Assembly (NCBI RefSeq): GCF_019599465.1
Contig: NZ_RKLR01000005.1
Span: 124,001-188,000, forward strand
Direction of reading: 5' to 3'
DNA: 64,000 bases
Source of the DNA: Haloarcula rubra
Lineage (GTDB): Archaea > Halobacteriota > Halobacteria > Halobacteriales > Haloarculaceae
The notes below the pieces were generated by a model. That model had not been told where the DNA came from, did no database searches, and was given only the letters and a program-made list of their open reading frames with translations. The position numbers and the translations under genes are program-made. Of the stretch, positions 1 through 64,000 are shown one piece after another (position 1 is the first letter of the stretch; the number at the start of each line of letters is the position of its first letter).

Positions 1-11
1 TGGCGTCGGTC

Positions 12-383
12 GTGACCAGACGAGTGGGACCCGACTGGTCATTGTTCGAGCGCGACGCGCGGGGGCGACTGCCGATGGAGCGACAGCTCTCGGAGTCCCA
101 CGCCGTCCTCTGGACCGTCGTCATCCTCGCCTCGCTGTTCGACATCGTGACGACGATAGTGGGTCTCGAACGCGGGTTGACGGAGGGGAACGCCGTCGCT
201 CGCGCGTTCGTCGAGACCTACGGCACGCCGGGCATCGGGCTGCTGAAGTTCAGTGCTCTCGTCCTCGTGGTCGTCTGCTGGGCGTGGTTCGACGACCGAC
301 GGGCGACGGCCGTCCTCGCCGCCTTCGCGCTCGTCTCGCTCCTCGTCGTCGCGTCGAACGCGCTGACGCTGGCCTCGCTCTGA
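12..383 (+). CDS. DUF5658-like small membrane protein
   Basis: A short integral membrane protein with no catalytic motif that I recognise. After a polar N-terminus there are three hydrophobic stretches, at about residues 31-50, 73-92 and 98-118, joined by short charged loops. The first contains a D-I-V-T-T pattern that resembles haloarchaeal DUF5658 proteins. The GTG at 12 is the first in-frame start visible. An ATG at 75 would give a compact 102-residue protein, and the true start could also lie outside the window. Function unknown. Confidence 0.6.
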   Translation: MTRRVGPDWSLFERDARGRLPMERQLSESHAVLWTVVILASLFDIVTTIVGLERGLTEGNAVARAFVETYGTPGIGLLKFSALVLVVVCWAWFDDRRATAVLAAFALVSLLVVASNALTLASL

Positions 384-388
384 GCCGC

Positions 389-523
389 TCACTCCTCCCG
401 GGCGGCGGCTATCATGTCGCCGCCACACTCCGGACAGGACGGCCGGAGCACCTCCGTCGTGTACTCACACTTCCGGCAGACGAGCACCTTCCGGCCTGTC
501 GCGGACGACTCTCGCTGGACCAT
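389..523 (-). CDS. 44-residue zinc-ribbon protein
   Basis: Translation from the ATG at 523 gives 44 residues containing C-R-K-C followed 13 residues later by C-P-E-C-G-G, a complete four-cysteine zinc-ribbon layout. It resembles the CPxCG type of haloarchaeal micro-proteins and rubrerythrin-like small domains. It ends only 6 bp from the convergent membrane-protein gene. No partner or substrate can be inferred. Both knuckles are intact and the acidic tail is typical of the host, so I think it is real despite its size. Confidence 0.7.
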   Translation of the reverse strand: MVQRESSATGRKVLVCRKCEYTTEVLRPSCPECGGDMIAAAREE

Positions 524-607
524 GGTCGAACGTTCACACTAGTGGATATTAACAGTTGACACGACCCCGCCGTGCGAGTTTAGCCGGTTCCGACCCAACC
601 TGCAGGT

Positions 608-769
608 ATGACCACGACGTACGAGTGTCTCTGTGGGGCGACGCTCAGGTACCGACAGGACATGACTCGGGAGCGTGGTGGGACCGGTCGCACGTGGTCC
701 TGCTCGGACTGCGGGACGCCCGTCCCGGGGATGGTCGCCGAGCGACTCAGCCACCAGCACCCGTCGTGA
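608..769 (+). CDS. 53-residue zinc-ribbon protein
   Basis: A 53-residue protein starting at the ATG at 608. It has C-L-C-G near residues 7-9 and C-S-D-C-G near residues 32-35, a probable zinc-ribbon with an arginine-rich stretch between the pairs. It converges on eif6 with 19 bp between the stops. The first pair is CxC rather than CxxC, so metal binding is an inference. It may be a nucleic-acid-binding or protein-interaction micro-protein. No specific family was recognised. Confidence 0.6.
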   Translation: MTTTYECLCGATLRYRQDMTRERGGTGRTWSCSDCGTPVPGMVAERLSHQHPS

Positions 770-788
770 GAAACGTCGAGACGAGTGG

Positions 789-1454
789 TCAGTCGATGTA
801 GCCCAGCGCCGCGTCGATGCGGCCCAGTTCCGGCCCGGAGGTGTCCGACCCGCAGACGTAGCCGTGGTCGTTGGCGACGAGGCCGGACCCGACCAGCGGT
901 CCGCCGTAGTTGACGGTGCCGATGTCGGCGGGCACGTCCAGGAGGTCCTCCAGCGCGTCGAGTTCGCCGTCGGTGGCTTTCGGGTGACAGAGGACGCCGC
1001 TGTTGGTGGCGACGGCGGCGGTGCCGACGGTGTTGACGCCGGCGATGACGCCCCGTTCGACGGGGACGCCGAGGCCGTCGCTGACGGCCTGGACGGCCTC
1101 CCGGGAGAGGTCCGGGTGGACGTACGCGCCCGCGTCGTTACAGCAGACGACGTTGCCGGCCGCGTTGATGCGGCCCGGCAGTTCCGTCACCGGGACGTCG
1201 ACGACGTCCTGGATGCGCTCGATTTCGGGCTCGCGGACGCGAGAGGAGACGAGCAACCCGTTCTCGTTGCCCGTCGCGAGGGCGCCGACGGTGGCCGAGC
1301 GGCCGACCGTCGTCTGGACGACGGGCACGTCGAGTTCCTCGCCGACGTCCTCGCAGAGCGATTCGTCTAAGTCGGGGCGGACCAGCACGCAGTCGTCGGT
1401 CGCACGAGCGAAGACACCGACGTACGACGACCCGGAGAATGCCGCGCGGAGCAA
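789..1454 (-). CDS. eif6: Translation initiation factor 6 (aIF6)
   Basis: aIF6 binds the large ribosomal subunit and stops it joining the small subunit too early. The 221-residue protein has the usual family length and its internally repeated pentein-like modules. Each module carries conserved G-N or N-D turns, for example the stretches with T-G-N-E-N-G and C-C-N-D-A-G-A. The N-terminus, with S-G-S-S-Y-V-G-V, fits the family start. It is the last gene of a ribosomal operon: its ATG at 1454 follows the rpl31e stop by 2 bp. Identification is by overall pattern and by the classic L39e-L31e-aIF6 gene order. Confidence 0.96.
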
Positions 1455-1456
1455 CG

Positions 1457-1735
1457 TTACTCTGCGGTCTCGGCTTCGACGACTGCTTCGCCCTCTTCCT
1501 CGAATCGGGCGGCGCGCACGCGAAGCTTACTCGGCGGACTCGACCGGCCCTTGGCCCACGTCGTCTCGTTGATGGAGGGGTCGATGCGGACGGCCTCCTC
1601 GTCGACGGAGAAGTGTTTGGCCAGGTGCTCGCGGACGAGTACCATCGCCTTGTCGGCGCGCTTGTGCTTCGGTTCGGCTCGAACGTCTCGGAGCGGAATC
1701 GTGACGACGCGCTCCTCGAAATCACCGGCGCTCAT
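1457..1735 (-). CDS. rpl31e: 50S ribosomal protein L31e
   Basis: A 92-residue large-subunit ribosomal protein. The start ([11 protein letters not shown]) and the central region with H-K-R-A-D-K-A-M and D-P-S-I-N are characteristic of L31e. A short acidic C-terminal extension is usual in haloarchaea. The start codon overlaps the stop of rpl39e by one base, which implies translational coupling. The protein sits near the polypeptide exit tunnel, as L39e does, so co-production makes sense. Confidence 0.97.
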
Positions 1736-1887
1736 TATTCGTCAGTGTCGTTCCGCCGCCAGTGGCGACGCTTGTGGTTGCGCTGGACCTCGCGGTCGGT
1801 CTTGAGCATGACCCAGGCCGGAACGCGGCTGTTCTGGTTGTCGAGTTTGGCCAGACGCTTCTTCTTGGCCTTCGACTTCTTACTCAT
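1735..1887 (-). CDS. rpl39e: 50S ribosomal protein L39e
   Basis: A 50-residue, highly basic ribosomal protein. It begins S-K-K-S-K-A-K-K-K and has the family core with N-S-R-V-P-A-W-V and a terminal R-R-H-W-R-R segment. It lines the peptide exit tunnel. It is the first gene of the rpl39e-rpl31e-eif6 operon. A TATA-like element (GAATTTAAG read on the minus strand, about 1914-1922) lies 27-35 nt before the ATG, which suggests a nearly leaderless transcript. Confidence 0.97.
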
Positions 1888-2031
1888 GGTGTCCCGAGTG
1901 TTCCGCGCCACGACTTAAATTCCTTCCTTTTCAGGCCGCGTCGTGTGGCGACGTCGGCCGGTCCCCCTTCGTTATCAGGGTTTGTAAGCGGGCGCGTAGA
2001 ATTAAGTAGCGAAATCCGCGAGTCTCACTCG

Positions 2032-2547
2032 ATGAAGCGCCGGTCGGTACTGCAGACACTCGGCACAGGGTTGGCAGCCGTCGGAGCGGGCTGTCTGGGC
2101 GGTGGCGGCGAGGTCGTCGTGAGCGTCCAGCAAGACGTGACCGTCGAACCGGGCGGTGCGTGGCTCGAAGAGGACATCCCGGACCTCTCGGAGACCGGGG
2201 GTGCCATCGAGTACATCGTCCGCTCGGAGACGCCGTTCGACGTCTACTTCTTCGCCGACGAGGCGGCGTTCACCGCGTACGACACCTACATCAAGGGTCG
2301 AGAGCCGGACAGCACGCCGGCGGGCCACCCGAAGTTCAGCCAGACGGCACTGCCGAAAGACGAGTCGGACCTCTACGAGGCGTCGACGACGGACGGCGGG
2401 AACCGCGAATCCGTCGAGGCGGCCGGGCCGTACTACTTCGCCGTCGACCACTCGAACTACCGGATGGAGACCCGGGTCGACGAGTACGACGACCCGCTGA
2501 CGGCCTTCGTCGACCTGAAGGTCATCCGCAGTCGGTCGCCGTTCTAG
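2032..2547 (+). CDS. Tat-exported lipoprotein of unknown function
   Basis: A 171-residue secreted lipoprotein. The N-terminus has a K-R-R twin-arginine motif, a hydrophobic stretch and a lipobox ending G-A-G-C near residue 20, so it is probably exported folded and lipid-anchored on the outer face of the membrane. The mature part is rich in beta-type sequence and aromatic residues and ends in a hydrophobic strand. No enzyme motif was recognised. The start at 2032 was chosen because the signal begins there and a TATA-like element (GAATTAAG, 1999-2006) lies about 27 nt upstream. It overlaps the convergent ZIP gene by 4 bp. Confidence 0.82.
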   Translation: MKRRSVLQTLGTGLAAVGAGCLGGGGEVVVSVQQDVTVEPGGAWLEEDIPDLSETGGAIEYIVRSETPFDVYFFADEAAFTAYDTYIKGREPDSTPAGHPKFSQTALPKDESDLYEASTTDGGNRESVEAAGPYYFAVDHSNYRMETRVDEYDDPLTAFVDLKVIRSRSPF

Positions 2548-3356
2548 ACGAACGCCAGCGGCACCATCGCGAGCGAACCCGTCACGGCCCCGGTGAGAAG
2601 TTCACGCTTCCCGCCGCCCGGCAAGTTCGCCCCGTACTCCAGCGCCTCGGGGACGAACTCGGTGGCGACGAGGTACACCATCGCGCCGGCGGCGAAGCCG
2701 AACCCGAACGGGAGGAACTGCTTGGCCAGCGTGACGAAGTAGTAGGCGGCGACGGCACCCAGCGGTTGCGGGAGCGAGGAGAAGACGGCCCACCAGACCA
2801 TCCGCCACTCGCTGACCCCGAGCGACCGGAGCGGGATGGCGATAGCGGTGCCCTCCGGGACGTTGTGGATAGAGATGGCGACGGTCATGAACACGGCCAG
2901 TAGCGGGACGGCCGTCCCGGCGACGAGGAGCGTCTCGTCCGGCGAGACGCCCGCGAGTCCGAGTTCGGCGAACGAGACGCCGACGGCGACGCCCTCCGGG
3001 AAACTGTGGACGGTGAGGATGCCGAGGATGAGCAGGAGTTTCTTGTAGTCGGCCTGCTCGAACTGCTTCGGACTGTGGTCGACGTCGTCGAGCACTCGGT
3101 CCGCCCCCTCGACGAGTGCGACGCCGGCGAGGACGCCCGGAATCAGGAGTACTGCGCTCCCGTAGGCGAGGCCCTCGCGGACGAGGCCGAACAGCGACGC
3201 CGCGACCATGATGCCCGAGGCCAGCCCCCACAGCACCACGTTCCAGCGGTCCGAGAACTCCTCGACGAGGAAGAACGGAATCGCGCCCAACCCCGTCGCG
3301 AGCGCCGTGAGGAGGCCGGCGACGAAGACGAACGCGACGTTCTCGAAGGCGACCAT
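2544..3356 (-). CDS. ZIP family divalent metal transporter
   Basis: A polytopic membrane protein of 270 residues in the ZIP (zinc/iron permease) family, which takes up zinc or related divalent cations. It has about eight hydrophobic helices. The two metal-site signatures are clear: H-S-F-P-E-G at residues 117-122 and H-N-V-P-E-G at 164-169, which form the binuclear metal centre in ZIP transporters. The acidic and histidine-containing loop between helices 3 and 4 (residues 87-104) is in the usual place. A TATA-like element near 3380-3389 precedes the ATG. Which metal it carries cannot be read from the sequence. Confidence 0.93.
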   Translation of the reverse strand: MVAFENVAFVFVAGLLTALATGLGAIPFFLVEEFSDRWNVVLWGLASGIMVAASLFGLVREGLAYGSAVLLIPGVLAGVALVEGADRVLDDVDHSPKQFEQADYKKLLLILGILTVHSFPEGVAVGVSFAELGLAGVSPDETLLVAGTAVPLLAVFMTVAISIHNVPEGTAIAIPLRSLGVSEWRMVWWAVFSSLPQPLGAVAAYYFVTLAKQFLPFGFGFAAGAMVYLVATEFVPEALEYGANLPGGGKRELLTGAVTGSLAMVPLAFV

Positions 3357-3438
3357 GTCGGTGCTACGAGACTCGCCCTCATAACAATTATCACGAATCT
3401 GATTGTTTTTCGGTCGGCCTAGAGCCGGCGTCGGCCAG

Positions 3439-4002
3439 TCATAGTGTTACCGACGAGACAGTACTGTACTCCGGGCCGTCGTCCCGCAGGACGCTCTCGG
3501 TGAGCCGAATCTCCTCGACCTGCAACCGGCCCACGTCGGGGTCCTCGTCCTCGACGACGCGCTGGACCCGTTCCTTGCCGCCGGCGTGGTCCATCCGGGC
3601 GACGGTGGCGTGGGGCGTGAACTCGTGGTCCTCCGGATCGAACCCCATGGCGACGGTGCGGTCCTCGACGGCCTCGTGGAGGGCCGTCAGTTCGGCGTCG
3701 CCGTGGCCCTCGCGGACGCCGACCCAGACGACGCTGATATAGTCCAGCGACGGGAAGGCGCCGAGGCCGCCGAACCGGGCCTCGAAGGGCGTGATACCGC
3801 TGTCCGCGACCGCCCGTTCGAGTTCGACCGTGAGGTCGTCGAGGCGGTTCGGGTCGGTGTCGCCGAGGAACTTCAGCGTGACGTGGGCCTGTGCCGGGTC
3901 GGTGAATCGGAGGCCCGACGCCCCCTCGAAGCGCGCCTGTACGTCGCGCACGGCGTCTTCGAGGCCGTCGAGGTCGACGCTGACGAACAGCCGTTTGCTC
4001 AT
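3439..4002 (-). CDS. thpR: RNA 2',3'-cyclic phosphodiesterase (2H family)
   Basis: A 187-residue 2H phosphoesterase of the LigT/ThpR type, which opens 2',3'-cyclic phosphate ends of RNA and was first known as an RNA ligase. Both catalytic H-x-T motifs are intact: H-V-T-L-K-F at residues 40-45 and H-A-T-V-A-R at 131-136. The opening segment (R-L-F-V-S-V-D-L) also matches the family. It is a single gene, with 82 bp to the ZIP start and a possible small gene divergent from it. Length and motifs match the family, so confidence is high. Confidence 0.94.
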   Translation of the reverse strand: MSKRLFVSVDLDGLEDAVRDVQARFEGASGLRFTDPAQAHVTLKFLGDTDPNRLDDLTVELERAVADSGITPFEARFGGLGAFPSLDYISVVWVGVREGHGDAELTALHEAVEDRTVAMGFDPEDHEFTPHATVARMDHAGGKERVQRVVEDEDPDVGRLQVEEIRLTESVLRDDGPEYSTVSSVTL

Positions 4003-4037
4003 ACTCGCCCCTACGCCCGGCAGGCACTTCGTCGTGG

Positions 4038-4226
4038 GTGGTGACGGCCGTGCGCTTTACTCCGCTGGGGCCACGCCGACCGCCATGGACGACGTCGCCG
4101 TTCGGGGTCGCCGTCTCGTTCGGCGCCCTCCTGTATCTGGCCGGGAGCCTCGTATTCGTCCCCGAGTCCGACGGGGCGAGCGACGGCGACGACGGCCCGG
4201 CAGACCGGAGTGAGTCCGGGACGTAG
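4038..4226 (+). CDS. Possible small single-span membrane protein
   Basis: An open frame of 62 codons opening at a GTG. It has one convincing hydrophobic segment (about residues 26-40, S-F-G-A-L-L-Y-L-A-G-S-L-V-F-V) followed by a very acidic tail, the usual look of a haloarchaeal small membrane protein. The start is uncertain. The only nearby ATG (4084), placed about 27 nt after a TATA-like stretch, is in a different frame that yields arginine-rich nonsense. It may be a small protein with a GTG start, or a chance frame in the divergent region before the TPR gene. Confidence 0.35.
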   Translation: MVTAVRFTPLGPRRPPWTTSPFGVAVSFGALLYLAGSLVFVPESDGASDGDDGPADRSESGT

Positions 4227-4258
4227 CCCTTAACCGCCCTGACCGTCAATCGGAGTGT

Positions 4259-4990
4259 ATGACAGACCGAGAGCCCGAGGACCACGAGTTCTCCGAGGGA
4301 CAAGGGTTCGACGACCCCTACGAGGGCTTCGACCTCGAACCGCCGGAGTTCGAGGTGGACCCCGACAAGGTCGACCCCGTCGACTCCCGCGTCGTGACGG
4401 ACCTGCTCGACCGGCGGAACGTCTCGAACGACGCCGTCGACCCCGAGCAACTGCTCGACGTCGGCCTCGAGTACATGCACATCAACCGCCACGAGCAGGC
4501 CGCCGAGACGTTCGAGCGGGTCGCACAGTACACCGACGACGACTGCCTCGAACAGGAGGCCTGGACGAACAAGGGCGCGGCCCACGCCGAACTGGAAGAG
4601 TGGGACGCCGCCATCGGCGCCTACAAGGAGGCCCTGCGGGAGCTCGAGGACACCGAGCACGCCGCCACCGCCGAGACGAACCTCGCGTACGCGCTGTGGG
4701 AGTCCGGCCGCTCCGAGCAGGCGCTGGAACACGCCGAGCGCGCGGTCGAAATCGACCCCCGGTTCGCCGAAGCGTGGTACAACCGCGGCTTCTTCCTGCT
4801 CGAACGCGGCCTCGCCGAGGACGCCGTCGAGGCGTTCGACAACGCCATCCGACTCGGCTTCCGCAACGCCGACGTTCTGGAGGAGAAGGCCCGCGGGCTG
4901 GAGGAACTGGGCGAGTACGAGGAGGCCGAGGAACTGGCCGACGAGGTCAAGGAGATGCGCGAGAGCGCCGAAGAGCAGTTGCTGGAATGA
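4259..4990 (+). CDS. Tetratricopeptide repeat protein
   Basis: A 243-residue protein. An acidic N-terminal region (about 1-60) is followed by four or five TPR units, at about residues 62-230. Typical TPR positions are visible, such as A-x-x-x-x-x-G-x-x-x-x, W-Y-N-R-G-F and A-V-E-A-F-D-N-A-I. The C-terminus is a charged helix. TPRs form superhelical protein-binding scaffolds, so it probably assembles other proteins, but nothing shows which. A CCCTTAACC element (4227-4235) lies 24-32 nt before the start. Its stop overlaps the DUF424 start by 4 bp, so the two are co-translated. Confidence 0.9.
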   Translation: MTDREPEDHEFSEGQGFDDPYEGFDLEPPEFEVDPDKVDPVDSRVVTDLLDRRNVSNDAVDPEQLLDVGLEYMHINRHEQAAETFERVAQYTDDDCLEQEAWTNKGAAHAELEEWDAAIGAYKEALRELEDTEHAATAETNLAYALWESGRSEQALEHAERAVEIDPRFAEAWYNRGFFLLERGLAEDAVEAFDNAIRLGFRNADVLEEKARGLEELGEYEEAEELADEVKEMRESAEEQLLE

Positions 4991-5277
4991 TACTCAACGA
5001 GCGAGAGACGGACGAGGGACTGCTGGTCTCGGTCTGTGACCCCGAGGTCATGGGCGAGACGTTCGAGGACGGCCCCGTCTCGCTCACCGTCGACGAGTCG
5101 TTCTACGGCGGTGACAGCGTCTCCGAGGAGGAGGTCGTCGACAGCCTCGCCCGGTGTAGCGTCGCCAACATCGTCGGCGAGAACAGCGTCGACGTCGCCG
5201 TCGAACACGGCTTCGTCGACGAGACGAACGTCCTCGACGTCGACGGGACGCGACACGCACAACTCCTCTGGCTCTGA
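4987..5277 (+). CDS. DUF424 family protein
   Basis: A 96-residue archaeal protein matching the DUF424 pattern. The opening M-I-L-N-E-R-E-T is followed by L-L-V-S-V-C-D-P-E-V-M-G-E-T-F and a central V-V-D-S-L-A-R-C-S-V-A-N-I-V-G. The family is widespread in archaea, and I do not know of a firmly assigned function. The ATG at 4987 sits inside the stop of the TPR gene (ATGA overlap), which indicates translational coupling and perhaps a shared process. No signal peptide or membrane segment, so probably cytosolic. Confidence 0.87.
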   Translation: MILNERETDEGLLVSVCDPEVMGETFEDGPVSLTVDESFYGGDSVSEEEVVDSLARCSVANIVGENSVDVAVEHGFVDETNVLDVDGTRHAQLLWL

Positions 5278-5287
5278 GGGCACCGCC

Positions 5288-5797
5288 CTACTGTATCCGT
5301 ACTCGGTCGAGTTTCCACCCGCCCTCCAGAACCACCAGTCGAACCGTCTGCGCGCCACGCGAGAGGTCGACGCGCGTCGTCACCTCGCCCCAGCGGTCCC
5401 ACCCACCGGTCGGGTCGAACCGCATCCGCGTCCGCGGTTCGCCGTCGACGGCGATGCCCACGCTGCCGCCGCCGAACCCGTCGGCCGCGGCGACCCGGAG
5501 CGTCACGTCGTGCGGGCCGCCCTCGCGGGTGTCGACGGCGTAGGCCAGCCACTCGTCGGTGACCAGCAGGTCGGTGTCACCGCCGGTGACCAGCGGGGTG
5601 TCGTCGTAGCCCCAGCGACCGTCGTGGTGGTAGATGCGGTACGCGCCCACCGGGACGGTCGCCGGGAGTTCGTGACGGCGCATCTCTGGCTGTTCGTGGG
5701 CGCCGTCGAGCCGGCCGTGCCACTCGTGGCCGTGTTCCGGTCGGTCGGCGTCCACGCGAGTAACCGGTCCTCGCTCGTCGGTCTCTGAGTCCCCCAT
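5288..5797 (-). CDS. CBM6-like carbohydrate-binding-module protein
   Basis: About 169 residues from the ATG at 5797, or 179 from an alternative ATG at 5827. The C-terminal 100 residues resemble a family 6 carbohydrate-binding module. A G-G-G-S-V-G-I-A-V-D-G strand is followed by G-G-W-D-R-W-G-E-V, a D-L-S-R-G-A-Q-T-V-R-L strand and a final W-K-L-D-R-V-R-I strand, the usual CBM6 signature. There is no signal peptide, transmembrane segment or catalytic domain, so it is an unusual free-standing binding module that appears intracellular. Sugar specificity cannot be inferred. It converges on DUF424 with 10 bp between stops. Confidence 0.68.
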   Translation of the reverse strand: MGDSETDERGPVTRVDADRPEHGHEWHGRLDGAHEQPEMRRHELPATVPVGAYRIYHHDGRWGYDDTPLVTGGDTDLLVTDEWLAYAVDTREGGPHDVTLRVAAADGFGGGSVGIAVDGEPRTRMRFDPTGGWDRWGEVTTRVDLSRGAQTVRLVVLEGGWKLDRVRIQ

Positions 5798-5932
5798 GGT
5801 AGACGGTGACACATCGACAGCCGGCATTGTATTGTGGCAACTAACTACGCAGTAGACGGCGACTACGTCTCCGCTGCCGAAGGTTTAGGCGAACCGAAGG
5901 AAAGTTGCCCGTCGAGCCCGTGTGTTCCGCTA

Positions 5933-7180
5933 ATGGGACAGACCGATATCGAGCCGCTCGACGTCGAGAGCATCCGTGCGGACTTCCCCATCCTCCAGCG
6001 GGAGTTCGATGGCGAGCAGGTCGTCTACCTCGACAACGCGGCGACGACGCAGACGCCCGAGCCCGTCGTCGAGACTATCGCGGACTACTACCGGACGACG
6101 AACGCGAACGTCCACCGCGGTCTCCACCAGTTGAGTCAGGAGGCCTCCGTCGCCTACGAGGACGCTCACGACCGCGTCGCCGAGTTCATCGGTGCCTCGG
6201 GGGAGCGCGAGGAGATAGTCTTCACGAAGAACACCACCGAGAGCGAGAACCTCGTCGCCTACGCGTGGGGCCTGAACGAACTGGGCCCCGAGGACGAGGT
6301 GGTGCTGACGGAGATGGAACACCACGCTTCGCTGGTGACGTGGCAACAGATAGCGAAGAAGACCGGCGCGACCTGTCGCTTCATCCGCGTGCAGGAGGAC
6401 GGCACGCTGGACATGGACCACGCCCGCGAACTCATCGGCGACGACACGGCGATGGTCAGCGTCGTCCACGTCTCGAACACCCTCGGGACCGTCAATCCCG
6501 TCGCCGAACTCGCGGACATCGCCCACGACCACGACGCCTACATCTTCGTCGACGGCGCCCAGTCGGTGCCGAACCGACCGGTCGACGTCGAGGCCATCGA
6601 CGCCGACTTCCTCGCGTTCTCCGGGCACAAGATGGCCGGCCCGACCGGTATCGGCGTCCTCTACGGGAAGAAACACCTCTTAGAGGAGATGGAGCCTTAC
6701 CTGTACGGCGGCGAGATGATAAAGAAGGTCACCTTCGAGGACGCGAAGTGGAACGACCTCCCGTGGAAGTTCGAGGCCGGCACGCCGGTCATCTGTCAGG
6801 GTATCGCGCTGGCCGAGGCCTGTGACTATCTGGACGACATCGGCATGGAGAACGTCAAGCGCCACGAGGACGAACTCGCCCAGTACGCGATGGAGCGCCT
6901 ACAGGAGGAGGGCGACGTCGAGACGTACGGTCCGCCCGCCGGCGAGGAACGAGGCGGTCTGGTAGCGTTCAACTTAGAGTCCGTCCACGCTCACGACCTC
7001 TCCTCGATTCTGAACGACTCCGCCGTCGCCATCCGCGCCGGCGACCACTGTACCCAGCCACTCCACGACAAGTTGGGCGTCGCCGCTTCAGCGCGGGCCT
7101 CCTTCTACATCTACAACACCCGCGAGGAAGTGGACAAACTGGTCGACGCCATCGACGACGCTCGGCAGTTGTTCGCCTGA
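5933..7180 (+). CDS. sufS: Cysteine desulfurase SufS
   Basis: A PLP-dependent class V aminotransferase-fold enzyme of 415 residues. It takes sulfur from cysteine as a persulfide for Fe-S cluster and other thio-cofactor assembly. The PLP lysine is in S-G-H-K-M-A-G-P (K233). The persulfide cysteine is in R-A-G-D-H-C-T-Q-P (C373), the group II pattern. The early L-D-N-A-A-T-T-Q-T-P also matches. The frame is open upstream to 5834, but the family N-terminus begins at the ATG at 5933. SufU, its likely sulfur acceptor, lies 3.7 kb downstream on the same strand. Confidence 0.95.
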   Translation: MGQTDIEPLDVESIRADFPILQREFDGEQVVYLDNAATTQTPEPVVETIADYYRTTNANVHRGLHQLSQEASVAYEDAHDRVAEFIGASGEREEIVFTKNTTESENLVAYAWGLNELGPEDEVVLTEMEHHASLVTWQQIAKKTGATCRFIRVQEDGTLDMDHARELIGDDTAMVSVVHVSNTLGTVNPVAELADIAHDHDAYIFVDGAQSVPNRPVDVEAIDADFLAFSGHKMAGPTGIGVLYGKKHLLEEMEPYLYGGEMIKKVTFEDAKWNDLPWKFEAGTPVICQGIALAEACDYLDDIGMENVKRHEDELAQYAMERLQEEGDVETYGPPAGEERGGLVAFNLESVHAHDLSSILNDSAVAIRAGDHCTQPLHDKLGVAASARASFYIYNTREEVDKLVDAIDDARQLFA

Positions 7181-7259
7181 CGGGCGCGAGCGAACGAGTG
7201 GCCGCCGTTTTCTCACGTGTCGTAGAGAGCACCGAGCGGCGGCCGTGCGACCGGCGGCG

Positions 7260-7529
7260 TCACTCCGGCCGCGACCCGCGGGTCCGCCGACGCCGACCGC
7301 CGGCCGCGTGACCACGCGAGCGACGGCGGTCCGTCGCCGCCACGGACAGGCGCGTCACGGCGACGGTCCCGACGGCACCGAGGAGGACCCCGAGCGCGAA
7401 GACGGGGTAGCTGACGACCAGTAACACACCGACGAAGAGCACCACGAGACCGAGGCTTCCGCGGACGGACGAGGCGGGCCGGTCGGCCGTCTCGGCCCGT
7501 CCTGCACGGGATAGACGAGTGTCGTTCAT
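7260..7529 (-). CDS. Small two-helix membrane protein
   Basis: An 89-residue protein with a hydrophobic central part at about residues 26-58 (L-G-L-V-V-L-F-V-G-V-L-L-V-V then F-A-L-G-V-L-L-G-A-V-G-T-V-A-V), likely two closely spaced membrane helices, and a very arginine-rich tail. No family was recognised. It lies alone between the sufS stop and the next regulator. The ATG at 7529 is the only sensible start. The hydrophobic pattern suggests a real gene, but the arginine-rich end could also come from reading a GC-rich intergenic region. Confidence 0.5.
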   Translation of the reverse strand: MNDTRLSRAGRAETADRPASSVRGSLGLVVLFVGVLLVVSYPVFALGVLLGAVGTVAVTRLSVAATDRRRSRGHAAGGRRRRTRGSRPE

Positions 7530-7699
7530 CGTGTATGGAACGTGGGCCCGGACGGCCTTAACTATAACCAGAACGACATTTCTGTAAGCGAGCTTTCCGA
7601 AGAACGCTTCTGTTTGCAGTCTGACTATTTCGGGCGAGACGTGCCGACAGCGGTCGGTCGCCCCCGCGTTTTACAACTCGAAGCGACCTACCGGAGCGC

Positions 7700-8668
7700 A
7701 TGACCGACGAGGACGCGGCCGAGGCGACCCTCGCCCCGGACGAGGCGTTCGCCGTGCTCGGTGACGAGACCCGCATCGGCATCCTCCGTGCGCTGGGCGC
7801 GGCCGAGGAGCCACTCTCCTTCTCCGAACTCCGCGAGCGGGTCGGGGTCGACGACTCCGGTCAGTTCAACTACCACCTAGAGAAGGTCGTCGGCCACTTC
7901 GTCGCCAAGAGCGACGAGGGCTACACCCTCCGACGGTCGGGTCGCCGGGTCGTCGAAGCCGTGCTTTCGGGTGCCGTCACGGAGACGCCCGCCTTCGAGC
8001 GGACCCGCATCGAGGAGGCGTGTGAGTACTGTGGCGCGCCGGTCGAGGTCCGCTGGCGGTCGGGCAACGTGGAACTGTTCTGTACCGAGTGTGCCGGTCG
8101 CTACGGCCAGTCGTACGGGGCCACCAAACGACCGGAACCGGTGGCGGCGGGGTACCTCGGTCGGATGCCGCTCCCCCCGGCGGGTCTGCAGGGCCGGACG
8201 CCCGACGAGATAGTCCGGGCCGCGTGGACGTGGTCGCATCTGGAGATGCTGGCGATGTCGAGTGGGCTCTGTCCCCGCTGTTCGGCACCCGTCGAGACCG
8301 ACGTGTTCGTCTGCGAGGACCACGACGCGAGCGACGGCCTTTGTGACCGGTGTGACGGCGCGCACGCGGTGAACGTCGGCGCCCGGTGCACGAACTGCAT
8401 CTTCCGAAGCGGCGGCGTCCTCGTCGTGGTACTCCTCGCCGACACCGCCCTCCTCGCGTTTCTCACCGCCCACGGCCTCAATCCGGTGGCACCCGACTCC
8501 ATCCGGCGTCTCAACGAAGTCCTCGCCGACTACGACGAGACGGTCCTCTCGACGGACCCGTTCCGGGCCCGGTTCACGTTCGGCGTCGATGGCGACCGCC
8601 TGACCCTGACCGTCGACGACGACCTGTCCGTCGTCGGCGTCGACCACGGGACCGCCGCCAGCCAGTGA
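7700..8668 (+). CDS. ArsR-type winged-helix regulator with zinc-ribbon region
   Basis: A 322-residue probable transcription regulator. Residues 12-90 form a winged helix of the haloarchaeal ArsR-like class (A-F-A-V-L-G-D-E-T-R-I-G-I-L, then F-S-E-L-R-E-R-V-G and F-N-Y-H-L-E-K-V-V). The rest is cysteine rich, with CxxC pairs at about 108/111, 128/131, 191/194, 215/218 and 230/233, so one or more zinc ribbons are likely. A short hydrophobic stretch lies near residues 238-256. This layout is common in haloarchaea as DUF7351-type regulators. Target and signal are unknown; it may be autoregulatory or metal- or redox-sensing. Confidence 0.82.
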   Translation: MTDEDAAEATLAPDEAFAVLGDETRIGILRALGAAEEPLSFSELRERVGVDDSGQFNYHLEKVVGHFVAKSDEGYTLRRSGRRVVEAVLSGAVTETPAFERTRIEEACEYCGAPVEVRWRSGNVELFCTECAGRYGQSYGATKRPEPVAAGYLGRMPLPPAGLQGRTPDEIVRAAWTWSHLEMLAMSSGLCPRCSAPVETDVFVCEDHDASDGLCDRCDGAHAVNVGARCTNCIFRSGGVLVVVLLADTALLAFLTAHGLNPVAPDSIRRLNEVLADYDETVLSTDPFRARFTFGVDGDRLTLTVDDDLSVVGVDHGTAASQ

Positions 8669-8733
8669 GCGTGTCGCCGACGGAGTGGGCGACCACCGCC
8701 ACGCTCCGTTTCAATCTGTGAGAATTCGTTCAG

Positions 8734-8743
8734 AATATTTATC
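8734..8743 (+). promoter_or_regulatory. TATA-like element before the CheF-family gene
   Basis: AATATTTATC stands out in GC-rich surroundings. Its centre is about 35 nt before the ATG at 8773, so transcription would start a few bases before the coding region. Confidence 0.6.
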
Positions 8744-8772
8744 ATGTAGTCCAAGCTACAGACTGTCGAGAG

Positions 8773-9687
8773 ATGTCGGACAGGGTCGAAATCCCGGCGA
8801 CCGTGCTGTGTCACGCGCTCGGCGACGAGCCAGTCGCGACCCACCTCTCGCTTGGCAGTGACACGCTCGGCATCGAGGGCGACGGGTTCGCGGACGAACT
8901 CCGCCTCGACAACCTCTTCGACGTCAGAGTCGGTGCGCCGCCGCAGGCGGCCGCGTCGGCCTTCAGTGGGACCGTCCTGACCGTCGGCTTCGAGCGGGAC
9001 GGGGGGCGGGAAGTGCTGTTCGTGCGGACCGACCCGGACACCCTGACGACGTTCGCCGGCCTGCTGTACCGACGACTGCTCGACGGCGAGGAAGTGGCCG
9101 TGTGCCACCCCGCCGAAATCGGCGGGCGCGTGACCGACGCGACCTACGACATCGGACGGCTTCACGTCGTCCCGGACCGGGTGGGCGTCAGTGACGTGCG
9201 AGCGCCGTTCGACCTCGAACTGGGGATGATAGTCGACTTCTGGCGCTCCACGGAGGAGTTGCTCGGGGACCGCCAGCAGGTCATCCACATCCAGTACGTC
9301 CGCGACGGCGTGGCGGTGTCGCTGGACCTCGCGCTCAACCCGCCGCGCGCCCAACACCTGCTGGGGCGGCATCTCCAGCGGAAGTACGTCGAGACCAGAC
9401 GGGAGATACGGGGGCTCGACGTGCCGCCCGTCGGTGTCCGGGCGCTCGTGCGCCTCTACTCGCTCCGCGGGCGGATGCGGCCCCAGTCACTGGCGGACGG
9501 GGAGTCGGTGTCCACCTCGGCGCTGGTCCGGGCGCTCCGTCGCCGGGGGCTGATAGAACCGGCCGACGGGGAGGTCGCACTCACGTCGCGGGGGTGGATT
9601 CTCGTCACCGAGTACGTGAGCCAGAGCGGCCACGGCCACGAGACGACCGACGGGACGCGCCAACGGGCGGCCGGCCAGACCGATTGA
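8773..9687 (+). CDS. cheF: CheF family chemotaxis-archaellum adaptor
   Basis: A 304-residue protein resembling CheF, which in haloarchaea links the CheY response regulator to the archaellum motor. Family landmarks include the mid-protein stretch with H-P-A-E-I-G-G-R-V-T-D-A and R-L-H-V-V-P-D-R-V-G-V. The two halves are each built of beta strands, and a C-terminal winged-helix-like part (about 230-285) ends in the usual R-R-R-G-L-I-E-P-A-D-G. The che and arl genes normally beside CheF are absent, so this may be a stand-alone paralogue with a changed role. Confidence 0.78.
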   Translation: MSDRVEIPATVLCHALGDEPVATHLSLGSDTLGIEGDGFADELRLDNLFDVRVGAPPQAAASAFSGTVLTVGFERDGGREVLFVRTDPDTLTTFAGLLYRRLLDGEEVAVCHPAEIGGRVTDATYDIGRLHVVPDRVGVSDVRAPFDLELGMIVDFWRSTEELLGDRQQVIHIQYVRDGVAVSLDLALNPPRAQHLLGRHLQRKYVETRREIRGLDVPPVGVRALVRLYSLRGRMRPQSLADGESVSTSALVRALRRRGLIEPADGEVALTSRGWILVTEYVSQSGHGHETTDGTRQRAAGQTD

Positions 9688-9785
9688 ACGCGTCGGGCAC
9701 GAGGGCGTGAGCGACGACCGGCCAGACACCGGCCAACGGTACCGCCGCCCGACCATTCAAACCGCGGAGGCACGAACCCCGGCGC

Positions 9786-10790
9786 ATGGCACTCGACGAC
9801 ATCGACCTCGACTACGTACGACTCGGCGAGACGGGCCTCTCGGTCAGCGAACTCGCCTTCGGGACGTGGCGGTTCGGCCGGGAGACGGCGGACGGCACGC
9901 TCGAAATCGGCGAGGACCGCGCCCACGACCTGCTCGACGCCTACGAGGCGGCCGGTGGGCGCTTCGTCGACACCGCCGACGTGTACGGTGGTGGCGACAG
10001 CGAGGAGTGGATCGGCGACTGGCTCTCGCAGCGTGACCGCGAGGAGTACGTCCTCGCCTCGAAGATATACTGGCCGACCCGCGAGGACGACCCGAACGGG
10101 CGCGGCCTCGGGCGCAAGCACATCCGGCGCAACATCGACCTGATGCTGGACCGCCTCGGGACGGAGTATCTGGACGTGCTGTACATCCACCGCTGGGACG
10201 AGGAGACGCCGGCCCGCGAACTGATGCGGACGCTCACCGGCCTCGTCGACGACGGCAAGGTGAACTACCTCGGGGCGTCGACGTTCGAGCCCAACGCGTG
10301 GCGGGTCGCACAGGCCAACGAACTGGCCGAGCGCGAGGGACTGGAGCCGTTCACCGTCTCCCAGCCCCGTTACAACCTCGTCGACCGCGAAGTGGAGGGG
10401 GACTACCTCGACATGTGTGACCACTACGGCCTCGGGGTCTGCCCGTGGAGTCCGCTGGGACAGGGCGTGCTGACCGGGAAGTACACACGCGACGACCGCG
10501 ACACCGACGCCTCGGCCGGCCGGAGCGACGACTGGAAGGAGTCCTACCTCACCGAGGAGAACTTCGACGTCGTCGACGAGGTGCGGGCCGTCGCCGACGA
10601 GGTGGGCGCCACCCCCGCGCAGGTGTCGCTCGCGTGGCTCATGCACCACGAGAACGTCGCGTCGCCGCTCGTCGGCGCTCGGACGGTCGACCAACTCGAA
10701 GAGAACCTCGCCGCGGCGGCCGTCGACCTCTCCGAGTCGCAGTTCGAGCGCCTCGCCGAGTCGAAGGGCGGTCCCTACGACGACATCTGA
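9786..10790 (+). CDS. Aldo/keto reductase
   Basis: A 334-residue NADPH-dependent oxidoreductase of the aldo/keto reductase superfamily (TIM barrel). The catalytic tetrad is visible: D62 and Y67 in F-V-D-T-A-D-V-Y, K93 in L-A-S-K-I-Y-W and H135 in L-Y-I-H-R-W. The cofactor end includes P-L-V-G-A-R-T-V-D-Q-L-E-E-N-L. It resembles the bacterial YajO/YghZ-type voltage-channel beta-subunit branch. The substrate is probably a sugar or small aldehyde but cannot be fixed. It stands as a single gene 70 bp before sufU. Confidence 0.92.
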   Translation: MALDDIDLDYVRLGETGLSVSELAFGTWRFGRETADGTLEIGEDRAHDLLDAYEAAGGRFVDTADVYGGGDSEEWIGDWLSQRDREEYVLASKIYWPTREDDPNGRGLGRKHIRRNIDLMLDRLGTEYLDVLYIHRWDEETPARELMRTLTGLVDDGKVNYLGASTFEPNAWRVAQANELAEREGLEPFTVSQPRYNLVDREVEGDYLDMCDHYGLGVCPWSPLGQGVLTGKYTRDDRDTDASAGRSDDWKESYLTEENFDVVDEVRAVADEVGATPAQVSLAWLMHHENVASPLVGARTVDQLEENLAAAAVDLSESQFERLAESKGGPYDDI

Positions 10791-10860
10791 GGAGGCCGCC
10801 GCGCCGCCGGAGGGAGCCTCGGAAGCCTTTTCCGGGCCAGTACCGTAACTGAATCCAACA

Positions 10861-11289
10861 ATGGGTATCGGCGGCTCAGATATGTACCGGCAGCAGATTC
10901 TCGACCACTACAAGAACCCTCGGAACACCGGCGAACTCGAGGACCCCACCTTCACCCACGTCGGCGAGAACCCGATGTGCGGCGACGAGATTCGCATGGA
11001 CGTCGTCCTCAGCGAGGACGAGGAGACCATCAAGCGCGTCGCCTTCCGCGGCGACGGCTGTGCCATCTCGCAGGCGTCGGCGTCGATGCTCACGGAGAAA
11101 CTCCACGGGATGTCCGTCGACGAACTGGAGGAGTTGGACCGCGACGACATCGTCGACATGCTCGGCGTCGACATCTCCCCGATGCGAATCAAGTGCGCCG
11201 TCCTCGCGGAGAAGGTCGCACAGGACGGCGCGGAGATATACTTCGGCGAGAAGGACCTCGACAAGACGACGACCGAAGACGACGACTGA
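10861..11289 (+). CDS. sufU: SufU/IscU-type Fe-S scaffold or sulfur acceptor
   Basis: A 142-residue U-type protein that accepts persulfide sulfur from SufS and helps build Fe-S clusters. The three conserved cysteines are C40 (M-C-G-D-E, with the conserved D42), C67 (G-D-G-C-A-I-S) and C112 (I-K-C-A-V-L-A), as in the SufU subgroup. Length is normal, plus a short acidic tail. It lies 3.7 kb downstream of sufS in the same orientation with its own likely promoter (AAGCCTTTT about 30 nt upstream). A separate NifU C-terminal-domain protein is at 53841. Confidence 0.94.
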   Translation: MGIGGSDMYRQQILDHYKNPRNTGELEDPTFTHVGENPMCGDEIRMDVVLSEDEETIKRVAFRGDGCAISQASASMLTEKLHGMSVDELEELDRDDIVDMLGVDISPMRIKCAVLAEKVAQDGAEIYFGEKDLDKTTTEDDD

Positions 11290-11472
11290 TTACAGCAGCG
11301 ACGGCCGCGGCAGGAACCGGACTCGGCACCGCTGGCACGCGACGATGCCGTAGTGGTCGAGACACTGGTGTTCTTCCTCGCAGAGTTCACATTCGAGCCG
11401 GTCGCCACGCTGCCCGTCCGGCCCGAACGGAGTCGTCCGCCGTTCGCTACTCCGTCGAATTGAGGCGAGCAT
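11290..11472 (-). CDS. 60-residue zinc-finger protein
   Basis: A small protein with C-E-L-C near residues 28-31, C37, and C-Q-R-C near 46-49, with two histidines between, giving four or five possible zinc ligands. The N-terminus is basic. It resembles small haloarchaeal zinc-finger micro-proteins of unknown role. The stop is adjacent to the convergent sufU stop. The ATG at 11472 gives the only complete reading. Confidence 0.62.
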   Translation of the reverse strand: MLASIRRSSERRTTPFGPDGQRGDRLECELCEEEHQCLDHYGIVACQRCRVRFLPRPSLL

Positions 11473-11615
11473 CCCGTAGGTGGAGCTAGCGTGTGCTGGG
11501 GGATAAGTAGCCGCCCTAGTCTGTCCGTGGGACTATGACGGACGGCCGTCCGTCTCGCGGCCGGCGGTACCACGGGTCGGGAAAGCTTATCGACCCCGAC
11601 TCGCTGTGTGACAGT

Positions 11616-12383
11616 ATGACCGACGGCAACGAGTGGGACCCCGACGACTACGACGACGGCCACGGCTTCGTCCACGAGTACGGCCGGGACCTGCTGACCC
11701 TGCTGGACCCGGAACCGGGCGAGCGAGTCCTCGACCTCGGGTGTGGCACGGGCCATCTGACCGCCGCCCTTGCCGACAGCGGTGCCGAAGCGGTCGGCAT
11801 CGACGCTTCGGCGGAGATGGTCCGGCGGGCCCGCGAGACGTACCCGTCGCTGGACTTCGAGCGGGCCGACGCCCGAACGTACGCGCCCGAGCGGTCCTTC
11901 GACGCCGTCTTCTCGAACGCCGCCCTCCACTGGATTCCCGGGCCGGACCACGACGCCGTGCTGTCGACCGTCGCGGACGCGCTCGCCGCCGACGGCCGGT
12001 TCGTCGCGGAGTTCGGCGGGCACGGGAACGTCCGGCGCATCACCGACGCACTCGAAGCCGAACTCGCCGAGCACGGCCACGAGGTGGCCCACCCGTGGTA
12101 CTTCCCGACCATCGGCGAGTACGCGCCGCGGCTCGAAGCCCACGGGTTCGAGGTGGCGTCCGCACGGCTGTTCGACCGGCCGACGGAGCTAGACGGCGGC
12201 GAGGACGGCCTCCGCGAGTGGGTCGGGATGTTCGGCGACGAGTTCTTCGATGGGGTCGCGGCCGCGGAGCGCGAGCGAGTGCTGGACGCCGTCGAAGACC
12301 GGGTACGGGACGAGTTGTTCGACGCCGACGGCGAGACGTGGACCGCGGACTACCGACGGCTCCGGGTCGTCGCCAAGATGTGA
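11616..12383 (+). CDS. SAM-dependent class I methyltransferase
   Basis: A 255-residue methyltransferase of the trans-aconitate/Methyltransf_11 type. Motif I is V-L-D-L-G-C-G-T-G-H-L (residues 38-48). Motif II ends in the acidic I-D-A-S pattern. The S-N-A-A-L-H-W-I-P stretch is the classic trans-aconitate-methyltransferase-like signature. The substrate is probably a small carboxylic acid but is not certain. The frame is open from 11535, but I chose the ATG at 11616 because a TATA-like AAGCTTAT lies about 30 nt upstream and the family N-terminus (W-D-P-D-D-Y) begins there. Confidence 0.9.
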   Translation: MTDGNEWDPDDYDDGHGFVHEYGRDLLTLLDPEPGERVLDLGCGTGHLTAALADSGAEAVGIDASAEMVRRARETYPSLDFERADARTYAPERSFDAVFSNAALHWIPGPDHDAVLSTVADALAADGRFVAEFGGHGNVRRITDALEAELAEHGHEVAHPWYFPTIGEYAPRLEAHGFEVASARLFDRPTELDGGEDGLREWVGMFGDEFFDGVAAAERERVLDAVEDRVRDELFDADGETWTADYRRLRVVAKM

Positions 12384-12404
12384 GCGCGGCGAACGGGCAC
12401 TGGG

Positions 12405-12767
12405 TCAGACCGGGCGGAGGTGGTCGTCGCGGGGTTCCCAGAGCGCGCCACCCATCCGCAGTTCGTACAGCGTGTCGAGCGTCTGTCCGACGGTCCACCC
12501 CTGTTTGCTCGTCGCCGCGGCGACGATGCCGACGGGGATACCGCGTTCGAACTGGTCGTCGAGCGCGTGGAGGACCGGTCCGAGGTCACCGGCCTCGGGT
12601 GCCTGTGTCACGGCGGGGTGGTCGGCGACGACCCACTCGACGTCGGCCCCGGTGAGACGGTGTCGGCGGCGGTAGAACTCGACGACGTCGTTGGCCGTCG
12701 ACGCCTCGACGCGTTCGCCGGTCTCCGTACACTGTGCGACGAACGGGGCGGAGTCCTGTTGGCTCAT
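12405..12767 (-). CDS. Small conserved protein paired with Rieske oxygenase
   Basis: A 120-residue cytosolic protein starting M-S-Q-Q-D. It has no signal peptide, membrane segment or cysteine cluster. The first half looks like a small alpha/beta domain (S-T-A-N-D-V-V-E-F-Y-R-R-R-H), and the second half carries Q-G-W-T-V-G-Q-T-L-D-T-L-Y-E-L. I do not recognise the family. The start is 6 bp after the oxygenase stop, so they are co-transcribed and this protein may be a partner or specificity factor of the oxygenase. Confidence 0.72.
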   Translation of the reverse strand: MSQQDSAPFVAQCTETGERVEASTANDVVEFYRRRHRLTGADVEWVVADHPAVTQAPEAGDLGPVLHALDDQFERGIPVGIVAAATSKQGWTVGQTLDTLYELRMGGALWEPRDDHLRPV

Positions 12768-12773
12768 GTCTCC

Positions 12774-13913
12774 TCAGGCCTCGTAGGCTTCCTGTGCCAG
12801 TCGGTGTAGCTTGTGGACGGTGTGCTCGTTCGGGCCGAGTTGGGCCTGCGCCAGCGCGCCGGACTGGAGGCCCTCGTACTGGCGTTCGACGAGTTCGAAG
12901 TCCTCCTCCTGCAGTTGGCGACTCGTCTGGACGAACTCGCGTTCGTCCGCGGTCATCTCGGCGGACTGGAAGTAGTAGTCGGCGATGAGCTGGAACCGCC
13001 CCTCGTCGATGGGGTCGATGATGTACGTGCCGTAGCCGTCGGCGGTGCCGTACATGTTCACCGTGAAGTTCGGCCAGAAGTAGTAGAACTTCGCCTCGTG
13101 TTCCTCGTGGATGCGCATCTCGTCCTCGACGTCCTCGGCGTGGGTGTAGTGCAGAATCCAGTGGTAGTCGTCGACCTCGAGTTCGGAGTCGTTCAGTTCG
13201 ACGCCGGTTATCCAGTCCTGGTGGTTGGCGTGACAGTGGTCACACTCGGAGTAGTTGCCGGCGAACGTCTTCCAGTTACACTCGACCTCGGAGACGTAGC
13301 GGGCGGCGTGTTCGTACTCGCCCAGCGGCAGGGCCTCCAGTTCGTCTTTGAGCGTCCCGGCCTGTTCGGCCAGCGGCATCGGGTCCTCGGCGAAGTTGAG
13401 GAAGACGAGCGGCCCGATGCGGTCCGTCTGTACCTCGCGGAGGCCGTTCGCCTCCGAGTCGAGGCCACACACGTCCTCGTCCTCGAGGTCGGGGTTGAGC
13501 CCCGCCTCCTCGAAGCTCTTGGGCGTGCTCGTGAGGTCGCCGTCGAGGTCGTAGGTCCACATGTGGTACGGACACCGGATGCGCCCCACGTTCCCGGGGT
13601 CGGTCATCGGCGTGTCCTCGACCATCTTCGAGCCGCGGTGCGCACAGACGTTGAAGAACGCCCGTACCTCGTCCTCGGCGTCGCGGACGACGATGACCTG
13701 CCGGTCGCCGACCGTCCGGGTGAAGTACGCCCCCTGTTCCTGTATCGCGTTGGCGTGGCCGGCGTACACCCAGTACTGGCCGAACACCTTGTCCTTCTCC
13801 ATCTCGTGGACCGCGGGGTCGGTGAAGTACCGCGCGGGGAGCGCGTTCGTCTCGTCGGTGATGTCGGGACTGACCGCCTCTACCTCGTCGTTCGTGGTGT
13901 TCCACCGCGTCAT
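12774..13913 (-). CDS. Rieske-type ring-hydroxylating oxygenase alpha subunit
   Basis: A 379-residue Rieske non-heme iron oxygenase. The [2Fe-2S] ligands are in C-A-H-R-G (C90, H92) and C-P-Y-H-M-W (C114, H117). The mononuclear iron motif is N-Y-S-E-C-D-H-C-H-A-N-H (N220, H226, H231). The E-C-x-H-C pattern resembles the carnitine/glycine-betaine oxygenase branch more than aromatic dioxygenases, so a quaternary-amine substrate is possible (inference). No reductase or ferredoxin is adjacent. The frame is open to 14027, but M-T-R-W at 13913 begins the family sequence, and CTTAAATGG-type DNA near 13967-13976 may be its promoter. Confidence 0.86.
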   Translation of the reverse strand: MTRWNTTNDEVEAVSPDITDETNALPARYFTDPAVHEMEKDKVFGQYWVYAGHANAIQEQGAYFTRTVGDRQVIVVRDAEDEVRAFFNVCAHRGSKMVEDTPMTDPGNVGRIRCPYHMWTYDLDGDLTSTPKSFEEAGLNPDLEDEDVCGLDSEANGLREVQTDRIGPLVFLNFAEDPMPLAEQAGTLKDELEALPLGEYEHAARYVSEVECNWKTFAGNYSECDHCHANHQDWITGVELNDSELEVDDYHWILHYTHAEDVEDEMRIHEEHEAKFYYFWPNFTVNMYGTADGYGTYIIDPIDEGRFQLIADYYFQSAEMTADEREFVQTSRQLQEEDFELVERQYEGLQSGALAQAQLGPNEHTVHKLHRLAQEAYEA

Positions 13914-14027
13914 ACGTCGAAACCTTCGGGCAGTTGCCCCATGGGAGTTCACCACAGATGACACACCATTTAAGTCCCCTCCGGAGAACTGGCGCCGTCG
14001 CAGACGGCACTCGGGGTGGGACCCCAT

Positions 14028-14681
14028 TCACTCGTCGACGAGAACGTCCTCGACGAGTTGTCGCGTCCCTCGGCGGAGGCGCCCGCCGACGGCGGTCGGA
14101 CAGATACCGAGTCGCTCGGCCAGTTCGGCCTGGGTCGTCTCGCGTGGCTCCGCGAAGTAGCCACACCGGTACGCTTCGGTCAGCGCGCGTCGCTGTTCCT
14201 CGCTGACGGCCGTCACGGTGCCGTCGGCCATCCCGTGCCGGTCGTAGACGCGGACCAAATCGAAGGCGATTCCCTCCGACCGGCAGTGCTCCCAGAGTTC
14301 GGCGATGGCCTGCCGGTCGGGGAGTTGCAGGCGGAGTCGCCACCCGGTGTCGGCCGTCCGCGCCTCCAGCACCAACCCGCCCAGTTCCGTGACCTTCGGG
14401 GAGAGGAGTTCCGTGTCGGAGCGGTGGGTGAACCGGTACAACCGGGAGGTATCGGACTCGGAGACGACCATGGCCTCGGCGACGGTGTCGTCCCGTTCGA
14501 CGGCCGCGTCGAAGCGCTCGAACTCGCCCGACTCGCTCTGGACGAGGAAGAAGAACATCGACGTCTCGGGGTCGGTCATCGAGTTCGTCACAACGCGCAC
14601 GTCGACCGACGGCACCCGTTCGACGGTGGGTGCCAGCGTCAGTTTCTCGTGGTCGATGCGGATGACGGCGATTAGACTCAT
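14028..14681 (-). CDS. Bat-type helix-turn-helix regulator (HTH-10)
   Basis: A 217-residue haloarchaeal regulator related to the C-terminal half of the bacterio-opsin activator. The N-terminal 150 residues are a beta-rich sensor-like module. The HTH-10 domain occupies about 155-212, with the typical L-T-E-A-Y-R-C-G-Y-F-A-E-P-R then T-Q-A-E-L-A-E-R-L-G-I. It lies upstream of the Rieske oxygenase gene on the same strand with a 114-bp gap, so it probably regulates that gene. Signal unknown. Confidence 0.87.
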   Translation of the reverse strand: MSLIAVIRIDHEKLTLAPTVERVPSVDVRVVTNSMTDPETSMFFFLVQSESGEFERFDAAVERDDTVAEAMVVSESDTSRLYRFTHRSDTELLSPKVTELGGLVLEARTADTGWRLRLQLPDRQAIAELWEHCRSEGIAFDLVRVYDRHGMADGTVTAVSEEQRRALTEAYRCGYFAEPRETTQAELAERLGICPTAVGGRLRRGTRQLVEDVLVDE

Positions 14682-14948
14682 AGTGCGTTCCTCAGACGGG
14701 CCGTCCCCGTCTCGGGACGGACGAGGGGCCGACGACCCGCGGGCACGTCCGACTCCACGTCCCGGGCGAGCGGCGGCCGCCGTGACTTCGTGGCACGCTC
14801 CCGGCCAATCGTTCGGTTTCGTCGCGGTACGTGTGCGCTTCGTTCACACAGATACCGGAACGACGGTCGAACGAATCACTCTTGAGACGTATTATCTCAG
14901 GTTTTTATACCGACGGGGAGGCCGGCCGAAAGTGAGAGTCGGCGCCGG

Positions 14949-17018
14949 CTACGCGAGGAAGACGTGCCGCGGGCGGTCGGCCAACACGTCCCGCCCCCAA
15001 CTCACCGTGTCGGAGAAGGCGTCCGAGCGGAAGAACGCCATCGCGTCCTCCTTGCTGTCCCACTGGCTGGCGATGAACATGTCGTTCTCGTCGTCGCGGT
15101 TGGCGAGCAGCGCCGTCTCGCGGTGGCCGTCCATGTCCGCCAGCAGGCCGCCGACGGTGTCGAACTTCTCGACGAAGTCCTCGCGGTACTCGGGCTTGAC
15201 GGTGTAGAACATCCCCATCGTCCCGAAACCGTCGCTCTCGCCCTGCCGGCGGACGACGTCGGGGAGGTCCGAGAGGTAGCCGCTGGCCGTCTCGGCGGCC
15301 TCCTCGGTGTCCCACAGGGAGGCGACGGCCGTGGTGTCGGCGTCGAGGTCGGTGTAGACCGTCGTCCGAACGTGGGTGTCGTAGCGCTCGAAGGCGCTCC
15401 GGAGGTCCGCCACCTCGTCGGCGAGTTCGTCGGGGTCGGCCTCGGAGTAGACGACCAGCGCGTAGACGTCCTCGCCGTGTGGCTGGCCGGCGTAGACGCC
15501 CTCGGCTTCGAGTTGCTCGCGGATGGACTGGGAGGACGCCGCGGCCTGTTCGTGGTCCCCCTCGTCGTCCGCGGCGTCACCCTCTCCCAGCGGGCCGCCG
15601 AGTCGCTCCTCGACGCCGTCGAGGTCACCGAGGAACCCGGCGGCCGTCTCGGCGGCCTCCTTGGCCGTCCAGACGCTGACGACGTAGGTCTGGCCGCTCT
15701 GGGCGCGGACCGTCGTCGTGACGTGGCGGTCGTAGTGGCCGAAGCTCTCTGCGAGGTCCTCCACGTCGTCGACGATGTCTTCGGCGTCGGCCGAGGAGTG
15801 GAACACCAGCGCGTATTCACCGGCGTCGTAGGCCTCGCCCTCGTGGAGACCAAGCCGGCCGACCCGCTGGGCGACGTCGTCTATCTCCTCGAAGTCGCCG
15901 GAGACGTCCGGCCGACCGCCGCTCGACCCCGAATCGTCGTCCTCGTCGCCGTGGTCGCTCGCCGGGTGGTCGGCGTCGGCAGGGTCCTCGCCGTGCGGGT
16001 GGTCGCCCTCGCTCGCACCGCCGGGGTGGGCGCCGCCGTGGTCCTCGGCGTCGCCGGCCCGAGCGTGGCCCGCGTCGGCCTCGGCGTGCGCGTCGGGCTG
16101 CCTCTGCCCGCCGACCTCGACGTGCGCGTCGGGCCGCCCCTGCCCGCCGCCCTCGGCGTGCGCGTCGACGCCCGTCTCGCGGCCACCCTCCGCGTGGACG
16201 CCACTCTCGGCGGCGGCCGTCCCGTCGTCGGTCGGGACTCGCTGGCCGGCGAGGACGGCCGGGAGGTCCGCGGGGTCGAAGCGCCGGCCGACGTAGAAGG
16301 GGCCGAACTCGGCGAACTTCGAGGTCGAGGGGTCGAAGCGCATCTCGGTCAGCAACTCCTTGATGCTGGTCATGTCCTCGCTCCAGAGCGTGATGCCCCA
16401 CTCGTAGTCGTCGAAGCCGATAGAGCCGCAAATCATCTGGTTCACGTCGCCGCCGTACCCACGGCCGATGTCGCCGTGGCGCTTGATGTGAGCCGCTCGC
16501 TCCTCGAAGGACGTGTCGTACCAGTTCTGGTCGGGGTCCCGGCGCTTGCTCATCGGGTAGAAACAGACGAACTCCTCGTCGGGCACCTCGGGGTGTAGAC
16601 GGGCCTGAATGTACTGTGCGAGCCCGGAGTCGTCGTCGACCTCCCCCTCGAAGTACTCGCGGGCCTTCTCGGTGTAGCCCGACGCTTCGGTGACGGAGAC
16701 GTAGGAGTAGACCTGTTCGGTAAACTGCGCGAACTCCGTCTGCTCGAAGTGTCGCTCCGCGGCGTCTAGGTCGCCCATCGTCGGCCGGAGATGCAGAACC
16801 ATGAGGTCGGCCTTGTGGCCCAGCACGGTGTAGACGGCCGTCTGGCCCTCTTCGGCGTCCTCGATGGCTTCGTACGCCGAGAGGAAGTCGATGCCCTCCG
16901 AGAGCGCGCGGTCACGGACTCGCTGGGGGGCCTCCCGCCACGCGTCCCAGTCGATTCGACGGCAGTCGTGCAGCACGTACCAGCCCTCTTCCGTCTGTGG
17001 GGGCGTCCGTTGGTCCAT
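14949..17018 (-). CDS. pitA: PitA-like heme protein: chlorite-dismutase/HemQ-type domain with three ABM-like modules
   Basis: A 689-residue fusion. Residues 10-260 form a chlorite-dismutase/HemQ-type heme domain; the probable proximal heme ligand is H181 in I-K-R-H-G-D-I-G-R-G-Y. Residues 265-370 are a His/Asp/Gly-rich disordered linker. Residues 400-470 and 515-590 are two similar ABM-like repeats, both with a Y-A-L-V-x-x-S-x-A-D opening and a V-x-S-x-W then E-A-A-E-T-A ending. Residues 600-689 form a C-terminal antibiotic-biosynthesis-monooxygenase (ABM) domain. Haloarchaeal PitA joins Cld-like and ABM parts; this one looks unusually long because of the extra repeats. Role: probably heme handling or coproheme decarboxylation in cytosol. 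Confidence 0.87.
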   Translation of the reverse strand: MDQRTPPQTEEGWYVLHDCRRIDWDAWREAPQRVRDRALSEGIDFLSAYEAIEDAEEGQTAVYTVLGHKADLMVLHLRPTMGDLDAAERHFEQTEFAQFTEQVYSYVSVTEASGYTEKAREYFEGEVDDDSGLAQYIQARLHPEVPDEEFVCFYPMSKRRDPDQNWYDTSFEERAAHIKRHGDIGRGYGGDVNQMICGSIGFDDYEWGITLWSEDMTSIKELLTEMRFDPSTSKFAEFGPFYVGRRFDPADLPAVLAGQRVPTDDGTAAAESGVHAEGGRETGVDAHAEGGGQGRPDAHVEVGGQRQPDAHAEADAGHARAGDAEDHGGAHPGGASEGDHPHGEDPADADHPASDHGDEDDDSGSSGGRPDVSGDFEEIDDVAQRVGRLGLHEGEAYDAGEYALVFHSSADAEDIVDDVEDLAESFGHYDRHVTTTVRAQSGQTYVVSVWTAKEAAETAAGFLGDLDGVEERLGGPLGEGDAADDEGDHEQAAASSQSIREQLEAEGVYAGQPHGEDVYALVVYSEADPDELADEVADLRSAFERYDTHVRTTVYTDLDADTTAVASLWDTEEAAETASGYLSDLPDVVRRQGESDGFGTMGMFYTVKPEYREDFVEKFDTVGGLLADMDGHRETALLANRDDENDMFIASQWDSKEDAMAFFRSDAFSDTVSWGRDVLADRPRHVFLA

Positions 17019-17187
17019 ACCGGCGGCTTACAGTTCGACGGTAACGAACCTTCCCATGTCGGCGAGCGTCCTTCGACGTGTGTATCCTCGGACCCGCGAG
17101 TAGTTCGAACGGCCAGAGAGCGCCGGGGACTTGCTGGGCCCGAGCGATGCGACTCGCGAGAGATAGCGGCGGCCGCAGTCGAGACGG

Positions 17188-17508
17188 CTACTCCTCGACG
17201 CCGAAGATGCGGTGGAGTTGGGACTCGATTTCGTCGGTGAACTCCTCCAGTACGACCTCGAACTTCTCGTCGTCGACGACGATAGCGGTCAGGCGCTCCT
17301 GTGGGTCCTCGGGCAATTCCACGTAGAAGCCCTCGCTCTCGTCGTAGAACGGTTCGGACTCGTTGAGAATCTGCTGGTCGATGGCGTGGACGAGTTCCGA
17401 GTCGTAGCGGTCGTTCAGCACCTCGAAGGCCTGCTTGTAGGCCTTCTGCAGTTCCGGGAAGTAGTTGGCGTACTTGTCCTCGAACTGCTCGGGGTCGAAC
17501 TCCGTCAT
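17188..17508 (-). CDS. DUF5783 family protein
   Basis: A 106-residue acidic protein matching the haloarchaeal DUF5783 pattern, with F-D-P-E-Q-F-E-D-K-Y-A-N-Y-F near the start and a long E-x-F-D-E-S-E-G-F-Y-V-E-L-P segment. It is probably cytosolic and mostly helical. No catalytic or metal motif was noticed, and no known function. The ATG at 17508 is the only start. It lies alone between pitA and a small membrane protein gene. Confidence 0.85.
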   Translation of the reverse strand: MTEFDPEQFEDKYANYFPELQKAYKQAFEVLNDRYDSELVHAIDQQILNESEPFYDESEGFYVELPEDPQERLTAIVVDDEKFEVVLEEFTDEIESQLHRIFGVEE

Positions 17509-17553
17509 TGTCGGGGACGAAGACGGCCGAGGATAAAGGTGACCCGGACTCGT

Positions 17554-17799
17554 TCAGGGACGGGCCGACCGGGCGTCCTTCTTCGGCAGGTAGACGACCA
17601 GATAGGCGACGAACGACATCCCGAACAGGCCGCCCAAGACGAGGTAGACGCGGATGTCGAGCGTCGCGAGGACGGCGATAATCTCCGCGAGGGTCGCCCG
17701 CGGGTCGGCGAAGCCGAACGTCTCCGTGTAGGCCAGCAAGCCGGCGACGACGACCAACACGAGGTCGAACAGTTCGCGAGAATCCATTCGTCTCTCCAT
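17554..17799 (-). CDS. Small two-span membrane protein
   Basis: An 81-residue protein with two clear membrane helices, near residues 12-30 (L-V-L-V-V-V-A-G-L-L-A-Y) and 49-70 (V-Y-L-V-L-G-G-L-F-G-M-S-F-V-A-Y-L-V-V-Y), and a basic C-terminal tail. The frame is open up to 17856. I chose the ATG at 17799 because AT-rich DNA (CTATAC and AAAAAG on the minus strand) lies just upstream; the ATG at 17787 is also possible. Function unknown. Confidence 0.7.
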   Translation of the reverse strand: MERRMDSRELFDLVLVVVAGLLAYTETFGFADPRATLAEIIAVLATLDIRVYLVLGGLFGMSFVAYLVVYLPKKDARSARP

Positions 17800-17877
17800 C
17801 GGATAGCGGCCCGTATAGCTCTTTTTGCCCACGATGACGGTGGGACGCCGACGCACAGACCAGCCCGGAGACCCGAC

Positions 17878-19338
17878 TCAGTCGAGTTGGCGGGCGACCA
17901 CGTCGTCGGCCGCCTCGACGAAGGCGTCCTCCTCGCCCGCGGGAATCGTCGCGCCGGCGGCGATGTCGTGCCCGCCGCCGTCGCCGCCGACGGCCTGTGC
18001 GGCCTCCCGCATCACCACGGAGAGGTCGACGCCGCGGCCGACGAGGGGGCCGGTCGCCCGCGAGGACACCTTCGTCTCGCCGTCGGCGTCGGCGAAGGCG
18101 ATGATTGGTCTGTCCGAGTCGACGCCGTCCGTCCCGAGGGCCATCCCCGCGACGATGCCGACGATGGTCTCACGGATGGCGGTGCCGGCGTCGAAGTACT
18201 GGACCTGCTCCGAGCGGGTGACGCCGCGCTCTTTGACCAGGTCGAGGCCCTCCGAGAGGTTCCGGCGGTGATTCGCCAGCAGTTTGCGGGCCTGTTCGAG
18301 CGGCGCCTGCCGGTCGCCGAGACAGACCGCCAGCCCCACGTCGGCCCGTTCGTAGCGGGCGGTGGCGTTCAGCAGCGTGGAGAACTCGCTGGCGTCCCGG
18401 AGTTCGGTGCCGGTCGGTTCGGTCGTGAGCGTGTACGTCGTCCCGACTAGCGACTGGATCTTGTCGGCGGGGACGCCGCGCGTGACCGCTCGCTGGACCA
18501 GCGCACTGGCGACCGTCTGTCGCTCGTCGTCGGAGAGGTCGGCCCACGTCCGCCACTCGCCGTGGCGTTTCAGGTCGAGGCCGAGGTCCTCGAGGAACTT
18601 CGTGGCGCCGGCCTGGTCGTTCGAGATGCCCGGAATCGGCACCTCGGTGGCGTACTCCAGCAGTTTCGGGAGCGGGCGAGTCTGCTTGCCGTACAGCGAG
18701 AGGTCGGTCCCTTCCTCCAGTACGTCGGCGGCGATACCCTCCTCGACGATGCCCTCGTTGGCACCGACCAGTTCGCCGCCGACGGCCTGCATGTCACCGA
18801 CGGCGCCCACCACCGCGAGCGCCGCGAGGTCACGGTTGTCGCCGTCGTCGGGTTCGAGGGCGCGGGCGAGGACGTACGCCGCGCCCGCGCCGGACAGTTC
18901 CGAGGCCCCGTCGAGGCCCACGAGCAGGGGGTTGCAGTGGTAGTCGAAGTCGGCGTAGCCGTCGGTGTCGACCACGGCGTCGGCGTTACAGTCCGCGGGG
19001 GCCGAGGGTTGGTGGTGGTCGGCGACGACGGCCTCGAAATCGCCCGCGGCGACGTGGTCGGAGATGACGTCCAGTTGGCCGGAGCCGAAGTCGGTGAACA
19101 GTACCGTCTCGTACTCGCGGGCGGCGATACTGGCTATCTCTGTCGGGTCGAGTTGCTTCTTGAACACCGTCTCGACGGGGATGCCGGCCCGCGACAGCGC
19201 CGTCGTGGCGATAGCGGCGCTGGTCAGGCCGTCCGCGTCGATGTGGGAGGCCAGCAGTACGCGGTCGGCCGCCCGTAGCCGGTCGGCAGACGCAGTCGCG
19301 CGGTCGGCCAGCGCTGGAACGGGGCCGGATGTACTCAT
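17878..19338 (-). CDS. DHH family nuclease (RecJ-like/GAN type)
   Basis: A 486-residue DHH/DHHA1 phosphoesterase. Motif I is S-H-I-D-A-D-G-L-T-S, motif II is T-D-F-G, motif III is D-H-H-Q-P-S, and the DHHA1 nucleic-acid-binding signature G-G-G-H-D-I-A-A-G is near residue 455. These metal-dependent enzymes degrade single-stranded DNA or small oligonucleotides. Archaeal members such as GAN associate with the CMG replicative helicase. Archaea have several paralogues, so its exact substrate, DNA or RNA, cannot be fixed from sequence. Start at 19338, short leader. Confidence 0.92.
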   Translation of the reverse strand: MSTSGPVPALADRATASADRLRAADRVLLASHIDADGLTSAAIATTALSRAGIPVETVFKKQLDPTEIASIAAREYETVLFTDFGSGQLDVISDHVAAGDFEAVVADHHQPSAPADCNADAVVDTDGYADFDYHCNPLLVGLDGASELSGAGAAYVLARALEPDDGDNRDLAALAVVGAVGDMQAVGGELVGANEGIVEEGIAADVLEEGTDLSLYGKQTRPLPKLLEYATEVPIPGISNDQAGATKFLEDLGLDLKRHGEWRTWADLSDDERQTVASALVQRAVTRGVPADKIQSLVGTTYTLTTEPTGTELRDASEFSTLLNATARYERADVGLAVCLGDRQAPLEQARKLLANHRRNLSEGLDLVKERGVTRSEQVQYFDAGTAIRETIVGIVAGMALGTDGVDSDRPIIAFADADGETKVSSRATGPLVGRGVDLSVVMREAAQAVGGDGGGHDIAAGATIPAGEEDAFVEAADDVVARQLD

Positions 19339-19383
19339 CGTGCCGGGGTAGGCGCGCCCCGGGATAAAAACCTTCAGTCGTCG

Positions 19384-19971
19384 TCAGGCGACCTTCCGCT
19401 GGCGGTAGAACGTCATCACTCTGTCGTCGTACTCGACGGTCGTCTCGATGGTGACGTAGCCGTCGGCGCGTTCGATAGCCAGCGCCTCACCGAGCGACAG
19501 GTCGACGCGCTGTGTCGTGGTGTAGGTCTCCCCGGCGTCGAGGGCACCGACCCACTCGTAGCCGGACCAGACGACGCTCCCGTCGGTCCCCTGTCCGGCG
19601 TAGATGGTGGCGGTAACGCCGATATCCGAGGACGCCCGGGGCTGTGCGTTCCGGAGCGTCGAGGTCACGTCGCGGCAGGTCCGTCCGCACTGCGTTATCC
19701 GGTCGATTGCGAGCGTGAACGGCGGCGGTCCCTCGGTGGGCGTGGCCCGTGGGGGACCGTCTGGCGCCGGTGGCGCGGCCGCCCCGTCGTCGAGTCCGAA
19801 CGGGCCGACACCGAGGAGAAACGCCGCTCCCGCGCCGACGAGGAGGAGGGCGAGGACGCCGACGACGACGCCGACCCGCGTGTCGGAGACGGCCCCGAGG
19901 CGTCCGTCGGCCACGGTCAGACCGACACTCCCGGCGGTCGTCGGGTCGACGGACGTCCGAAAATCCCCCAC
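19384..19971 (-). CDS. Membrane-anchored protein of a duplicated CG-TCRDVTSTL family
   Basis: A 195-residue protein with a GTG start at 19971; no ATG lies near. One membrane helix (about residues 34-56) is followed by a proline-rich linker and an extracellular beta-type domain. This domain has C-G-R-T-C-R-D-V-T-S-T-L-R-N, a hallmark shared with the neighbouring gene at 20034, and ends in D-R-V-M-T-F-Y-R-Q-R-K-V-A. The two cysteines probably form a disulfide. A TATA-like GTTTATC on the minus strand (20015-20021) suggests its own promoter. Function unknown; the fold may be Ig-like. Confidence 0.78.
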   Translation of the reverse strand: MGDFRTSVDPTTAGSVGLTVADGRLGAVSDTRVGVVVGVLALLLVGAGAAFLLGVGPFGLDDGAAAPPAPDGPPRATPTEGPPPFTLAIDRITQCGRTCRDVTSTLRNAQPRASSDIGVTATIYAGQGTDGSVVWSGYEWVGALDAGETYTTTQRVDLSLGEALAIERADGYVTIETTVEYDDRVMTFYRQRKVA

Positions 19972-20033
19972 GAGACGTGATGAGTTGGCATACGTCTGGT
20001 ACGGAACGGTGGAAGATAAACCCGCCAGTCGAG

Positions 20034-20573
20034 TCAGGCGACCTGTCGCTGGTCGGTGAACGTCACGGTCCGGTCGTCGCTCTGGACCGTCGTCTGGACC
20101 GTTATCCAGCCGTCCTCGTTCTCTATCGCCAGCGCCTCGCTGTAGGACAGTTCGACGCGCTTGGTCGCCGTGTAGGACTCACCGGCGTCGAGGGTGCCGA
20201 CCGGTTCGGACCCCTCCCACACGACGTCGCCGTCGGTGCCGTTGCCGGCGTAGATGCGCGTGTAGACGGTGACGTCCGTCGCCGTGGTGTCCTGCTGGTT
20301 CGTCAGCGTCGAGGTCACGTCACGGCAGGTCTGGCCACAGTTCTCGATGTCGTCGATGGTGAACCCGAACGGCGGCGTCGCCGTCGCCGTCGTCTCCGCG
20401 CTGTCCGCACCGCCGCTGTCGGTCGTCCGCTCGGCGGGCGTCTCGGTCGGGAACGACTCGACGTCCGACCCGCTGTCGCCGCCGGATGCCGGACCGAACC
20501 CGGTCAGCACGGCCCCGGCGGCACCCGCGAGGAGGAGCACCACGCCACCGACTGCGAGCAGTTTCGTGCGCAT
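20034..20573 (-). CDS. Secreted paralogue of the CG-TCRDVTSTL family
   Basis: A 179-residue secreted or N-terminally anchored protein. The N-terminus is a hydrophobic signal (about residues 4-22) followed by a T/S/E-rich linker. The C-terminal domain (about 65-179) aligns along its length with the gene at 19384: C-G-Q-T-C-R-D-V-T-S-T-L-T-N, I-Y-A-G-N-G-T-D-G, L-D-A-G-E-S-Y-T and R-T-V-T-F-T-D-Q-R-Q-V-A. It is a tandem duplicate with a different N-terminal anchor. It follows the small secreted protein gene by 3 bp, so they are co-transcribed. Confidence 0.8.
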   Translation of the reverse strand: MRTKLLAVGGVVLLLAGAAGAVLTGFGPASGGDSGSDVESFPTETPAERTTDSGGADSAETTATATPPFGFTIDDIENCGQTCRDVTSTLTNQQDTTATDVTVYTRIYAGNGTDGDVVWEGSEPVGTLDAGESYTATKRVELSYSEALAIENEDGWITVQTTVQSDDRTVTFTDQRQVA

Positions 20574-20576
20574 CGG

Positions 20577-20837
20577 TTAGCCGTCGGCCCCGTCGTTCGC
20601 GGCCCCGCTGACCTCGTCACCGGGGTCGCCGCCCAGTGCACCCTCGAGGAACTGCGTGATGCTGTCGAGGATGGACGAGACGAAGTCGGGCACCGGGTCG
20701 GGCAGGCCGCCGGGCGGCCCGATAGCCTCGGTGCCGTCGTCGGTCACGTCCGTCGCGGGCGCCGCCGCCGCGGCGCCGGTCAGGAGCGTCAGTATCGCCA
20801 CGATCACGCCGGCCGTTCGGAGCAGTTGTCGCGTCAT
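20577..20837 (-). CDS. Small secreted protein, first gene of pair
   Basis: An 86-residue protein with a clear signal sequence (about residues 5-26, T-A-G-V-I-V-A-I-L-T-L-L-T-G-A-A-A-A-A) and an acidic Pro/Gly-rich mature part containing one amphipathic helix (V-S-S-I-L-D-S-I-T-Q-F-L-E). No family was recognised. The stop is 3 bp from the start of the secreted paralogue at 20034, so the two probably form a unit and may work together outside the cell. Confidence 0.68.
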   Translation of the reverse strand: MTRQLLRTAGVIVAILTLLTGAAAAAPATDVTDDGTEAIGPPGGLPDPVPDFVSSILDSITQFLEGALGGDPGDEVSGAANDGADG

Positions 20838-20974
20838 CTGTACCCGGTCGTTGCGACGCCGCTACTATCAACGGGGTCGACGGTGAACGCAGATTACCGC
20901 GAATTAGCGCCTCTTTCGCCGATTTAACTCGGCTTAACGGTCGGAAGACGGACAGACCCGCCGTCCTCGCCGAT

Positions 20975-20984
20975 GGTGTTATCT
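20975..20984 (+). promoter_or_regulatory. TATA-like element for pspA transcript
   Basis: GGTGTTATCT lies 24-33 nt before the ATG of the 21-codon upstream frame at 21008. The transcript would therefore begin about there and pspA would be translated as the second cistron. Confidence 0.5.
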
Positions 20985-21007
20985 CACTGTCACTCGTAGG
21001 CACCTGC

Positions 21008-21073
21008 ATGTTCTCCACCGGACCCGCTCTCGCGGCCCGACGCACCGAGACCACCGACGAGGTGGCACGATGA
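21008..21073 (+). CDS. Possible 21-residue leader peptide overlapping pspA
   Basis: An ATG at 21008 opens a 21-codon frame whose TGA overlaps the pspA ATG in the ATGA arrangement. Placement 24-33 nt after a TATA-like element suggests it is the first start on the mRNA. It may couple or regulate pspA translation. The peptide itself looks unremarkable and may matter only as a cis element. Confidence 0.4.
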   Translation: MFSTGPALAARRTETTDEVAR

Positions 21074-21795
21074 GTCTCCTCGGTCGCATCGGCTTCGCCG
21101 TCCGCGCGAAACTGAACGCCCTGCTGAACCGGGCCTCGGACCCCTCGGCCGAACTGGACTACTCCTACGAGGAGTTGCGCGACGAACTCCAGCGAGTCAC
21201 GCGCGGCATCGCCGACGTGACCACCCAGAAGAAGCGACTGGAGATACACCGCCGACGCCTCCGCGAGAACGTCGAGAAGTACGACGGACAGGCCCGCGAG
21301 GCGATGCGACAGGACCGCGATGACCTCGCGCGCCGTGCGCTGGAGAAGAAACAGACACACGTCGAGCAGATAACCGACCTCACCGACCAGATAGACAACC
21401 TGCAGGAGACTCAGGACCGCCTCGTGGGCAAGCGCGCGGAACTGTCCAGCCAGATAGAGCAGTTCCGCACGCGCAAGGAGACGATGAAGGCCCGCTACGA
21501 GGCCGCCGAGGCGTCGGCGCGCGTCTCCGAGGCGTTCACCGGCGTCGGCGACACGATGGCGGACGTGAACCGGGCCATCGAGCGCGCGACCGAGCGCACC
21601 GAACGCATGGAGGCCCGCGCCGCCGCCCTCGAGGAACTGGAAGAGAGCGGTCAACTGGAGTCCGTCCTCGAAGAGGGCGACGACATCGACCGGGAACTGG
21701 ACCGCATCTCGAACGAACGCGCCGTCGAGTACGAACTGGAGACGCTCCGCGCGGAGCTAGACGCCGACGAACAGGCCGCGGAGACGGCCGACTGA
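21070..21795 (+). CDS. pspA: PspA/IM30 family membrane-associated protein
   Basis: A 241-residue protein, almost entirely helical and coiled-coil, of the PspA/IM30/Vipp1 (ESCRT-III-like) family, which protects and repairs membranes under stress. The N-terminal amphipathic helix (S-L-L-G-R-I-G-F-A-V-R-A-K-L-N-A-L-L-N) and the D-P-S-A-E-L-D-Y-S-Y turn match the family. Residues 30-220 are charged coiled coil. It acts at the inner face of the membrane. It may be translated through coupling to a short upstream frame that overlaps its start. Confidence 0.9.
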   Translation: MSLLGRIGFAVRAKLNALLNRASDPSAELDYSYEELRDELQRVTRGIADVTTQKKRLEIHRRRLRENVEKYDGQAREAMRQDRDDLARRALEKKQTHVEQITDLTDQIDNLQETQDRLVGKRAELSSQIEQFRTRKETMKARYEAAEASARVSEAFTGVGDTMADVNRAIERATERTERMEARAAALEELEESGQLESVLEEGDDIDRELDRISNERAVEYELETLRAELDADEQAAETAD

Positions 21796-21810
21796 GACGG
21801 CCCAGCCCCG

Positions 21811-23004
21811 CTACGGGGTCGTCCGGCGGGCGACGAGGGCGACGAACCCGACGCCGACGGCGGCCCCGGCGGCGAGCAAGAGCCACCCGGCGCGGTACGA
21901 CATCGAGTCGGCCAGCCATCCGAACGCGGGCGGGGCCAGCAGTGCGCCCGCGTTGAGCGCCGTCTGGCCGCCGGCGGTGGCCGCCCCCACCTCGTCGGCG
22001 GGCACCAGCGCCGTCATACAGGCGTAGTAGAGGCCCGTAAAGCCCAGTATCGTCGCGCCGACGCCGACGACGAGCGCCAGCGCCACCGGGCGCGGGAGGT
22101 CGGGTAGAGCGAGCGCCGCCAACAGGAGGACGCCCAGCGCCGCCTGCCCGAGGAGGACCGTCGCGTTCGCCCGGGCCTCCGACGCGGCCCGGCGGTCGGC
22201 CAGCCACCCGGCGGCGACCCGGCCCAGACTCCCCGACACCTGCATCGCCGCGAAGCCGAGACCCGCCACCGCGACGGAGACGCCGACGGCGTCGGTCAGG
22301 TACAGCGTCGCGTAGCCGACGGTGGTGAACAGCGCGGCGCCGAGGAAGAAGCCGCCGCCGGCGAGCGCCACGTAGGGCCGGTTCTGCCGGAGTCCGTCGA
22401 GGTCCGGCAGACGCCACTCGCCGCCGGGCGCGCCCCGGTAGCCGACGGCGAAGGCGGCGGCCACAGCGAGAGCGACGCCGCCGGCGACGAGGAAGCCGAG
22501 GTTCCACGCGCCGACCGACGGCGCGGCGCTGACGACGAGGACGGCGGCGACGCCGCTCCCGCCGGTGACGCCGACCTGTTTGATGCCCATCGCCCGCCCC
22601 CGGAGCGAACCGGGGACGCTCGTCACGATGGCCCGGTTCGTCGCGGGCATCGCGGTGGCGTAGGCCGCCCCGAGGAAGGCGGCGGCGACCAGTAGCGAGG
22701 GGAACCCGGCGGCCAGCCCCACGCCCGCGACGCCGACGGCCAGCGCCACGAGGCCGCCGACCATCACCGCCTTCTCGCCGACGCCGTCGACGGCCGCGCC
22801 GACCGGGAACAGCGCGACGGTGTACCCGAGCGTCCCGGCGGTGACGACGACGCCGACGAGGAACCGCGAGAGGTGCAGTTCCGTCCGGAGCAGTGCCGTC
22901 CCGGCGAACAGCGCGTAGAAACAGGTGCTGGCGACGACTTGCCACCCAGTCACCAGTCCGAGCGGTCGGAGTACCTCGCCGAGGCCGCCCCCCTCGCCGC
23001 GCAT
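21811..23004 (-). CDS. MFS transporter linked to tetrapyrrole operon
   Basis: A 397-residue integral membrane protein with about 12 hydrophobic helices and the major facilitator pattern (V-G-A-A-V-D-G-V-G-E-K in loop 2-3, and a matching second-half loop with A-G-W-L-A-D-R-R). The substrate is unknown. Its start overlaps the hemD stop by one base (TGATG), making it the last gene of the hemC-cobA-hemD unit. A role in moving a tetrapyrrole, siroheme-linked ion or drug is conceivable, but location is the only evidence. Confidence 0.88.
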   Translation of the reverse strand: MRGEGGGLGEVLRPLGLVTGWQVVASTCFYALFAGTALLRTELHLSRFLVGVVVTAGTLGYTVALFPVGAAVDGVGEKAVMVGGLVALAVGVAGVGLAAGFPSLLVAAAFLGAAYATAMPATNRAIVTSVPGSLRGRAMGIKQVGVTGGSGVAAVLVVSAAPSVGAWNLGFLVAGGVALAVAAAFAVGYRGAPGGEWRLPDLDGLRQNRPYVALAGGGFFLGAALFTTVGYATLYLTDAVGVSVAVAGLGFAAMQVSGSLGRVAAGWLADRRAASEARANATVLLGQAALGVLLLAALALPDLPRPVALALVVGVGATILGFTGLYYACMTALVPADEVGAATAGGQTALNAGALLAPPAFGWLADSMSYRAGWLLLAAGAAVGVGFVALVARRTTP

Positions 23005-23756
23005 CAGTCGTGGTAGGTCGGGGCCGCCGTCTCCACGACGTCACACGCCAGCGTCTCGAAGTCGGCGCGCTCGGGCACCACGTCGACCGGGATGCCGGCG
23101 TTCTCGGCCGTCTCCCTCGTCGGTTCGCCGATGGCACCGACCGTCGCCTCCCGCAGGCCCTCGATGGCCGCGTCGCGAATCCCGCGGTCGGCGGCCGCCG
23201 CGAGGAAGTGCCGGACGGTGAGCGAGGACGTAAAGAGCGCGGCGTCCAGTTCGCCGTCGGCGGCGAGTTCCGCGGACTCGCCGGACTCGGGCGGCCGGAC
23301 GAGGCGGTACAGGACCGTCTCGTGGACGTACGCGCCGGCCGCTTCGATGCCGTCGGTCAGGACCGCAGAGCCGTGGTCCGAGCGGGCCACCTCGACGCGG
23401 GACCCGGCTACCTCTGCTTCCAGCGCCTCGACCAGCCCCGTCGAGGAGTACTCCTCGGGGACCACGTCGACGGCGTAGCCGGCCTCGCGGAGCGCCGTCG
23501 CGGTGGCCTCGCCGATAGCACACACCGTCGCCGTGCCGGGGTCCCAGTCCCCGCCCGCGGCGAGTTCGACGCCGGTCTTGCTCGTCAGGACGACGTAGTC
23601 GGCGTCGCTTCTGGGCGTGCTGTCGGTCGGTTCGACGGCGAGCATCGGGTCTGCGACGGGGTCGGCCCCCAGCGACTCCAGCAGTTCGACGGCCGCCGCC
23701 AGTCGCTCGTCGTCGGGGCGGAACGCCGCCACCCGGAGTCGGGGTTCCTCGCGCAT
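23004..23756 (-). CDS. hemD: Uroporphyrinogen-III synthase
   Basis: A 250-residue two-domain enzyme that cyclises hydroxymethylbilane to uroporphyrinogen III, the branch point for heme, siroheme and cobalamin. Family features are Y-V-V-L-T-S-K-T-G-V-E near residue 55, A-I-G-E-A-T-A-T-A-L, and the paired F-T-S-S-L-T-V-R-H-F and A-I-G-E-P-T-R-E-T-A in the second half. HemD is poorly conserved, but its position between cobA and the MFS gene, with one-base overlaps on both sides, supports the call. Confidence 0.92.
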   Translation of the reverse strand: MREEPRLRVAAFRPDDERLAAAVELLESLGADPVADPMLAVEPTDSTPRSDADYVVLTSKTGVELAAGGDWDPGTATVCAIGEATATALREAGYAVDVVPEEYSSTGLVEALEAEVAGSRVEVARSDHGSAVLTDGIEAAGAYVHETVLYRLVRPPESGESAELAADGELDAALFTSSLTVRHFLAAAADRGIRDAAIEGLREATVGAIGEPTRETAENAGIPVDVVPERADFETLACDVVETAAPTYHD

Positions 23757-24514
23757 CAGGCCCCCTCCAGAAACTCGATGACGCGGTCGCGCTCGCCCGC
23801 CACCTCGCCGACGACGGTGATGGCCGGCGGTTCGATGCCCTCGCTGTCGCGCACGTCGACGATGGTGTCGAGGGTGCCGGTGGCGACTCGCTGGTCGGGC
23901 CACGTCGCCCGCTCTATCAGCGCAACCGGCGTGTCGGGGTCCATCCCCGCCTTCCGGAGTTCGGCGGTGTAGCCCGGCAGTTTGCCGACGCCCATCAGGA
24001 CGACGATGGTGCCGCCGGTGTCGGCGAGCGCTCGCCAGTCCACCGCGGATTCGTCTTTCGTGGGGTCCTCGTGACCCGTGACGAAGGAGACGGAGGAGAC
24101 GTAGTCGCGGTGCGTGACCGGGATGCCGGCCGCCTCCGGCCCGGCGATAGCGCTGGTGATGCCCGGCACGACTTCGAACGGAATCTCGTTCTGTGCGAGA
24201 TGGACCATCTCCTCGCCGCCGCGGCCGAACACCGTCGGGTCGCCGCCCTTCAGGCGGACGACCGTCTCGCCCGCCTCGGCGAGTTCGACCATCCGGGCGT
24301 TCGTGTACTCCTGTGGCGTCCACTCGCCGCCGGCGCGCTTGCCCACGTCCTCGCGCTTGTCCTCGGGAATCTGGCCGAGAATCTCGGGCCCGGGGAGTTT
24401 GTCGTGGAGGACGACGTCGGCGCTCTCGAGGAGGCGCTTGGCCTTCACCGTCAGGAGGTCCGGGTCGCCGGGGCCCGAGCCGACGAGGTACACTTTCCCC
24501 ACGTCGTCGCTCAT
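23756..24514 (-). CDS. cobA: Uroporphyrinogen-III C-methyltransferase
   Basis: A 252-residue SAM-dependent methyltransferase that makes precorrin-2, the precursor of siroheme and cobalamin. It has the full signature: V-Y-L-V-G-S-G-P-G-D-P-D-L-L-T near the start, V-V-R-L-K-G-G-D-P-T-V-F-G-R-G near 84-98 and P-G-I-T-S-A-I-A-G-P. There is no fused CysG dehydrogenase, so it is the single-domain type. The start overlaps the end of hemC by 4 bp and its stop overlaps hemD by one base, so translation is coupled. Confidence 0.96.
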   Translation of the reverse strand: MSDDVGKVYLVGSGPGDPDLLTVKAKRLLESADVVLHDKLPGPEILGQIPEDKREDVGKRAGGEWTPQEYTNARMVELAEAGETVVRLKGGDPTVFGRGGEEMVHLAQNEIPFEVVPGITSAIAGPEAAGIPVTHRDYVSSVSFVTGHEDPTKDESAVDWRALADTGGTIVVLMGVGKLPGYTAELRKAGMDPDTPVALIERATWPDQRVATGTLDTIVDVRDSEGIEPPAITVVGEVAGERDRVIEFLEGA

Positions 24515-25713
24515 TCCTCGTCCTCCTCCCGGGCGGTCGCGGCGTCGTCGTCGGCGGCCCCGGCGTCGCGCTTGGCCTCGGCGATGAGGTCGGCGGCGCC
24601 CTCGTCGGCCAGTTCCGCGGCGAGGTCGACGGCGGCGTCGATGTGGCGCTCGACGGGGAGGTCCCGGCTGACACGGACCTCTTCGTCACCGTCCCGGGAG
24701 AGGACGCGGACGTTCGTGTGGACGACCCCGCCCTCCAGCGTGGCGTACACGCCGATGGGAGCGACGCACCCACCGCCCAGTTCCGCGAGGATGGTCCGCT
24801 CGACGGTCGTCTCGGCGCGGGTCTGTGGGTCGTCGATGCGGTCCCGGACGGTCTCGGCGAGGTCGCCGTCGACGGCCGTCACGGCGAGGGCGCCCTGCCC
24901 GGGCGCGGGGACGAACGTGTCGAGGGGGAGGTCGCTCGTCCCGACGTGGTGCGTGAGTCCGGCGCGGTCGAGGCCGGCCTTCGCGAGGACGATGGCGTCG
25001 TACTCGGTGTCGGGGTCCCGCTCCATGGCGCGGCGTTCGAGTTCGGCGAGCCCGTCGAACCACGCCTCCACGTCTTCGTCGTAGGGGAACTCGTAGTCGT
25101 CGTCCTCGTCGGACTGGTCGCTTCCGTCCCCGTCCGATTTTTCCGAGGCCCGTTGGGCCTCGCCACCCGCGTGCTCCTTCCGTTCCTGTTCGGCCTCGTG
25201 GCGCTCCTGGTGCTCGCGCTGGAGCGACGGGGCCAGCAGTTTCTCGACGCGCGTGTCGACGTTGCCCCGGAGCGGTTCGACCGTGAGGTCCGGACGCTCG
25301 GCGAGCAACTGGGCACGGCGGCGGAGACTCGACGTGCCGACGGTCGCGCCCTCGGGCAACTCCTCGAGGGTACTGCCGTCGGGCGTCACCAACACGTCCC
25401 CCGGCGCGGCCCGGTCGGGGACGGCGGCGACCACGAGGTCGTCGGGTCGCTCGGTCGGCATGTCCTTCATCGAGTGGACCGCCGCGTCCAGTTCCCCCGC
25501 GATGACCTTCTCGTCGAGACTGCGGACGAACGCCCCCGTCTTCCCCAGTCGGTGGATGAGTTCGTCGCGTATCTGGTCGCCCGTGGTCTCGACCTCGGTG
25601 AGTTCGACGGTGAGTCGCCGCCCCGAGAGGAGGTCCCGGACCGTCGCCGCCTGTCGCAGAGCGAGGTCGGACCCCCGTGTCGCCAACCGCAACGTGTCCG
25701 CGCGCGTGGTCAT
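24511..25713 (-). CDS. hemC: Hydroxymethylbilane synthase with charged insert
   Basis: This enzyme joins four porphobilinogen units into hydroxymethylbilane, using a dipyrromethane cofactor on a cysteine. The 400-residue protein has K-T-G-A-F-V-R-S-L-D-E-K, H-S-M-K-D-M-P, R-R-R-A-Q-L and the cofactor cysteine in L-G-G-G-C-V-A-P-I (C316). Between N-V-D-T-R-V-E-K-L and D-A-I-V-L-A-K-A-G-L a very charged segment of about 70 residues (around 161-238) is inserted, where typical enzymes have only a few residues. First gene of the hemC-cobA-hemD-MFS operon. Confidence 0.96.
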   Translation of the reverse strand: MTTRADTLRLATRGSDLALRQAATVRDLLSGRRLTVELTEVETTGDQIRDELIHRLGKTGAFVRSLDEKVIAGELDAAVHSMKDMPTERPDDLVVAAVPDRAAPGDVLVTPDGSTLEELPEGATVGTSSLRRRAQLLAERPDLTVEPLRGNVDTRVEKLLAPSLQREHQERHEAEQERKEHAGGEAQRASEKSDGDGSDQSDEDDDYEFPYDEDVEAWFDGLAELERRAMERDPDTEYDAIVLAKAGLDRAGLTHHVGTSDLPLDTFVPAPGQGALAVTAVDGDLAETVRDRIDDPQTRAETTVERTILAELGGGCVAPIGVYATLEGGVVHTNVRVLSRDGDEEVRVSRDLPVERHIDAAVDLAAELADEGAADLIAEAKRDAGAADDDAATAREEDEE

Positions 25714-25766
25714 GTCCTACACTTCGATGGGCCGGTGTGAAAAGCACATCACATCCACACGCCGGC

Positions 25767-26312
25767 CTACCACGGCTCGTTCTTCAGGCCGAGCAGGTAC
25801 GCGATGCCGTTGGTCACGACGTGCAACAGCGGCGTGACGAGGAGAATCGCCACGACCACCGGGAGCGTGAACGTCCGCCCGAACCACGACGGCGCGAGGA
25901 CGAACGCGCAGAGGAGGGCGCCGACGACGAAGTCCAGTTGGTCGAGGCCGGGGAACGCCGCCCCGCGCTCGCGGCCGCTCCGCCGTTTGACGAACGACGC
26001 GCCGATGTCGCCGAGCATCGCCCCGAACGCCAGTCCAAGCCCCGCGAGGACGGGGAACCGCGGGAGCGAGTGGCCGACAGCGGCGCTCACCGCCGGCGTC
26101 ACGGCCGAGAGCGCGAGTGCCAGCGCCGTCCCGGCCAGCGTCCCGGCCAGCGTCCCGCGCCACGTCTTGCCGTCGCCGAGTAGTCGACGCCCACCCATCG
26201 TCCGACCGCCGTCTATCGGTCGCCCACCGCCAGCCAGTACCGCCGCGTTGTTGGGCACGTACGCGGGCAACATCGCCCACAGCGCCGTCGCGACCACCCC
26301 GAGTATGTCCAT
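25767..26312 (-). CDS. carS: CDP-archaeol synthase
   Basis: A 181-residue membrane enzyme that links CTP to 2,3-bis-O-geranylgeranylglyceryl phosphate, a step of archaeal polar-lipid synthesis. Landmarks are [12 protein letters not shown] near the start, L-G-D-G-K-T-W-R-G (residues 45-53), and [19 protein letters not shown], followed by F-P-G-L-D-Q-L-D-F. About five membrane helices. A TATA-like CGATTAAG on the minus strand (26336-26343) lies 24-31 nt before the ATG, a leaderless arrangement. Confidence 0.95.
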
Positions 26313-26335
26313 ATTTTCGCGTATCGTCCCGGTGT

Positions 26336-26343
26336 CTTAATCG
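26336..26343 (-). promoter_or_regulatory. TATA-like element before carS
   Basis: CTTAATCG on the + strand, CGATTAAG on the minus, placed 24-31 nt before the carS ATG at 26312. This fits a leaderless transcript. Confidence 0.55.
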
Positions 26344-26417
26344 GTGTGGCTCGGCCCGAACGCGCCGCGCGAGGGGCGACGGCAACCTTCTTGCCACTGG
26401 GGCGGCAAATATTACCT

Positions 26418-27254
26418 ATGTTGCCGCCAGTCGCGAGTCGATTCGTCGCCGGGGAGTCGGCCGCCACGGTGCTGGAACACGCCCGCAAGATGAACGAGTC
26501 CGGCGTCGGCGTCATCTGCAACCGACTGGGCGAACACTACCACGAACGGGACCCGGCGGACGCCGACGCCGCGGCCTACGAGCGACTCGTCGCCGACATC
26601 GGCGGCTCTGACCTCCGCGCCTGTATCTCGGTGAAACCCTCCCAGCTGGGGTTGTTCGTCGACGAGGACGTGTTCCGGGAGACCCTCGCTCGGGTGGTCG
26701 ACGCGGCCGCCGACCACGGCGTGTTCGTCTGGATAGACATGGAGGACCACACGACGACGGACGCCACGCTGGACGCCTTCGAACACCACGCCCGGGAGCG
26801 CGGTGGCGGCGTCGGCGTCTGCGTGCAGGCGAACCTCCGCCGGACGGCCGACGACCTCGACCGACTGGCCGACTGTCCCGGGAAGGTCCGGTTGGTCAAG
26901 GGCGCGTACGACCCGCCGAGAGACGTCGCGTTCACGGAGAAGTCCCGCGTCAACGAGGCCTACCGGACCGACCTCGAGTTCATGTTCCGGGAGTTCGACG
27001 ACGGCATCGCCGTCGGGAGCCACGACCCGGCGATGCTGACGCTGGCGGCCGACCTCCACAGCAAGCACGGCACCCCCTACGAGGTGCAGATGCTGATGGG
27101 CGTTCGCGAGGACGCCCAGCGGGAACTGGCCGGGGCCTGCGACGTCTGGCAGTACGCGCCGTACGGTGAGAAGTGGCTGTCGTACTTCTACCGGCGCGTC
27201 CTCGAACGCAAGGAGAACGCGCTGTTCGCACTGCGGGCCATCGCGAGCGGGTAG
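26418..27254 (+). CDS. putA: Proline dehydrogenase
   Basis: A 278-residue FAD-dependent proline dehydrogenase (PutA/ProDH family, TIM barrel) that oxidises proline to pyrroline-5-carboxylate. Landmarks are the L-G-E-H-Y segment, S-V-K-P-S-Q-L-G, I-D-M-E-D-H, V-K-G-A-Y-D-P-P, the A-V-G-S-H-D-P-A stretch, F-E/Y-E-V-Q-M-L-M-G-V-R, and the terminal Y-G-E-K-W-L-S-Y-F-Y-R-R. The frame is open from a GTG at 26346, but the family N-terminus P-P-V-A-S-R-F-V-A-G-E begins at the ATG at 26418. No P5C dehydrogenase is adjacent. Confidence 0.92.
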   Translation: MLPPVASRFVAGESAATVLEHARKMNESGVGVICNRLGEHYHERDPADADAAAYERLVADIGGSDLRACISVKPSQLGLFVDEDVFRETLARVVDAAADHGVFVWIDMEDHTTTDATLDAFEHHARERGGGVGVCVQANLRRTADDLDRLADCPGKVRLVKGAYDPPRDVAFTEKSRVNEAYRTDLEFMFREFDDGIAVGSHDPAMLTLAADLHSKHGTPYEVQMLMGVREDAQRELAGACDVWQYAPYGEKWLSYFYRRVLERKENALFALRAIASG

Positions 27255-27308
27255 CGAGAGCTGTCAAGAAAGGGAAGGGCTGATAATCCGTGGCCGTCTG
27301 ATACTGAT

Positions 27309-27968
27309 ATGGCCTCCTCTTCGTCGTGGAAGCGTGACTTCGCGAGTGGCCTCATCATCCTGCTGCCGGTCATCGTCACGCTCTACGTCATCGTCTACCT
27401 CTACGGCATCCTCGCGTCTGCCGCGTTCTTCATCCCCGCCATCGACACGGAACTCCTCATGGACCTCGGCGTGCCGGCCGACGTGGCCACGGTCCGGACC
27501 GTGGAGTTCGCCCGCGTGTTCGTCGCGCTCGTGTTGTTCGTCCTCATCGTCTTCTCGGTGGGCTACCTGATGCGGACGGCCTTCGGCGACTTCGTCGAGA
27601 GCGCCCTCGACGACGCCATGAACCAGGTGCCGGGGCTCCGGGTGGTGTACAACGCCTCGAAGATGGCCGTCGAGACGGCGGTGTCGGGCACCGAGGAACT
27701 CCAGACGCCCGTGAAGATAGAGGCGTGGGACGGGATGCGGATGACGGCGTTCAAGACCGGCCAGACGACCGACGACGGCCGGGACGTGCTGTTCTTGCCG
27801 ACGGCACCGAACATCACCAGCGGCTACGTCGTCGAGGTGGACCCGGACGACTACGAGGTGAGCGACGAACGCGTCGAAGAAGCGCTCACGCGGATACTGA
27901 GCGCCGGGTTCGGCGACACCCACAAGGGCGAGACGCCGCTCCCGATGACGAACACCGACGACGACTGA
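27309..27968 (+). CDS. DUF502 family membrane protein
   Basis: A 219-residue protein of the DUF502 family. Two strong membrane helices are at about residues 13-40 and 67-88. Then comes the family segment V-P-G-L-R-V-V-Y-N-A-S-K and a beta-rich soluble part containing F-L-P-T-A-P-N-I-T-S-G-Y-V-V. The family is widespread but its function is not established; a role in membrane integrity or transport regulation has been suggested for relatives. It converges on ilvE with the stops almost touching. Confidence 0.9.
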   Translation: MASSSSWKRDFASGLIILLPVIVTLYVIVYLYGILASAAFFIPAIDTELLMDLGVPADVATVRTVEFARVFVALVLFVLIVFSVGYLMRTAFGDFVESALDDAMNQVPGLRVVYNASKMAVETAVSGTEELQTPVKIEAWDGMRMTAFKTGQTTDDGRDVLFLPTAPNITSGYVVEVDPDDYEVSDERVEEALTRILSAGFGDTHKGETPLPMTNTDDD

Positions 27969-28901
27969 CTACACGTAGCGGAACCACTCCTCGCGCTCGC
28001 CCGACTCGACGAGGTCGAAGAAGGCCGTCTGTATCTCGTCGGTGACCGGGCCCTTCGTGCCCGCGCCGATCTCGTTGTCGTCGACACTGCGGATGGGGGT
28101 CACCTCGGCGGCGGTGCCCGTGAAGAACAGTTCGTCGGCGGTGTACAGTTCGCCCCGCGAGATGGTGGCGTCGTCGTGGACCGTGTACCCGCGCTCCTCG
28201 GCGAGTTCGATGGCGGTCCGGCGGGTGATACCGTCTAAGATGGACTCGGCGAGGCCGGTGGTGTATATCTCGCCGTCGCGGACGAGGAAGATGTTCTCGC
28301 CCGGCCCCTCGGCGACGTTGCCCTCCTTGTTGAGGACGATGGCCTCGGTGTAGCCGTTCTCCTTGGCCTCCAGCGACGCGAGGACGCTGTTGACGTAGGT
28401 GCCGGTGGTCTTGGCGTTGGTCGGAATCTGGCTGGAGGCGTACTTGCGCCACGAGGAGACGGCGACGTCGACGCCGTCCTCTAAGGCCTCCTCGCCGAGA
28501 TACGCGCCCCACGGCCAGACGGCGAGGCCGACCTGCACCGGGGACTTCCCGGGGTTCAGACCCAGCGGACCGTAGCCGTAGAACGCGATGGGGCGGATGT
28601 AACAGGACTGGAGCCCCTCCCGACGGATGAGTTCCTCCGTCGCCTCGGTGAGTTCCTGCTTCTCGAAGGGAATCTCGATGTCGTAGACCTCCGCAGAGTC
28701 GTAGAAGCGGTCGAGGTGTTCCTCCCAGCGGAAGATGGCCGGCCCCTCCTCGGTCTCGTAGCACCGGACGCCCTCGAAGACGCCCGTGCCGTAGTGGAGC
28801 GCGTGGGTCAGCAGGTGGACGTTGGCGTCCTCGAAGTCGACGAACTCCCCGTCCATCCATATCTCGTCGACGTCCTCGAACATCTCGGGACGGTCGCTCA
28901 T
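27969..28901 (-). CDS. ilvE: Branched-chain amino acid aminotransferase
   Basis: A 310-residue PLP-dependent class IV aminotransferase that makes or degrades valine, leucine and isoleucine. Landmarks are I-W-M-D-G-E-F-V-D near the start, H-Y-G-T-G-V-F-E-G-V-R-C-Y, the conserved I-R-P-I-A-F-Y-G, the PLP lysine in N-A-K-T-T-G-T-Y-V-N-S, and the G-P-G-E-N-I-F-L-V loop. Length is normal. A GATATATGAC-like element on the minus strand (about 28963-28972) could serve as promoter with a longer leader than usual. Confidence 0.95.
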   Translation of the reverse strand: MSDRPEMFEDVDEIWMDGEFVDFEDANVHLLTHALHYGTGVFEGVRCYETEEGPAIFRWEEHLDRFYDSAEVYDIEIPFEKQELTEATEELIRREGLQSCYIRPIAFYGYGPLGLNPGKSPVQVGLAVWPWGAYLGEEALEDGVDVAVSSWRKYASSQIPTNAKTTGTYVNSVLASLEAKENGYTEAIVLNKEGNVAEGPGENIFLVRDGEIYTTGLAESILDGITRRTAIELAEERGYTVHDDATISRGELYTADELFFTGTAAEVTPIRSVDDNEIGAGTKGPVTDEIQTAFFDLVESGEREEWFRYV

Positions 28902-29078
28902 GCGCTCGTCCCCCGCGTCTCGCGATGACTCGCCTCTGTACCGGCAGGTGCCTCGTCGTGTGTCATATATCCCCCATTGAATCCCTCGGTTAAGAGTGTT
29001 GACGGTCTGTGCCGCCGGTTCACACCCGAGACCGACGGCGGGGCGCGAGCGGCCGCGACGGTCGGGACCGAGCGAGTC

Positions 29079-30065
29079 TCAGTCGGACTCGGCGGTCGAC
29101 TCGTTCTCCGGCGTCGCCGTCTCGTCGTCGAAGATGTCGACCGGCGTCTCCGTCCCGTCGTCGTCCGCCTCGGGCGTGTCGGTCGGCGACGTGGTCTCGG
29201 TCTCCGTCGGCGTCTCCGTCTCGTCGCCGAACAGACCGCCCGGCGTCTCCGTCTCGGTCGGCGTCGCGTCGACGAGCGACGCGCAGTCCTCGGTCGTTAT
29301 CGTCAGCGGTTCCGTCATGTTCAGCGCGGTCTCGTTCGTCACGCTCGTCCCGTTCACCGTTTCGTTCGAGAGGGCGACCCAGCCCGTGACGGTGCCGTCG
29401 TAGTACTGTCCGGCCAGCACCGCGTCCTCGTTGAACGCCGGCTGCACGGTTATCGTCTCGTTGGCTCCCAGACCGCTGAAGACGCCGCCGTCGGTCGCGG
29501 CGTCACCCCACGTCCAGTCGACGCGGGTCGTGCCCGGTTCGACGGTCCAGACGTCGTAGCTGTCCGAGGCGTTGTAGTCGTCGTCCCGCACCGTCCACGA
29601 CCCGTTCTCGGGGAGGCCGGTGATGTCGAACGACGCCGACCCGCCCGTGGAGTTGTCGTCGCCCTCCTCGCCGTGGACGAACACCAGACTCAGGGTGTCG
29701 TCGCTCTCGTTCGCGGTCCCGTTGGTGTCCCGGTAGAGGAAGACGACGCTCGTGTTCGCCCGCTGGAGCCCGTCCAACCCCTCGGACCCGTATGCGTTCC
29801 CGGTCGTGTTGATGTACGGGTTGTTCGGGAACGGGAGACGGTAGTCGTAGAACGTCCGGGCCGACTCGTTGCCGGCGAAGGCGGTCATCGGCGTGCACTG
29901 CTGGCCCTGCACGGCGACGAACGATGTCGCGGTCTGGTTCCCCGCCTCGCGGGTCTGGTTCCCGGCGGTCTGTGCGACGACGACGCCCGAGAGGGGGACC
30001 AGTACGACGGCGAGCACCACGGCCAGTACGGCGACCTGTCGCTCCGGTGTGGAGTCCGAGTCCAT
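29079..30065 (-). CDS. Secreted glycoprotein-like protein with acidic T/P/E tail
   Basis: A 328-residue exported protein. A hydrophobic signal segment (about residues 10-31, V-A-V-L-A-V-V-L-A-V-V-L-V-P-L) is followed by a body rich in N-x-S/T sequons, a sign of heavy N-glycosylation, and two well-separated cysteines. The last 80 residues are a low-complexity T/E/P/D tail with no membrane helix, so no sorting signal is seen. The frame is open to 30092, but a TATA-like CTATAAC (minus) near 30097 supports the ATG at 30065. Function unknown; possibly a cell-surface protein. Confidence 0.78.
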   Translation of the reverse strand: MDSDSTPERQVAVLAVVLAVVLVPLSGVVVAQTAGNQTREAGNQTATSFVAVQGQQCTPMTAFAGNESARTFYDYRLPFPNNPYINTTGNAYGSEGLDGLQRANTSVVFLYRDTNGTANESDDTLSLVFVHGEEGDDNSTGGSASFDITGLPENGSWTVRDDDYNASDSYDVWTVEPGTTRVDWTWGDAATDGGVFSGLGANETITVQPAFNEDAVLAGQYYDGTVTGWVALSNETVNGTSVTNETALNMTEPLTITTEDCASLVDATPTETETPGGLFGDETETPTETETTSPTDTPEADDDGTETPVDIFDDETATPENESTAESD

Positions 30066-30186
30066 ACCGACGTACCCCACGACAGACGACATTTGTTATA
30101 GCCGTCGTAGCGAGCCGTAAGGTCGGAGCAAGCGGCGCGGTCGGCGTGAAAGCCGGGCTTATTCGCGCCGCGGAAAACCGGCCGAG

Positions 30187-30858
30187 TCAGGGGAGGTCTG
30201 CGAGTAAGCTCGCACCCTCGACGTACACCAGTCCCTCGCGTTCGGCGTAGGCCCGTGCCGCCGTCGGCGGGAGCGCCGCCCCCGTCTCGTCGTCGAGCAT
30301 CTCGCAGACGACCGCGGCCGGTGGCTGGTCGGCGGCGTCGGCCAGCGCGATACCCAGTTCCGTGTGCCCCTCGCGGTCGGCCAGCAGGTCCGGGGCGGCC
30401 CGAAGCAGGTGGACGTGGCCCGGCGACCGGAACTCGTCGGCGAACGCCTCGTCGTCGGGGGCCGCCGCCACGTCGGCCAGTTCCCGGATGGTCAGCGAGC
30501 GGTCCTCGTCGGTGATGCCGGTGAAGGTGTCGCGGTGGTTCACCGTGATGGAGAACGAGGAGCGCTCGTCGTAGCCGAGTTCGTGGTCGGCGGACGTCGG
30601 GTGGTCGAGCACCTCCTGCATGAACGGGAGGCCCAGCGCGTCGGCCACGGCGTCGGAGAGAGCCACGCAGACGAGGCCGCCGGCGTCGTTGCGCATGCGG
30701 GCGACGGCCGCGGGGTCGACCGCCCCGGCGGGGTAGACGACGTCCGTCTCGCCCTCCCGGTCGGCGGCGTCGTGAATCAGCACCGGTTCGCCGCGGGCGA
30801 AGGCGGCGACGGCGTCGGCGGCGCTGTCCGCGTCCACGGCGCGCTCACTCCGTGACAT
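30187..30858 (-). CDS. ribB: 3,4-dihydroxy-2-butanone 4-phosphate synthase
   Basis: A 223-residue enzyme that converts ribulose 5-phosphate to the four-carbon unit of riboflavin. The family signatures are present: [11 protein letters not shown] (metal/phosphate site), [27 protein letters not shown] and [10 protein letters not shown]. There is no fused GTP cyclohydrolase II domain. The start overlaps the end of ribK by 14 bp, so the two riboflavin genes form a coupled operon. Confidence 0.95.
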
Positions 30859-31543
30859 GGACAGTCACCTCGTCACCGTCGGCCAGTTCCAGCACGTCGC
30901 GGAGTTTCTCGGGGGCGATGACCTCCAGTTGCTCCTCCCCGTGGTGGGTCCGTTCCGGGGCGATGATGTGGGCGGGGGCGTACTCGCCGTCGCCGCTGAC
31001 GACGGAGGCCGGGTAGCAGTACGCCGGGCCGTAGGTGCGTTCGTCGTCCTCCCACCCCTCGATAGTCACCGGTTCGAGCGCGCCGAGTCGGGCGCGCTTG
31101 CGGACGCTCTCCTCGGTGAGTTCGAGGTTCAGCGTCCCCGCGAACGGCTCGTAGTCCAGTCGGTCGATGAACTGCTCCATGTACCCCGGGAGGGTGATGT
31201 AGTGGCGGCCCTCGCCCATCCCCGAGGTGACGATGCCGTTCAGGTCGACGCTGGCGTCGGCCTCGAAGATACGGCGGTAGTCGGCGTACTCGGACTGGAG
31301 GCGGCGTTCGCCAGCCTCGGTAATCTGGACTTCCTGCCCGTCGCTGACGATGTCCCGGTCGAGCAGGTCGGACTCGTCGAGGCGCTGGAGGCGTCGGGAC
31401 GCCGTCTGGTTGGAGGCGTCGAGTCGCCCCGCGAGGTCCGCACAGGAGACTTTGGTCCGCTCGTCGAGGGCCCCGTCGAGCGCGAGCAACTTCAGCGTCG
31501 CGAGCTCGTCGCGCCCGACGGCCCGTCCCGATGATTCAGCCAT
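30845..31543 (-). CDS. ribK: CTP-dependent riboflavin kinase with regulatory HTH (RbkR type)
   Basis: A 232-residue bifunctional protein. Residues 1-95 form a winged helix ([21 protein letters not shown]). Residues 98-232 are the archaeal CTP-dependent riboflavin kinase, with [26 protein letters not shown] and A-P-E-K-L-R. This architecture is that of RbkR, which makes FMN and represses riboflavin genes. The frame is open to 31669; the ATG at 31543 fits the TATA-like CTTATGA (minus) 24-30 nt upstream. Inverted repeats lie just beyond the promoter. Confidence 0.93.
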
Positions 31544-31566
31544 ATGCCGGGCTACGGACGCGCCGC

Positions 31567-31573
31567 TCATAAG
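31567..31573 (-). promoter_or_regulatory. TATA-like element for ribK-ribB
   Basis: TCATAAG on the + strand, CTTATGA on the minus, placed 24-30 nt before the ribK ATG. It directly adjoins the inverted repeats at 31585-31607. Confidence 0.5.
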
Positions 31574-31584
31574 CATACCGAATA

Positions 31585-31607
31585 TGGAATGCGTTCCAGA
31601 TTTGGAA
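31585..31607. promoter_or_regulatory. Putative RbkR operator: linked TGGAA/TTCCA repeats
   Basis: TGGAA-TGCG-TTCCA (31585-31598) is followed by GATT and a further TGGAA (31603-31607). Any neighbouring pair gives a five-base palindrome with a four-base spacer. It is positioned immediately upstream of the ribK promoter, where a repressor or activator would bind. Confidence 0.55.
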
Positions 31608-31743
31608 CGGTTAGGAACGGGCCGTCGATTGTCGCACGGACCGACGCGTGGTGAATTTTGGCGGAGCACTGGGATGAACGTTGTCCCTCACACCTACGGG
31701 TGTTCAACATTCGACGGACGAACCCCGGTCCACTCTCGGCCGC

Positions 31744-32727
31744 TCAGTACTCTACGAGCGGGTCCTCGACCCAGAACTCGCTCGACTTCTCCAGTTTCGG
31801 CACCCACGTCTGTTCGTCCTCGGCGAGCATCGCCACGCGGGACTCCTCGACTTCCTTCAGGACGCCGTGGTCGGGCAGGTACGCCTGCATCTCCTCGGTG
31901 AACGCACGGACGTCTTCGTGGCTGGGCATCGAGTCGCGGTCCAGTCGGCCGCGAGAGTGGCCGACGTGCATGTACGCCTTCATCTCCACGAAGTCGGCGT
32001 CGGCCCGGTCGCACATCGCCGCGTACCACTCGGGATGGTGCATGTTGTGGCCGTTCACGAGCGTCGTCCTGATGACGGTGCGCGTATCGTCCTTCTCGGC
32101 GAGGACGTCCAGCGTCTCTATCAGCGAGTCCCACGCGTCGTCCTCGACGGCCTTCACCGTGGAGTCGAACGTCTGCCGGTCGGCGGCGTCGACGGAGACG
32201 TACAGTTGCGTCGGGTCACACTCGGCGAGCATCTCGGGGTTCGTGCCGTTCGAGACGAGGAAGGTGGTGATGTCGCGGTCGTGGAACTCCTCGATGAGTT
32301 CCGGGAGGTAGGGATAGAGGGTCGGTTCGCCGTCCAGCGAGATGGCGACGTGGCGTGGCTCCATCGCCTGTTCGAAGACGTCCCGCGGGACGTTCTCGTT
32401 GCCGCCGAATCCCGAGAGGAGTTTCCGCTGGAGTTCGACGGAGGCGTCGGCGACGGCCGCCGGGTCGTCCCACTCGACGTCGCCCAGTTCGTAGGCGTGG
32501 CCCGCGTGGTCCCGCCAGCAGAACACGCAGCGCTCGTTACACTTGACGACGGGCGTCATCTGGATGCAGCGGTGGGACTCGATGCCGTAGAAGATGTACT
32601 TATAACATTTGCCACGTCCTGTAAGTGCATTCTTCGTCCAACCGCAGGTTTGGGCGGCCGTGTGATTCTCGCTGTGGTAGTTCGGGTCCGAGACTTGTTT
32701 CGGCCCGCCGGACTCACTGTCGCTCAT
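31744..32727 (-). CDS. taw1: tRNA 4-demethylwyosine synthase (AdoMet-dependent)
   Basis: A 327-residue radical SAM enzyme that builds the tricyclic base of wyosine in tRNA-Phe. The radical SAM cluster is C-N-E-R-C-V-F-C-W (C63, C67, C70). N-terminal cysteines C28, C41 and C54 match the second cluster of TYW1/Taw1. The segment A-I-S-L-D-G-E-P-T-L-Y-P and the T-L-V-N-G-H-N-M region are also typical. Length matches archaeal Taw1, which lacks a flavodoxin domain. Single gene, start at 32727. Confidence 0.96.
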   Translation of the reverse strand: MSDSESGGPKQVSDPNYHSENHTAAQTCGWTKNALTGRGKCYKYIFYGIESHRCIQMTPVVKCNERCVFCWRDHAGHAYELGDVEWDDPAAVADASVELQRKLLSGFGGNENVPRDVFEQAMEPRHVAISLDGEPTLYPYLPELIEEFHDRDITTFLVSNGTNPEMLAECDPTQLYVSVDAADRQTFDSTVKAVEDDAWDSLIETLDVLAEKDDTRTVIRTTLVNGHNMHHPEWYAAMCDRADADFVEMKAYMHVGHSRGRLDRDSMPSHEDVRAFTEEMQAYLPDHGVLKEVEESRVAMLAEDEQTWVPKLEKSSEFWVEDPLVEY

Positions 32728-32796
32728 TGGTAGGGATAGTGCCCGCGGACACGCAAAAGCCGTGTGGTCACGCCGGACGCGAGGGTGCGTGGGCGC

Positions 32797-33840
32797 TCAG
32801 CCGTCGTACTCGGCGTCGGGGACGACGACCACCTTGCCGAACCCTTCGCGTTCCTCCAGCAGTTCGTGGCCCCGCGCAATCTCGCTCATCGGGAGCACCT
32901 CGCGGATGCGCGGTTCGAAGGTACCGTCCCACACCAGCGGGAGCACCTCGTCTATCTCGCCCGGATTGCCCATGGTCGACCCCATGATGTCCAGTTGCTT
33001 CCAGAAGATGCGGGAGATGTTCGTCTCCGGCGTCGGCCCCGCCGTCGCCCCGCACGTGACGATGCGACCGCCCTTGACCGCCGCGTCCATGTTGGCCGTC
33101 CAGTTCTCGCCGCCGACGTGGTCGATTATCACGTCGACTCCCCGGCCGTCGGTCCGGTCGTGGACGGCGTCGACGAAGTCCTCTTCCTCGTAGTTGATGG
33201 CGTAGTCGGCGCCGATTTCGCGGGCGTACTCCAACTTCTCCTCGCTGGAGGCCGTCGCGTACACCGTCGCGCCGGCGTGGGCGGCTATCTGGACCGCGGC
33301 GTGGCCGACGCCGCCGGAGGCCCCTTGCACGAGGACGTGGTCGCTCTGGGACACCTCCGCGCGGGTCTCTAACATGCGCCACGCCGTCTGGAAGACGAGC
33401 GGCGTCGCCGCCGCCGTCTCCCAGTCGACCCCATCCGGGAAGGGCACGAGGTTCGCCTCGGCCACGGCGGTCAGTTCGGACTGGACCCCGCGCGTGTGCT
33501 CGCCGATTATCTTGAACTCGTCACAGCGAGTCTCGTCGCCCCGGCGGCAGAACTCGCACTCGCCGCAGAACACCGAGGGGTACACCGCGACGCGGTCGCC
33601 CGCCTCGAAGCGTGTGACTCGATCGCCGACCTCGCGCACGACGCCCGCGGCGTCGCTCCCGGGGATGTGTGGGAACGACGGCGGCGTCGGGAGGCCGCGA
33701 CGGGTCCAGACGTCGAGGTGGTTCAGGCCGGCGGCTTTCACCTCGACGAGCACCTCGTCGTCCTCGAATTCGGGGTCCGGTTGCTCGCCGTACTGCAGGA
33801 CGTCGGTCCCGCCTGTCTCCTCGTAGTAGATGGACTTCAT
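32797..33840 (-). CDS. Zinc-type alcohol dehydrogenase (MDR family)
   Basis: A 347-residue medium-chain dehydrogenase. The catalytic and structural zinc pattern is partly present: G-S-D-A-A-G region near 62, and C-G-E-C-E-F-C-R-R-G-D-E-T-R-C at about residues 93-107 for the structural zinc. The cofactor-binding loop is Q-G-A-S-G-G-V-G-H-A-A. It is broadly alcohol-dehydrogenase/quinone-reductase like, and the substrate cannot be fixed. The short N-terminus starts directly with M-K-S-I-Y-Y-E-E-T-G-G. It lies just before the AT-rich gap and the SDR gene, with no clear operon partner. Confidence 0.88.
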   Translation of the reverse strand: MKSIYYEETGGTDVLQYGEQPDPEFEDDEVLVEVKAAGLNHLDVWTRRGLPTPPSFPHIPGSDAAGVVREVGDRVTRFEAGDRVAVYPSVFCGECEFCRRGDETRCDEFKIIGEHTRGVQSELTAVAEANLVPFPDGVDWETAAATPLVFQTAWRMLETRAEVSQSDHVLVQGASGGVGHAAVQIAAHAGATVYATASSEEKLEYAREIGADYAINYEEEDFVDAVHDRTDGRGVDVIIDHVGGENWTANMDAAVKGGRIVTCGATAGPTPETNISRIFWKQLDIMGSTMGNPGEIDEVLPLVWDGTFEPRIREVLPMSEIARGHELLEEREGFGKVVVVPDAEYDG

Positions 33841-34185
33841 GCGTCTGTCAATGACTGGCAGGGTGCTTAATTCATCTGTCTCCGGTCAAGGCCTCCGCCA
33901 CCGACAGTCGGGAGCGCCGCTCCGAATGAGTTCGCTCGGTATGTTGCTTTCTTCTCCCATTTTTAGATTTAGATATGCGAAAGCGTACGTATATATTCAG
34001 TTTCTCCCACCCGATAGCGAATTATACACATATCTGCTCGCTTCTGGAGTTGTATTGTCGCATTTCTACTCGTATTTCGCGTTTAAGATTCTATAGACTT
34101 CCTATATGGCTATAGGACTGGCTCCACTGCGAACGAGTCCACGGCCGGGGAAACACATTTGTCGGCCGGTACCCTCGTCGGGAGC
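33841..34185. other. AT-rich intergenic region
   Basis: The middle, about 33930-34110, is strikingly AT-rich compared with its neighbours. It contains runs such as TTTTTAGATTTAGATATGCG, and later TATACACATATC and ATTTCGCGTTTAAG. No protein-like frame or RNA gene was recognised. It separates two divergently transcribed genes, so promoters are expected, with AAACACATTT (about 34151-34160) the best candidate for the SDR gene. Confidence 0.5.
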
Positions 34186-34947
34186 ATGGCGGAACGAGCC
34201 ACCCGTATGGAGGAGCCACTGGAAGGGCAGACAGCCGTCGTCACCGGCGCGAGTTCCGGTATCGGCGCCGCGACGGCGCGCGCCCTCGCCGAGGACGGCG
34301 CGGACCTGACAGTCGCCGCACGGCGCGAGGAGCGACTGGAAGAACTGGCCGCCGAGATTCGCGAGACGACCGACGCCGCCGTCGCCGTCGTCCCGACGGA
34401 CGTCACCGACTCCGACGCCGTCGCGGCGCTCGTCGAGGCCACGGTCGACCGCTTCGGCGGCCTCGACATCGCCGTCTGTAACGCCGGCCTCGCCATCGAC
34501 GAACCCGTCAGCGAACTCACCGACGAGGAGTACCGCACGATGACCGGCGTCAACGTCGACGGGATGTTCTACACCGCCCGGGCGTCGATTCCGCATCTCG
34601 TCGACTCGGAGGGCCACCTCGTCTTCCTCGGGAGCATGTCCGGGAACCACCCACGGCCGGCCAACCCCGTCTACGCCGCCACGAAGTGGTGGACGCGAGG
34701 GTTCGCCGTGAGTCTGCAGGCCAGCGTCGGCGAGGAGGGCGTCGCCGTCTCGTGTATCAACCCGACGGAGGTGCGCACGGAGTTCGGGTCCGAGAGCGGG
34801 TCCCCCTCGAAAGAGGCGTTCGAACCGGGGAGCGTCACCGAACCCGTCGAGGTGGCCGACGCCATCGCCTACGCCGTCCGGCAACAGTCCCCGAACTCGA
34901 TAACGTCGCTGGACCTGTACCGACGGGACAAACTCTCGCACTTCTGA
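34186..34947 (+). CDS. Short-chain dehydrogenase/reductase
   Basis: A 253-residue classical SDR. The cofactor motif is T-G-A-S-S-G-I-G (residues 19-26), N-A-G-L follows mid-protein, and the active site has S-M-S-G then Y-A-A-T-K (Y-x-x-x-K). Substrate unknown; the best guess is a 3-oxoacyl or general alcohol reductase. A start at the ATG at 34207 is equally plausible. Distinguishing features are the acidic C-terminal R-R-D-K-L-S-H-F tail and the W-W pair after the catalytic lysine. It is a single gene next to the pentose region. Confidence 0.88.
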   Translation: MAERATRMEEPLEGQTAVVTGASSGIGAATARALAEDGADLTVAARREERLEELAAEIRETTDAAVAVVPTDVTDSDAVAALVEATVDRFGGLDIAVCNAGLAIDEPVSELTDEEYRTMTGVNVDGMFYTARASIPHLVDSEGHLVFLGSMSGNHPRPANPVYAATKWWTRGFAVSLQASVGEEGVAVSCINPTEVRTEFGSESGSPSKEAFEPGSVTEPVEVADAIAYAVRQQSPNSITSLDLYRRDKLSHF

Positions 34948-34968
34948 GCGGCGCGTCGGTCGAGCGCC

Positions 34969-35946
34969 TCAGTCCAGCGCTACCGGGCCGCCCGCCGCCG
35001 CGCTCTCGTAGATGGCGTCGATTATCTCCATGATGGCGACGCTCTCGGTGCGGTCGACCCGGGGCGTCTCGCCGCTCGCGACGCAGTCGGCGAAGTGTTC
35101 GACCTCCAGCGTGTAGTGGTCGGTCGGGTCGAACCGCTCGGTCACCGTCCGGTCGCCGACTCCGTAGGTGAGTTCGGTCGCGGTCTCGGCACCGATGTCG
35201 AAGGTCGGTTCCGCCTTGAGCCACCCGTCCGTGGTCTCGACGCGGTAGTACTGCGTGAGCGGCGTCTCGAACCCGGACTGGACGCGGGCCGTCGCACCGC
35301 CGTCGTACTCCAGAATCCCAGCCATCTCTGTGTCGACGCCACAGTCCCGGCCGTCGTTGGTGACGCCGTACACCCGGTCGGGGTCGCCGAGGAACTGGCG
35401 CGCGGCGCTGATGGCGTAACAGCCCACGTCCATGACGCTCCCGCCCGCGAGGTCCGGGTCCAGTCGGATGTCCTCGGCGCCGTCGGGCATCCGGAAGGTG
35501 AACGTCGACGTGACGTTGCGGACCTCGCCGAGTTCGGTCTGGACTATCTCGAACGCTCGCTCGGTCAGCGGGTGGAAGCGGTACATGAACGCCTCCATCA
35601 GTGTCACGTCGCGGTCCGCACAGTAGTCGAACACCGCCGCCGTCTCCTCGGCGCTCGCCGTGAGCGGTTTCTCACAGAGGACGTGCAGACCGGCGTCGGC
35701 GGCCCGCCGAATCCACTCGGCGTGGAGGCCGTTGGGCAGGGGGATGTACACCGCGTCGATGTCGGCGTCGGCGAGCAACGCCTCGTACCCCTCGTAGGCG
35801 GCGGGGACGTCGAACTGGTCCGCGACCGCCTCGGCCCGAGTGCCGTCCCGGGAGGCGATAGCGCCGACCTCGTGGTCGCTCTTGCGGATACCCGGAATCA
35901 CCGAACCGGTCCCGATGTCTGCCGTGCTGAGGATGCCGAATCGCAT
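34969..35946 (-). CDS. Gfo/Idh/MocA family sugar oxidoreductase
   Basis: A 325-residue NAD(P)-dependent oxidoreductase. The N-terminal Rossmann fold has G-I-L-S-T-A-D-I-G, the signature E-K-P-L-T-A-S-A is at about 93-100, and a second domain (about 125-300) has G-G-S-V-M-D-V-G-C-Y-A. It probably acts on a sugar or polyol, since it sits at the edge of the pentose region downstream of an IclR regulator. The 17-bp palindrome at 36047-36063 lies about 100 bp before its start. A TATA-like CTTTATT is at 35970-35976 (minus). Confidence 0.88.
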   Translation of the reverse strand: MRFGILSTADIGTGSVIPGIRKSDHEVGAIASRDGTRAEAVADQFDVPAAYEGYEALLADADIDAVYIPLPNGLHAEWIRRAADAGLHVLCEKPLTASAEETAAVFDYCADRDVTLMEAFMYRFHPLTERAFEIVQTELGEVRNVTSTFTFRMPDGAEDIRLDPDLAGGSVMDVGCYAISAARQFLGDPDRVYGVTNDGRDCGVDTEMAGILEYDGGATARVQSGFETPLTQYYRVETTDGWLKAEPTFDIGAETATELTYGVGDRTVTERFDPTDHYTLEVEHFADCVASGETPRVDRTESVAIMEIIDAIYESAAAGGPVALD

Positions 35947-36046
35947 ACCGGATGACCGCGCGACGAGCGAATAAAGCTAGTGGTCTGTCGCGACGGCTGC
36001 CGACCGCTCGGACCCGTCGCCGACGTGTACTGCAGGTCGGACGGCC

Positions 36047-36063
36047 GTTCAGCCATACTGAAC
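36047..36063. promoter_or_regulatory. 17-bp palindrome GTTCAG-N5-CTGAAC
   Basis: GTTCAG CCATA CTGAAC, with six-base arms that match exactly and a 5-bp spacer. It lies upstream of the Gfo oxidoreductase and resembles 48460-48476. A degenerate copy is at 36211-36227 (GTTCAG TCATA GCGAAC). Candidate operator for the neighbouring IclR regulator. Confidence 0.6.
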
Positions 36064-36210
36064 GAACTCCTAACCTATGTACGTCTGTTATCCCGTCTGA
36101 TTGACTCGTATCCGCGGTTCTAGCGGACGTTCGTCCGACCAGATGGCGAAATCTACTCGAATCGTAAGTTATGCGTTCACGTGGGCCACGGCGGTGCCCG
36201 ACGACGGACC

Positions 36211-36227
36211 GTTCAGTCATAGCGAAC
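36211..36227. promoter_or_regulatory. Degenerate GTTCAG-N5-(C)GAAC site
   Basis: GTTCAG TCATA GCGAAC shares the left arm and spacer style of the perfect site at 36047, but two bases of the right arm differ. It could be a weaker second binding site. Confidence 0.4.
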
Positions 36228-36282
36228 AGATGCGTCGCGATGTCGGTACTCACGCCGCACCGTCGGGACCGACCGTCGGCGG

Positions 36283-37047
36283 TTACGAGTACGTGAAGTT
36301 GAGTTCGATGACGTTCGCGACTTCGAGGACTCGCTGGGGGAGTTCCTCTCTGAACCGTTCGCCGCGGAAGCGGTTGGTCGGCCCCGCGACGCTGATGGCG
36401 CCGATGATGTCGTCGCTGTTGTCGAGCACCGGCGCGGCGACACAGCGGAGGCCGTTGAGTCGCTCCTCGTCGTCGAACGCGACGCCGCGCTCCCGGATAG
36501 CGTCGAGCGTCTCGTCCAGTTCCGCGCGAGTACCGATGGACTGTGGGGTGTTCTCCGCCAGTCCGTGCCGGTCGACGATTTCGTCGACGCGCTCCTCGGG
36601 GAGGTACGCGAGGATGGCCTTGCCCAGCGCCGTGGTGTGTAGCGGCACGCGCGTGCCGACGTGTGCCTTCACCCGGACCGCCTGTTCGCCGTAGGCCCGG
36701 TAGAGGTACGACCCGCGGCCGTGTTCCTCGACGAGGACGTTCGCGAGTTCGCCTGTCTCGTCAGCGAGTCGGTCCACCTCCGGTTTCGCTATCTGAAACA
36801 GTTTCCGCTCGTGCCGCGAGTACGCGCCCAACTCCAGAAACCGCAGTCCGACCCGGTACTCGTTGTCGTCCTTGACGATGTACTCCTCCTGTTCGAGCGT
36901 GCTGAGATAGTTGTGGACCGTACTCTTCGGGAGGTCCAGATAGCGCGCCAGTTCCGTCACGCGGGCACCCCCGAGTTCTTTCAATCCGTTCAGAATCTCG
37001 AACGTCGTGCCGACTGATTTGACCGGGTTTTGGGCTGTACTCGCCAT
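36283..37047 (-). CDS. IclR family transcriptional regulator (XacR-like candidate)
   Basis: A 254-residue IclR-type regulator. The N-terminal winged helix (residues 10-70) shows V-T-E-L-A-R-Y-L-D-L-P-K-S-T-V-H-N-Y-L-S-T-L. The effector domain (80-250) carries H-T-T-A-L-G-K-A-I-L-A, G-L-R-C-V-A-A-P-V and G-A-I-S-V-A-G. In Haloferax volcanii an IclR protein, XacR, controls xac pentose genes, so this is a reasonable counterpart by location between xylose dehydrogenase and other sugar genes. A TGTTTAG element is at 37071-37077 (minus). Confidence 0.88.
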   Translation of the reverse strand: MASTAQNPVKSVGTTFEILNGLKELGGARVTELARYLDLPKSTVHNYLSTLEQEEYIVKDDNEYRVGLRFLELGAYSRHERKLFQIAKPEVDRLADETGELANVLVEEHGRGSYLYRAYGEQAVRVKAHVGTRVPLHTTALGKAILAYLPEERVDEIVDRHGLAENTPQSIGTRAELDETLDAIRERGVAFDDEERLNGLRCVAAPVLDNSDDIIGAISVAGPTNRFRGERFREELPQRVLEVANVIELNFTYS

Positions 37048-37127
37048 GGTCGTAGCACGAAGTATACGCACTAAACAGTTGCTCGTTTTATCGAGGTGCT
37101 CAGTCGCGGAATATTGTCGACCAGCCG

Positions 37128-38198
37128 TTACAACTCGACGACGTCGCCGCTCTCGGCGGCCTCGTGGATGGCACGGACGATACGCATGTCCTGCAGGCCG
37201 TGGCGGCCGTCGGCGACTATCTCCCCGTCGGTGAGCACGCGGTCCGAGAAGAAGTCGAACTCCTCGCGCATCTCGCGCTGGGAGTCGAACGCCTCGTGTG
37301 AGACGGTGGCCGTCATGTCGCCCCGAGACAGGTGCATCGTACACTCGCCGTGGAACGCCGGCCGGAGGTCTATCTGGCCCGCCGTGCCCGTAATCTTGAG
37401 TTGCGTGTCCTCGTGGGCACGCTGGCTGTCGGTCGTGACCATCCGGACGCCGTCTTCCAGCGTGAGCAGTGCTCCGGACCGCTCGTCCGGGACCGCTTGG
37501 AACGCCTCGTGGTGGGAACTCATCTGTGACTGGACGGTGACCGGGTCCCGGTCCAGGATGAACCGCGTCGTGTTCAGCGAGTAGATGCCGAGGTCCATCA
37601 CCGACGTCCCGTAGCCCGAGAGGTCCGGGTCCAGTCGCCACTGGTCGTGGTCGGGGATCATCTCCAGCAACGGCTGGCTGTTGTTGCCGTAGACCGACAC
37701 CGGGTCGCCGACGAACCCGTCTTCGACCAACTCCTTCGCCCGCCGGACCGCGGGGTCGGTCTGCATCCGGTAGGCTATCATCAGCGGGATGTCGGTGCTC
37801 TCGGCCACGTCGACCATCTGTTCGGCCCGTTCGACCGTCGACTCCATCGGCTTCTCACAGAGGACGGCCTTGCCGTGGTCGGCCGCGCTCTCGACGTACG
37901 CGAGGTGGTACGCGTTCGGCGTGCCGACGTAGACGGCGTCGTAGGCGTCCGTGGCGGCGCCGTCGTGGAACTCGTCGTAACTGATGCCGTGGGCGACGTC
38001 GTGGTCGTCCGCCAGTCGCTCGGCCTTCTCGGTCGAACTGCTCACGAACGTCGTCACCTCGCCGAGGTCGGAGTTCTCGATGGCCGGTAGTGCCACGTCG
38101 ACGGTCCACCACCCGAGGCCGAGGAGCGCGTATCGGACGGTGCCGTCCGTGGTCGTCTGCCAGTCGCGGTCGTCGTAACCGTCGAGCCAATCTTTCAT
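37128..38198 (-). CDS. xacA: D-xylose 1-dehydrogenase (Gfo6/XacA type)
   Basis: A 356-residue Gfo/Idh/MocA dehydrogenase resembling the haloarchaeal NADP-dependent D-xylose (and L-arabinose) dehydrogenase. It opens with D-G-Y-D-D-R-D-W-Q, then the nucleotide motif A-L-L-G-L-G-W-W, and has E-K-P-M near residue 105. The first step of oxidative pentose breakdown gives xylono-lactone. Its TATA-like CTTTTTA (minus, 38225-38231) is 27-33 nt before the ATG, so probably leaderless. IclR is downstream and the Zn-dehydrogenase upstream, both in the same orientation. Confidence 0.86.
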   Translation of the reverse strand: MKDWLDGYDDRDWQTTTDGTVRYALLGLGWWTVDVALPAIENSDLGEVTTFVSSSTEKAERLADDHDVAHGISYDEFHDGAATDAYDAVYVGTPNAYHLAYVESAADHGKAVLCEKPMESTVERAEQMVDVAESTDIPLMIAYRMQTDPAVRRAKELVEDGFVGDPVSVYGNNSQPLLEMIPDHDQWRLDPDLSGYGTSVMDLGIYSLNTTRFILDRDPVTVQSQMSSHHEAFQAVPDERSGALLTLEDGVRMVTTDSQRAHEDTQLKITGTAGQIDLRPAFHGECTMHLSRGDMTATVSHEAFDSQREMREEFDFFSDRVLTDGEIVADGRHGLQDMRIVRAIHEAAESGDVVEL

Positions 38199-38278
38199 CG
38201 CCTACTGGTACCGACGACTGTGAGTAAAAAGTTCGGATAGCTATCAGCGGGCGGACTAGTCGCCCCGTGGCCGCGCCG

Positions 38279-39322
38279 TCAGGCGTACAGTTCCGAGACG
38301 TCGAACACCGGCTTGCACGTCTCGCCCGCGACGAACGCCTCGAAGGCCTCGTCGGCGTCCAGCAGGGAGAACCGCTCGTCGAGGAACGTCTCGGCGTCCA
38401 CGTCACCGCTGTCGATGAGGCGGAGCGAGCGGTCGAAGTCGTCGTACATCGACGCGTACGAGCACTGGAGGTCTATCTCCGACCGGACCAGCGGAGAGTA
38501 CGGCATCGTCGTCTCGCCGGTCTGCCCGACGAGCACGATTTGGCCGCCCTTCCGCACCTCGTCGACGGCCGACGGGAGCCCGGAGGGGTGGCCGGTCGTG
38601 TCGAACACCACGTCGTAGCCGACGCCGTCGGTGACCGCCTCGCGGCGCGCCGCGACGTCGTCCTCGGCGACGTTGACGGTCTCGAAGCCGAGGTCCTCGG
38701 CCAGTGGCAGGCGGTAGGCGGCGTCCTGCCCGACGCCGGAGACGAGCACCTCGCCGCCCTGTGCGTCGGCTATCTGGGCCGTGAGGAGGCCGATCGGTCC
38801 CGGGCCTTCCACCAGTACGCGGTCGCCCGCCCTTACCCGCGAGTTCTCGATGACCGCACGGGCGGCGATGCTCGTCGGTTCGACCATCGCGGCGTGTTGC
38901 TGTTCGACGGAGTCCGGCACGGGATGGAGTGCGTCCTCCGGGACGGCGACGAACTGCTCGTAGGCGCCGTCGTGGTCGACGCCCGTGATGACCGCGTTCT
39001 GGCAGACGTTCGACTCACCGATTTCGCACTGGTAGCAGTCGCCACAGCCCCGAATCGGTCGTTCGACGACGCGGTCGCCGACCGCGAACTTCGTGACGTG
39101 CTCGCCGACTTCGACCACGCGCCCCGAGTACTCGTGGCCGATGACCGTCGGGAGGTCCATCCGCTCGAACGCCGACTCGAACTCGTAGATGCCGGCGTCG
39201 CTCCCGCAGAGGCCGGCGTAATCGACCTCGACGAGCGCCTCGTCCGGGGCCGGTTCTGGCCGCTCTCGGTCGACGAACTCCATGGCGCCGTGACGACGGC
39301 TGACTTTCGCGAGTCCTCGCAT
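38279..39322 (-). CDS. Zinc-dependent alcohol/polyol dehydrogenase (MDR family)
   Basis: A 347-residue medium-chain dehydrogenase of the polyol/threonine-dehydrogenase branch. The catalytic zinc segment is G-L-C-G-S-D and G-H-E-Y-S-G, the structural zinc cysteines are in C-G-D-C-Y-Q-C-E-I-G-E-S-N-V-C, and the cofactor motif is G-P-G-P-I-G-L-L. It is placed beside the xylose dehydrogenase, so it may oxidise a sugar alcohol or sugar in the same pathway. A TATA-like element at 39346-39354 on the minus strand sits 24-32 nt before the ATG. Confidence 0.88.
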   Translation of the reverse strand: MRGLAKVSRRHGAMEFVDRERPEPAPDEALVEVDYAGLCGSDAGIYEFESAFERMDLPTVIGHEYSGRVVEVGEHVTKFAVGDRVVERPIRGCGDCYQCEIGESNVCQNAVITGVDHDGAYEQFVAVPEDALHPVPDSVEQQHAAMVEPTSIAARAVIENSRVRAGDRVLVEGPGPIGLLTAQIADAQGGEVLVSGVGQDAAYRLPLAEDLGFETVNVAEDDVAARREAVTDGVGYDVVFDTTGHPSGLPSAVDEVRKGGQIVLVGQTGETTMPYSPLVRSEIDLQCSYASMYDDFDRSLRLIDSGDVDAETFLDERFSLLDADEAFEAFVAGETCKPVFDVSELYA

Positions 39323-39474
39323 ACCTCCCGGCAGTCGACGGAGAGTATTAATTCTATGGTTGTCGGCTAGGCGTCGCCCGTGGCCCGACTACGACGATGC
39401 TACCGCGAACTCGAACCGAGCGTCGCCCACCAGCCTCCACAAAGGTCAAATAGGCACGCACAGACAGACCGAGT

Positions 39475-40248
39475 ATGAGTGCGTACGACCACACGCCAGT
39501 GACAGTCGCGGGCAAGCGAGCCGTCGTCGTCGGCGGCACGAGCGGTATCGGGCAGGCCATCGCCGAGGGGTTCGCCGCGGAAGGGGCCGACGTCGTCGCC
39601 ACCAGCCGCCGCGAGAGCGCCGTCGAGGAGACGGCAGACATCATCGAGGAGTACGGCGTCGACACCGCCCGCGTGACGTGTGACGTCACCGAGATGGCGA
39701 CGCTCGAACGGGTCCGCGAGACGGCCGTCGAGGAACTGGGCGGCGTCGACGTCGTCGTCGCCTCACAGGGCGCCATCTCCCGCGAGACGGTCCGGGACAT
39801 CGGCGACGAGGACTGGGACTTCGTGACCGACGTGGCCTTAGACGGGGTCCGCCGGGTCACGCAGGCGATGGTGCCCGCGATGGACGACGGCGGCGCTATC
39901 GTCAACATCTCCTCGCTAGCCGCCCGCCTCGCGATGGCGGACCTCCCGGCCTACGCGGCGGCGAAGGGCGGCGTCGAGGCGTTCACTCGCGCGTCGGCGA
40001 AGGAACTCGCGCCGGACGTCCGGGTCAACGCCATCGCCCCCGGGTTCGTCATCACGCCGCAGAACGCCGAGACGTACGCGGAGGGGACCGAGAAGCGGGC
40101 GAAGATCGACGAACGAGCGCCGCTCGGCCGGGTCGCCGACCGCGAGGAGATGGTCGGCGCGGCCGTCTATCTGGCGAGCGATGCCGCCTCGTACGTCACG
40201 GGCGAAGTCCTCACCGTCGACGGCGGGTTCGCCGATAGCGCGCTCTGA
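39475..40248 (+). CDS. Short-chain dehydrogenase in the pentose cluster
   Basis: A 257-residue classical SDR. The cofactor site is V-G-G-T-S-G-I-G (residues 19-26), and the active site has N-I-S-S-L and Y-A-A-A-K-G-G-V-E-A-F. It is inserted on the opposite strand between the transporter operon and the sugar dehydrogenases, so a sugar or sugar-acid substrate is likely but unproven. A TCAAATA element (39446-39452) lies 23-29 nt before the ATG, so it has its own promoter and probably responds to the same sugar. Confidence 0.9.
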   Translation: MSAYDHTPVTVAGKRAVVVGGTSGIGQAIAEGFAAEGADVVATSRRESAVEETADIIEEYGVDTARVTCDVTEMATLERVRETAVEELGGVDVVVASQGAISRETVRDIGDEDWDFVTDVALDGVRRVTQAMVPAMDDGGAIVNISSLAARLAMADLPAYAAAKGGVEAFTRASAKELAPDVRVNAIAPGFVITPQNAETYAEGTEKRAKIDERAPLGRVADREEMVGAAVYLASDAASYVTGEVLTVDGGFADSAL

Positions 40249-40284
40249 GCGGCGGCGGGAAACGAACGGGGCGTCGACCCGAAA

Positions 40285-41433
40285 CTACAGGCGAAGCGCC
40301 TGCGGGTCGAGTTCCAGTTGCCGGGCGTGGAGCGCCTCGCCGGTGGCCGTATCGAAGACGTGAATCGTCTCCTCGGGGAGGTGGACGGTCACCGACTCGT
40401 TCTCCCCGACCTCTCGCATCCCCTCGGTGATGGCGACGAGGTCCTCGGTGCCCGTCGTCTCGCCGGGGAACTCCAGGTGGACGACGTTCTCGTTCCCCAT
40501 CGGTTCGACGACGGTGGCCGTCATCTCGAACTCGTGGGCCGGGTCGTCGCCGGCCTCGTCGCGTATCGCCACGTCCTCCGGTCGGATGCCGACGATGACG
40601 TCCTCGGCGTCCTCGACGGCGTCGGCGACGGTCTCGGAGAAGGGGTACTCGATGCGGTCGGTGACGAACGACGACCCCTCGCGCCGCCCGGAGAGGAAGT
40701 TCATCGACGGTTCACCGATGAACTCGGCGACGAACAGGTTGGTCGGTTCGTGGTACAGTTCCAGCGGCGGGCCGACCTGCTGGAGGCGCCCGTCGTTCAT
40801 CACGGCGATGCGGTCGGACATCGTCATCGCCTCCGTCTGGTCGTGCGTGACGTACACCGTCGTCACGTCGAGTTGGTGCTGGAGTTGCTGGAGTTCGGTC
40901 CGCATCTCCGCCCGCAGTTTGGCGTCCAGATTCGACAGCGGTTCGTCCATCAGGAACACCTCCGGGTCCCGGACGATGGCCCGCCCCAGCGCCACGCGCT
41001 GTTGCTGGCCGCCGGAGAGTTGGCCGGGCTTGCGGTCCAGCAGGTCCGAGATACCCATCATCGACGCGACTTCGGTCACGCGCTCGTCGATGTCGGTCTG
41101 TGAGAGGTCGGTCGACTCCTCCAGCCCGAACGACATGTTCCGGCGGGCGGAGAGGTGGGGGTACAGCGCGTAGGACTGGAACACCATCGCGATGTCCCGG
41201 TCCTGCGTGCGCACGTCGTTCAACACGTCGTCGCCGAGTCGAATCTCGCCGTCGGTGATGGTCTCCAGTCCGGCTATCATCCGGAGCGTGGTCGACTTCC
41301 CACACCCGGAGGGGCCGACCAGCACGAGGAACTCGCCGTCCCGAATCTCGACGGAGACGTCGTCGACGGCGACGATTTCGTCCTCGCCGTCCTCGAACAC
41401 CTTCGTGACCGCGTCGAGTGTTAAGTCGGCCAT
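40285..41433 (-). CDS. xacK: Pentose ABC transporter ATPase (second, XacK)
   Basis: A 382-residue CUT1-type ATPase. Walker A is G-P-S-G-C-G-K-S-T-T, Q-loop F-Q-S-Y-A-L-Y-P-H, signature L-S-G-G-Q-Q-Q-R, Walker B F-L-M-D-E-P-L-S-N-L-D. The C-terminal 140 residues form TOBE-like regulatory domains. It is the last gene of the G-H-I-J-K operon, and its start overlaps the xacJ stop by one base. Such systems in haloarchaea take up xylose and arabinose and use two ATPases. A 124-bp stretch is identical to xacJ. Confidence 0.9.
   Translation of the reverse strand: MADLTLDAVTKVFEDGEDEIVAVDDVSVEIRDGEFLVLVGPSGCGKSTTLRMIAGLETITDGEIRLGDDVLNDVRTQDRDIAMVFQSYALYPHLSARRNMSFGLEESTDLSQTDIDERVTEVASMMGISDLLDRKPGQLSGGQQQRVALGRAIVRDPEVFLMDEPLSNLDAKLRAEMRTELQQLQHQLDVTTVYVTHDQTEAMTMSDRIAVMNDGRLQQVGPPLELYHEPTNLFVAEFIGEPSMNFLSGRREGSSFVTDRIEYPFSETVADAVEDAEDVIVGIRPEDVAIRDEAGDDPAHEFEMTATVVEPMGNENVVHLEFPGETTGTEDLVAITEGMREVGENESVTVHLPEETIHVFDTATGEALHARQLELDPQALRL
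40875..40998. repeat. 124-bp exact repeat shared by xacK and xacJ (copy 1)
   Basis: This stretch inside xacK is identical base for base to 42035-42158 inside xacJ. It encodes the Walker B and signature-to-D-loop region. Flanking DNA on both sides is less alike, which suggests recent gene conversion. Confidence 0.85.
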
Positions 41434-42587
41434 TATACGTTCGTCACCTCCGCTTCCGGCCCGATGCGGCGGTTGTGCAAGGCGTCGCCGCTCTCCCCGT
41501 CGAAGACGTGGACGTGGCTCGGGTCGATGGTGACGACGACTTCCGAGCCCTGCTCGAAGATGTCGGTGCCGCCGGTGAGCGCGTGCAGGAGGTCGTCTTC
41601 GGCCGTGTCGTCCGGGTGGTTCAGGTGGAGGACGTTCTGGTCGCCGTGCGGTTCGATGACCGAGACGTGCATCAGGAACTCGTGGGCGCCGAGGTCGGAC
41701 TCGTCGACGCCGTCGGCCGTCGAGACGGCGATGTCCTCCGGTCGGACGCCGAGGACGACGTCGTCGGCACCGTCGACGGCGTCCCGGATGGTGGCGTCGA
41801 ACGGGTACTCGACGTACGTGCCGACGAACCGGCCGCCCTCGTTGCGCCCCTCGACGAAGTTCATCATCGGTTCGCCGATGAACCCCGCGACGAAGCGGTT
41901 CTCGGGCGCGTGGTACAGTTCCAGCGGGGGGCCGACCTGCTGGAGGTGCCCGTCGTCCATGACGGCGACGCGATCGGACATCGTCATCGCCTCCGTCTGG
42001 TTGTGCGTGACGTACACCGTCGTCACGTCGAAGCGGTGCTGGAGTTGCTGGAGTTCGGTCCGCATCTCCGCCCGCAGTTTGGCGTCCAGATTCGACAGCG
42101 GTTCGTCCATCAGGAACACCTCCGGGTCCCGGACGATGGCCCGCCCCAGCGCCACGCGTTGCTGCTGGCCGCCCGATAGCTCGTCGGGCTTGCGGTCCAG
42201 CAGTTCGCTGATGCCCAGCGTCTCGGCTATCTCCTCGACGCGGGCCTCGCGCTCCGCTTTCGTGTACCCCTCCTCCTCTTCGAGGCCGAAGCGCATGTTC
42301 GCGCGGACGGTCATGTGGGGGTACAGCGCGTAGTCCTGGAACACCATCGCGATGTCCCGGTTCTGCGGGACGCGGTAGTTCATGTGGTCGCCGGCGATGT
42401 AGATGTCGCCGGCCGTCGGCGTCTCTAGCCCCGCGAGACAGCGCAGCGTCGTCGACTTCCCACAGCCCGAGGGACCGACCAGCACGAGGAACTCGCTGTC
42501 GGCGATGTCCAGCGAGAGGTCGTCGACTGCCGTCGTCTCTCCGAACTCCTTCGTCAGGTTCTCGATGACGATTTCGCCCATCGTCAT
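41433..42587 (-). CDS. xacJ: Pentose ABC transporter ATPase (first, XacJ)
   Basis: A 384-residue ABC ATPase, paralogue of the next gene, with Walker A G-P-S-G-C-G-K-S-T-T, signature L-S-G-G-Q-Q-Q-R and Walker B F-L-M-D-E-P-L-S-N-L-D. Residues past about 245 are the regulatory C-terminal domain typical of MalK/UgpC-like ATPases. The start at 42587 is chosen because it overlaps the xacI stop (ATGA), but the second ATG at 42581 is possible. It presumably forms a heterodimer with XacK to power pentose import. Confidence 0.9.
   Translation of the reverse strand: MTMGEIVIENLTKEFGETTAVDDLSLDIADSEFLVLVGPSGCGKSTTLRCLAGLETPTAGDIYIAGDHMNYRVPQNRDIAMVFQDYALYPHMTVRANMRFGLEEEEGYTKAEREARVEEIAETLGISELLDRKPDELSGGQQQRVALGRAIVRDPEVFLMDEPLSNLDAKLRAEMRTELQQLQHRFDVTTVYVTHNQTEAMTMSDRVAVMDDGHLQQVGPPLELYHAPENRFVAGFIGEPMMNFVEGRNEGGRFVGTYVEYPFDATIRDAVDGADDVVLGVRPEDIAVSTADGVDESDLGAHEFLMHVSVIEPHGDQNVLHLNHPDDTAEDDLLHALTGGTDIFEQGSEVVVTIDPSHVHVFDGESGDALHNRRIGPEAEVTNV
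42035..42158. repeat. 124-bp exact repeat shared by xacJ and xacK (copy 2)
   Basis: Second copy of the identical block, inside xacJ. The homologous part of the ABC ATPase at 59253-60434 is clearly different, so strong constraint alone does not explain the identity. Confidence 0.85.
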
Positions 42588-43516
42588 CCACCTCCCGTCC
42601 GCAGGCCCTTCGCAAACTGCTCCGCGAAGGCGACGTAGATGATGAGGGTCGGAATCGCGGCGAGGAACGCCGCCGACATGCGGATTCCGAAGTCGATACC
42701 GGACGTCGAGGCGCCGACGGCCGGGAGGATGAGCGTCACCACGGCTTCGGGCGTGTCGGAGCCAGTGATCAGCGTGAACGCGAAGAGGAACTCGTTGTAT
42801 ATCTGGGTGAACTGGTAGATGAACACGACGCCGAACATCGGCTTCGAGATGGGGAGCACGATGCGCCGGTATATCTTCGAGATGGACGCCCCGTCTATCT
42901 TCGCGGCCTCGACGAGCGAACTCGGGAGGCTCTGGTAGTACGAGCGAAAGAGGATGGTACAGATGGGAATCCCGTAGGCGATGTGGGTGATCATGAGGGG
43001 GACGAGGTTCGAGTGGAAGTCCTGCACCACCGGGAGCGTCTCGAACGTCGGCGCCAGCATCGACGCGAGCGGGAAGATGTTGTTCCAGAACCGCGCTAGC
43101 GGCACCAGCACCGCCTGATACGGCAGGAAGATACCGATGAGGAACAGTATCAGGAACAGCATCTGGCCGCGCCAGCGGACCATCGTGAGGCCGTAGGCGG
43201 CCATGCTCCCGAACAGGACGCTCCCGATGGTGGCCGGAATCGCCATGAACAGGGAGTTGAAGAAGGCGCCCGAGAGCTGTTCGAGCGCGAACTGGAGGTT
43301 GCCCCACGTGAACCCCTCGCCGGTCGGCGGCGCCAGCGGAATCGTGCGGGCGACGGCCTCGTTGGTCTTCAGCGCCGTCATGATGCCGGTCTCCAGCGGT
43401 GCGAGGAAGAAACCGATGAACAGGATGACCAGCACGTACTGGCCGATGCGGGCGAGGTTGAACTCCTCGACGAACGATGCGACGTCGATGCCGGAGTCGG
43501 ACGTTGACTGTGACAT
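42584..43516 (-). CDS. xacI: Pentose ABC transporter permease (XacI)
   Basis: A 310-residue inner-membrane permease of the MalG/CUT1 type with six helices. The EAA loop that docks the ATPase is E-A-A-K-I-D-G-A-S-I-S-K-I (about residues 205-217). Its stop overlaps the xacJ start by 4 bp (ATGA) and its start (43516) is 1 bp from the xacH stop, a tight translational operon. The frame is open to 43567 but the ATG at 43516 fits the operon spacing best. Probably carries xylose or arabinose with XacH. Confidence 0.92.
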   Translation of the reverse strand: MSQSTSDSGIDVASFVEEFNLARIGQYVLVILFIGFFLAPLETGIMTALKTNEAVARTIPLAPPTGEGFTWGNLQFALEQLSGAFFNSLFMAIPATIGSVLFGSMAAYGLTMVRWRGQMLFLILFLIGIFLPYQAVLVPLARFWNNIFPLASMLAPTFETLPVVQDFHSNLVPLMITHIAYGIPICTILFRSYYQSLPSSLVEAAKIDGASISKIYRRIVLPISKPMFGVVFIYQFTQIYNEFLFAFTLITGSDTPEAVVTLILPAVGASTSGIDFGIRMSAAFLAAIPTLIIYVAFAEQFAKGLRTGGG

Positions 43517-43517
43517 G

Positions 43518-44474
43518 TTAGAGGCTCCCCTGTCTGTACTGGTAGTAGAGGTACGGCGCGATGACACCCAGCGCGAGGACCATCAGGTACGTCGCGATGG
43601 TCGCCGCGTAGGCCCACTTGCCGAACTTGAACGCCTCCCGGACCATCAGGGTCGCAAGGATGTCCGTCCCGTTGGGCGGCCGGTACCGGCCGGTCAGCGC
43701 GTACAGGAAGGTGAACGCCTTCAGCGCGAACACCATCAGGACGACGGCGGCGCTGACCGACGACTCCTTCAGTTGCGGGATGATGATGCGGAGGTAGGTC
43801 TTTACCGTGCTCGCGCCGTCGACGCGGGCGGCCTCGAACTGGTCGTCGGGGAGCGACCGGAGGCCGGCCAGATAGACGACCATCGTGTAGCCGCTGAACT
43901 GCCAGATGAGCGCGAAGATGATGGACCCGAGCGCTATCGAGGGGTCCCCTATCCAGTTGACGGGTTCGAACCCGAACGCCGTCACGATGATGTTCAGCAG
44001 GCCGTTGTTGTTGTTGAACATCCAGAGCCACATCTGGGCCGTGACGACGAACGAGAGGCTCATCGGCAGCAAGTAGATGGTCTGTACCTTGTCGTCGTAC
44101 CGAATCCCCTGGTCAATGAGCACCGCGAGGAACAGGCCGAGAACGAGGCAAACCGTCGTGAACGTGACGAGCAGTACCAGATTGTTCTGGGTGGCCTGCA
44201 GGAACGCGTTGCTCCCGAGTACCTGCGTGTACATCTCGAGGTCGAGATTGCCCAGACTGTAGTCCGGCGGCGTCAGTCCCCGCGCGTCGGTCAGCGATAT
44301 CGCGACGTTGAACCCCATGCCGCCGTAGACGGCGGCGCCCATGATGAGGAACGGAATCCCCCAGAAGGGCGAGGACCGCACGAAGTCACTGTTGAGGAAG
44401 TACCGCAACTTCGTCTCCCAGTCGACCTCCTCGGTCGGGGTTGTGGTTGCCTCTGCCGTTTCGTGGGTGTCCAT
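43518..44474 (-). CDS. xacH: Pentose ABC transporter permease (XacH)
   Basis: A 318-residue permease of the MalF/CUT1 type. A polar N-terminus of about 40 residues precedes six membrane helices. The EAA segment is E-A-A-R-V-D-G-A-S-T-V-K-T. It forms the channel with XacI and is bound by the solute-binding lipoprotein XacG upstream. Its start at 44474 follows the xacG stop by 52 bp. Confidence 0.92.
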   Translation of the reverse strand: MDTHETAEATTTPTEEVDWETKLRYFLNSDFVRSSPFWGIPFLIMGAAVYGGMGFNVAISLTDARGLTPPDYSLGNLDLEMYTQVLGSNAFLQATQNNLVLLVTFTTVCLVLGLFLAVLIDQGIRYDDKVQTIYLLPMSLSFVVTAQMWLWMFNNNNGLLNIIVTAFGFEPVNWIGDPSIALGSIIFALIWQFSGYTMVVYLAGLRSLPDDQFEAARVDGASTVKTYLRIIIPQLKESSVSAAVVLMVFALKAFTFLYALTGRYRPPNGTDILATLMVREAFKFGKWAYAATIATYLMVLALGVIAPYLYYQYRQGSL

Positions 44475-44526
44475 AGGTAGTGTGATTTCGTTCCGGTATA
44501 ATAAAATGTGTAGTTCGTCGACCCCG

Positions 44527-45903
44527 TTACTGGGACACGGCGTCGAGCAGTCCGTCGGCCGCCGCCTGCACGTCGTAGGGACCCATCATGTTCTCGCTCA
44601 TCGCCGTCTTGCAGGCGCCCATCTGCTCTGGCGGGACGGCGAGGCCGTGTGCGATGGTGGGCGGGTACCGCTCGGAACTGGTCAGGTCCTCGTAGGTCAG
44701 GCCGATGAAGTCGCCGAGTTCGCCCGGGTCGATGTCGGTCCGGAGCGGGACGGAGCCTTTCAGGTTGTTGAACGCGATCTGGGCCTGTTTCGTCCCGACG
44801 AACTTCTGCCACGCGATGGTCTCGTCCTCGCTCGGGTTGTTCGCCGGCGCGACGATGGCGTCGATGTGGTAGCCGTAGGTGCCCTCGGTGCCGGGGAACG
44901 GTATCCAGTCCCAGTGCTCCTTGTAGTTGAACGAGTCGTCGACGCGGAACTGACCTGCGAGCCAGTTGCCCTGATGCATACAGGCGACTTCGCCGTTTAT
45001 CATCTTGCCACCGACGTCGGTGAAACTCACCGAGGACGCGTCGTTGGTGATGTAGTTCTGCTGAATCTCCCGAACGACTTTCAGCGATTCGACGAGGGCC
45101 TGCCGGTCACCGTTGCCCTCGATGAAGTCCATGTAGGCGTCGACGCCGGCCTGACTCTGGAGGACCTGTGCCCACAGCTGGAGGACGGTCCACGGTGCGA
45201 CCATCGCCTGTCCCATGGGTGTGATGTCCGTCTCCGTCTTGATGGCGTCGAGCGCGCTCATCAGCGAGTCGATGTCGTCGAGGCCCGACGGGTCGACGCC
45301 CGCCTCCTCGAAGGCCGCGATGTTGTAGAACAGGTTGTTCATCCGGTGAGAGCCCAGCGGGACGGAGGACATCTTGCCGTTGAACGTACAGAGTTCGACG
45401 GCGCGGTCCTGCATCACGTCCTTGTACCCTTCGGCGTCCCAGACGGACGATTCGAGGTTCATCAGGTTCCCGCGGTAGCGTTCGAGATTGTTCCCCGGCC
45501 AGTTCGCGAAGGAACTCATCGGGTTGTTGTTGACCATCCGGCGCAGAATCGTCGCGTTGAGGTTGACGTTCGCGCTCGCCCCGACGGCCTGGAACTGTGT
45601 CTCCATGTCGGGGTATTCGCCCTTGAACTCCTCTATGAGGGCCGTAATCGCGGCTTCACCGTCACCACCGGCCCACCCGTGGAGGACTTCGAGCGTGTCG
45701 TCCCACTGCCCGCCACCCCCCGAACCGTCGCTGCCGTCGCTGCTGCCGTCACTCCCGCCGTCGCTGCCGCCGTCGCCGCCGTCACTACCGCCGTCGCCAC
45801 CGTCACCGGAACACCCGGCGATGCCGAGTGCGGCACCTGCGCTCAGCGCAGCGAGGTATCTCCGCCTGTCCATTGCCGAATCTGGTTTGTCACTGTCAAC
45901 CAT
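44527..45903 (-). CDS. xacG: Pentose-binding lipoprotein (XacG)
   Basis: A 458-residue CUT1 extracytoplasmic sugar-binding protein. The N-terminus has the twin-arginine motif M-D-R-R-R-Y-L-A, a hydrophobic stretch and a lipobox G-I-A-G-C (cysteine about residue 31), so it is Tat-exported and lipid-anchored. A glycine/serine/aspartate linker (about 32-60) keeps the domain free. The rest is a family 1 binding protein fold. It is the first gene of the transporter operon, with a TATA-like element at 45931-45938. Confidence 0.92.
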   Translation of the reverse strand: MVDSDKPDSAMDRRRYLAALSAGAALGIAGCSGDGGDGGSDGGDGGSDGGSDGSSDGSDGSGGGGQWDDTLEVLHGWAGGDGEAAITALIEEFKGEYPDMETQFQAVGASANVNLNATILRRMVNNNPMSSFANWPGNNLERYRGNLMNLESSVWDAEGYKDVMQDRAVELCTFNGKMSSVPLGSHRMNNLFYNIAAFEEAGVDPSGLDDIDSLMSALDAIKTETDITPMGQAMVAPWTVLQLWAQVLQSQAGVDAYMDFIEGNGDRQALVESLKVVREIQQNYITNDASSVSFTDVGGKMINGEVACMHQGNWLAGQFRVDDSFNYKEHWDWIPFPGTEGTYGYHIDAIVAPANNPSEDETIAWQKFVGTKQAQIAFNNLKGSVPLRTDIDPGELGDFIGLTYEDLTSSERYPPTIAHGLAVPPEQMGACKTAMSENMMGPYDVQAAADGLLDAVSQ

Positions 45904-45930
45904 ACGGTTTAGAGCGATAATCTACTAGAG

Positions 45931-45938
45931 TATAAAGC
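45931..45938 (-). promoter_or_regulatory. TATA-like element for xacGHIJK
   Basis: TATAAAGC on the + strand, GCTTTATA on the minus, placed 28-35 nt before the xacG ATG at 45903. The only clear promoter found for the operon. Confidence 0.65.
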
Positions 45939-46052
45939 TGTCGGCGTTTCGGCCCGCAGAACGGGTAATCGTCGACGTCCGACCGGTGTCGGTGGTACAC
46001 CTTCGGCGGACTTTCGGGACCGACACCGTCGTCGCCGACCGCGACCGTCCGC

Positions 46053-47288
46053 TCACGCCGCGTCGAACAGTTCCTGTCCCTCCGCCAGATGTGCCTCGAC
46101 GGCGTCGAGGTCCAGCGTGAGGCCCAGCCCGGGCTCCTCGGGAACGTCCATGTAGCCGTCGACGATGAGGTCGTCTTCCTCGACGAGGTCCTCCCACCAT
46201 CCGAGTTCGTAGGAGTGGTACTCGACGGCGAGCGCGTTCGGGATGGCGGCGCCGACGTGGGCCGACGCCATCGTCCCGATAGGCGAGGAGACGTTGTGCA
46301 TCGCCACGGGGAGGTAGAACATGTCCGCCAGCGTCGCAATCTTCGCCGTCTCGCGCATCCCGCCGACCTTCGGGCAGTCCGGCGCGACGATGTCGACGCC
46401 CTCCTCGGTGATGAGGCGGCGCTGGCCGTGCGTGCGGTAGACGTTCTCGCCGGCGGCGATGGGCGTGCCCGTCGACTGGGTGACCTCGCGCTGGACGTCG
46501 TGGTTCTCGGGGGGGACGGGGTCTTCGAGCCACCACACGTCGTACTGTTCGAGTTCGCGCGCGAGGCGTTTCGCGCTCCCGCTGGCGAACGCCCAGTGAC
46601 AGTCGAAGGCGGCGTCCGCTCGGTCGCCGACGCGTTCGGTGACCTGCCGGACGATTTCGGCCTTGTGTTCTATCTCCGGCCGGCGGAGGTGGCGGTTCGC
46701 ACGGTCCTTCTCGTGGCCCGAGGGGACGTCGAGGTCGAACTTCAGAGCGTCGTACCCGAGTTCCTCGACGACGCGTTCGGCTTCGTCGGCACAGGCCTCC
46801 GGGTCGGCCTCGTCTTCGGTGTGACAGTCACAGTACGTCCGCACCGAGTCTCGGTACTTGCCGCCGAGCAGTTGGTAGGCGGGGACGTCGAGAATCTTGC
46901 CGGCGACGTCGTGCAAGGCGAGTTCGATGCCGGAGATGGCGGCGATGTCCTTGCCGGCGATGGAGCCCTCGCCGGACATCTTCTGGACCATGTGCTCGTA
47001 CAGGCGGTCGATGTCCAGCGGGTTCTCGCCGACGACAAAGGGGGTCAACCGCTCGATTATCTCCGGCAGGGCGCCGCCCCAGTAGGCTTCGCCGTTGCCG
47101 ACGGGCCCGGCGTCCGTGTAGACGCGGACGAGCGTCCACGGGTAGTTGCCGTCGACGATGACGGTCTGAACGTCGGTAATCTCGACGTCGCGGCGCTCGC
47201 CGCGGTCCGCCGTGAGGCCCATCGTCTCCGAGGAGAGGTCCCGCATCGTGTACTCTGCGTTGGGGTCACGCAAGTTTCCGTAGTGCAT
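46053..47288 (-). CDS. xacD: Xylonate/arabinonate dehydratase (XacD)
   Basis: A 411-residue mandelate racemase/muconate-lactonizing enolase-superfamily enzyme. The metal ligands are in A-F-D-C-H-W (Asp), W-W-L-E-D-P (Glu) and A-A-G-E-N-V-Y (Glu). The full-length pattern, with D-P-N-A-E-Y-T-M-R-D-L-S and D-L-D-V-P-S-G-H-E-K-D-R, resembles haloarchaeal XacD, which dehydrates xylonate or arabinonate to 2-keto-3-deoxy-pentonate. It is placed between XacE and the transporter. The start ATG at 47288 follows the family N-terminus. Confidence 0.9.
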   Translation of the reverse strand: MHYGNLRDPNAEYTMRDLSSETMGLTADRGERRDVEITDVQTVIVDGNYPWTLVRVYTDAGPVGNGEAYWGGALPEIIERLTPFVVGENPLDIDRLYEHMVQKMSGEGSIAGKDIAAISGIELALHDVAGKILDVPAYQLLGGKYRDSVRTYCDCHTEDEADPEACADEAERVVEELGYDALKFDLDVPSGHEKDRANRHLRRPEIEHKAEIVRQVTERVGDRADAAFDCHWAFASGSAKRLARELEQYDVWWLEDPVPPENHDVQREVTQSTGTPIAAGENVYRTHGQRRLITEEGVDIVAPDCPKVGGMRETAKIATLADMFYLPVAMHNVSSPIGTMASAHVGAAIPNALAVEYHSYELGWWEDLVEEDDLIVDGYMDVPEEPGLGLTLDLDAVEAHLAEGQELFDAA

Positions 47289-47419
47289 GCGACAGCGGTA
47301 GATACACACCCTCCGACAAAACACTTCCGGGCGTTCGGGCCGGAGCGCGGGCAGCGCGGCCGCTCGTGGCGTCACCGAGTGGAACGGCGGCCGGTCGTCT
47401 CGTCGGTGACGCGTGCTGG

Positions 47420-48283
47420 TCAGACGGTCGTCACGGGATTGCTCAGCGTCCCGATGCGTTCGACGTCGATGTCGACGCGGTCGTCCGCTCGGAGCGTGAA
47501 CCCCTCGTCGGGGACGAGCGACGTCCCGGTGAGGAGGACGGCGAGTTCGGGGACGGCGTTGTGCGTGGTGTAACAGTCGACGAGTTCCTCGCAGGTGCGG
47601 ACCATCTCGTCGGTGTTCGTCTCGCCGCTGTACACCCGTTCCCCGTCGCGGTGAATCGTCATCGAGATGGCCAGCGAGTGTGGGTCCTCGATGTCGGTGA
47701 CGACGCTGGGACCGATGGCACAGCAGCGGTCGTAAACCTTCGCCTGGGGGAGGTACAGCGGGTTCTGTCCCTCGATAGACCGACTGCTCACGTCGTTGCC
47801 GATGGTGTAACCCACCGTCTCGCCCTCGTAGAGGACGATACCGAGTTCGGGTTCGGGCACGTCCCACTCCGAGTCGCGTCGGATACCGACCGCCTCGCCG
47901 GGACCGACCGTCCGACTCGGCGTCGACTTGAAGAATATCTCCGGCCGCTCCGCGTCGTAGACGTCCAGATACATGTCGGGGGTGTCACTCTCCTCCCGAC
48001 GGGCCTCCTCGCTTATCTGGTAGGTGACGCCGGCGGCCCACACCTCGTCGGCGTGGACCGGTACGGTCCGGGTCCCGTCGAGGTCGTCCGGCGAGAGTTC
48101 GTTGTCGGCGGCGACGTGGCGCGCCGCGACGTCGTCGGGGGGCTGTTCGGCCACGTTCGCCGCCGCGAGGAGGTCCCGAAGCGACTGGAGGCGCGGCTTC
48201 GCGGCGGTGAGGTCGTACAGGCCCTCGCCCGTCGAAACGACGAGCCGACCGGTGTCTCCATCACTGAGCTGATAGTACCGCAT
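47420..48283 (-). CDS. xacE: 2-keto-3-deoxy-pentonate dehydratase (XacE, FAH family)
   Basis: A 287-residue fumarylacetoacetate-hydrolase-fold enzyme. The metal site pattern is E-P-E-L-G-I-V-L, with E-I-F-F-K-S and a G-Y-T-I-G-N-D-V-S-S-R-S loop, as in the archaeal 2-keto-3-deoxy-arabinonate dehydratases. It would give 2-oxoglutarate semialdehyde, the fourth pathway intermediate. A TATA-like TTTTTAATG (minus, 48305-48313) lies 22-30 nt before the ATG, so it is near-leaderless. Confidence 0.87.
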   Translation of the reverse strand: MRYYQLSDGDTGRLVVSTGEGLYDLTAAKPRLQSLRDLLAAANVAEQPPDDVAARHVAADNELSPDDLDGTRTVPVHADEVWAAGVTYQISEEARREESDTPDMYLDVYDAERPEIFFKSTPSRTVGPGEAVGIRRDSEWDVPEPELGIVLYEGETVGYTIGNDVSSRSIEGQNPLYLPQAKVYDRCCAIGPSVVTDIEDPHSLAISMTIHRDGERVYSGETNTDEMVRTCEELVDCYTTHNAVPELAVLLTGTSLVPDEGFTLRADDRVDIDVERIGTLSNPVTTV

Positions 48284-48304
48284 ACGGTCAAAGAATTAGT
48301 AATC

Positions 48305-48313
48305 ATTAAAAAG
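48305..48313 (-). promoter_or_regulatory. TATA-like element for xacE
   Basis: CATTAAAAA on the + strand, TTTTTAATG on the minus, 22-30 nt before the ATG at 48283. It overlaps the 14-nt repeat at 48311-48324. Confidence 0.6.
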
Positions 48314-48459
48314 TGTTTCGTCGGTGAGGGCGTGTTCCACGTGCGACGGCGAGCGAGCGTCCCGGCAATCGGGCGGTTCGACGCGTCGCACGCCTCCGTC
48401 GCGCCGGCCGAACCCACCGTTCCGACAGAATGACGAAGATACCGTCAATCCGGAAAACT

Positions 48460-48476
48460 GTTCAGCATTACTGAAC
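48460..48476. promoter_or_regulatory. 17-bp palindrome GTTCAG-N5-CTGAAC (second copy)
   Basis: GTTCAG CATTA CTGAAC, perfect six-base arms and the same spacer length as the site at 36047. It lies about 175 bp upstream of xacE. A variant with the same five inner arm bases and a 7-bp spacer is at 48624-48640. Confidence 0.6.
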
Positions 48477-48623
48477 GCAGTACGTAACAATAGTACTTCC
48501 GTTATTCCTACGATGTCGATTGTTCACATGCCCCGAGGAGCCTTCTGGAGCTAGATATCGGGAGTTTGAGCGAGGCAGTATGGCGACGACACATTGTCGT
48601 ACTGAATGTTCTGGTGAAATTTT

Positions 48624-48640
48624 GTTCACTCTTTCTGAAC
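48624..48640. promoter_or_regulatory. GTTCA-N7-TGAAC inverted repeat
   Basis: GTTCA CTCTTTC TGAAC has the same total length, 17 bp, as the 5-bp-spacer sites but loses one arm base on each side. It may be a weaker relative. Confidence 0.4.
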
Positions 48641-49221
48641 AGCTCTCCCCCGAAGGGATACCGCCCGCTTCATCAGGTGAACACACGACGGATAGCGCCG
48701 AGGCGGTACGACCGAGAGAACGGCACGGTGTCGGTGTTCTGGTCAGTCTCGAAGTGTCTACACCGGAGTCGGGCACGCCGGCGCGTGAGTCGTGTCCCAG
48801 TTCGTTGGCTATCACGCACTCGACTGAGAGTTGCGCAATCGTAGTCGACTCTCTGTCGGCTTCCCCTCGATAAGACCGTAAGTTTAGACACTATATGCAC
48901 ATATACACGAATCTTGTCCCCGTTATCCTTATCTCGGAGCTCAATCTCGTATTTTGCTCATAGAATAGTCGTATATGCCCCCATTTCCCTATTATACCGG
49001 ACTTTTACACATATATGTCCCTGATTGTACTTTCCTCGTGCTTTCTGCGGCCATATTCGGCCGAAGTGAGTGTCGGAGGGAGTAGAGCGTGGTCTGCCGC
49101 TATGGGCACTGTGGGCCGCACCCGTTCAGAGGGGGCCGCGGCGGACGAATGCCCGAGAGACGGCCCTCTACGTCTCGTCTCGGGCCGACGGTTTTTGTCG
49201 TCGGCCTGCCAACCGACGTCC

Positions 49222-49944
49222 ATGACCGACCTTCGCTATCTCCCCGACGCCGACGACGTCACCGAGTTCGAGGCGACGGTGACCGACGCCACCGAGGAGT
49301 ACGTCGTCCTCGACGGGACGTACTTCTACCCCGAGGGCGGCGGGCAACCGGCCGACCGCGGCCGCCTCTCGTGGGCCGGCGGCGGCGCGACGGTACGGGA
49401 CGTGCGCAAGAACCACGGGGACGTGCGCCACTACGTCGAGGACATCGAGGGGGCGGTGCCGACGGCAGGGACGACGGTCACCGGCGAGATAGACGCCGAC
49501 CGTCGCGAACGGTTGCGCCGGATGCACACCGCCCAGCACGTCGTCTCCCGCGTGGTACTGGACGAGTTCGACGCCGCGACGGCGGGCAACCAGATTCACG
49601 TCGACCGCTCGCGCATCGACTTCGACCCCGCCGACTTCGACGCCGAGGACGTGGCGACCATCGAGCGCGAGGCCAACCGCGTCGTCAACGCTGACCTGCC
49701 CGTCTCGAAGGCCGAGCGACCCCGCGCCGACGTCGAGGCCGAGACGCCCGAGGGCCGGACCCAGCTCGACCTGATTCCGGACCACGTCGACCCCCTGCGC
49801 GTGGTCGAGATAGCCGAGTTCGACACCTGCCCCTGTGGCGGCACCCACGTCGACCGCACGGGCGAAATCGGCGCTATCCGCGTCACGGACCGCACGTCGA
49901 AGGGCGCCGACGTCGAGCGAATCGAGTTCGAACTCGACGGGTGA
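49222..49944 (+). CDS. alaX: Alanyl-tRNA editing protein AlaX
   Basis: A 240-residue stand-alone editing enzyme that removes serine or glycine wrongly attached to tRNA-Ala. It has the two zinc-site motifs of the AlaRS editing domain: H-T-A-Q-H (about residues 96-100) and C-P-C-G-G-T-H (about 196-202). An N-terminal oligonucleotide-binding-like domain with G-T-Y-F-Y-P-E-G-G-G-Q-P-A-D-R-G is also visible. The frame is open to 49015, but the ATG at 49222 fits the family start and follows GGTTTTT by about 26 nt. Confidence 0.95.
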   Translation: MTDLRYLPDADDVTEFEATVTDATEEYVVLDGTYFYPEGGGQPADRGRLSWAGGGATVRDVRKNHGDVRHYVEDIEGAVPTAGTTVTGEIDADRRERLRRMHTAQHVVSRVVLDEFDAATAGNQIHVDRSRIDFDPADFDAEDVATIEREANRVVNADLPVSKAERPRADVEAETPEGRTQLDLIPDHVDPLRVVEIAEFDTCPCGGTHVDRTGEIGAIRVTDRTSKGADVERIEFELDG

Positions 49945-49950
49945 GAGTGG

Positions 49951-52251
49951 TCAGCGGCCGAGCCGTCGGAGTCGCTGGGCCACACCGACGAGGACGAGGC
50001 CGACGAACAGGAGCGCCGCCAGTCCGAGGTCGAATCCGGGGCCGTCGCCAGCGGAGAGCCCCGAGGGCGGGTCGTCGTCCCACTGGTTGCCCTCGCTGAC
50101 GTTCATCTGCCCCGCTTCGGTCCCCTCGACGGCGACGGTGCCGCCGCCGGCCGGGAACCCGATGGTGACCTCGTCGCGTTCGCCGGGTTCGAGCCGAACC
50201 GTCTTGTTGGCGACCGGCCGCCCGTCGACGGTGACGGTCAGGTTGCGCCGAGCGGGCCGGTCGCCGGGGTTCTCGACCGTCGCGGTGACGTTGGTCCGGT
50301 ACCCCTGTCTGGCCCAGTCCGGGGGGCTGGTAGTGTTGACGACCCGGACCTGTCCCGGCTCCATCGAGACCACGGCGAGCGACGAGAGGCCGCCGGCGCT
50401 GGCGAGATACTGGCCGGCGTTGCTGTCGTATCGCGTCGGTAGCGCCGTCCAACTGCCGTTCGTGTACCGGTAGACGACGACGCTGTCGCGCGAGCGGTTG
50501 GCGGGCAGGGCCCGGTCGTCCAGTTGCATCGCCAAGGCGACGCTCCCGACCGCCTCGTCGTCGAGGTCAGTCTCGACGGCCACGTACCCCAGCGCGTCGC
50601 CTCTCGGGACCGGCGGCAGCGGGCCGGAGTCGCTCGTCGGTTCGAACACCGTCGCCTCGACGGTCGACTGGTCGGCGGCGAACGTGACGTTCATGCTGGA
50701 CAGCGTCACCGCCGATGTCTGCGAGTCCTGCTCGGCGAGTTCGAACGACGGCGTCGCACTGTCTCCGGCGCTGGCTCCGCGAATCGTGACAGTGACGCCG
50801 TCCGCCGTCCGGGACTGCGTGATACGTAACCGGTCGCTCCCCGGGGCGTTGGCCTCGCCGGAGTCGCCCGAGCTGCTCCCGAAGTCGTCCCCACCGTCGT
50901 CTCCCGAGGCGGCCGACGGGCCGTCGTCGCTCGAACTGCCCCCGCCACCGCCCGAGGACCCGCCGCCGTCGCCACCACTACTGCCGCCGCCACCGCCGCC
51001 GGTGTTCGACGGCGCCGCAGTCGGCGCGTCGGTCGGCGTCGGCGAGTCCGTCGGGGTCGGTGACGGCGTGGGCGTGTCGGTGGGCGTCGATGTCGGCGTG
51101 TCCGTCGGGGTCGGCGACGACGGGAACAGCGGCGGGAACAGCGGGTCTGGGGTGCCGGTCGGTATCGGCGTGAGCGTCTCGGTCGGCGTGGACGTCGGTG
51201 TGTCAGTCGGCGTTTCAGTTGGTGTCGGCGAGTCTGTCGGCGTGTCCGTCGGCGTCGGGGTGGGCGTCGGCGAATCTGTCGGCGTTGGCGTATCGGTCGG
51301 CGTCGGGGTGGGCGTCGGCGGAGGGGTCGAGGGCTCCGTCGGTGTCGGCGAGTCTGTCGGTGTGTCAGTCGGCGTCGCAGTAGGCGTTGGGGTAGGCGTC
51401 GGCGTGTCAGTCGGCGTGGGCGTGGGTGTCGGGGTATCCGTCGGGGTCGGTGTCGGCGTGTCTGTTGGTGTGGGGGTGGGCGTCGGCGTTGGAGGTGGTG
51501 TCGACGACTCCGTCGGTGTCTCGGTTGGCGTCGGCGTCTCAGTTGGCGTCGGGGTGGGTGTCGGGGTATCCGTCGGGGTGGGTGTCGGCGTATCTGTTGG
51601 TGTGGGGGTGGGCGTCGGCGTTGGTGGTGGTGTCGACGACTCCGTCGGTGTCTCGGTTGGCGTCGGGGTAGGCGTCGGCGTGTCCGTCGGCGTCTCGGTC
51701 GGCGTTGGGGTAGGCGTCGGTGTGGGCGTGTCCGTCGGTGTGGGTGTCGGTGACGGTGTGGGTGTCGGTGACGGTGTGGCCGTCGGCGTAGGAGTCGGTG
51801 TAGCCGCCGGTTCCAGCGTGGCTGTGGCGGTCGGCTCTGGGGTCGCTGTCGCCGTGGGTTCCGGTGTCGGCGTGGCCGTTGGAGTCGGTTCCGGTGTCGG
51901 CGTGGCCGTTGGAGCCGGTTCCGGCGTCGGTGTGGCTGTCGGTTCCAGGGTCGCCGTCTCCGTCGGCTCCGGTGTCTGTGTCGGGGTCGGCGTGGGCGTC
52001 GCAGTCGGTTCCAGCGTGGCTGTGGCGGTCGGCTCTGGGGTCGCTGTCGCCGTCGGTTCCGGTGTGTCCGTCGCTGTCGACGGAACCGACGGCGTATCGG
52101 TCTCCGTCGCCACCTGTAACGTACTGTCCGATGAAGAGACGGCCGCAGACGTATCCGTGAGCGCGCCAGCGCCCACGAGCGCCGTGGCGATGACGACCGA
52201 GAGACTCAGGAGGAGGGCCAACAGGAGGCGCGAGAGTCGGCGGCGACCCAT
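49951..52251 (-). CDS. Large proline/threonine-repeat surface protein with PGF-CTERM
   Basis: A 766-residue cell-surface protein. A signal (about residues 5-33) is followed by an extreme low-complexity P-T/E/D/S repeat (residues about 60-410), a Gly/Ser/Asp linker, a PGF-pre-PGF-like domain with [14 protein letters not shown], a CARDB-like segment ([10 protein letters not shown]), and a C-terminal P-G-F then helix and R-R cluster, the PGF-CTERM signal for archaeosortase and lipid anchoring. The repeat is probably O-glycosylated. The frame is open to 52392; the ATG at 52251 is the signal start. Confidence 0.88.
51020..52074. repeat. Low-complexity GTCGGCGT-type coding repeat
   Basis: About 1.05 kb coding for Thr-Pro-rich repeats, made of imperfect GTCGGCGT, GTGGGCGT and GTTGGTGT units. 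It contains the 111-bp duplicated segment described separately. Such arrays are prone to slippage, so length probably varies between strains. Confidence 0.8.
51424..51666. repeat. Duplicated 111-bp unit with 132-bp period
   Basis: About 111 bp at 51424-51534 recurs at 51556-51666, with only about three substitutions. Period 132 bp equals 44 codons, so the duplication keeps the frame. It encodes the [14 protein letters not shown] segments. Confidence 0.7.
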
Positions 52252-52616
52252 GGCGGCCCCTCCGTCTATCGTATGATTAGTTACCCGCAGGCAAGGATTC
52301 GATAAGCCCGACTTATCGGACCGCTGGGCACTCGGTCGAACGCGACACTGTGCGGTCGCGACCCCCCGAGAGACCGACCGACGTCGGCGCAACGGTCACC
52401 CGTACCGCACGACACTGGTCTTTCTCACGTCGACGGGAGTGCGGAAAGCCGTGGTTGCGACCGGGTGAGGCGTGGTGGACGGTCCGCTCCCGACCACCAC
52501 CGGGTGTCTGCCGGGACGCGGCCGACGGAGTGTAGCAGGTACCAAACACGGCTCTGCGGCCGTTCGGGCCCGGAAGAGTGCGGATAACTATCAGACGGCG
52601 TAGGCGAGGAGTAGCC
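52252..52616. other. Divergent intergenic region with palindrome
   Basis: 365 bp between the divergent surface protein and halocyanin. It contains the 19-bp palindrome at 52300-52318, located about 50-67 bp before the surface-protein ATG. No convincing frame. A CGGATAACTATC element (52581-52592) is a possible halocyanin promoter. Confidence 0.55.
52300..52318. promoter_or_regulatory. 19-bp palindrome CGATAAG-N5-CTTATCG
   Basis: Perfect seven-base arms with a CCCGA spacer. Each half contains TTAT or ATAA, so it may be two back-to-back TATA boxes or an operator between the divergent genes. Confidence 0.55.
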
Positions 52617-53138
52617 ATGGCCCAACGCGTAGCGTCACGGCGACAGGTCCTCCGAGCGGCGAGTCTGGCGGGCGTGGTCGGTTTAGCTGGCTGTGGTGGC
52701 GACGGCGGCGACGGCGGTGCCGACGGCGTCACCGGCGACGACTACCCGACGATAGACGAGTGGCTGACCGAGACGGACCTGGGCGGGGCGGACGACACGT
52801 ACGACGGGTCGTTCGTCGACCAGCGAGACAGCGACAGCGTGACCGTCGACGTGGGCGCCGAGGGCAACGGCGGGGCGTTCGCGTACGGGCCCTCGGCGCT
52901 CGTCGTCTCGACGGGCACCGAAGTCCAGTGGAACTGGACCGGCGAGGGGAACCCGCACAACGTCGAGGCGCTCCCGGAGGAGCAACTCGGCGAGTCCGAC
53001 TACGAGTTCAGTTCCGGCGAACCAGAGGGCGGGTCGGGCGTGAAGTACACGCGTACCCTCGGCGAGGCCGGCATCGTCCTCTACCACTGCGAACCTCACT
53101 TCTCGCTCGGGATGAAGGGCGGCATCGCGGTAGAGTGA
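52617..53138 (+). CDS. Halocyanin-type blue copper lipoprotein
   Basis: A 173-residue extracellular electron carrier. The Tat signal (S-R-R-Q-V-L-R-A) and lipobox G-L-A-G-C (cysteine at residue 26) indicate lipid anchoring. The plastocyanin-like fold ligands are visible: His in G-N-P-H-N-V, then Y-H-C-E-P-H, and Met in L-G-M-K-G-G. It passes electrons between membrane complexes. The frame is open to 52578, but the ATG at 52617 begins the signal. Confidence 0.93.
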   Translation: MAQRVASRRQVLRAASLAGVVGLAGCGGDGGDGGADGVTGDDYPTIDEWLTETDLGGADDTYDGSFVDQRDSDSVTVDVGAEGNGGAFAYGPSALVVSTGTEVQWNWTGEGNPHNVEALPEEQLGESDYEFSSGEPEGGSGVKYTRTLGEAGIVLYHCEPHFSLGMKGGIAVE

Positions 53139-53144
53139 GCGGCC

Positions 53145-53726
53145 TCAGTCGTCGCCGCGACCGAGGTCGTAGAACTCGTCGTTGGGTCGCATGTCCGCGA
53201 GGTGGGCCAGCCTGTTCGAGAGGTTGAAGAAGGCCGCGACGCTGCCGATGTCCCAGACTGCGCGGCGACTGAACCCGTGGTCCTCCAGTCGCTCGACGTC
53301 GGCCTCGGTCACTGCCGCGGGGCGCTCGGTGAGTTTCACCGCGAAGTCGAGCATCGCACGGTGTGCCTCGCCGACGTCCGCAGTCCGGTGGTTCGAGGCG
53401 ATTTGCTCGGCCAGTTTCGGCGCGTCGGCGTAGATACGCAACAGCGCCCCGTGGGCGACGATACAGTACAGACAGTCGTTGACTCCGCTGACGGCCACGA
53501 CTATCATCTCGACCTCCTCGCGTTCGAGTTCCGTCTCCTCGACGAGGGCGTCGTGGTAGGCGAAGAACGCCCGGAAGTGCGACGGGCGGTAGGCCATCGC
53601 CGAGAAGACGTTCGGCGTAAAGCCCGCGCGGTCGGTCTCCTCGTCGATACGTGCCTGCAGGTCCTCGGGCAAGTCGTCGTAGTCGGGTACCTCGAAGCGC
53701 CGCATCGCGCCGTCCGTGTCAGTCAT
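53145..53726 (-). CDS. AhpD-like/carboxymuconolactone-decarboxylase family protein
   Basis: A 193-residue helical protein of the peroxidase-related group. The redox motif is C-L-Y-C followed by I-V-A-H-G (residues about 97-106). These proteins usually act as thiol peroxidases or alkyl hydroperoxide reductases. The frame is open to 53756; the ATG at 53726 starts M-T-D-T-D-G. It converges on halocyanin, with stops 6 bp apart, so antisense overlap of the transcripts is likely. Confidence 0.88.
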   Translation of the reverse strand: MTDTDGAMRRFEVPDYDDLPEDLQARIDEETDRAGFTPNVFSAMAYRPSHFRAFFAYHDALVEETELEREEVEMIVVAVSGVNDCLYCIVAHGALLRIYADAPKLAEQIASNHRTADVGEAHRAMLDFAVKLTERPAAVTEADVERLEDHGFSRRAVWDIGSVAAFFNLSNRLAHLADMRPNDEFYDLGRGDD

Positions 53727-53840
53727 ACACACACTGGCGTCGCGGGCGCGCTTCAAGCTTGGCCCGACCGGCCGACCGGCGCGGTGCCGAACGAATCAGT
53801 CCAAAGGTCTAAGCCTCCCCGGCCCGGACGTATTGTCACT

Positions 53841-54212
53841 ATGAGCACGGAGACAGAGGACGGGGACGACCTGCGCGAGCGCATCACGAACTTCCTGCGC
53901 CGGAACTTCCCACAGATTCAGATGCACGGCGGCAGTGCGGCTATCGAGGAGATAGACCGCGAAGAGGGCAGCGTCACCATCCGCCTCGGCGGCGCCTGTT
54001 CCGGCTGTGGCATCTCGCCGATGACCATCCAGGCCATCAAGACGCGCATGACCAAGGAGATTCCCGAGATCAACGAAGTCGTCGCGCGCACCGGGCAGGA
54101 ACAGCAGGAGGGCATGGCCGGCGGTGCCGGCACCAGCCCCTCGTTCCCCGGCGAGTCCCGCGGTGGCGACATCGGCGGCGACGACGACGAAGGCCCCGAA
54201 GCGCCGTTCTGA
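53841..54212 (+). CDS. NifU C-terminal domain Fe-S carrier
   Basis: A 123-residue protein with the NifU-like (NfuA type) domain at residues 10-85, containing C-S-G-C (G-G-A-C-S-G-C-G-I-S), which bridges an Fe-S cluster across a homodimer. It delivers Fe-S clusters to target enzymes. The C-terminal third is a Gly/Ser/Asp-rich tail (E-S-R-G-G-D-I-G-G-D-D-D-E), absent from usual family members. A loose TATA-like element GGTCTAAG (53806-53813) lies upstream. Related to SufS and SufU in this window. Confidence 0.92.
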   Translation: MSTETEDGDDLRERITNFLRRNFPQIQMHGGSAAIEEIDREEGSVTIRLGGACSGCGISPMTIQAIKTRMTKEIPEINEVVARTGQEQQEGMAGGAGTSPSFPGESRGGDIGGDDDEGPEAPF

Positions 54213-54455
54213 CGCCAGACTTCTCCCGTTTTTCCCGACCGAGTAGCGGTAGCTCCGGTCGAGCTGTGCCTGTGCGTAGCTGTGCGGGTATTTCTGTCGT
54301 TCTGGTCGAAAGTGTACGTATACGATTGGCTTTCGGCACTATTCGATACTGTGTGGGGTATGACGAGAGAAAGTAGAGGCGCTTCGAGAGGATTTGGCCG
54401 TGTATTTTCTTTTTCACTCCCAGATGTGGAGAGTGTAGAGAGAACGGGGTTCGTT
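54213..54455. other. Intergenic AT-rich downstream region
   Basis: 243 bp after the NifU protein and before the permease stop. A short T-rich run (CTTCTCCCGTTTTTCCC) at 54221-54237 is a plausible terminator for the NifU-domain gene. No protein-like frame seen. Confidence 0.45.
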
Positions 54456-55367
54456 TCAGGCGCCTTTCATCCCGCCACTGGCGAGTCCTTCGACGACCCA
54501 CCGCTGGACCAGCGCGAACAGCACGATGACGGGCACCATCGTGAGCGTCGCCGCAGTCAGTAGCAGTTCCCAGGCCACGGCGTTCTGTGACTGGAACAGT
54601 TGCAGTCCGAACGGGAGCGTCCGGGTCGCGGCCGTCTGGGAGAGGATAGAGACGAACAGGTAGTCGTTCCACGAGAGGATGAACGTGTAGAAGCCGGCGA
54701 CGGCGATGCCCGGCAGGGACATCGGGACGATGATGCGCCCCAGGATGTCCAGATGCGAACAGCCGTCCATCTTCGCGGCCTCGTCCAGCGATTTGGGGAT
54801 GTCGTCGAAGTACCCCTTCAGCAGCCACGTCCCCAGCGGGATACCCAGCACCGAGTGGGCGACGATGATGCCCAGCAGCGAGTCGATGAGCCCGATGGTG
54901 AACATCATCAGGAAGAACGGGATGAGGATGAGCACCCGGGGCAGCATCTGGGTCCCGAGGAACGTGAACAGGAGCCCGCTCCGTCCGGGGTACTCGAACC
55001 GGGACAGCGAGTACGCCGCCAGCACGCCGACGACGAGCGTGATGGCCGTCGTCGTCGTCGCGACGATGGCGGAGTTGATGAAGTACTGCTGGAACAGGCC
55101 GGTCGACATGACCGTGACGTAGTTGTCGAGCGTGAAGTCACTCAGCGCGGGCACGAGTTGGGACGAGTACAGGAACTCCGCCGACGTGAACGTCACCAGC
55201 ACCATGTAGAACACCGGGAGCAACAGGAACGTCATGTACAGCCCGATGACGGCGTAGACGGCCAGTGCCCGGCGCGGCGACATGTCCTCTGCGAGCCACG
55301 CGTCGAGTCGGTCGGCGAACGAGCGGTCGGTGGCTTGTGTCGTCTGCTGGTTCGTTTCGGTTGCCAT
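54456..55367 (-). CDS. Galactoside ABC transporter permease (MalG type)
   Basis: A 303-residue inner-membrane permease with six helices. The EAA loop is E-A-A-K-M-D-G-C-S-H-L-D-I-L-G-R-I. It pairs with the upstream permease at 55370. The start codon at 55367 is 2 bp beyond that gene's stop, a tight operon. The transporter is CUT1-like and its substrate is presumed from neighbours (alpha-galactosidase, sugar dehydrogenase, DgoD). Confidence 0.9.
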   Translation of the reverse strand: MATETNQQTTQATDRSFADRLDAWLAEDMSPRRALAVYAVIGLYMTFLLLPVFYMVLVTFTSAEFLYSSQLVPALSDFTLDNYVTVMSTGLFQQYFINSAIVATTTTAITLVVGVLAAYSLSRFEYPGRSGLLFTFLGTQMLPRVLILIPFFLMMFTIGLIDSLLGIIVAHSVLGIPLGTWLLKGYFDDIPKSLDEAAKMDGCSHLDILGRIIVPMSLPGIAVAGFYTFILSWNDYLFVSILSQTAATRTLPFGLQLFQSQNAVAWELLLTAATLTMVPVIVLFALVQRWVVEGLASGGMKGA

Positions 55368-55369
55368 GG

Positions 55370-56290
55370 TCAGTCACGAGCCTCCAGATGCGCGTACACG
55401 ACGGTGAACACCATCATGATGAGCAGCATGGTGACACCGATGCTCGCGGCGTAGCCCATCGCGTACTGTTGGAACGCCTGCTTGTAGATGTACGTCGCCA
55501 GCACCTCGGTGTTGCCCAGCGGGCCCCCGCCCGTCGACAGGTAGATGATGTCGAAGTTGTTGAACGTGAAGATGACGTGGAGCACGATCATTATCATCGA
55601 CACGTACGATATCTGCGGGAGCGTGATGTAGCGGAACCGCTGGAGCGGGCCGGCCCCGTCCAGCCGCGCGGCCTCGTACTGGGTGTCGGGGATGGACTTC
55701 ATCGCCGCCATCAGCGCGATAGCGTAGAACGGGACGTTCCGCCAGACGTGCATCAACACGACCAGCGGGAACGCGACGCCGGGTTCGCCGAACCACGCGG
55801 TCGTCTCCATCCCGAGGCTCCCGAGGATGATGTTGACCGGGCCGAACCCGTTCTGCGTGAGGAACCGGAAGATGATGACCATCACGATGATGGGCAGGAC
55901 CCACGTTATCATCGACAGGCTGCGGAACAGCGCCGCGCCGGGCACCTTCTCTTTCAGCGCCAGCGCGAGCCCCAGTCCCAGCACGTACTGGATGGACACC
56001 GCCAGCGCCGTCAGCAACACCGTGTGCCACAGCGCCGTCTGGAAGCCCGCGGCCCCGAACAGTTGCGCGAAGTTCTGGAGCCCGACGAACGTCTGCTGCT
56101 GGGGGCTCAACAGCGACGCCTCGTAGAACGCCAGCTGGATGCCCCGGAGCGTGGGGTAGATGATGATTATCCCCATGAGCACGACCGAGGGGAGCACGAG
56201 GGCGTACCCCAGCCACGTCTCCTCGAGGAATTCCCGGAACTCCGTGCCGTATCGGGCCAGTGCGCCCGGCTGCCCTGTTTGGGTTGCCAT
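55370..56290 (-). CDS. Galactoside ABC transporter permease (MalF type)
   Basis: A 306-residue permease with six or seven helices. The EAA-type loop is E-A-A-R-L-D-G-A-G-P-L-Q-R-F. It is close to the solute-binding protein (stop 56300, a 9-bp gap) and the MalG-type partner. Together these genes make the channel of the sugar importer. Confidence 0.9.
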   Translation of the reverse strand: MATQTGQPGALARYGTEFREFLEETWLGYALVLPSVVLMGIIIIYPTLRGIQLAFYEASLLSPQQQTFVGLQNFAQLFGAAGFQTALWHTVLLTALAVSIQYVLGLGLALALKEKVPGAALFRSLSMITWVLPIIVMVIIFRFLTQNGFGPVNIILGSLGMETTAWFGEPGVAFPLVVLMHVWRNVPFYAIALMAAMKSIPDTQYEAARLDGAGPLQRFRYITLPQISYVSMIMIVLHVIFTFNNFDIIYLSTGGGPLGNTEVLATYIYKQAFQQYAMGYAASIGVTMLLIMMVFTVVYAHLEARD

Positions 56291-56299
56291 GCGCGTCTC

Positions 56300-57700
56300 C
56301 TAGAGGTCCTTCGCGAGCGTCTTCAGTTCGTCGTGGAACTGGTCCCCGGCCTCGTACGGGTCGGTCTGGCCGTAGGCGACCTCCTGCATGTACGTGTAGA
56401 AGGGGCCACGGACCTGTCCCCAGCCGATCTTCGCCAGCGCGCGACCGGTCTTGAAGACCTCGGTGAACGGTGCCCAGTTCTCGTTGGTGATGGTGGACTC
56501 GACGTCGGTGTGGACCGGCGTCATGCCGTTCCCCTTCGCGTCCTCGCCCATCGCGGTGAGCGTATCCGGCGAGGCGAAGGCCGCGGCGACGCCCTTGGCC
56601 GCCTCTTTCTGGTCGGAGTGGCTGTTGACCATGACGGGCTTGACCTCGAGGAACGTCCCCTTCGACGCGCCCTCGCCACGCGGGAGGTGGCTCACGAGCG
56701 TCTTGTTGTTGAGGATGTCCTTGGTCTTCTCGCTGTTGTTGATGTTGTCCCCGGAGGTCCAGCCGCGGAGCCACGTCCCGCACTCGATGAACGCCCAGCG
56801 ACCGTTGAGGTAGCCGGGGTCGTTGACCTGCCAACCGGTCCCGAGCGTGTCGGGGTCGCCGACCGGGTCGTCGGCGGCGTAGATTTGGTAGTACCAGTTG
56901 TCGAATATCTGGCCGAGCTGGTCGGCCGTGATGTCGAGTTTCCAAGAGTCGCCGTCGGGGACGTACAACTGGTCGGTGTGCTGGTAGACGTGGGACATCC
57001 ACTCCTGGAACGCCCGCACGCTCCCCTTCTTGGTGCAGTTGTGGTAGGCGTAGGTGTCGTCGTACTCGCTGTTTATCATGCGGCCGACCTCGTGGAACGC
57101 CGAGGCCGACTGCGGCACGTCCTGTCCGAGTTCGTCGAGGATGTCCTGTCGGACGATGAACGCCCGAGCGTTCCCGTTGTACGGGAGGCCGTACAGTTTC
57201 CCGCGGTAGGTCAGCGCGTCGAGGGCGCTCTGTACGTACCCGTCGTACCACGGGAGCCCCTCGGCGAAACTCCCGATAGGTTCGAGGTGGTCGGCCTTGA
57301 CGTACTCGGTGAGGTGGCTCAGGACCCCCTCGATGACGTCCGGGTCACCCGTTCGAGCGCCGGTGAGGTACTTCTGCCGGAGGTCCTCGTAGGCGAAACG
57401 CCCCATCCGCGGCTCCTGTCCGATGCGCTCCTCGGCGTTCTTCAGGAACGTGGTCCGCCAGATGGGCTCCGACCCGTCGTTCGGGAACGCGTAGTTCCAG
57501 AACAGGGGTGCGTCGCCGCTCCCGCCGCTGCCCCCGTCGCTACTGGTACTGCCACCGCTGCCGTCGCCGGTGTCGCCGCCCATCTCGTCTGCGGCCCCGT
57601 CGCCGCCGCCCCCACAGCCAGCGAGGCCGGCGGTGGCGCCGACGCCGAGTGCCTTCACGAGTGACCGCCTACTGAGACCGGATGAACTACTGTCTGACAT
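56300..57700 (-). CDS. Sugar-binding lipoprotein of galactoside ABC transporter
   Basis: A 466-residue CUT1 family 1 binding protein. It has a twin-arginine signal (S-R-R-S-L-V-K-A), a lipobox L-A-G-C, and a long Gly/Ser/Asp linker. The frame extends to 57721; the ATG at 57700 is chosen because the signal begins there. A TATA-like element (57735-57745, GAATTTTAAATAG-like on the minus strand) lies about 35-45 nt upstream. It is divergent to the GH4 gene, which shares the intergenic region. Confidence 0.9.
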   Translation of the reverse strand: MSDSSSSGLSRRSLVKALGVGATAGLAGCGGGGDGAADEMGGDTGDGSGGSTSSDGGSGGSGDAPLFWNYAFPNDGSEPIWRTTFLKNAEERIGQEPRMGRFAYEDLRQKYLTGARTGDPDVIEGVLSHLTEYVKADHLEPIGSFAEGLPWYDGYVQSALDALTYRGKLYGLPYNGNARAFIVRQDILDELGQDVPQSASAFHEVGRMINSEYDDTYAYHNCTKKGSVRAFQEWMSHVYQHTDQLYVPDGDSWKLDITADQLGQIFDNWYYQIYAADDPVGDPDTLGTGWQVNDPGYLNGRWAFIECGTWLRGWTSGDNINNSEKTKDILNNKTLVSHLPRGEGASKGTFLEVKPVMVNSHSDQKEAAKGVAAAFASPDTLTAMGEDAKGNGMTPVHTDVESTITNENWAPFTEVFKTGRALAKIGWGQVRGPFYTYMQEVAYGQTDPYEAGDQFHDELKTLAKDL

Positions 57701-57734
57701 GGTGCAAACCCTAGCAGGCACATTGACCCATCCC

Positions 57735-57745
57735 TATTTAAAATT
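57735..57745 (-). promoter_or_regulatory. TATA-like element for sugar importer operon
   Basis: TATTTAAAATT on the + strand (AATTTTAAATA on the minus), 35-45 nt before the binding-protein ATG. Confidence 0.6.
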
Positions 57746-57797
57746 TTCCCCGGTCGTTCATCGACAACCGGTGTGACAGTGGGTCGCGCGCCAGTAG

Positions 57798-57805
57798 ATT
57801 TATTA
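57798..57805 (+). promoter_or_regulatory. TATA-like element for GH4 gene
   Basis: ATTTATTA, 26-33 nt before the ATG at 57831, so a nearly leaderless transcript. It is divergent from the importer promoter. Confidence 0.6.
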
Positions 57806-57830
57806 CTCGGAACCCGGGAGAGTACGGTGC

Positions 57831-59138
57831 ATGCCGAAGATAGCCTTCGTCGGAGCGGGTAGTATGGTGTTCGCCACGAAACTCGTGGGGGACATCCTCT
57901 CGTTCGACGAACTGAACGACAGTACCATCGCGCTGATGGACATCGACGAGCATCGACTCGACCAGACGACCCGCGTCGCCGAGGCGATGGTCGAGAACGA
58001 GGACCTCGACGCGACGGTCGAGTCGACCACCGACCGCGTCGAAGCACTCGACGACGCCGACTACGTCCTCAACATGATAAACGTCGGCGGCACCGAACCC
58101 TTCGAGAACGAGATTCGCATCCCGGAGGAGTACGGCGTCGAGCAGGCCATCGGCGACACCATCGGGCCGGGCGGCATCTTCCGCGGCCTGCGGACCATCC
58201 CGACGATGCTGGACATCGCCAGCGACATGGAGGAGTTGTGTCCCGACGCCCTGCTGATGAACTACACGAACCCCATGTCCATCCTCTGTCAGACGATGTT
58301 CGAGGCGACGGACATCGAGACGGTCGGGCTGTGCCACAGCGTCCCCCACACCGCCGAGGCCATCGCGGACTACGTCGACGTCCCCGAGGACGAACTGGAG
58401 TACTGGGTCGCGGGCGTCAACCACGTCGCGTGGTTCCTCGAAGCGAAACACGACGGCGAGAGCGTCTATCCGGACCTCCGCGAGGCCTACGACGACCCAG
58501 AGACCTACGAACGGGACACGGTGCGCTTCGAGATGATGAAACACTTCGGCTACTTCCCGACCGAGTCCTCCCACCACATGTCGGAGTACGTCCCGTACTT
58601 CCGGACCGACGAGGACACCATCGAGGAGATGACCGGCACGGACTACGCAGAGCGGATGCCCACCGCGACGTACCTCGAAGGCTGGCAGGAACGCTCCGAA
58701 GAGCGTGACGACCCCGAACTGGGCGTCGACCTAGACGAGGTCGGCGTCGAGCGCTCCGAGGAGTACGCCTCCCGTCTCATCCACTCCATGGAGACGGACA
58801 CGGCTCGCCGGTTCAACCTCAACGTCAGCAACGAGACGAACGCCATCACGTCGCTCCCGACCGACGCCTGCGTCGAGGTACCGGTCCTCGTCGACGGCAC
58901 CGGCCTCCACCCGTGTTCGGTCGGCGAACTCCCCAACTCCGTGCGCACCTTCCCCCAGCAACACGTCGCCGTCCACCAACTCGTCGTCGAGGGCGCACTG
59001 GAGAACGACCGCGAGAAGATTCACCGCGCGGTCAAGCAGGACCCGCTGACCGCGGCCCAGTTGACCCTCCCGGAGATTCACGAGATGACCGAAGAACTGC
59101 TGGCCGCCAACGAAGCGTACCTCCCGGCGTTGCACTGA
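57831..59138 (+). CDS. GH4 alpha-galactosidase (NAD and metal dependent)
   Basis: A 435-residue family 4 glycosidase. It uses NAD and a divalent metal with a redox-elimination mechanism. The dinucleotide motif is I-A-F-V-G-A-G-S-M-V-F (residues 4-14). The metal-site cysteine is in L-C-H-S-V-P-H (C168) and the histidine in G-V-N-H-V-A (H198). To my knowledge C-H-S-V is the alpha-galactosidase type of GH4. No signal peptide, so it cuts imported alpha-galactosides inside the cell. It lies back to back with the importer genes. Confidence 0.9.
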   Translation: MPKIAFVGAGSMVFATKLVGDILSFDELNDSTIALMDIDEHRLDQTTRVAEAMVENEDLDATVESTTDRVEALDDADYVLNMINVGGTEPFENEIRIPEEYGVEQAIGDTIGPGGIFRGLRTIPTMLDIASDMEELCPDALLMNYTNPMSILCQTMFEATDIETVGLCHSVPHTAEAIADYVDVPEDELEYWVAGVNHVAWFLEAKHDGESVYPDLREAYDDPETYERDTVRFEMMKHFGYFPTESSHHMSEYVPYFRTDEDTIEEMTGTDYAERMPTATYLEGWQERSEERDDPELGVDLDEVGVERSEEYASRLIHSMETDTARRFNLNVSNETNAITSLPTDACVEVPVLVDGTGLHPCSVGELPNSVRTFPQQHVAVHQLVVEGALENDREKIHRAVKQDPLTAAQLTLPEIHEMTEELLAANEAYLPALH

Positions 59139-59252
59139 GTCCGTCGCCGACGGTGTGTTATCTTTCTCCGTTCGATCGGTACGTCCAGTGCCGACTGTCG
59201 AGTCCTAGAACAGGGCGGACGATACCGTGGTCGGGCGACGGCGGTCCGTGAC

Positions 59253-60434
59253 TCACTCGACGCCGATCTCGACGCCGGTGGCGTCGTCGAGTCCGGCCAG
59301 CGCCTCCACGTCGTCGCTGTCCGGCGGCGCGCGGTTGCGGAGCGCCTCGCCCGTCTCGGCGTCGAAGACGTGGATGCGGTCCTGCGGGAACTGCACCGTG
59401 AGCGTGCGGCCCGACTCGATGACGATGTCGCCTTCGAGCGTCGCCGTGTACTGCTCGCCGTCGATATCGAGGTAGACGTAGCTCACGTCGCCGAGCGGTT
59501 CGGTGACCTGCACCGTCGGCGAGAGAGCGTTGTGGGTACCCTCGGGCACCGCCTTCACGTCCTCGGGGCGGATGCCCAGCGTGAACCGCGACCCGTGTCC
59601 CTCGACGTCGGCGTAGACGTCGTCGTCGAGTTCGTACTCGAAGGCGTCGTGGACCAGCGTCGGCGTCGGCCCCGACGTGTCGAGTTCGACGTCGAAGAAG
59701 TTCATCGAAGGCGACCCGATGAACCCGGCGACGAACCGGTTGGCCGGTTCGTGGTAACACTCCAGCGGCGTCCCGAGTTGCTGGAGTTGCCCGTCGTCGA
59801 GGACGGCGATGCGGTCGGACATCGTCATCGCCTCCGTCTGGTCGTGCGTGACGTAGATGGTCGTCACGTCGAACTCCTGCTGGAGTTCCTGCAGTTCGGT
59901 CCGCATCTGCGTGCGGAGCTTCGCGTCCAGATTCGACAGTGGCTCGTCCATCAGGAACACCTCCGGTTCCCGGACGATGGCCCGCCCCAGCGCCACGCGC
60001 TGTTGCTGGCCGCCCGAGAGCTCGTCCGGTTTCTTCTCTAAGAGCTCTCCGATGCCCATCATCTCGGCGGCGTTCTGGACCCGGTCGGCTATCTCGTCGG
60101 CGGCGAGGTCCGTCGTCATCTTCAGTCCGAACGCCATGTTCTCGCGGGCCGTCATGTGGGGGTACAGCGCGTACGACTGGAACACCATCGCCATGTTGCG
60201 CGACTTCGGCTTCTTGTCGGTGACCGTCTCGCCGTCGAGGACGATGTCGCCCTCCGTGGGGTTCTCCAGTCCGGCAATCATCCGGAGTGTCGTCGACTTC
60301 CCACACCCGGAGGGGCCGACGAGCACGATGAACTCGCCGTCGTCTATCTCGGCGTCGAACGAGTCGACGGCGACGATGTCGCCGCCGTCGTCGTGGAATA
60401 CCTTGGTGAGGTTCTGAATGGCTAGTTCGCCCAT
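59253..60434 (-). CDS. ABC transporter ATP-binding protein (UgpC/MsmX type)
   Basis: A 393-residue CUT1 ATPase with Walker A G-P-S-G-C-G-K-S-T-T, signature L-S-G-G-Q-Q-Q-R, Walker B F-L-M-D-E-P-L-S-N-L-D and C-terminal regulatory domains. A single ATPase, unlike the two in the pentose system. It is separated from the permeases by the GH4 gene but is presumably their engine. The TATA-like GATTTAAC (minus, 60459-60466) lies 25-32 nt before the ATG. Confidence 0.92.
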   Translation of the reverse strand: MGELAIQNLTKVFHDDGGDIVAVDSFDAEIDDGEFIVLVGPSGCGKSTTLRMIAGLENPTEGDIVLDGETVTDKKPKSRNMAMVFQSYALYPHMTARENMAFGLKMTTDLAADEIADRVQNAAEMMGIGELLEKKPDELSGGQQQRVALGRAIVREPEVFLMDEPLSNLDAKLRTQMRTELQELQQEFDVTTIYVTHDQTEAMTMSDRIAVLDDGQLQQLGTPLECYHEPANRFVAGFIGSPSMNFFDVELDTSGPTPTLVHDAFEYELDDDVYADVEGHGSRFTLGIRPEDVKAVPEGTHNALSPTVQVTEPLGDVSYVYLDIDGEQYTATLEGDIVIESGRTLTVQFPQDRIHVFDAETGEALRNRAPPDSDDVEALAGLDDATGVEIGVE

Positions 60435-60753
60435 GCCTCATCAAATATTGTAGGAGGTGTTAAATCTTGCCACGAGTCGGGCGAGCGGGCACGGCGGTCG
60501 CTACCCGGTCGACTCGGGCGCTACTGTTTCCAATATGTGAACGAGAGCCGGATGCCGAGTCGACCCGGACATGGTCGTGTCCGGACGTGCGCGCGAGGCG
60601 GTACTAGCGACGACCGCTCCAACCGGAGACACCGCACGCGGGCGAGCGGACCGGTGCACGGCGGCGGCGTCGGGTCGTCGGGGTCACAGACGTCCCGGCG
60701 AACCCGACAGCGTCGGACGGCCGTCAGTTCGCTTCCGCGGCGGTGGGCCGGCC
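60435..60753. other. Intergenic region before ABC ATPase
   Basis: 319 bp. It carries the ATPase promoter and the half-conserved palindrome GTTTCC AATAT GTGAAC at 60526-60542. No protein-like frame. Confidence 0.5.
60526..60542. promoter_or_regulatory. Degenerate 17-bp site GTTTCC-N5-GTGAAC
   Basis: GTTTCC AATAT GTGAAC keeps the right arm GTGAAC and the 5-bp spacer of the site at 63293. The reverse complement of 63105-63121 has the same GTTTCC/GTGAAC arms. It is about 90-110 bp upstream of the ATPase ATG. Confidence 0.45.
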
Positions 60754-61569
60754 TCACTCGGCGTCGGCTCGGTACTCGCGGTACAGTTCGTCCTGCATCA
60801 CCTGACTCCGGCCGCCGTCGACGAGGACGCTCTCGCCCGTGACGAACGTCGCGTCGTCGCTCGCGAGGAACGCGGCCACCCCGGCGACGTCTGCGGGCGT
60901 GCCGAGTCGCCCGACGGGATGAATCTGTTCGGTGTACTCGTAGTCGTCACCGAGTTCCTCGCGCGTGCGCTCTATCTCTACCCACCCCGGGTTGACGGTG
61001 TTGACCGTGATGCCCTGCGGCCCGAGTTCCAGCGCCATCGCCCGCGTGAGGCCGTTGATGCCCGCCTTGACGGCGTTGTACGGGAACAGACCGGGCATCG
61101 TCAGGAAGGCGTGGTTCGAGGACACGTTCAGGATAGTGCCGCCCTCGGGCATCGCCTCGACGGCGTGTTTCGCACAGAGCCAGAACGAGCGGAAGTCCGT
61201 CTCGACGACGAACTCCCAGTCCGAGAGGGTGGCCTCGCTCGCCGTCGTCTCCGTCTGGACGCCCGCGTTGTTCACGAGGACGTCGACGCGGCCGTACTCG
61301 GCGACGGTGTGGTCGACGAGCGCCTCGATCTCCGCGGGGTCGCGCACGTCCGCCCCCACGAACGTCGCCTCGCCGCCGTCCTCACGGATGGACGCGGCGA
61401 CGGCCTCGCCCGGGTCCCGGGAGCGGCCGGTGACGATTACGGAGGCCCCTTCGGCGGCGAAGCGGCGGGCGACGCCCTCGCCGATGCCCCGGGTCGACCC
61501 CGTGACGACGACGACACGCTGTTCGTGACGGTTCGGGACGGCGTTCGCAGTCGGGTCTGTCGAAACCAT
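60754..61569 (-). CDS. SDR sugar dehydrogenase (putative galactose dehydrogenase)
   Basis: A 271-residue classical SDR. Cofactor motif T-G-S-T-R-G-I-G (about 24-31), N-N-A-G (about 100), active site S-S then Y-N-A-V-K. The L-V-D-G-G-R end is typical of glucose/galactose 1-dehydrogenases of this family. It sits next to dgoD, so I infer it oxidises galactose to galactonate or its lactone. A different sugar substrate is possible. Confidence 0.8.
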   Translation of the reverse strand: MVSTDPTANAVPNRHEQRVVVVTGSTRGIGEGVARRFAAEGASVIVTGRSRDPGEAVAASIREDGGEATFVGADVRDPAEIEALVDHTVAEYGRVDVLVNNAGVQTETTASEATLSDWEFVVETDFRSFWLCAKHAVEAMPEGGTILNVSSNHAFLTMPGLFPYNAVKAGINGLTRAMALELGPQGITVNTVNPGWVEIERTREELGDDYEYTEQIHPVGRLGTPADVAGVAAFLASDDATFVTGESVLVDGGRSQVMQDELYREYRADAE

Positions 61570-61645
61570 CTATCCCCACTGCGCCCCCGACCGAGAAATA
61601 GCTGCTGGACGACAGGGAAGGGACGCCACGGCGTCGGTCAGGTCG

Positions 61646-62836
61646 CTACCACTCGGCGACGCTGCCGTCGTCGTGTCGCCACACGGGGTTGTGCCAGTCG
61701 ACCTCCTTCTCGGCCTGTTCGCGAACGTACGACTCGTTGATGTCGACGCCGAGGCCGGGGTCGTCCGGGACGCTGACGTAGCCGTCCTCGTAGTCGAACA
61801 CCGAGGGGTCGGCCAGATAGTCCAGTACGTCCGTCGTCTCGTTGTAGTGGATGTTCAGGCTCTGTTCTTGGATGAGCGCGTTCGGCGAGCAGGCGTCGAC
61901 CTGCACGCAGGACGCCAGCGCGAGGGGGCCCAGCGGGCAGTGTGGTGCCATCGCGACGTCGTAGGCCTCGGCCATCGACGCTATCTTCTTGACCTCGGTG
62001 ATGCCGCCGGCGTGGGAGAGGTCCGGTTGAATCAGGTCGACGGCGCCGTCCTCGAACACCTCCTTGTAGTCCCATCGGGAGAACATCCGCTCGCCCGTCG
62101 CGATGGGGATGGTCGTGTGGGCGGCGATGTCCGGCAGCGCCTCGTTGTGTTCGGGCAGGACCGGTTCCTCGACGAACATCGGTTCGTGCGGTTCCAGCGC
62201 CTTCGCCAGTCGCTTCGCCATCGGCTTGGTGACCCGGCCGTGGAAGTCGACGCCGATGTCCACCTCGTCGCCGACGGCCTCGCGCACCTCCGCCAACCGG
62301 GTGACCGCTGCCTCGACGGTGGCGGGGTCGTCGATGCGTTCTATCTCCGGCGTCGCGTTCATCTTCAGGGCCGTGAAGCCGGCGTCGACCTGTTCGCGGG
62401 CCTGTTCGGCCACGTCCGAGGGCCGGTCGCCGCCGATCCACTGGTAGACACGGATGCGGTCGCGGGCGGCGCCACCGAGCAACTGGTGGACCGACGCCCC
62501 GAGTTGCTTGCCCTTGATGTCCCAGAGCGCCTGGTCGATGCCCGCGATGGCGCTCATGAGGACCGGGCCGCCGCGGTAGAACCCGCCGCGGTACATCGTC
62601 TGCCAGTGGTCCTCGATGTTCTCGGGGTTCTCCCCGAGCAGGTAGGTGTCCACGAGCTCCTCGACGGCCGCTTCGACGGTGTGCGAGCGGCCCTCGACGA
62701 CGGGTTCCCCCCAGCCGACGGTGCCGTCGGCCGTCTCGAGACGGAGGAAGAGCCACCGGGGCGGGACCTCGAACAGTTCGTAGTCGACGATTCGGTTCGC
62801 GTCGCCGCCGTCCGTCCGTACGGTGGTGTCGGTCAT
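61646..62836 (-). CDS. dgoD: D-galactonate dehydratase
   Basis: A 396-residue enolase-superfamily enzyme that dehydrates galactonate to 2-keto-3-deoxygalactonate. Metal ligands are Asp in G-V-D-F-H-G, Glu in F-V-E-E-P-V and Glu in A-T-G-E-R-M. Catalytic landmarks are G-R-S-H-T-V-E-A, G-G-F-Y-R-G-G-P-V, W-I-G-G-D-R-P and M-A-P-H-C-P-L-G-P. The match is typical of DgoD. The frame is open from 62917; the ATG at 62836 fits M-T-D-T-T-V. A TATA-like element on the minus strand near 62966-62974 would give a leader of about 110 nt. Confidence 0.9.
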   Translation of the reverse strand: MTDTTVRTDGGDANRIVDYELFEVPPRWLFLRLETADGTVGWGEPVVEGRSHTVEAAVEELVDTYLLGENPENIEDHWQTMYRGGFYRGGPVLMSAIAGIDQALWDIKGKQLGASVHQLLGGAARDRIRVYQWIGGDRPSDVAEQAREQVDAGFTALKMNATPEIERIDDPATVEAAVTRLAEVREAVGDEVDIGVDFHGRVTKPMAKRLAKALEPHEPMFVEEPVLPEHNEALPDIAAHTTIPIATGERMFSRWDYKEVFEDGAVDLIQPDLSHAGGITEVKKIASMAEAYDVAMAPHCPLGPLALASCVQVDACSPNALIQEQSLNIHYNETTDVLDYLADPSVFDYEDGYVSVPDDPGLGVDINESYVREQAEKEVDWHNPVWRHDDGSVAEW

Positions 62837-63011
62837 CGGTGAAGGAACTGGAACGTCGCGGTAGTCGTCACCGAGTCGTCCCGCTGTCGCCGGGTTACTG
62901 ACTGTCCGGAACCACACGAAGCGAGTGATGGTGTCGGTGTCATCGTCCGTCGGTTCGTGGATGCCGTATTTAATCGTTGTGTCGACACGAGCGTCCGCAG
63001 AGCGGCGTGCC

Positions 63012-63028
63012 GTTCACGGTATGCGAAC
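63012..63028. promoter_or_regulatory. GTTCAC-N5-GCGAAC palindrome-like site
   Basis: GTTCAC GGTAT GCGAAC differs from a perfect palindrome at one arm position. Upstream of dgoD by about 175 bp. Confidence 0.5.
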
Positions 63029-63104
63029 GCGAGGATGGTTCACACGGAACCGGTGCGCCACGGCACCTCGGTCGCCGTCGAGACGGCCGCCCCTCGAACC
63101 TCGC

Positions 63105-63121
63105 GTTCACGATGTGGAAAC
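63105..63121. promoter_or_regulatory. GTTCAC-N5-GGAAAC degenerate site
   Basis: GTTCAC GATGT GGAAAC, read on the minus strand as GTTTCC ACATC GTGAAC. The same arms recur at 60526-60542. Confidence 0.4.
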
Positions 63122-63292
63122 GGATGGCGGACGTGAACGTGACACGGACTCGTCTGTCGATACCTCGTCGAGACGCGGGACAGGGGAGAAAACGACCGCA
63201 CCGGGCGTGAGGGCATAGACGACGAGCCTCCGAGCGAGTACTAACAGAGGTACCCGTGTTATCGCGCTCCCGCGGGGAACAGGAGCACCAGC

Positions 63293-63309
63293 GTTCACGA
63301 AGTGTGAAC
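63293..63309. promoter_or_regulatory. 17-bp palindrome GTTCAC-N5-GTGAAC
   Basis: GTTCAC GAAGT GTGAAC, perfect six-base arms with a 5-bp spacer. Same architecture as 36047 and 48460 except that the innermost arm base is C/G instead of G/C. Confidence 0.6.
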
Positions 63310-63653
63310 GGCTCCGAGGGAACGTGACGTACCGGTTTGGCGAGGGAGTCGATGGGACAGACCGACGACCGAGTGGCGCGAGTAGTCTGATTTCTTACTA
63401 TCACAGCTATATTTTATAATGATACGACATACCGGACACGGATAATCGAGTTTTTCGACGTTTTCCCACTCACTGCATCGACTTTGCTCTCGATTTATCG
63501 TGAGTAGAGAGAGACCAGTGTCGTCCTCGAATCGACAGCCCTCTATCGTCATACTCGAGGCTTACGATACTTCTAAACCGAATTTTCTCTCATAATTTCC
63601 CGAGACGTGGTGGAACAGTCAGATTTCTTTGTATTGTGCTGAGTTCTATTTCG

Positions 63654-64000
63654 CTAGTACTGTTCGAGCCCGACCGCATCGAGGGGCGACTCGACCACGG
63701 CCACGTCGTACGCGCCGACGGTGTCGTCGCCGACGACGAACGCGGCGTCGGCCGGCACGGCGAGCGACCGTGGCTCGCTCGTGAAGTTGGTGACCCACGT
63801 GTAGCCGTCCCGCTCCGCGGCACGCACGCCGTCGGGGAACGGGGCCGTGTGGGCGACGCCCGCGGCCGCTAGCAGGTCCTCGACGAGGGCGTCCGCGAGG
63901 CCCGCGCCGGGCCAACACCCGACGGTCGTGACGGTGCCGTCGCCGGCGCCATCGTGGACGACGGCGGGTTCGTCGGCCGCTTCGCCACTCCGGTACCGGC
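63654..64000 (-). CDS. C-terminal part of a GH42-like beta-galactosidase (partial)
   Basis: The 3' end of a minus-strand gene that runs off the window; 114 codons plus stop are visible. The end looks like the C-terminal beta domain of family 42 beta-galactosidases, with V-T-T-V-G-C-W-P-G-A-G-L-A-D-A-L, F-P-D-G-V-R-A-A-E-R-D-G-Y-T-W-V-T-N-F-T and A-V-P-A-D-A-A-F-V-V-G-D-D. The catalytic domain is outside the window, so the family call is tentative. Its place beside alpha-galactosidase and DgoD supports the role. Confidence 0.68.
   Translation of the reverse strand, partial: RYRSGEAADEPAVVHDGAGDGTVTTVGCWPGAGLADALVEDLLAAAGVAHTAPFPDGVRAAERDGYTWVTNFTSEPRSLAVPADAAFVVGDDTVGAYDVAVVESPLDAVGLEQY

Follow-up and report, generated by a model that had tools for sequence, protein, structure and literature searches.

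A protein of 689 residues, in which a coproheme decarboxylase-like domain is joined through a histidine-rich linker to a series of small C-terminal units, is encoded within the 64,000-nucleotide stretch of Haloarcula rubra DNA analysed here (the window). This locus raises the question of whether such a protein is an elaborated novelty or an ordinary member of its family, and of what its C-terminal units do for heme.

The gene encodes a PitA of common layout

The gene is one uninterrupted open reading frame of 689 codons, running on the minus strand from 17018 to 14949, and the length given in the original prediction is therefore correct. Its product combines a ChdC domain, a linker and a C-terminal ABM domain in a single chain in a haloarchaeal host, and is covered end to end by the curated NCBIfam equivalog family NF007124 (PRK09565.1, 'heme-binding protein'; residues 1–689 against positions 1–637 of a 637-position model, 1074.5 bits, cut-off 446). 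The protein exceeds this model by 52 residues, and the part most variable among relatives is the linker. The gene product is PitA, the coproheme decarboxylase that haloarchaea use aerobically, and it belongs to a family already known. The source genome has one copy, and the closest named relative found was that of Haloarcula pellucida (88% identity over the best segment). Pfam matches bore out the earlier identification of a Cld/HemQ-like domain and a terminal ABM domain. The features of the locus are as follows.

14949–17018, minus strand: pitA gene, 689 aa, ChdC–linker–R1–R2–ABM (open reading frame; NF007124 match; single copy)
16251–17018, minus strand: coproheme decarboxylase (ChdC/HemQ) domain, residues 1–256, with conserved Y154, W166, H181 and Q194 (Pfam, 1t0t match)
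15822–16250, minus strand: low-complexity linker, residues 257–399, 12 His (residue count)
16079–16167, minus strand: 36-bp in-frame tandem repeat, 2.5 copies, approximately residues 284–314 (Tandem Repeats Finder, 90% matches)
15606–15821, minus strand: repeat R1, residues 400–471, with H428 and H432 (HYDRH) (HMM, alignment; predicted β-α-β-β-α-β)
15471–15605, minus strand: R1–R2 connector, residues 472–516, ending YAGQPHGE (part with pLDDT under 60, part predicted helix)
15249–15470, minus strand: repeat R2, residues 517–590, with H549 (RYDTH) (HMM, alignment; predicted β-α-β-β-α-β)
14952–15233, minus strand: C-terminal ABM domain, residues 596–689, with H632 (MDGH) and H685 (PRHVFLA) (Pfam ABM; 2omo match)

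Homologues were collected from 180 loci with 179 ChdC open reading frames and 164 distinct proteins; because this set leans towards relatives of the window, counts drawn from it are not prevalences. Left out of the 153 complete homologues were eight proteins with no recognised C-terminal part (seven bacterial ChdC proteins and L075, split between frames) and three with no ABM domain, in which the contig or reading frame ends early (two with one R, one with two). Two R repeats followed by ABM, as in Haloarcula rubra, were present in 90 of the 153, one R plus ABM in 60 (median length 510.5 aa) and three R plus ABM in 3 (741–767 aa), the resulting four C-terminal units being found in some Natronomonas. 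With the same layout in 90 of 153 homologues and an NF007124 match from end to end, the protein is not unusual in its architecture, and neither the elaborated form of PitA envisaged beforehand nor an unusual or unique fusion can be upheld. The situation named at the outset as telling against that idea, homologues generally sharing the linker and repeats, is largely what was found: the repeats are common and the linker is variable. The description 'very long' likewise holds only in relative terms, the protein ranking 7th in length among 156 relatives with a C-terminal part and the three-repeat forms being longer.

The claim that PitA is restricted to haloarchaea was borne out. Of 292 genomes drawn from the class, 291 carried the NF007124 family, and in a sample of 53 class genomes the C-terminal module was present in 52; outside the class, within the same phylum, only single ABM-unit matches were obtained, in 5 of 241 genomes. 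Across the phylum sample, the C-terminal profile found nothing beyond PitA, terminal fragments or ABM-unit matches. No standalone R protein was detected among 4027 other open reading frames from the loci, where the single clear match of the R HMMs was L075 and one further row was non-significant (E 0.6). The Haloarcula rubra protein is an ordinary family member, with an added repeat that is lineage-wide and a linker that drifts.

In a tree of the ChdC domain (105 rows, quick search, 26 of 102 inner branches unresolved), repeat number takes 7 changes when the absence of repeats in the bacterial rows is treated as a state of its own. The haloarchaeal rows that branch deepest have a single repeat, which suggests that one repeat is probably the ancestral condition.

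Several loci depart from the single intact gene. In a metagenome-assembled genome (MAG QS_1_68_20), the PitA L075 is split over two frames, through a genuine frameshift or else a fault in the assembly. A second ChdC-like open reading frame of 479 aa (L202 and L214; G129:C1:2323276-2324370) has ChdC and one R match and no ABM, and its host genome G129 also has a full PitA. Two pitA copies per genome, both above the family cut-off, occur in G068 (L195/L199) and G105 (L191/L201), and a haloarchaeal genome that is 99% complete (G014) gave no PitA match, through either loss of the gene or a gap in the assembly. L211 (G130:C45:36644-36832) is a remnant of the PitA C-terminal part that contains a TGA in frame, a full copy being present elsewhere in that genome.

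The ChdC domain is conserved at its catalytic site

Pfam Chlor_dismutase matched residues 49–247 (E 2.3e-62), and the solved HemQ structure 1t0t aligned with residues 7–248 (E 4.4e-65). Tyr154, Trp166, His181 and Gln194, which we take to be the catalytic Tyr, Trp, proximal His and Gln of ChdC, were unchanged in the alignment in all 156 haloarchaeal and all 7 bacterial sequences. Among the 156, position 158 holds Lys in 151 and Arg in the other 5. Conservation of the four residues predicts that the ChdC domain is intact and should be an active coproheme decarboxylase. The likeness to bacterial ChdC/HemQ (Geobacillus 1t0t, Listeria 4wws) lies in the N-terminal 250 residues and these catalytic-site residues; unlike Haloarcula rubra PitA, the 7 bacterial relatives collected have neither the linker nor the C-terminal units.

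Ferrochelatase (PF00762) gave no match in the source genome, as expected if heme comes via coproheme/siroheme routes. AhbD-like proteins are present, the best TIGR04545 match (335 bits) lying under the 500-bit cut-off, and together these findings are in keeping with coproheme being drawn from the siroheme route.

The linker varies widely among relatives

The linker was originally described as about 100 residues long with more than ten histidines; the histidines stood, at 12, but the length is 143 residues. The remaining 546 residues hold 15 His, so that about 4 would be expected in the linker by proportion. Among 156 relatives, this linker ranks 2nd in length and 33rd in His number. Its length is due in part to the 36-bp in-frame tandem repeat, which codes for a 12-aa unit with one His and which, in Haloarcula pellucida (L031), reaches 4.7 copies (96% match). 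Of the 153 linkers, 56 contain tandem arrays with a period of at least 6, and the period was divisible by three in 103 of 106 array rows. The number of linker histidines ranges from 0 to 19: of the 153 homologues, 15 have none, 30 have two or fewer and 64 have ten or more. A conserved metal or heme site in the linker was rejected as a general feature in view of this range and, since the His-rich character is not conserved, these counts lend little to the specific metal- or heme-binding role first suggested for it. Judged by comparison of the homologues, the linker behaves as a drifting tether and not as a conserved site; it is acidic, variable and probably disordered, and its histidines are probably not essential.

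R1 and R2 are related and adopt an ABM-like fold by prediction

R1 and R2 of Haloarcula rubra PitA (residues 400–471 and 517–590) are 47% identical, and an HMM built from R1 only gave its own R2 95 bits, so that their likeness is not due to chance and the two related repeats of the original prediction are real. The R1 HMM also found the last R unit in 153 of 153 proteins (E<1e-3). The R of the short, one-repeat form is on average 58% identical to R2 and 50% to R1.

The relation of the R repeats to the terminal domain is more distant. Pfam ABM (PF03992) matched residues 603–672 (E 6.9e-13; whole-protein score 49 bits, gathering cut-off 23.1), and R2 alone gave 13.6 bits (E 0.077), below the gathering cut-off, and R1 alone no ABM row. 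The R2 HMM, in a small search space, recognised 116 of the 153 ABM units (E<1e-3), compared with none of 1683 shuffled or reversed controls, and the R1 HMM only 21 of 153; the hhalign probability with ABM was 13% for R1 and 64% for R2.

AlphaFold models were obtained for the C-terminal part of the Haloarcula rubra protein (303 aa, 73 sequences, pLDDT 81.1, pTM 0.58) and for that of the short form L156 (191 aa, 49 sequences, pLDDT 82.4, pTM 0.79). In both, each repeat is modelled as one β-α-β-β-α-β unit, the mutual placement of the three Haloarcula rubra units being uncertain at a pTM of 0.58. The terminal unit superimposed on the ABM structure 2omo with Z 9.8 (rmsd 1.8, 93 residues) in Haloarcula rubra and Z 10.9 in the short form. 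The two-unit short-form model spanned both units of heme-bound HmoB (4jou; rmsd 3.2, 119 residues), with a Z of 8.7 that is barely over the background level flagged by the fold-search tool. Fold matches of R1 were general ferredoxin-like proteins, such as ACT domains, and the rows of the search also held general ferredoxin-like and efflux-pump chains, which we took to reflect a common arrangement. The R repeats thus have an ABM-like fold by prediction, as had been supposed, the sequence tie to ABM being weak, and common descent of R and ABM is likely.

Each unit carries an invariant histidine outside the IsdG-type motif

The R repeats had been said to lack obvious catalytic features. This needs correction, as each C-terminal unit has one His at the junction of helix 1 and strand 2, namely H432 in R1, H549 in R2 and H632 in ABM. 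The junction His is invariant in R1 and R2 of the two-repeat proteins (90/90 each), in the short-form R (60/60) and, in both alignments, in ABM. A second His, four residues before it, is present in 90/90 R1, 58/60 short-form R and 20/90 R2 units, and R has an invariant Trp close to where strand 3 ends, found in 90/90 of both R1 and R2 in two-repeat proteins.

Profile alignment to the heme-degrading monooxygenase 8avh was weak (E 0.0015), with the Asn position outside the alignment, and placed Phe662 and Val672 of Haloarcula rubra PitA opposite the second Trp and one His of 8avh, respectively. This Trp and His are presumably the IsdG-type Trp and His. Of the 153 ABM domains, 144 fitted the search pattern and 9 did not; all 144 have Phe at the Trp position, and 139 have Val at the His position. 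The Asn-Trp-His active site of IsdG/HmoB heme monooxygenases is therefore lacking at its Trp and His, and heme binding by the C-terminal units cannot be read from that motif. Tandem ABM heme proteins of the HmoB/LmHde type (4jou, 4kia) resemble PitA in having tandem ferredoxin-like units, the C-terminal one being ABM; PitA differs in lacking the IsdG-type Trp/His pair and in its much diverged R units.

Reassessment of the heme-carrying fragment of Haloferax PitA

PitA of Haloferax, a protein of 501 aa, has been studied by Kosugi et al. 2017 (PMC5746218), who report that deletion of pitA leads to poor aerobic growth that is rescued by heme, that the protein holds 0.83 heme per subunit, and that this heme is located in a 20-kDa C-terminal fragment and not in ChdC. 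In their alignment, the fragment is one ABM domain interrupted by an insertion of 41 residues, and His444 is given as the counterpart of the heme ligand of IsdG (PMC5746218). We mapped these residues through L156, a Haloferax-like relative of 509 aa whose AGKPH motif lies 8 residues past the published Haloferax position, and not through the Haloferax volcanii sequence itself. Mapped in this way, Thr333 lies on strand 1 of the R unit, and both Val434 and His444 belong to the ABM unit, where His444 is the His of MDGH and corresponds to H632 in Haloarcula rubra PitA. The models point to a heme-carrying fragment that most likely consists of two ABM-like units rather than one. With Phe and Val at the IsdG-type positions and His444 at MDGH, the ligand of the fragment is most likely not an IsdG-type His, as far as the alignments indicate; this leaves room for His444 to act as a ligand from a different position in the fold.

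Haloferax volcanii PitA shares with the Haloarcula rubra protein the ChdC domain, the His-rich linker and an ABM-containing C-terminal part, and differs in its type, relatives of which have one R plus ABM, where Haloarcula rubra has an additional R unit and a longer linker. In the literature searched we found neither biochemical work on a three-unit PitA nor a printed description of the added repeat, on which Bab-Dinitz 2006, reportedly a paper on PitA of Haloferax volcanii, may say more.

A proposed path of heme through PitA

We consider it probable that PitA makes heme at ChdC and that its C-terminal ABM-fold units hold this heme and pass it on. The ChdC domain would oxidatively decarboxylate coproheme to heme b, as homology, the conserved catalytic-site residues and Haloferax genetics suggest, while the variable linker would tether it to the C-terminal string of R1, R2 and ABM. 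New heme would then move to these units and be kept away from peroxide, as proposed by Kosugi et al. (PMC5746218), before being handed on. The string would comprise two units in Haloferax-type PitA, three in Haloarcula rubra and four in some Natronomonas; the invariant His of each unit would take part in heme binding, and the extra R unit may add capacity or stability. New heme is reactive and its passage after synthesis in cells is poorly understood, so that a synthase fused to a heme-holding module offers a direct handle on this passage. What is new here is that defined units with named candidate histidines replace a one-domain picture with a doubtful ligand assignment, and that nature offers forms with two, three and four units that can be compared.

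ABM proteins usually act as dimers. The R units could instead be structural, capping or pairing with ABM or with one another and binding no heme, the single site then lying in ABM or at the R2–ABM interface. R2 plus ABM resembles tandem HmoB-like proteins, the first His of HxxxH is absent from R2 in 70 of 90 two-repeat proteins, and the published stoichiometry is approximately one heme per two-unit chain (PMC5746218). We regard this reading as tenable if somewhat doubtful, as retention of both HxxxH histidines in R1 (90/90) and in the short-form R (58/60 for the first, 60/60 for the second) exceeds structural need. That the R units are separate heme sites of a new kind, formed through the junction His (within HxxxH in R1 and the short-form R), seems unlikely to us. 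On that reading, PitA would be a heme synthase with its own heme buffer, the capacity of which would be set by the number of units (two, three or four) and would change along haloarchaeal lineages.

Two further readings place the function elsewhere. The His-rich linker might be the functional novelty, capturing iron, copper or heme for the enzyme: it concentrates 12 His in 143 residues, and affinity of the Haloferax linker for cobalt and nickel is already published, the protein having been purified on Co and Ni columns and its Co binding ascribed to the linker (PMC5746218). Such column binding is metal binding in vitro and not proof of use in the cell, and we hold linker capture to be quite improbable, with no linker His in 15 of 153 homologues and two or fewer in 30, tandem arrays, nearly all in frame, in 56 of 153 linkers, and heme remaining on the C-terminal fragment after digestion with proteinase K (PMC5746218). 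Alternatively, the C-terminal units might actively degrade heme as an IsdG/HmoB-type monooxygenase and so couple synthesis to turnover, which would accord with the family and fold of the ABM domain and with the weak match to 8avh; given Phe662 and Val672 at the second Trp and His positions and the arguments of Kosugi et al. against degradation activity (PMC5746218), we find it very hard to credit. The reading that we favour remains synthesis at ChdC followed by holding and transfer of heme by the C-terminal units.

Gene neighbourhood

An operon context was considered as a clue to function and was rejected, as the neighbours of pitA are not conserved past close relatives in the 56 loci compared. 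DHH, DUF5783 and other neighbours lie near pitA in 10–12 of these loci, and the Rieske gene and HTH gene beside pitA occur near it in one only, that of Haloarcula pellucida. In the window, this pair lies downstream of pitA on the minus strand (12774–14681), a Rieske ring-hydroxylating oxygenase gene adjoining that of a BAT/HTH_10 regulator.

Follow-up and report, generated by a model that had tools for sequence, protein, structure and literature searches.

The window analysed here, the whole 64,000-nucleotide stretch of Haloarcula rubra DNA, carries a gene cluster assigned to the uptake and oxidation of pentoses. The cluster reads from the minus strand, except for one short-chain dehydrogenase gene on the opposite strand, and it includes a zinc alcohol dehydrogenase in addition to the following genes:

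34969-35946, minus strand: GfoA, a Gfo/Idh/MocA oxidoreductase, proposed target
36283-37044, minus strand: IclR-family regulator of 254 aa, candidate binder of palindrome A (PF09339, 48.4 bits, cut-off 22; PF01614, 138.5 bits, cut-off 24)
37128-38198, minus strand: D-xylose 1-dehydrogenase Gfo6 family (NCBIfam NF041392, 601.8 bits, cut-off 350)
39475-40248, plus strand: short-chain dehydrogenase
40285-45903, minus strand: CUT1-type sugar ABC transporter (ATPase, two permeases, binding protein)
46053-47300, minus strand: sugar-acid dehydratase of the MR/MLE (enolase) superfamily
47420-48283, minus strand: FAA-hydrolase-family protein (PF01557), proposed target

The regulator combines the N-terminal helix-turn-helix and C-terminal effector domains of the IclR family, and its closest named relative, in H. 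pellucida, is 96% identical. The FAA-family protein, which matched nothing in a search of viral contigs, is probably a 2-keto-3-deoxypentonate dehydratase, a function suggested by the pathway. Because the Gfo6 label also falls on a gene of a Haloferax galactose cluster, the pentose assignment rests on the FAA enzyme, the dehydratase and Gfo6 taken together, and further on the presence of the operator beside 2,5-dioxovalerate dehydrogenase in other Haloarcula. The label alone was rejected as proof of xylose, the Haloferax 'Gfo6' plasmid locus being a galactose-type cluster. A second pentose-type cluster of the genome (L197, G000:C31:160001-180000) combines 2,5-dioxovalerate dehydrogenase with an FAA paralog (63%), an MR/MLE dehydratase, a Gfo6-like gene and an IclR of 54% identity; it has A-type sites at 4790 and 4906, and element B at 4846.

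The control elements described below, palindrome A and element B, lie between iclR and GfoA, upstream of the latter (36-kb sites), ahead of the gene that opens the cluster (48-kb sites), and in the next sugar cluster:

35969-35976, minus strand: TATA-like CTTTATTC, 23-30 nt before the GfoA start codon, conserved in loci L024 and L025
36047-36063, unstranded: GTTCAGCCATACTGAAC, proximal A at the GfoA promoter, located 101-117 bp ahead of that gene's start codon and conserved in both L024 and L025
36071-36090, unstranded: element B, TAACAGACGTACATAGGTTA (minus strand), 7 bp upstream of proximal A, conserved in the alignment, one of the 17 genomic B places
36211-36227, unstranded: distal A, GTTCAGTCATAGCGAAC, 164 bp from proximal A
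48305-48312, minus strand: TATA-like TTTTTAAT, assigned by position, 22-29 nt before the FAA-hydrolase start codon
48460-48476, unstranded: GTTCAGCATTACTGAAC, proximal A at the FAA-hydrolase (operon) promoter, located 177-193 bp ahead of the start codon and conserved in L133, L151 and L152
48485-48504, unstranded: element B, TAACGGAAGTACTATTGTTA (minus strand), 8 bp upstream of proximal A
48624-48640, unstranded: distal A, GTTCACTCTTTCTGAAC, 164 bp from proximal A
63242-63261, unstranded: additional copy of B, separated by 31 bp from an A-type palindrome and lying upstream of the gene for an MR/MLE dehydratase (61673-62842, minus strand)
63293-63309, unstranded: A-type palindrome, GTTCACGAAGTGTGAAC, next sugar cluster

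The TATA-like boxes stand 22-30 nt before the start codons, and the palindromes are therefore well upstream of the core promoter; the sites precede the boxes by 70-150 bp. The transcript of the FAA-hydrolase gene is likely leaderless, to judge from this layout.

A preliminary description of this DNA had reported two perfect palindromes with identical arms, GTTCAG-CCATA-CTGAAC and GTTCAG-CATTA-CTGAAC, and one degenerate copy, and all three were found exactly where it had placed them (36047-36063, 48460-48476 and 36211-36227). It had captured about half of the module, overlooking the copy at 48624-48640, the A-type palindrome at 63293-63309, element B, and the fixed spacing whereby exactly 164 bp separate 36047 from 36211 and, equally, 48460 from 48624. 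Its proposal that matching arm pairs are unlikely to arise by chance is borne out by the genome-wide frequency check that it had called for: the exact pattern GTTCA-N7-TGAAC occurs at eight places in 4.67 Mb (backward control 0), four of them within the 64-kb window (binomial P about 2e-6), while exact GTTCAG-N5-CTGAAC occurs at 36047 and 48460 only. The remaining exact places include C22:643337, within a predicted coding frame, and a C31 site located between convergent genes. When three mismatches were allowed, the window count was ordinary (19 seen vs 20 expected), and the signal therefore resides only in the exact arms; a relaxed GTTCR-N7-YGAAC scan returned 114 places with mostly CG-rich arms and was uninformative. 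The consensus of palindrome A is GTTC(A/C)GTA(A/T)TACTGAAC.

Alignment of orthologous promoters brought out a second element, B (TAACN4GTACN4GTTA), which lies beyond proximal A as seen from the gene, at a distance of 7-8 bp, and both window promoters show the same order of distal A, about 119 bp, B, 7-8 bp and proximal A. In a search of 392 genomes, the B-N7-9-A composite was present in 18 of 26 Haloarcula genomes and in one of the 366 other genomes of the order (backward control 0). The gap between B and A measures 8 bp in 30 of the 32 unique composites among the fetched loci, giving a composite of about 45 bp. As expected of an operator with its regulon, the motif is conserved across species and recurs upstream of functionally related genes: the composite is found upstream of the FAA gene, in oxidative pentose-pathway loci including that of the GfoA gene, and, repeatedly, between 2,5-dioxovalerate dehydrogenase and the Gfo6 pentose dehydrogenase, there in opposite orientation. 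Other composites lie near a PEP carboxykinase gene and an ABC-ATPase-looking gene.

In the next sugar cluster of the window (63012-63309), A-type palindromes at 63012 and 63293 accompany the B element at 63242, with a B-A distance of 31 bp and not 8.

In 18 of the 32 composites, proximal A has a second A-like partner, with no more than one mismatch in the arms, at a distance of 158-171 bp, a count to be read with the test having been devised after the spacing was noticed and with many loci being orthologous copies that represent only about six promoter groups. The distance bin from -170 to -161 holds 15 matches vs 0-2 in nearly all other bins. Counterparts of the 36211 site are GTTCACTATGACCGAAC at -165 in L024 and ATTCACTATAGCTGAAC at 163 bp in L025, and those of the 48624 site lie at -164 in L133 and L151, -162 in L150 and -159 in L152. 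Homology between promoters was rejected as the cause of the equal spacing, since the two spacer sequences of the window promoters match each other no better than shuffled sequence (identity 0.75 vs 0.72) and yet measure 119 and 120 bp; it is thus the distance that is kept, rather than the sequence. Two sites at a conserved spacing are the arrangement expected of a looping pair, and their shared motif suggests that one protein would occupy both. At least nine core-Haloarcula FAA promoters contain B, 8 bp and A with no clear distal A, so that the A pair is common and not universal.

The link between palindrome A and the neighbouring regulator was assessed by searching for TTCA-N7-TGAA from -350 to +1150 bp of the iclR start, with orthologs defined by at least 75% identity (n=11) and haloarchaeal paralogs by less than 58% (n=39). 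Sites were found near nine of the 11 orthologs vs one of the 39 paralogs (Fisher P about 2e-7, ignoring kinship), and backward-read controls gave 0 and 1, respectively. In Haladaptatus and Halomarina, A sites flank iclR although the neighbouring genes differ. The recognition segment PKST(V/I)HNYLSTL is kept throughout the clade of the window IclR, including Haladaptatus and Halomarina, and is changed in paralogs; Halosimplex orthologs have the same segment, yet no strict A was found near them. The suggestion that the palindromes are candidate operators of the IclR protein is hence supported by their tie, across genomes, to IclR orthologs and pentose genes, whereas the adjacency initially described applies to the 36-kb pair and not to the 48-kb pair, which lies about 11.4 kb from iclR.

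Core Haloarcula (L028, L030, L031, L033 and L088, about 10773-11127) also have A sites, together with a B-like element that is strongly conserved, in the gap between iclR and a convergent frame for a small membrane protein, a place with no obvious promoter; such positions, like those of the C22 and C31 sites of H. rubra, weigh against the operator reading. The TATA-like box of iclR itself adjoins an A-like sequence, for example GTCCCAGATGTTTGAAC, in L028-L033 and L088 (about 9950-9966), which suggests autoregulation in these loci; the equivalent place in the window holds a different inverted repeat, CTCGATAAAACGAG.

Element B also occurs by itself. The H. rubra genome contains 17 B places (backward control 0), 12 of which have no A-type palindrome within 60 bp, and no partner palindrome was found at a fixed offset from every one of the 17. 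Besides the B at C33:160071, those at C3:50692 and 50926, C5:12612 and C1:15607 lie within 500 bp of other IclR genes; further places are near a sugar-binding protein gene and near a gene whose beginning resembles phosphoglucomutase, beside a fructose-bisphosphatase-like gene, the latter two identities being judged by eye from sequence. The four Haloarcula sampled have 7-17 B places per genome, and genomes elsewhere 0-9, with small numbers in several other families. Most B places lack an A-type palindrome at a fixed offset. On the simplest reading, B is probably the site of a separate, broader regulator. TrmB of Haloarcula hispanica, which regulates according to carbon status and recognises a partly palindromic site, represents a candidate class for this factor. 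TrmB itself is not supported in that role when judged by the presence of B, as opposed to the TrmB motif itself: B is absent here from the promoter of the TrmB target fbp and from that of a pHH400 sugar porter (probably HAH_5129).

The region about 0.9 kb upstream of a gene resembling PEP synthase (PPDK_N domain) in L249 (G000:C1:36000-39600) carries B at 1713 and GTTCGTGAGTTGCGAAC at 1678.

Sugar clusters with an IclR operator are familiar; what appears to be new is the combination of the B-8-A composite and a distal A some 164 bp away, although part of it may already be described for Haloferax. The nearest parallel is XacR (HVO_B0040), the activator of xylose and arabinose catabolism in Haloferax volcanii, with which the window shares an IclR regulator in a pentose cluster with a Gfo6 dehydrogenase, an MR/MLE dehydratase and an FAA-family enzyme. 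Regulation of xacEA requires the distal -250 to -750 region, and the segment 250-750 bp upstream of xacE is needed for repression without xylose as well as for activity above that of the short promoter with xylose (PMC10448506), a far-upstream control that resembles the long-range arrangement of the window module. The label "XacR-like", given at the outset, can be retained for the analogy and the way of working, and no further: the shared operator motif that would mark XacR orthology was not seen in xac-type FAA promoters of other haloarchaea, exact A being absent from the FAA upstream regions of 24 loci outside Haloarcula, a set that may not include Haloferax. An equally strong case for being the XacR ortholog can be made for the IclR at C31:176686 (54% identical), whose gene is close to the 2,5-dioxovalerate dehydrogenase/FAA cluster. 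Repression of its own gene has been reported for XacR (PMC6995148), whereas the window iclR promoter contains no exact A. A negative semi-palindrome over the WW motif is reported in the xacR promoter, and the original work on XacR is cited as reporting promoter motifs (PMC6085418).

The characterised haloarchaeal sugar IclRs XacR, GacR, RhcR and MscR are activators (PMC11519228), and this role is proposed for the window IclR, which resembles GacR, RhcR and MscR in family and in association with sugar clusters. The probable GacR, the IclR of the Haloferax alexandrinus gal cluster (L162), is only 35% identical to it. Among bacterial members of the family, PcaU and PcaR bind operators with GTTC...GAAC-type cores; A shares with these a short palindrome with GTTC/GAAC ends, but the PcaU/PcaR sites are shorter. 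We know of no B-A-A arrangement in bacterial IclR-family operators.

Very probably, then, the A palindromes are docking sites of a sugar-sensing regulator that controls pentose breakdown. We hold with considerable confidence that A would be the operator of the IclR protein encoded at 36283-37044, by which the uptake and oxidation of pentoses would be controlled from a position ahead of the TATA box, with the A pair flanking B, and with bridging and a separate B factor as likely components. By analogy, the regulator most likely acts as an upstream activator, because its sites lie upstream of the TATA-like boxes and the known haloarchaeal sugar IclRs are activators. An IclR tetramer may bridge both A sites of a promoter, bending or looping the intervening DNA; B, beside proximal A, would be occupied by another regulator, probably a sugar or carbon-status factor of wider scope. 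The complete version of this scheme, in which the tetramer bridges two operators about 164 bp apart and is gated by a haloarchaeal carbon-status factor at B, a motif that is also present in other haloarchaeal families, is put forward tentatively.

A competing explanation, rather unlikely but the most serious of those weighed, is that B and A form one operator for a single IclR tetramer, with one dimer per palindrome and no regulator of its own for B. TtgV offers a precedent, with one dimer on each of two adjacent palindromes, and the near-invariant 8-bp spacing, the compact composite of about 45 bp and the B sites near several IclR genes all accord with it. The sequences of A and B are, however, unrelated, B stands alone at 12 of its 17 places, and in Haladaptatus and Halomarina A occurs beside iclR orthologs without a strict B. 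That A is bound instead by another sugar regulator, either an IclR paralog such as that at C31:176686 or a TrmB-family protein, strikes us as improbable. The genome encodes at least 10 IclR genes, another A-type site precedes a 38%-identical IclR, and pentose genes of H. hispanica are induced in a trmB deletion without glucose (PMC10817205); nevertheless, A follows the orthologs of the window IclR across genera, in some cases right next to the gene, and hardly ever occurs near paralogs, and the TrmB effect was judged indirect by its authors (PMC10817205).

Two explanations dispense with a DNA-binding regulator at A. The perfect arms could pair in RNA as hairpins or terminators, but the fold of the composite is unremarkable (z = -1.25), the B-A spacing is fixed, and the sites lie far upstream of the TATA-like boxes of leaderless-looking genes, making this very improbable. 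Chance palindromes in a 67% GC genome would agree with the ordinary window count at three mismatches, but against zero counts in the exact-pattern and composite controls, and against the conservation of position and spacing across species, they are hardly credible.

With A as the operator of the window IclR, the locus supplies an exact candidate operator and regulon for a haloarchaeal sugar regulator, and motif B would mark where a separate, broad regulator binds. If the 164-bp pairing means looping, it would constitute a clear archaeal case of long-range operator cooperation, of which we know no established archaeal example. The module is also a candidate answer to the response of H. hispanica pentose genes to the loss of TrmB 'via as-yet-unknown regulators' (PMC10817205).

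In L001 (G000:C5), the sequence GTTCATGATACGTGAAC lies about 84 bp upstream of the 38%-identical IclR gene, suggesting that IclR paralogs may share the GTTCA/TGAAC core and differ in the inner bases.
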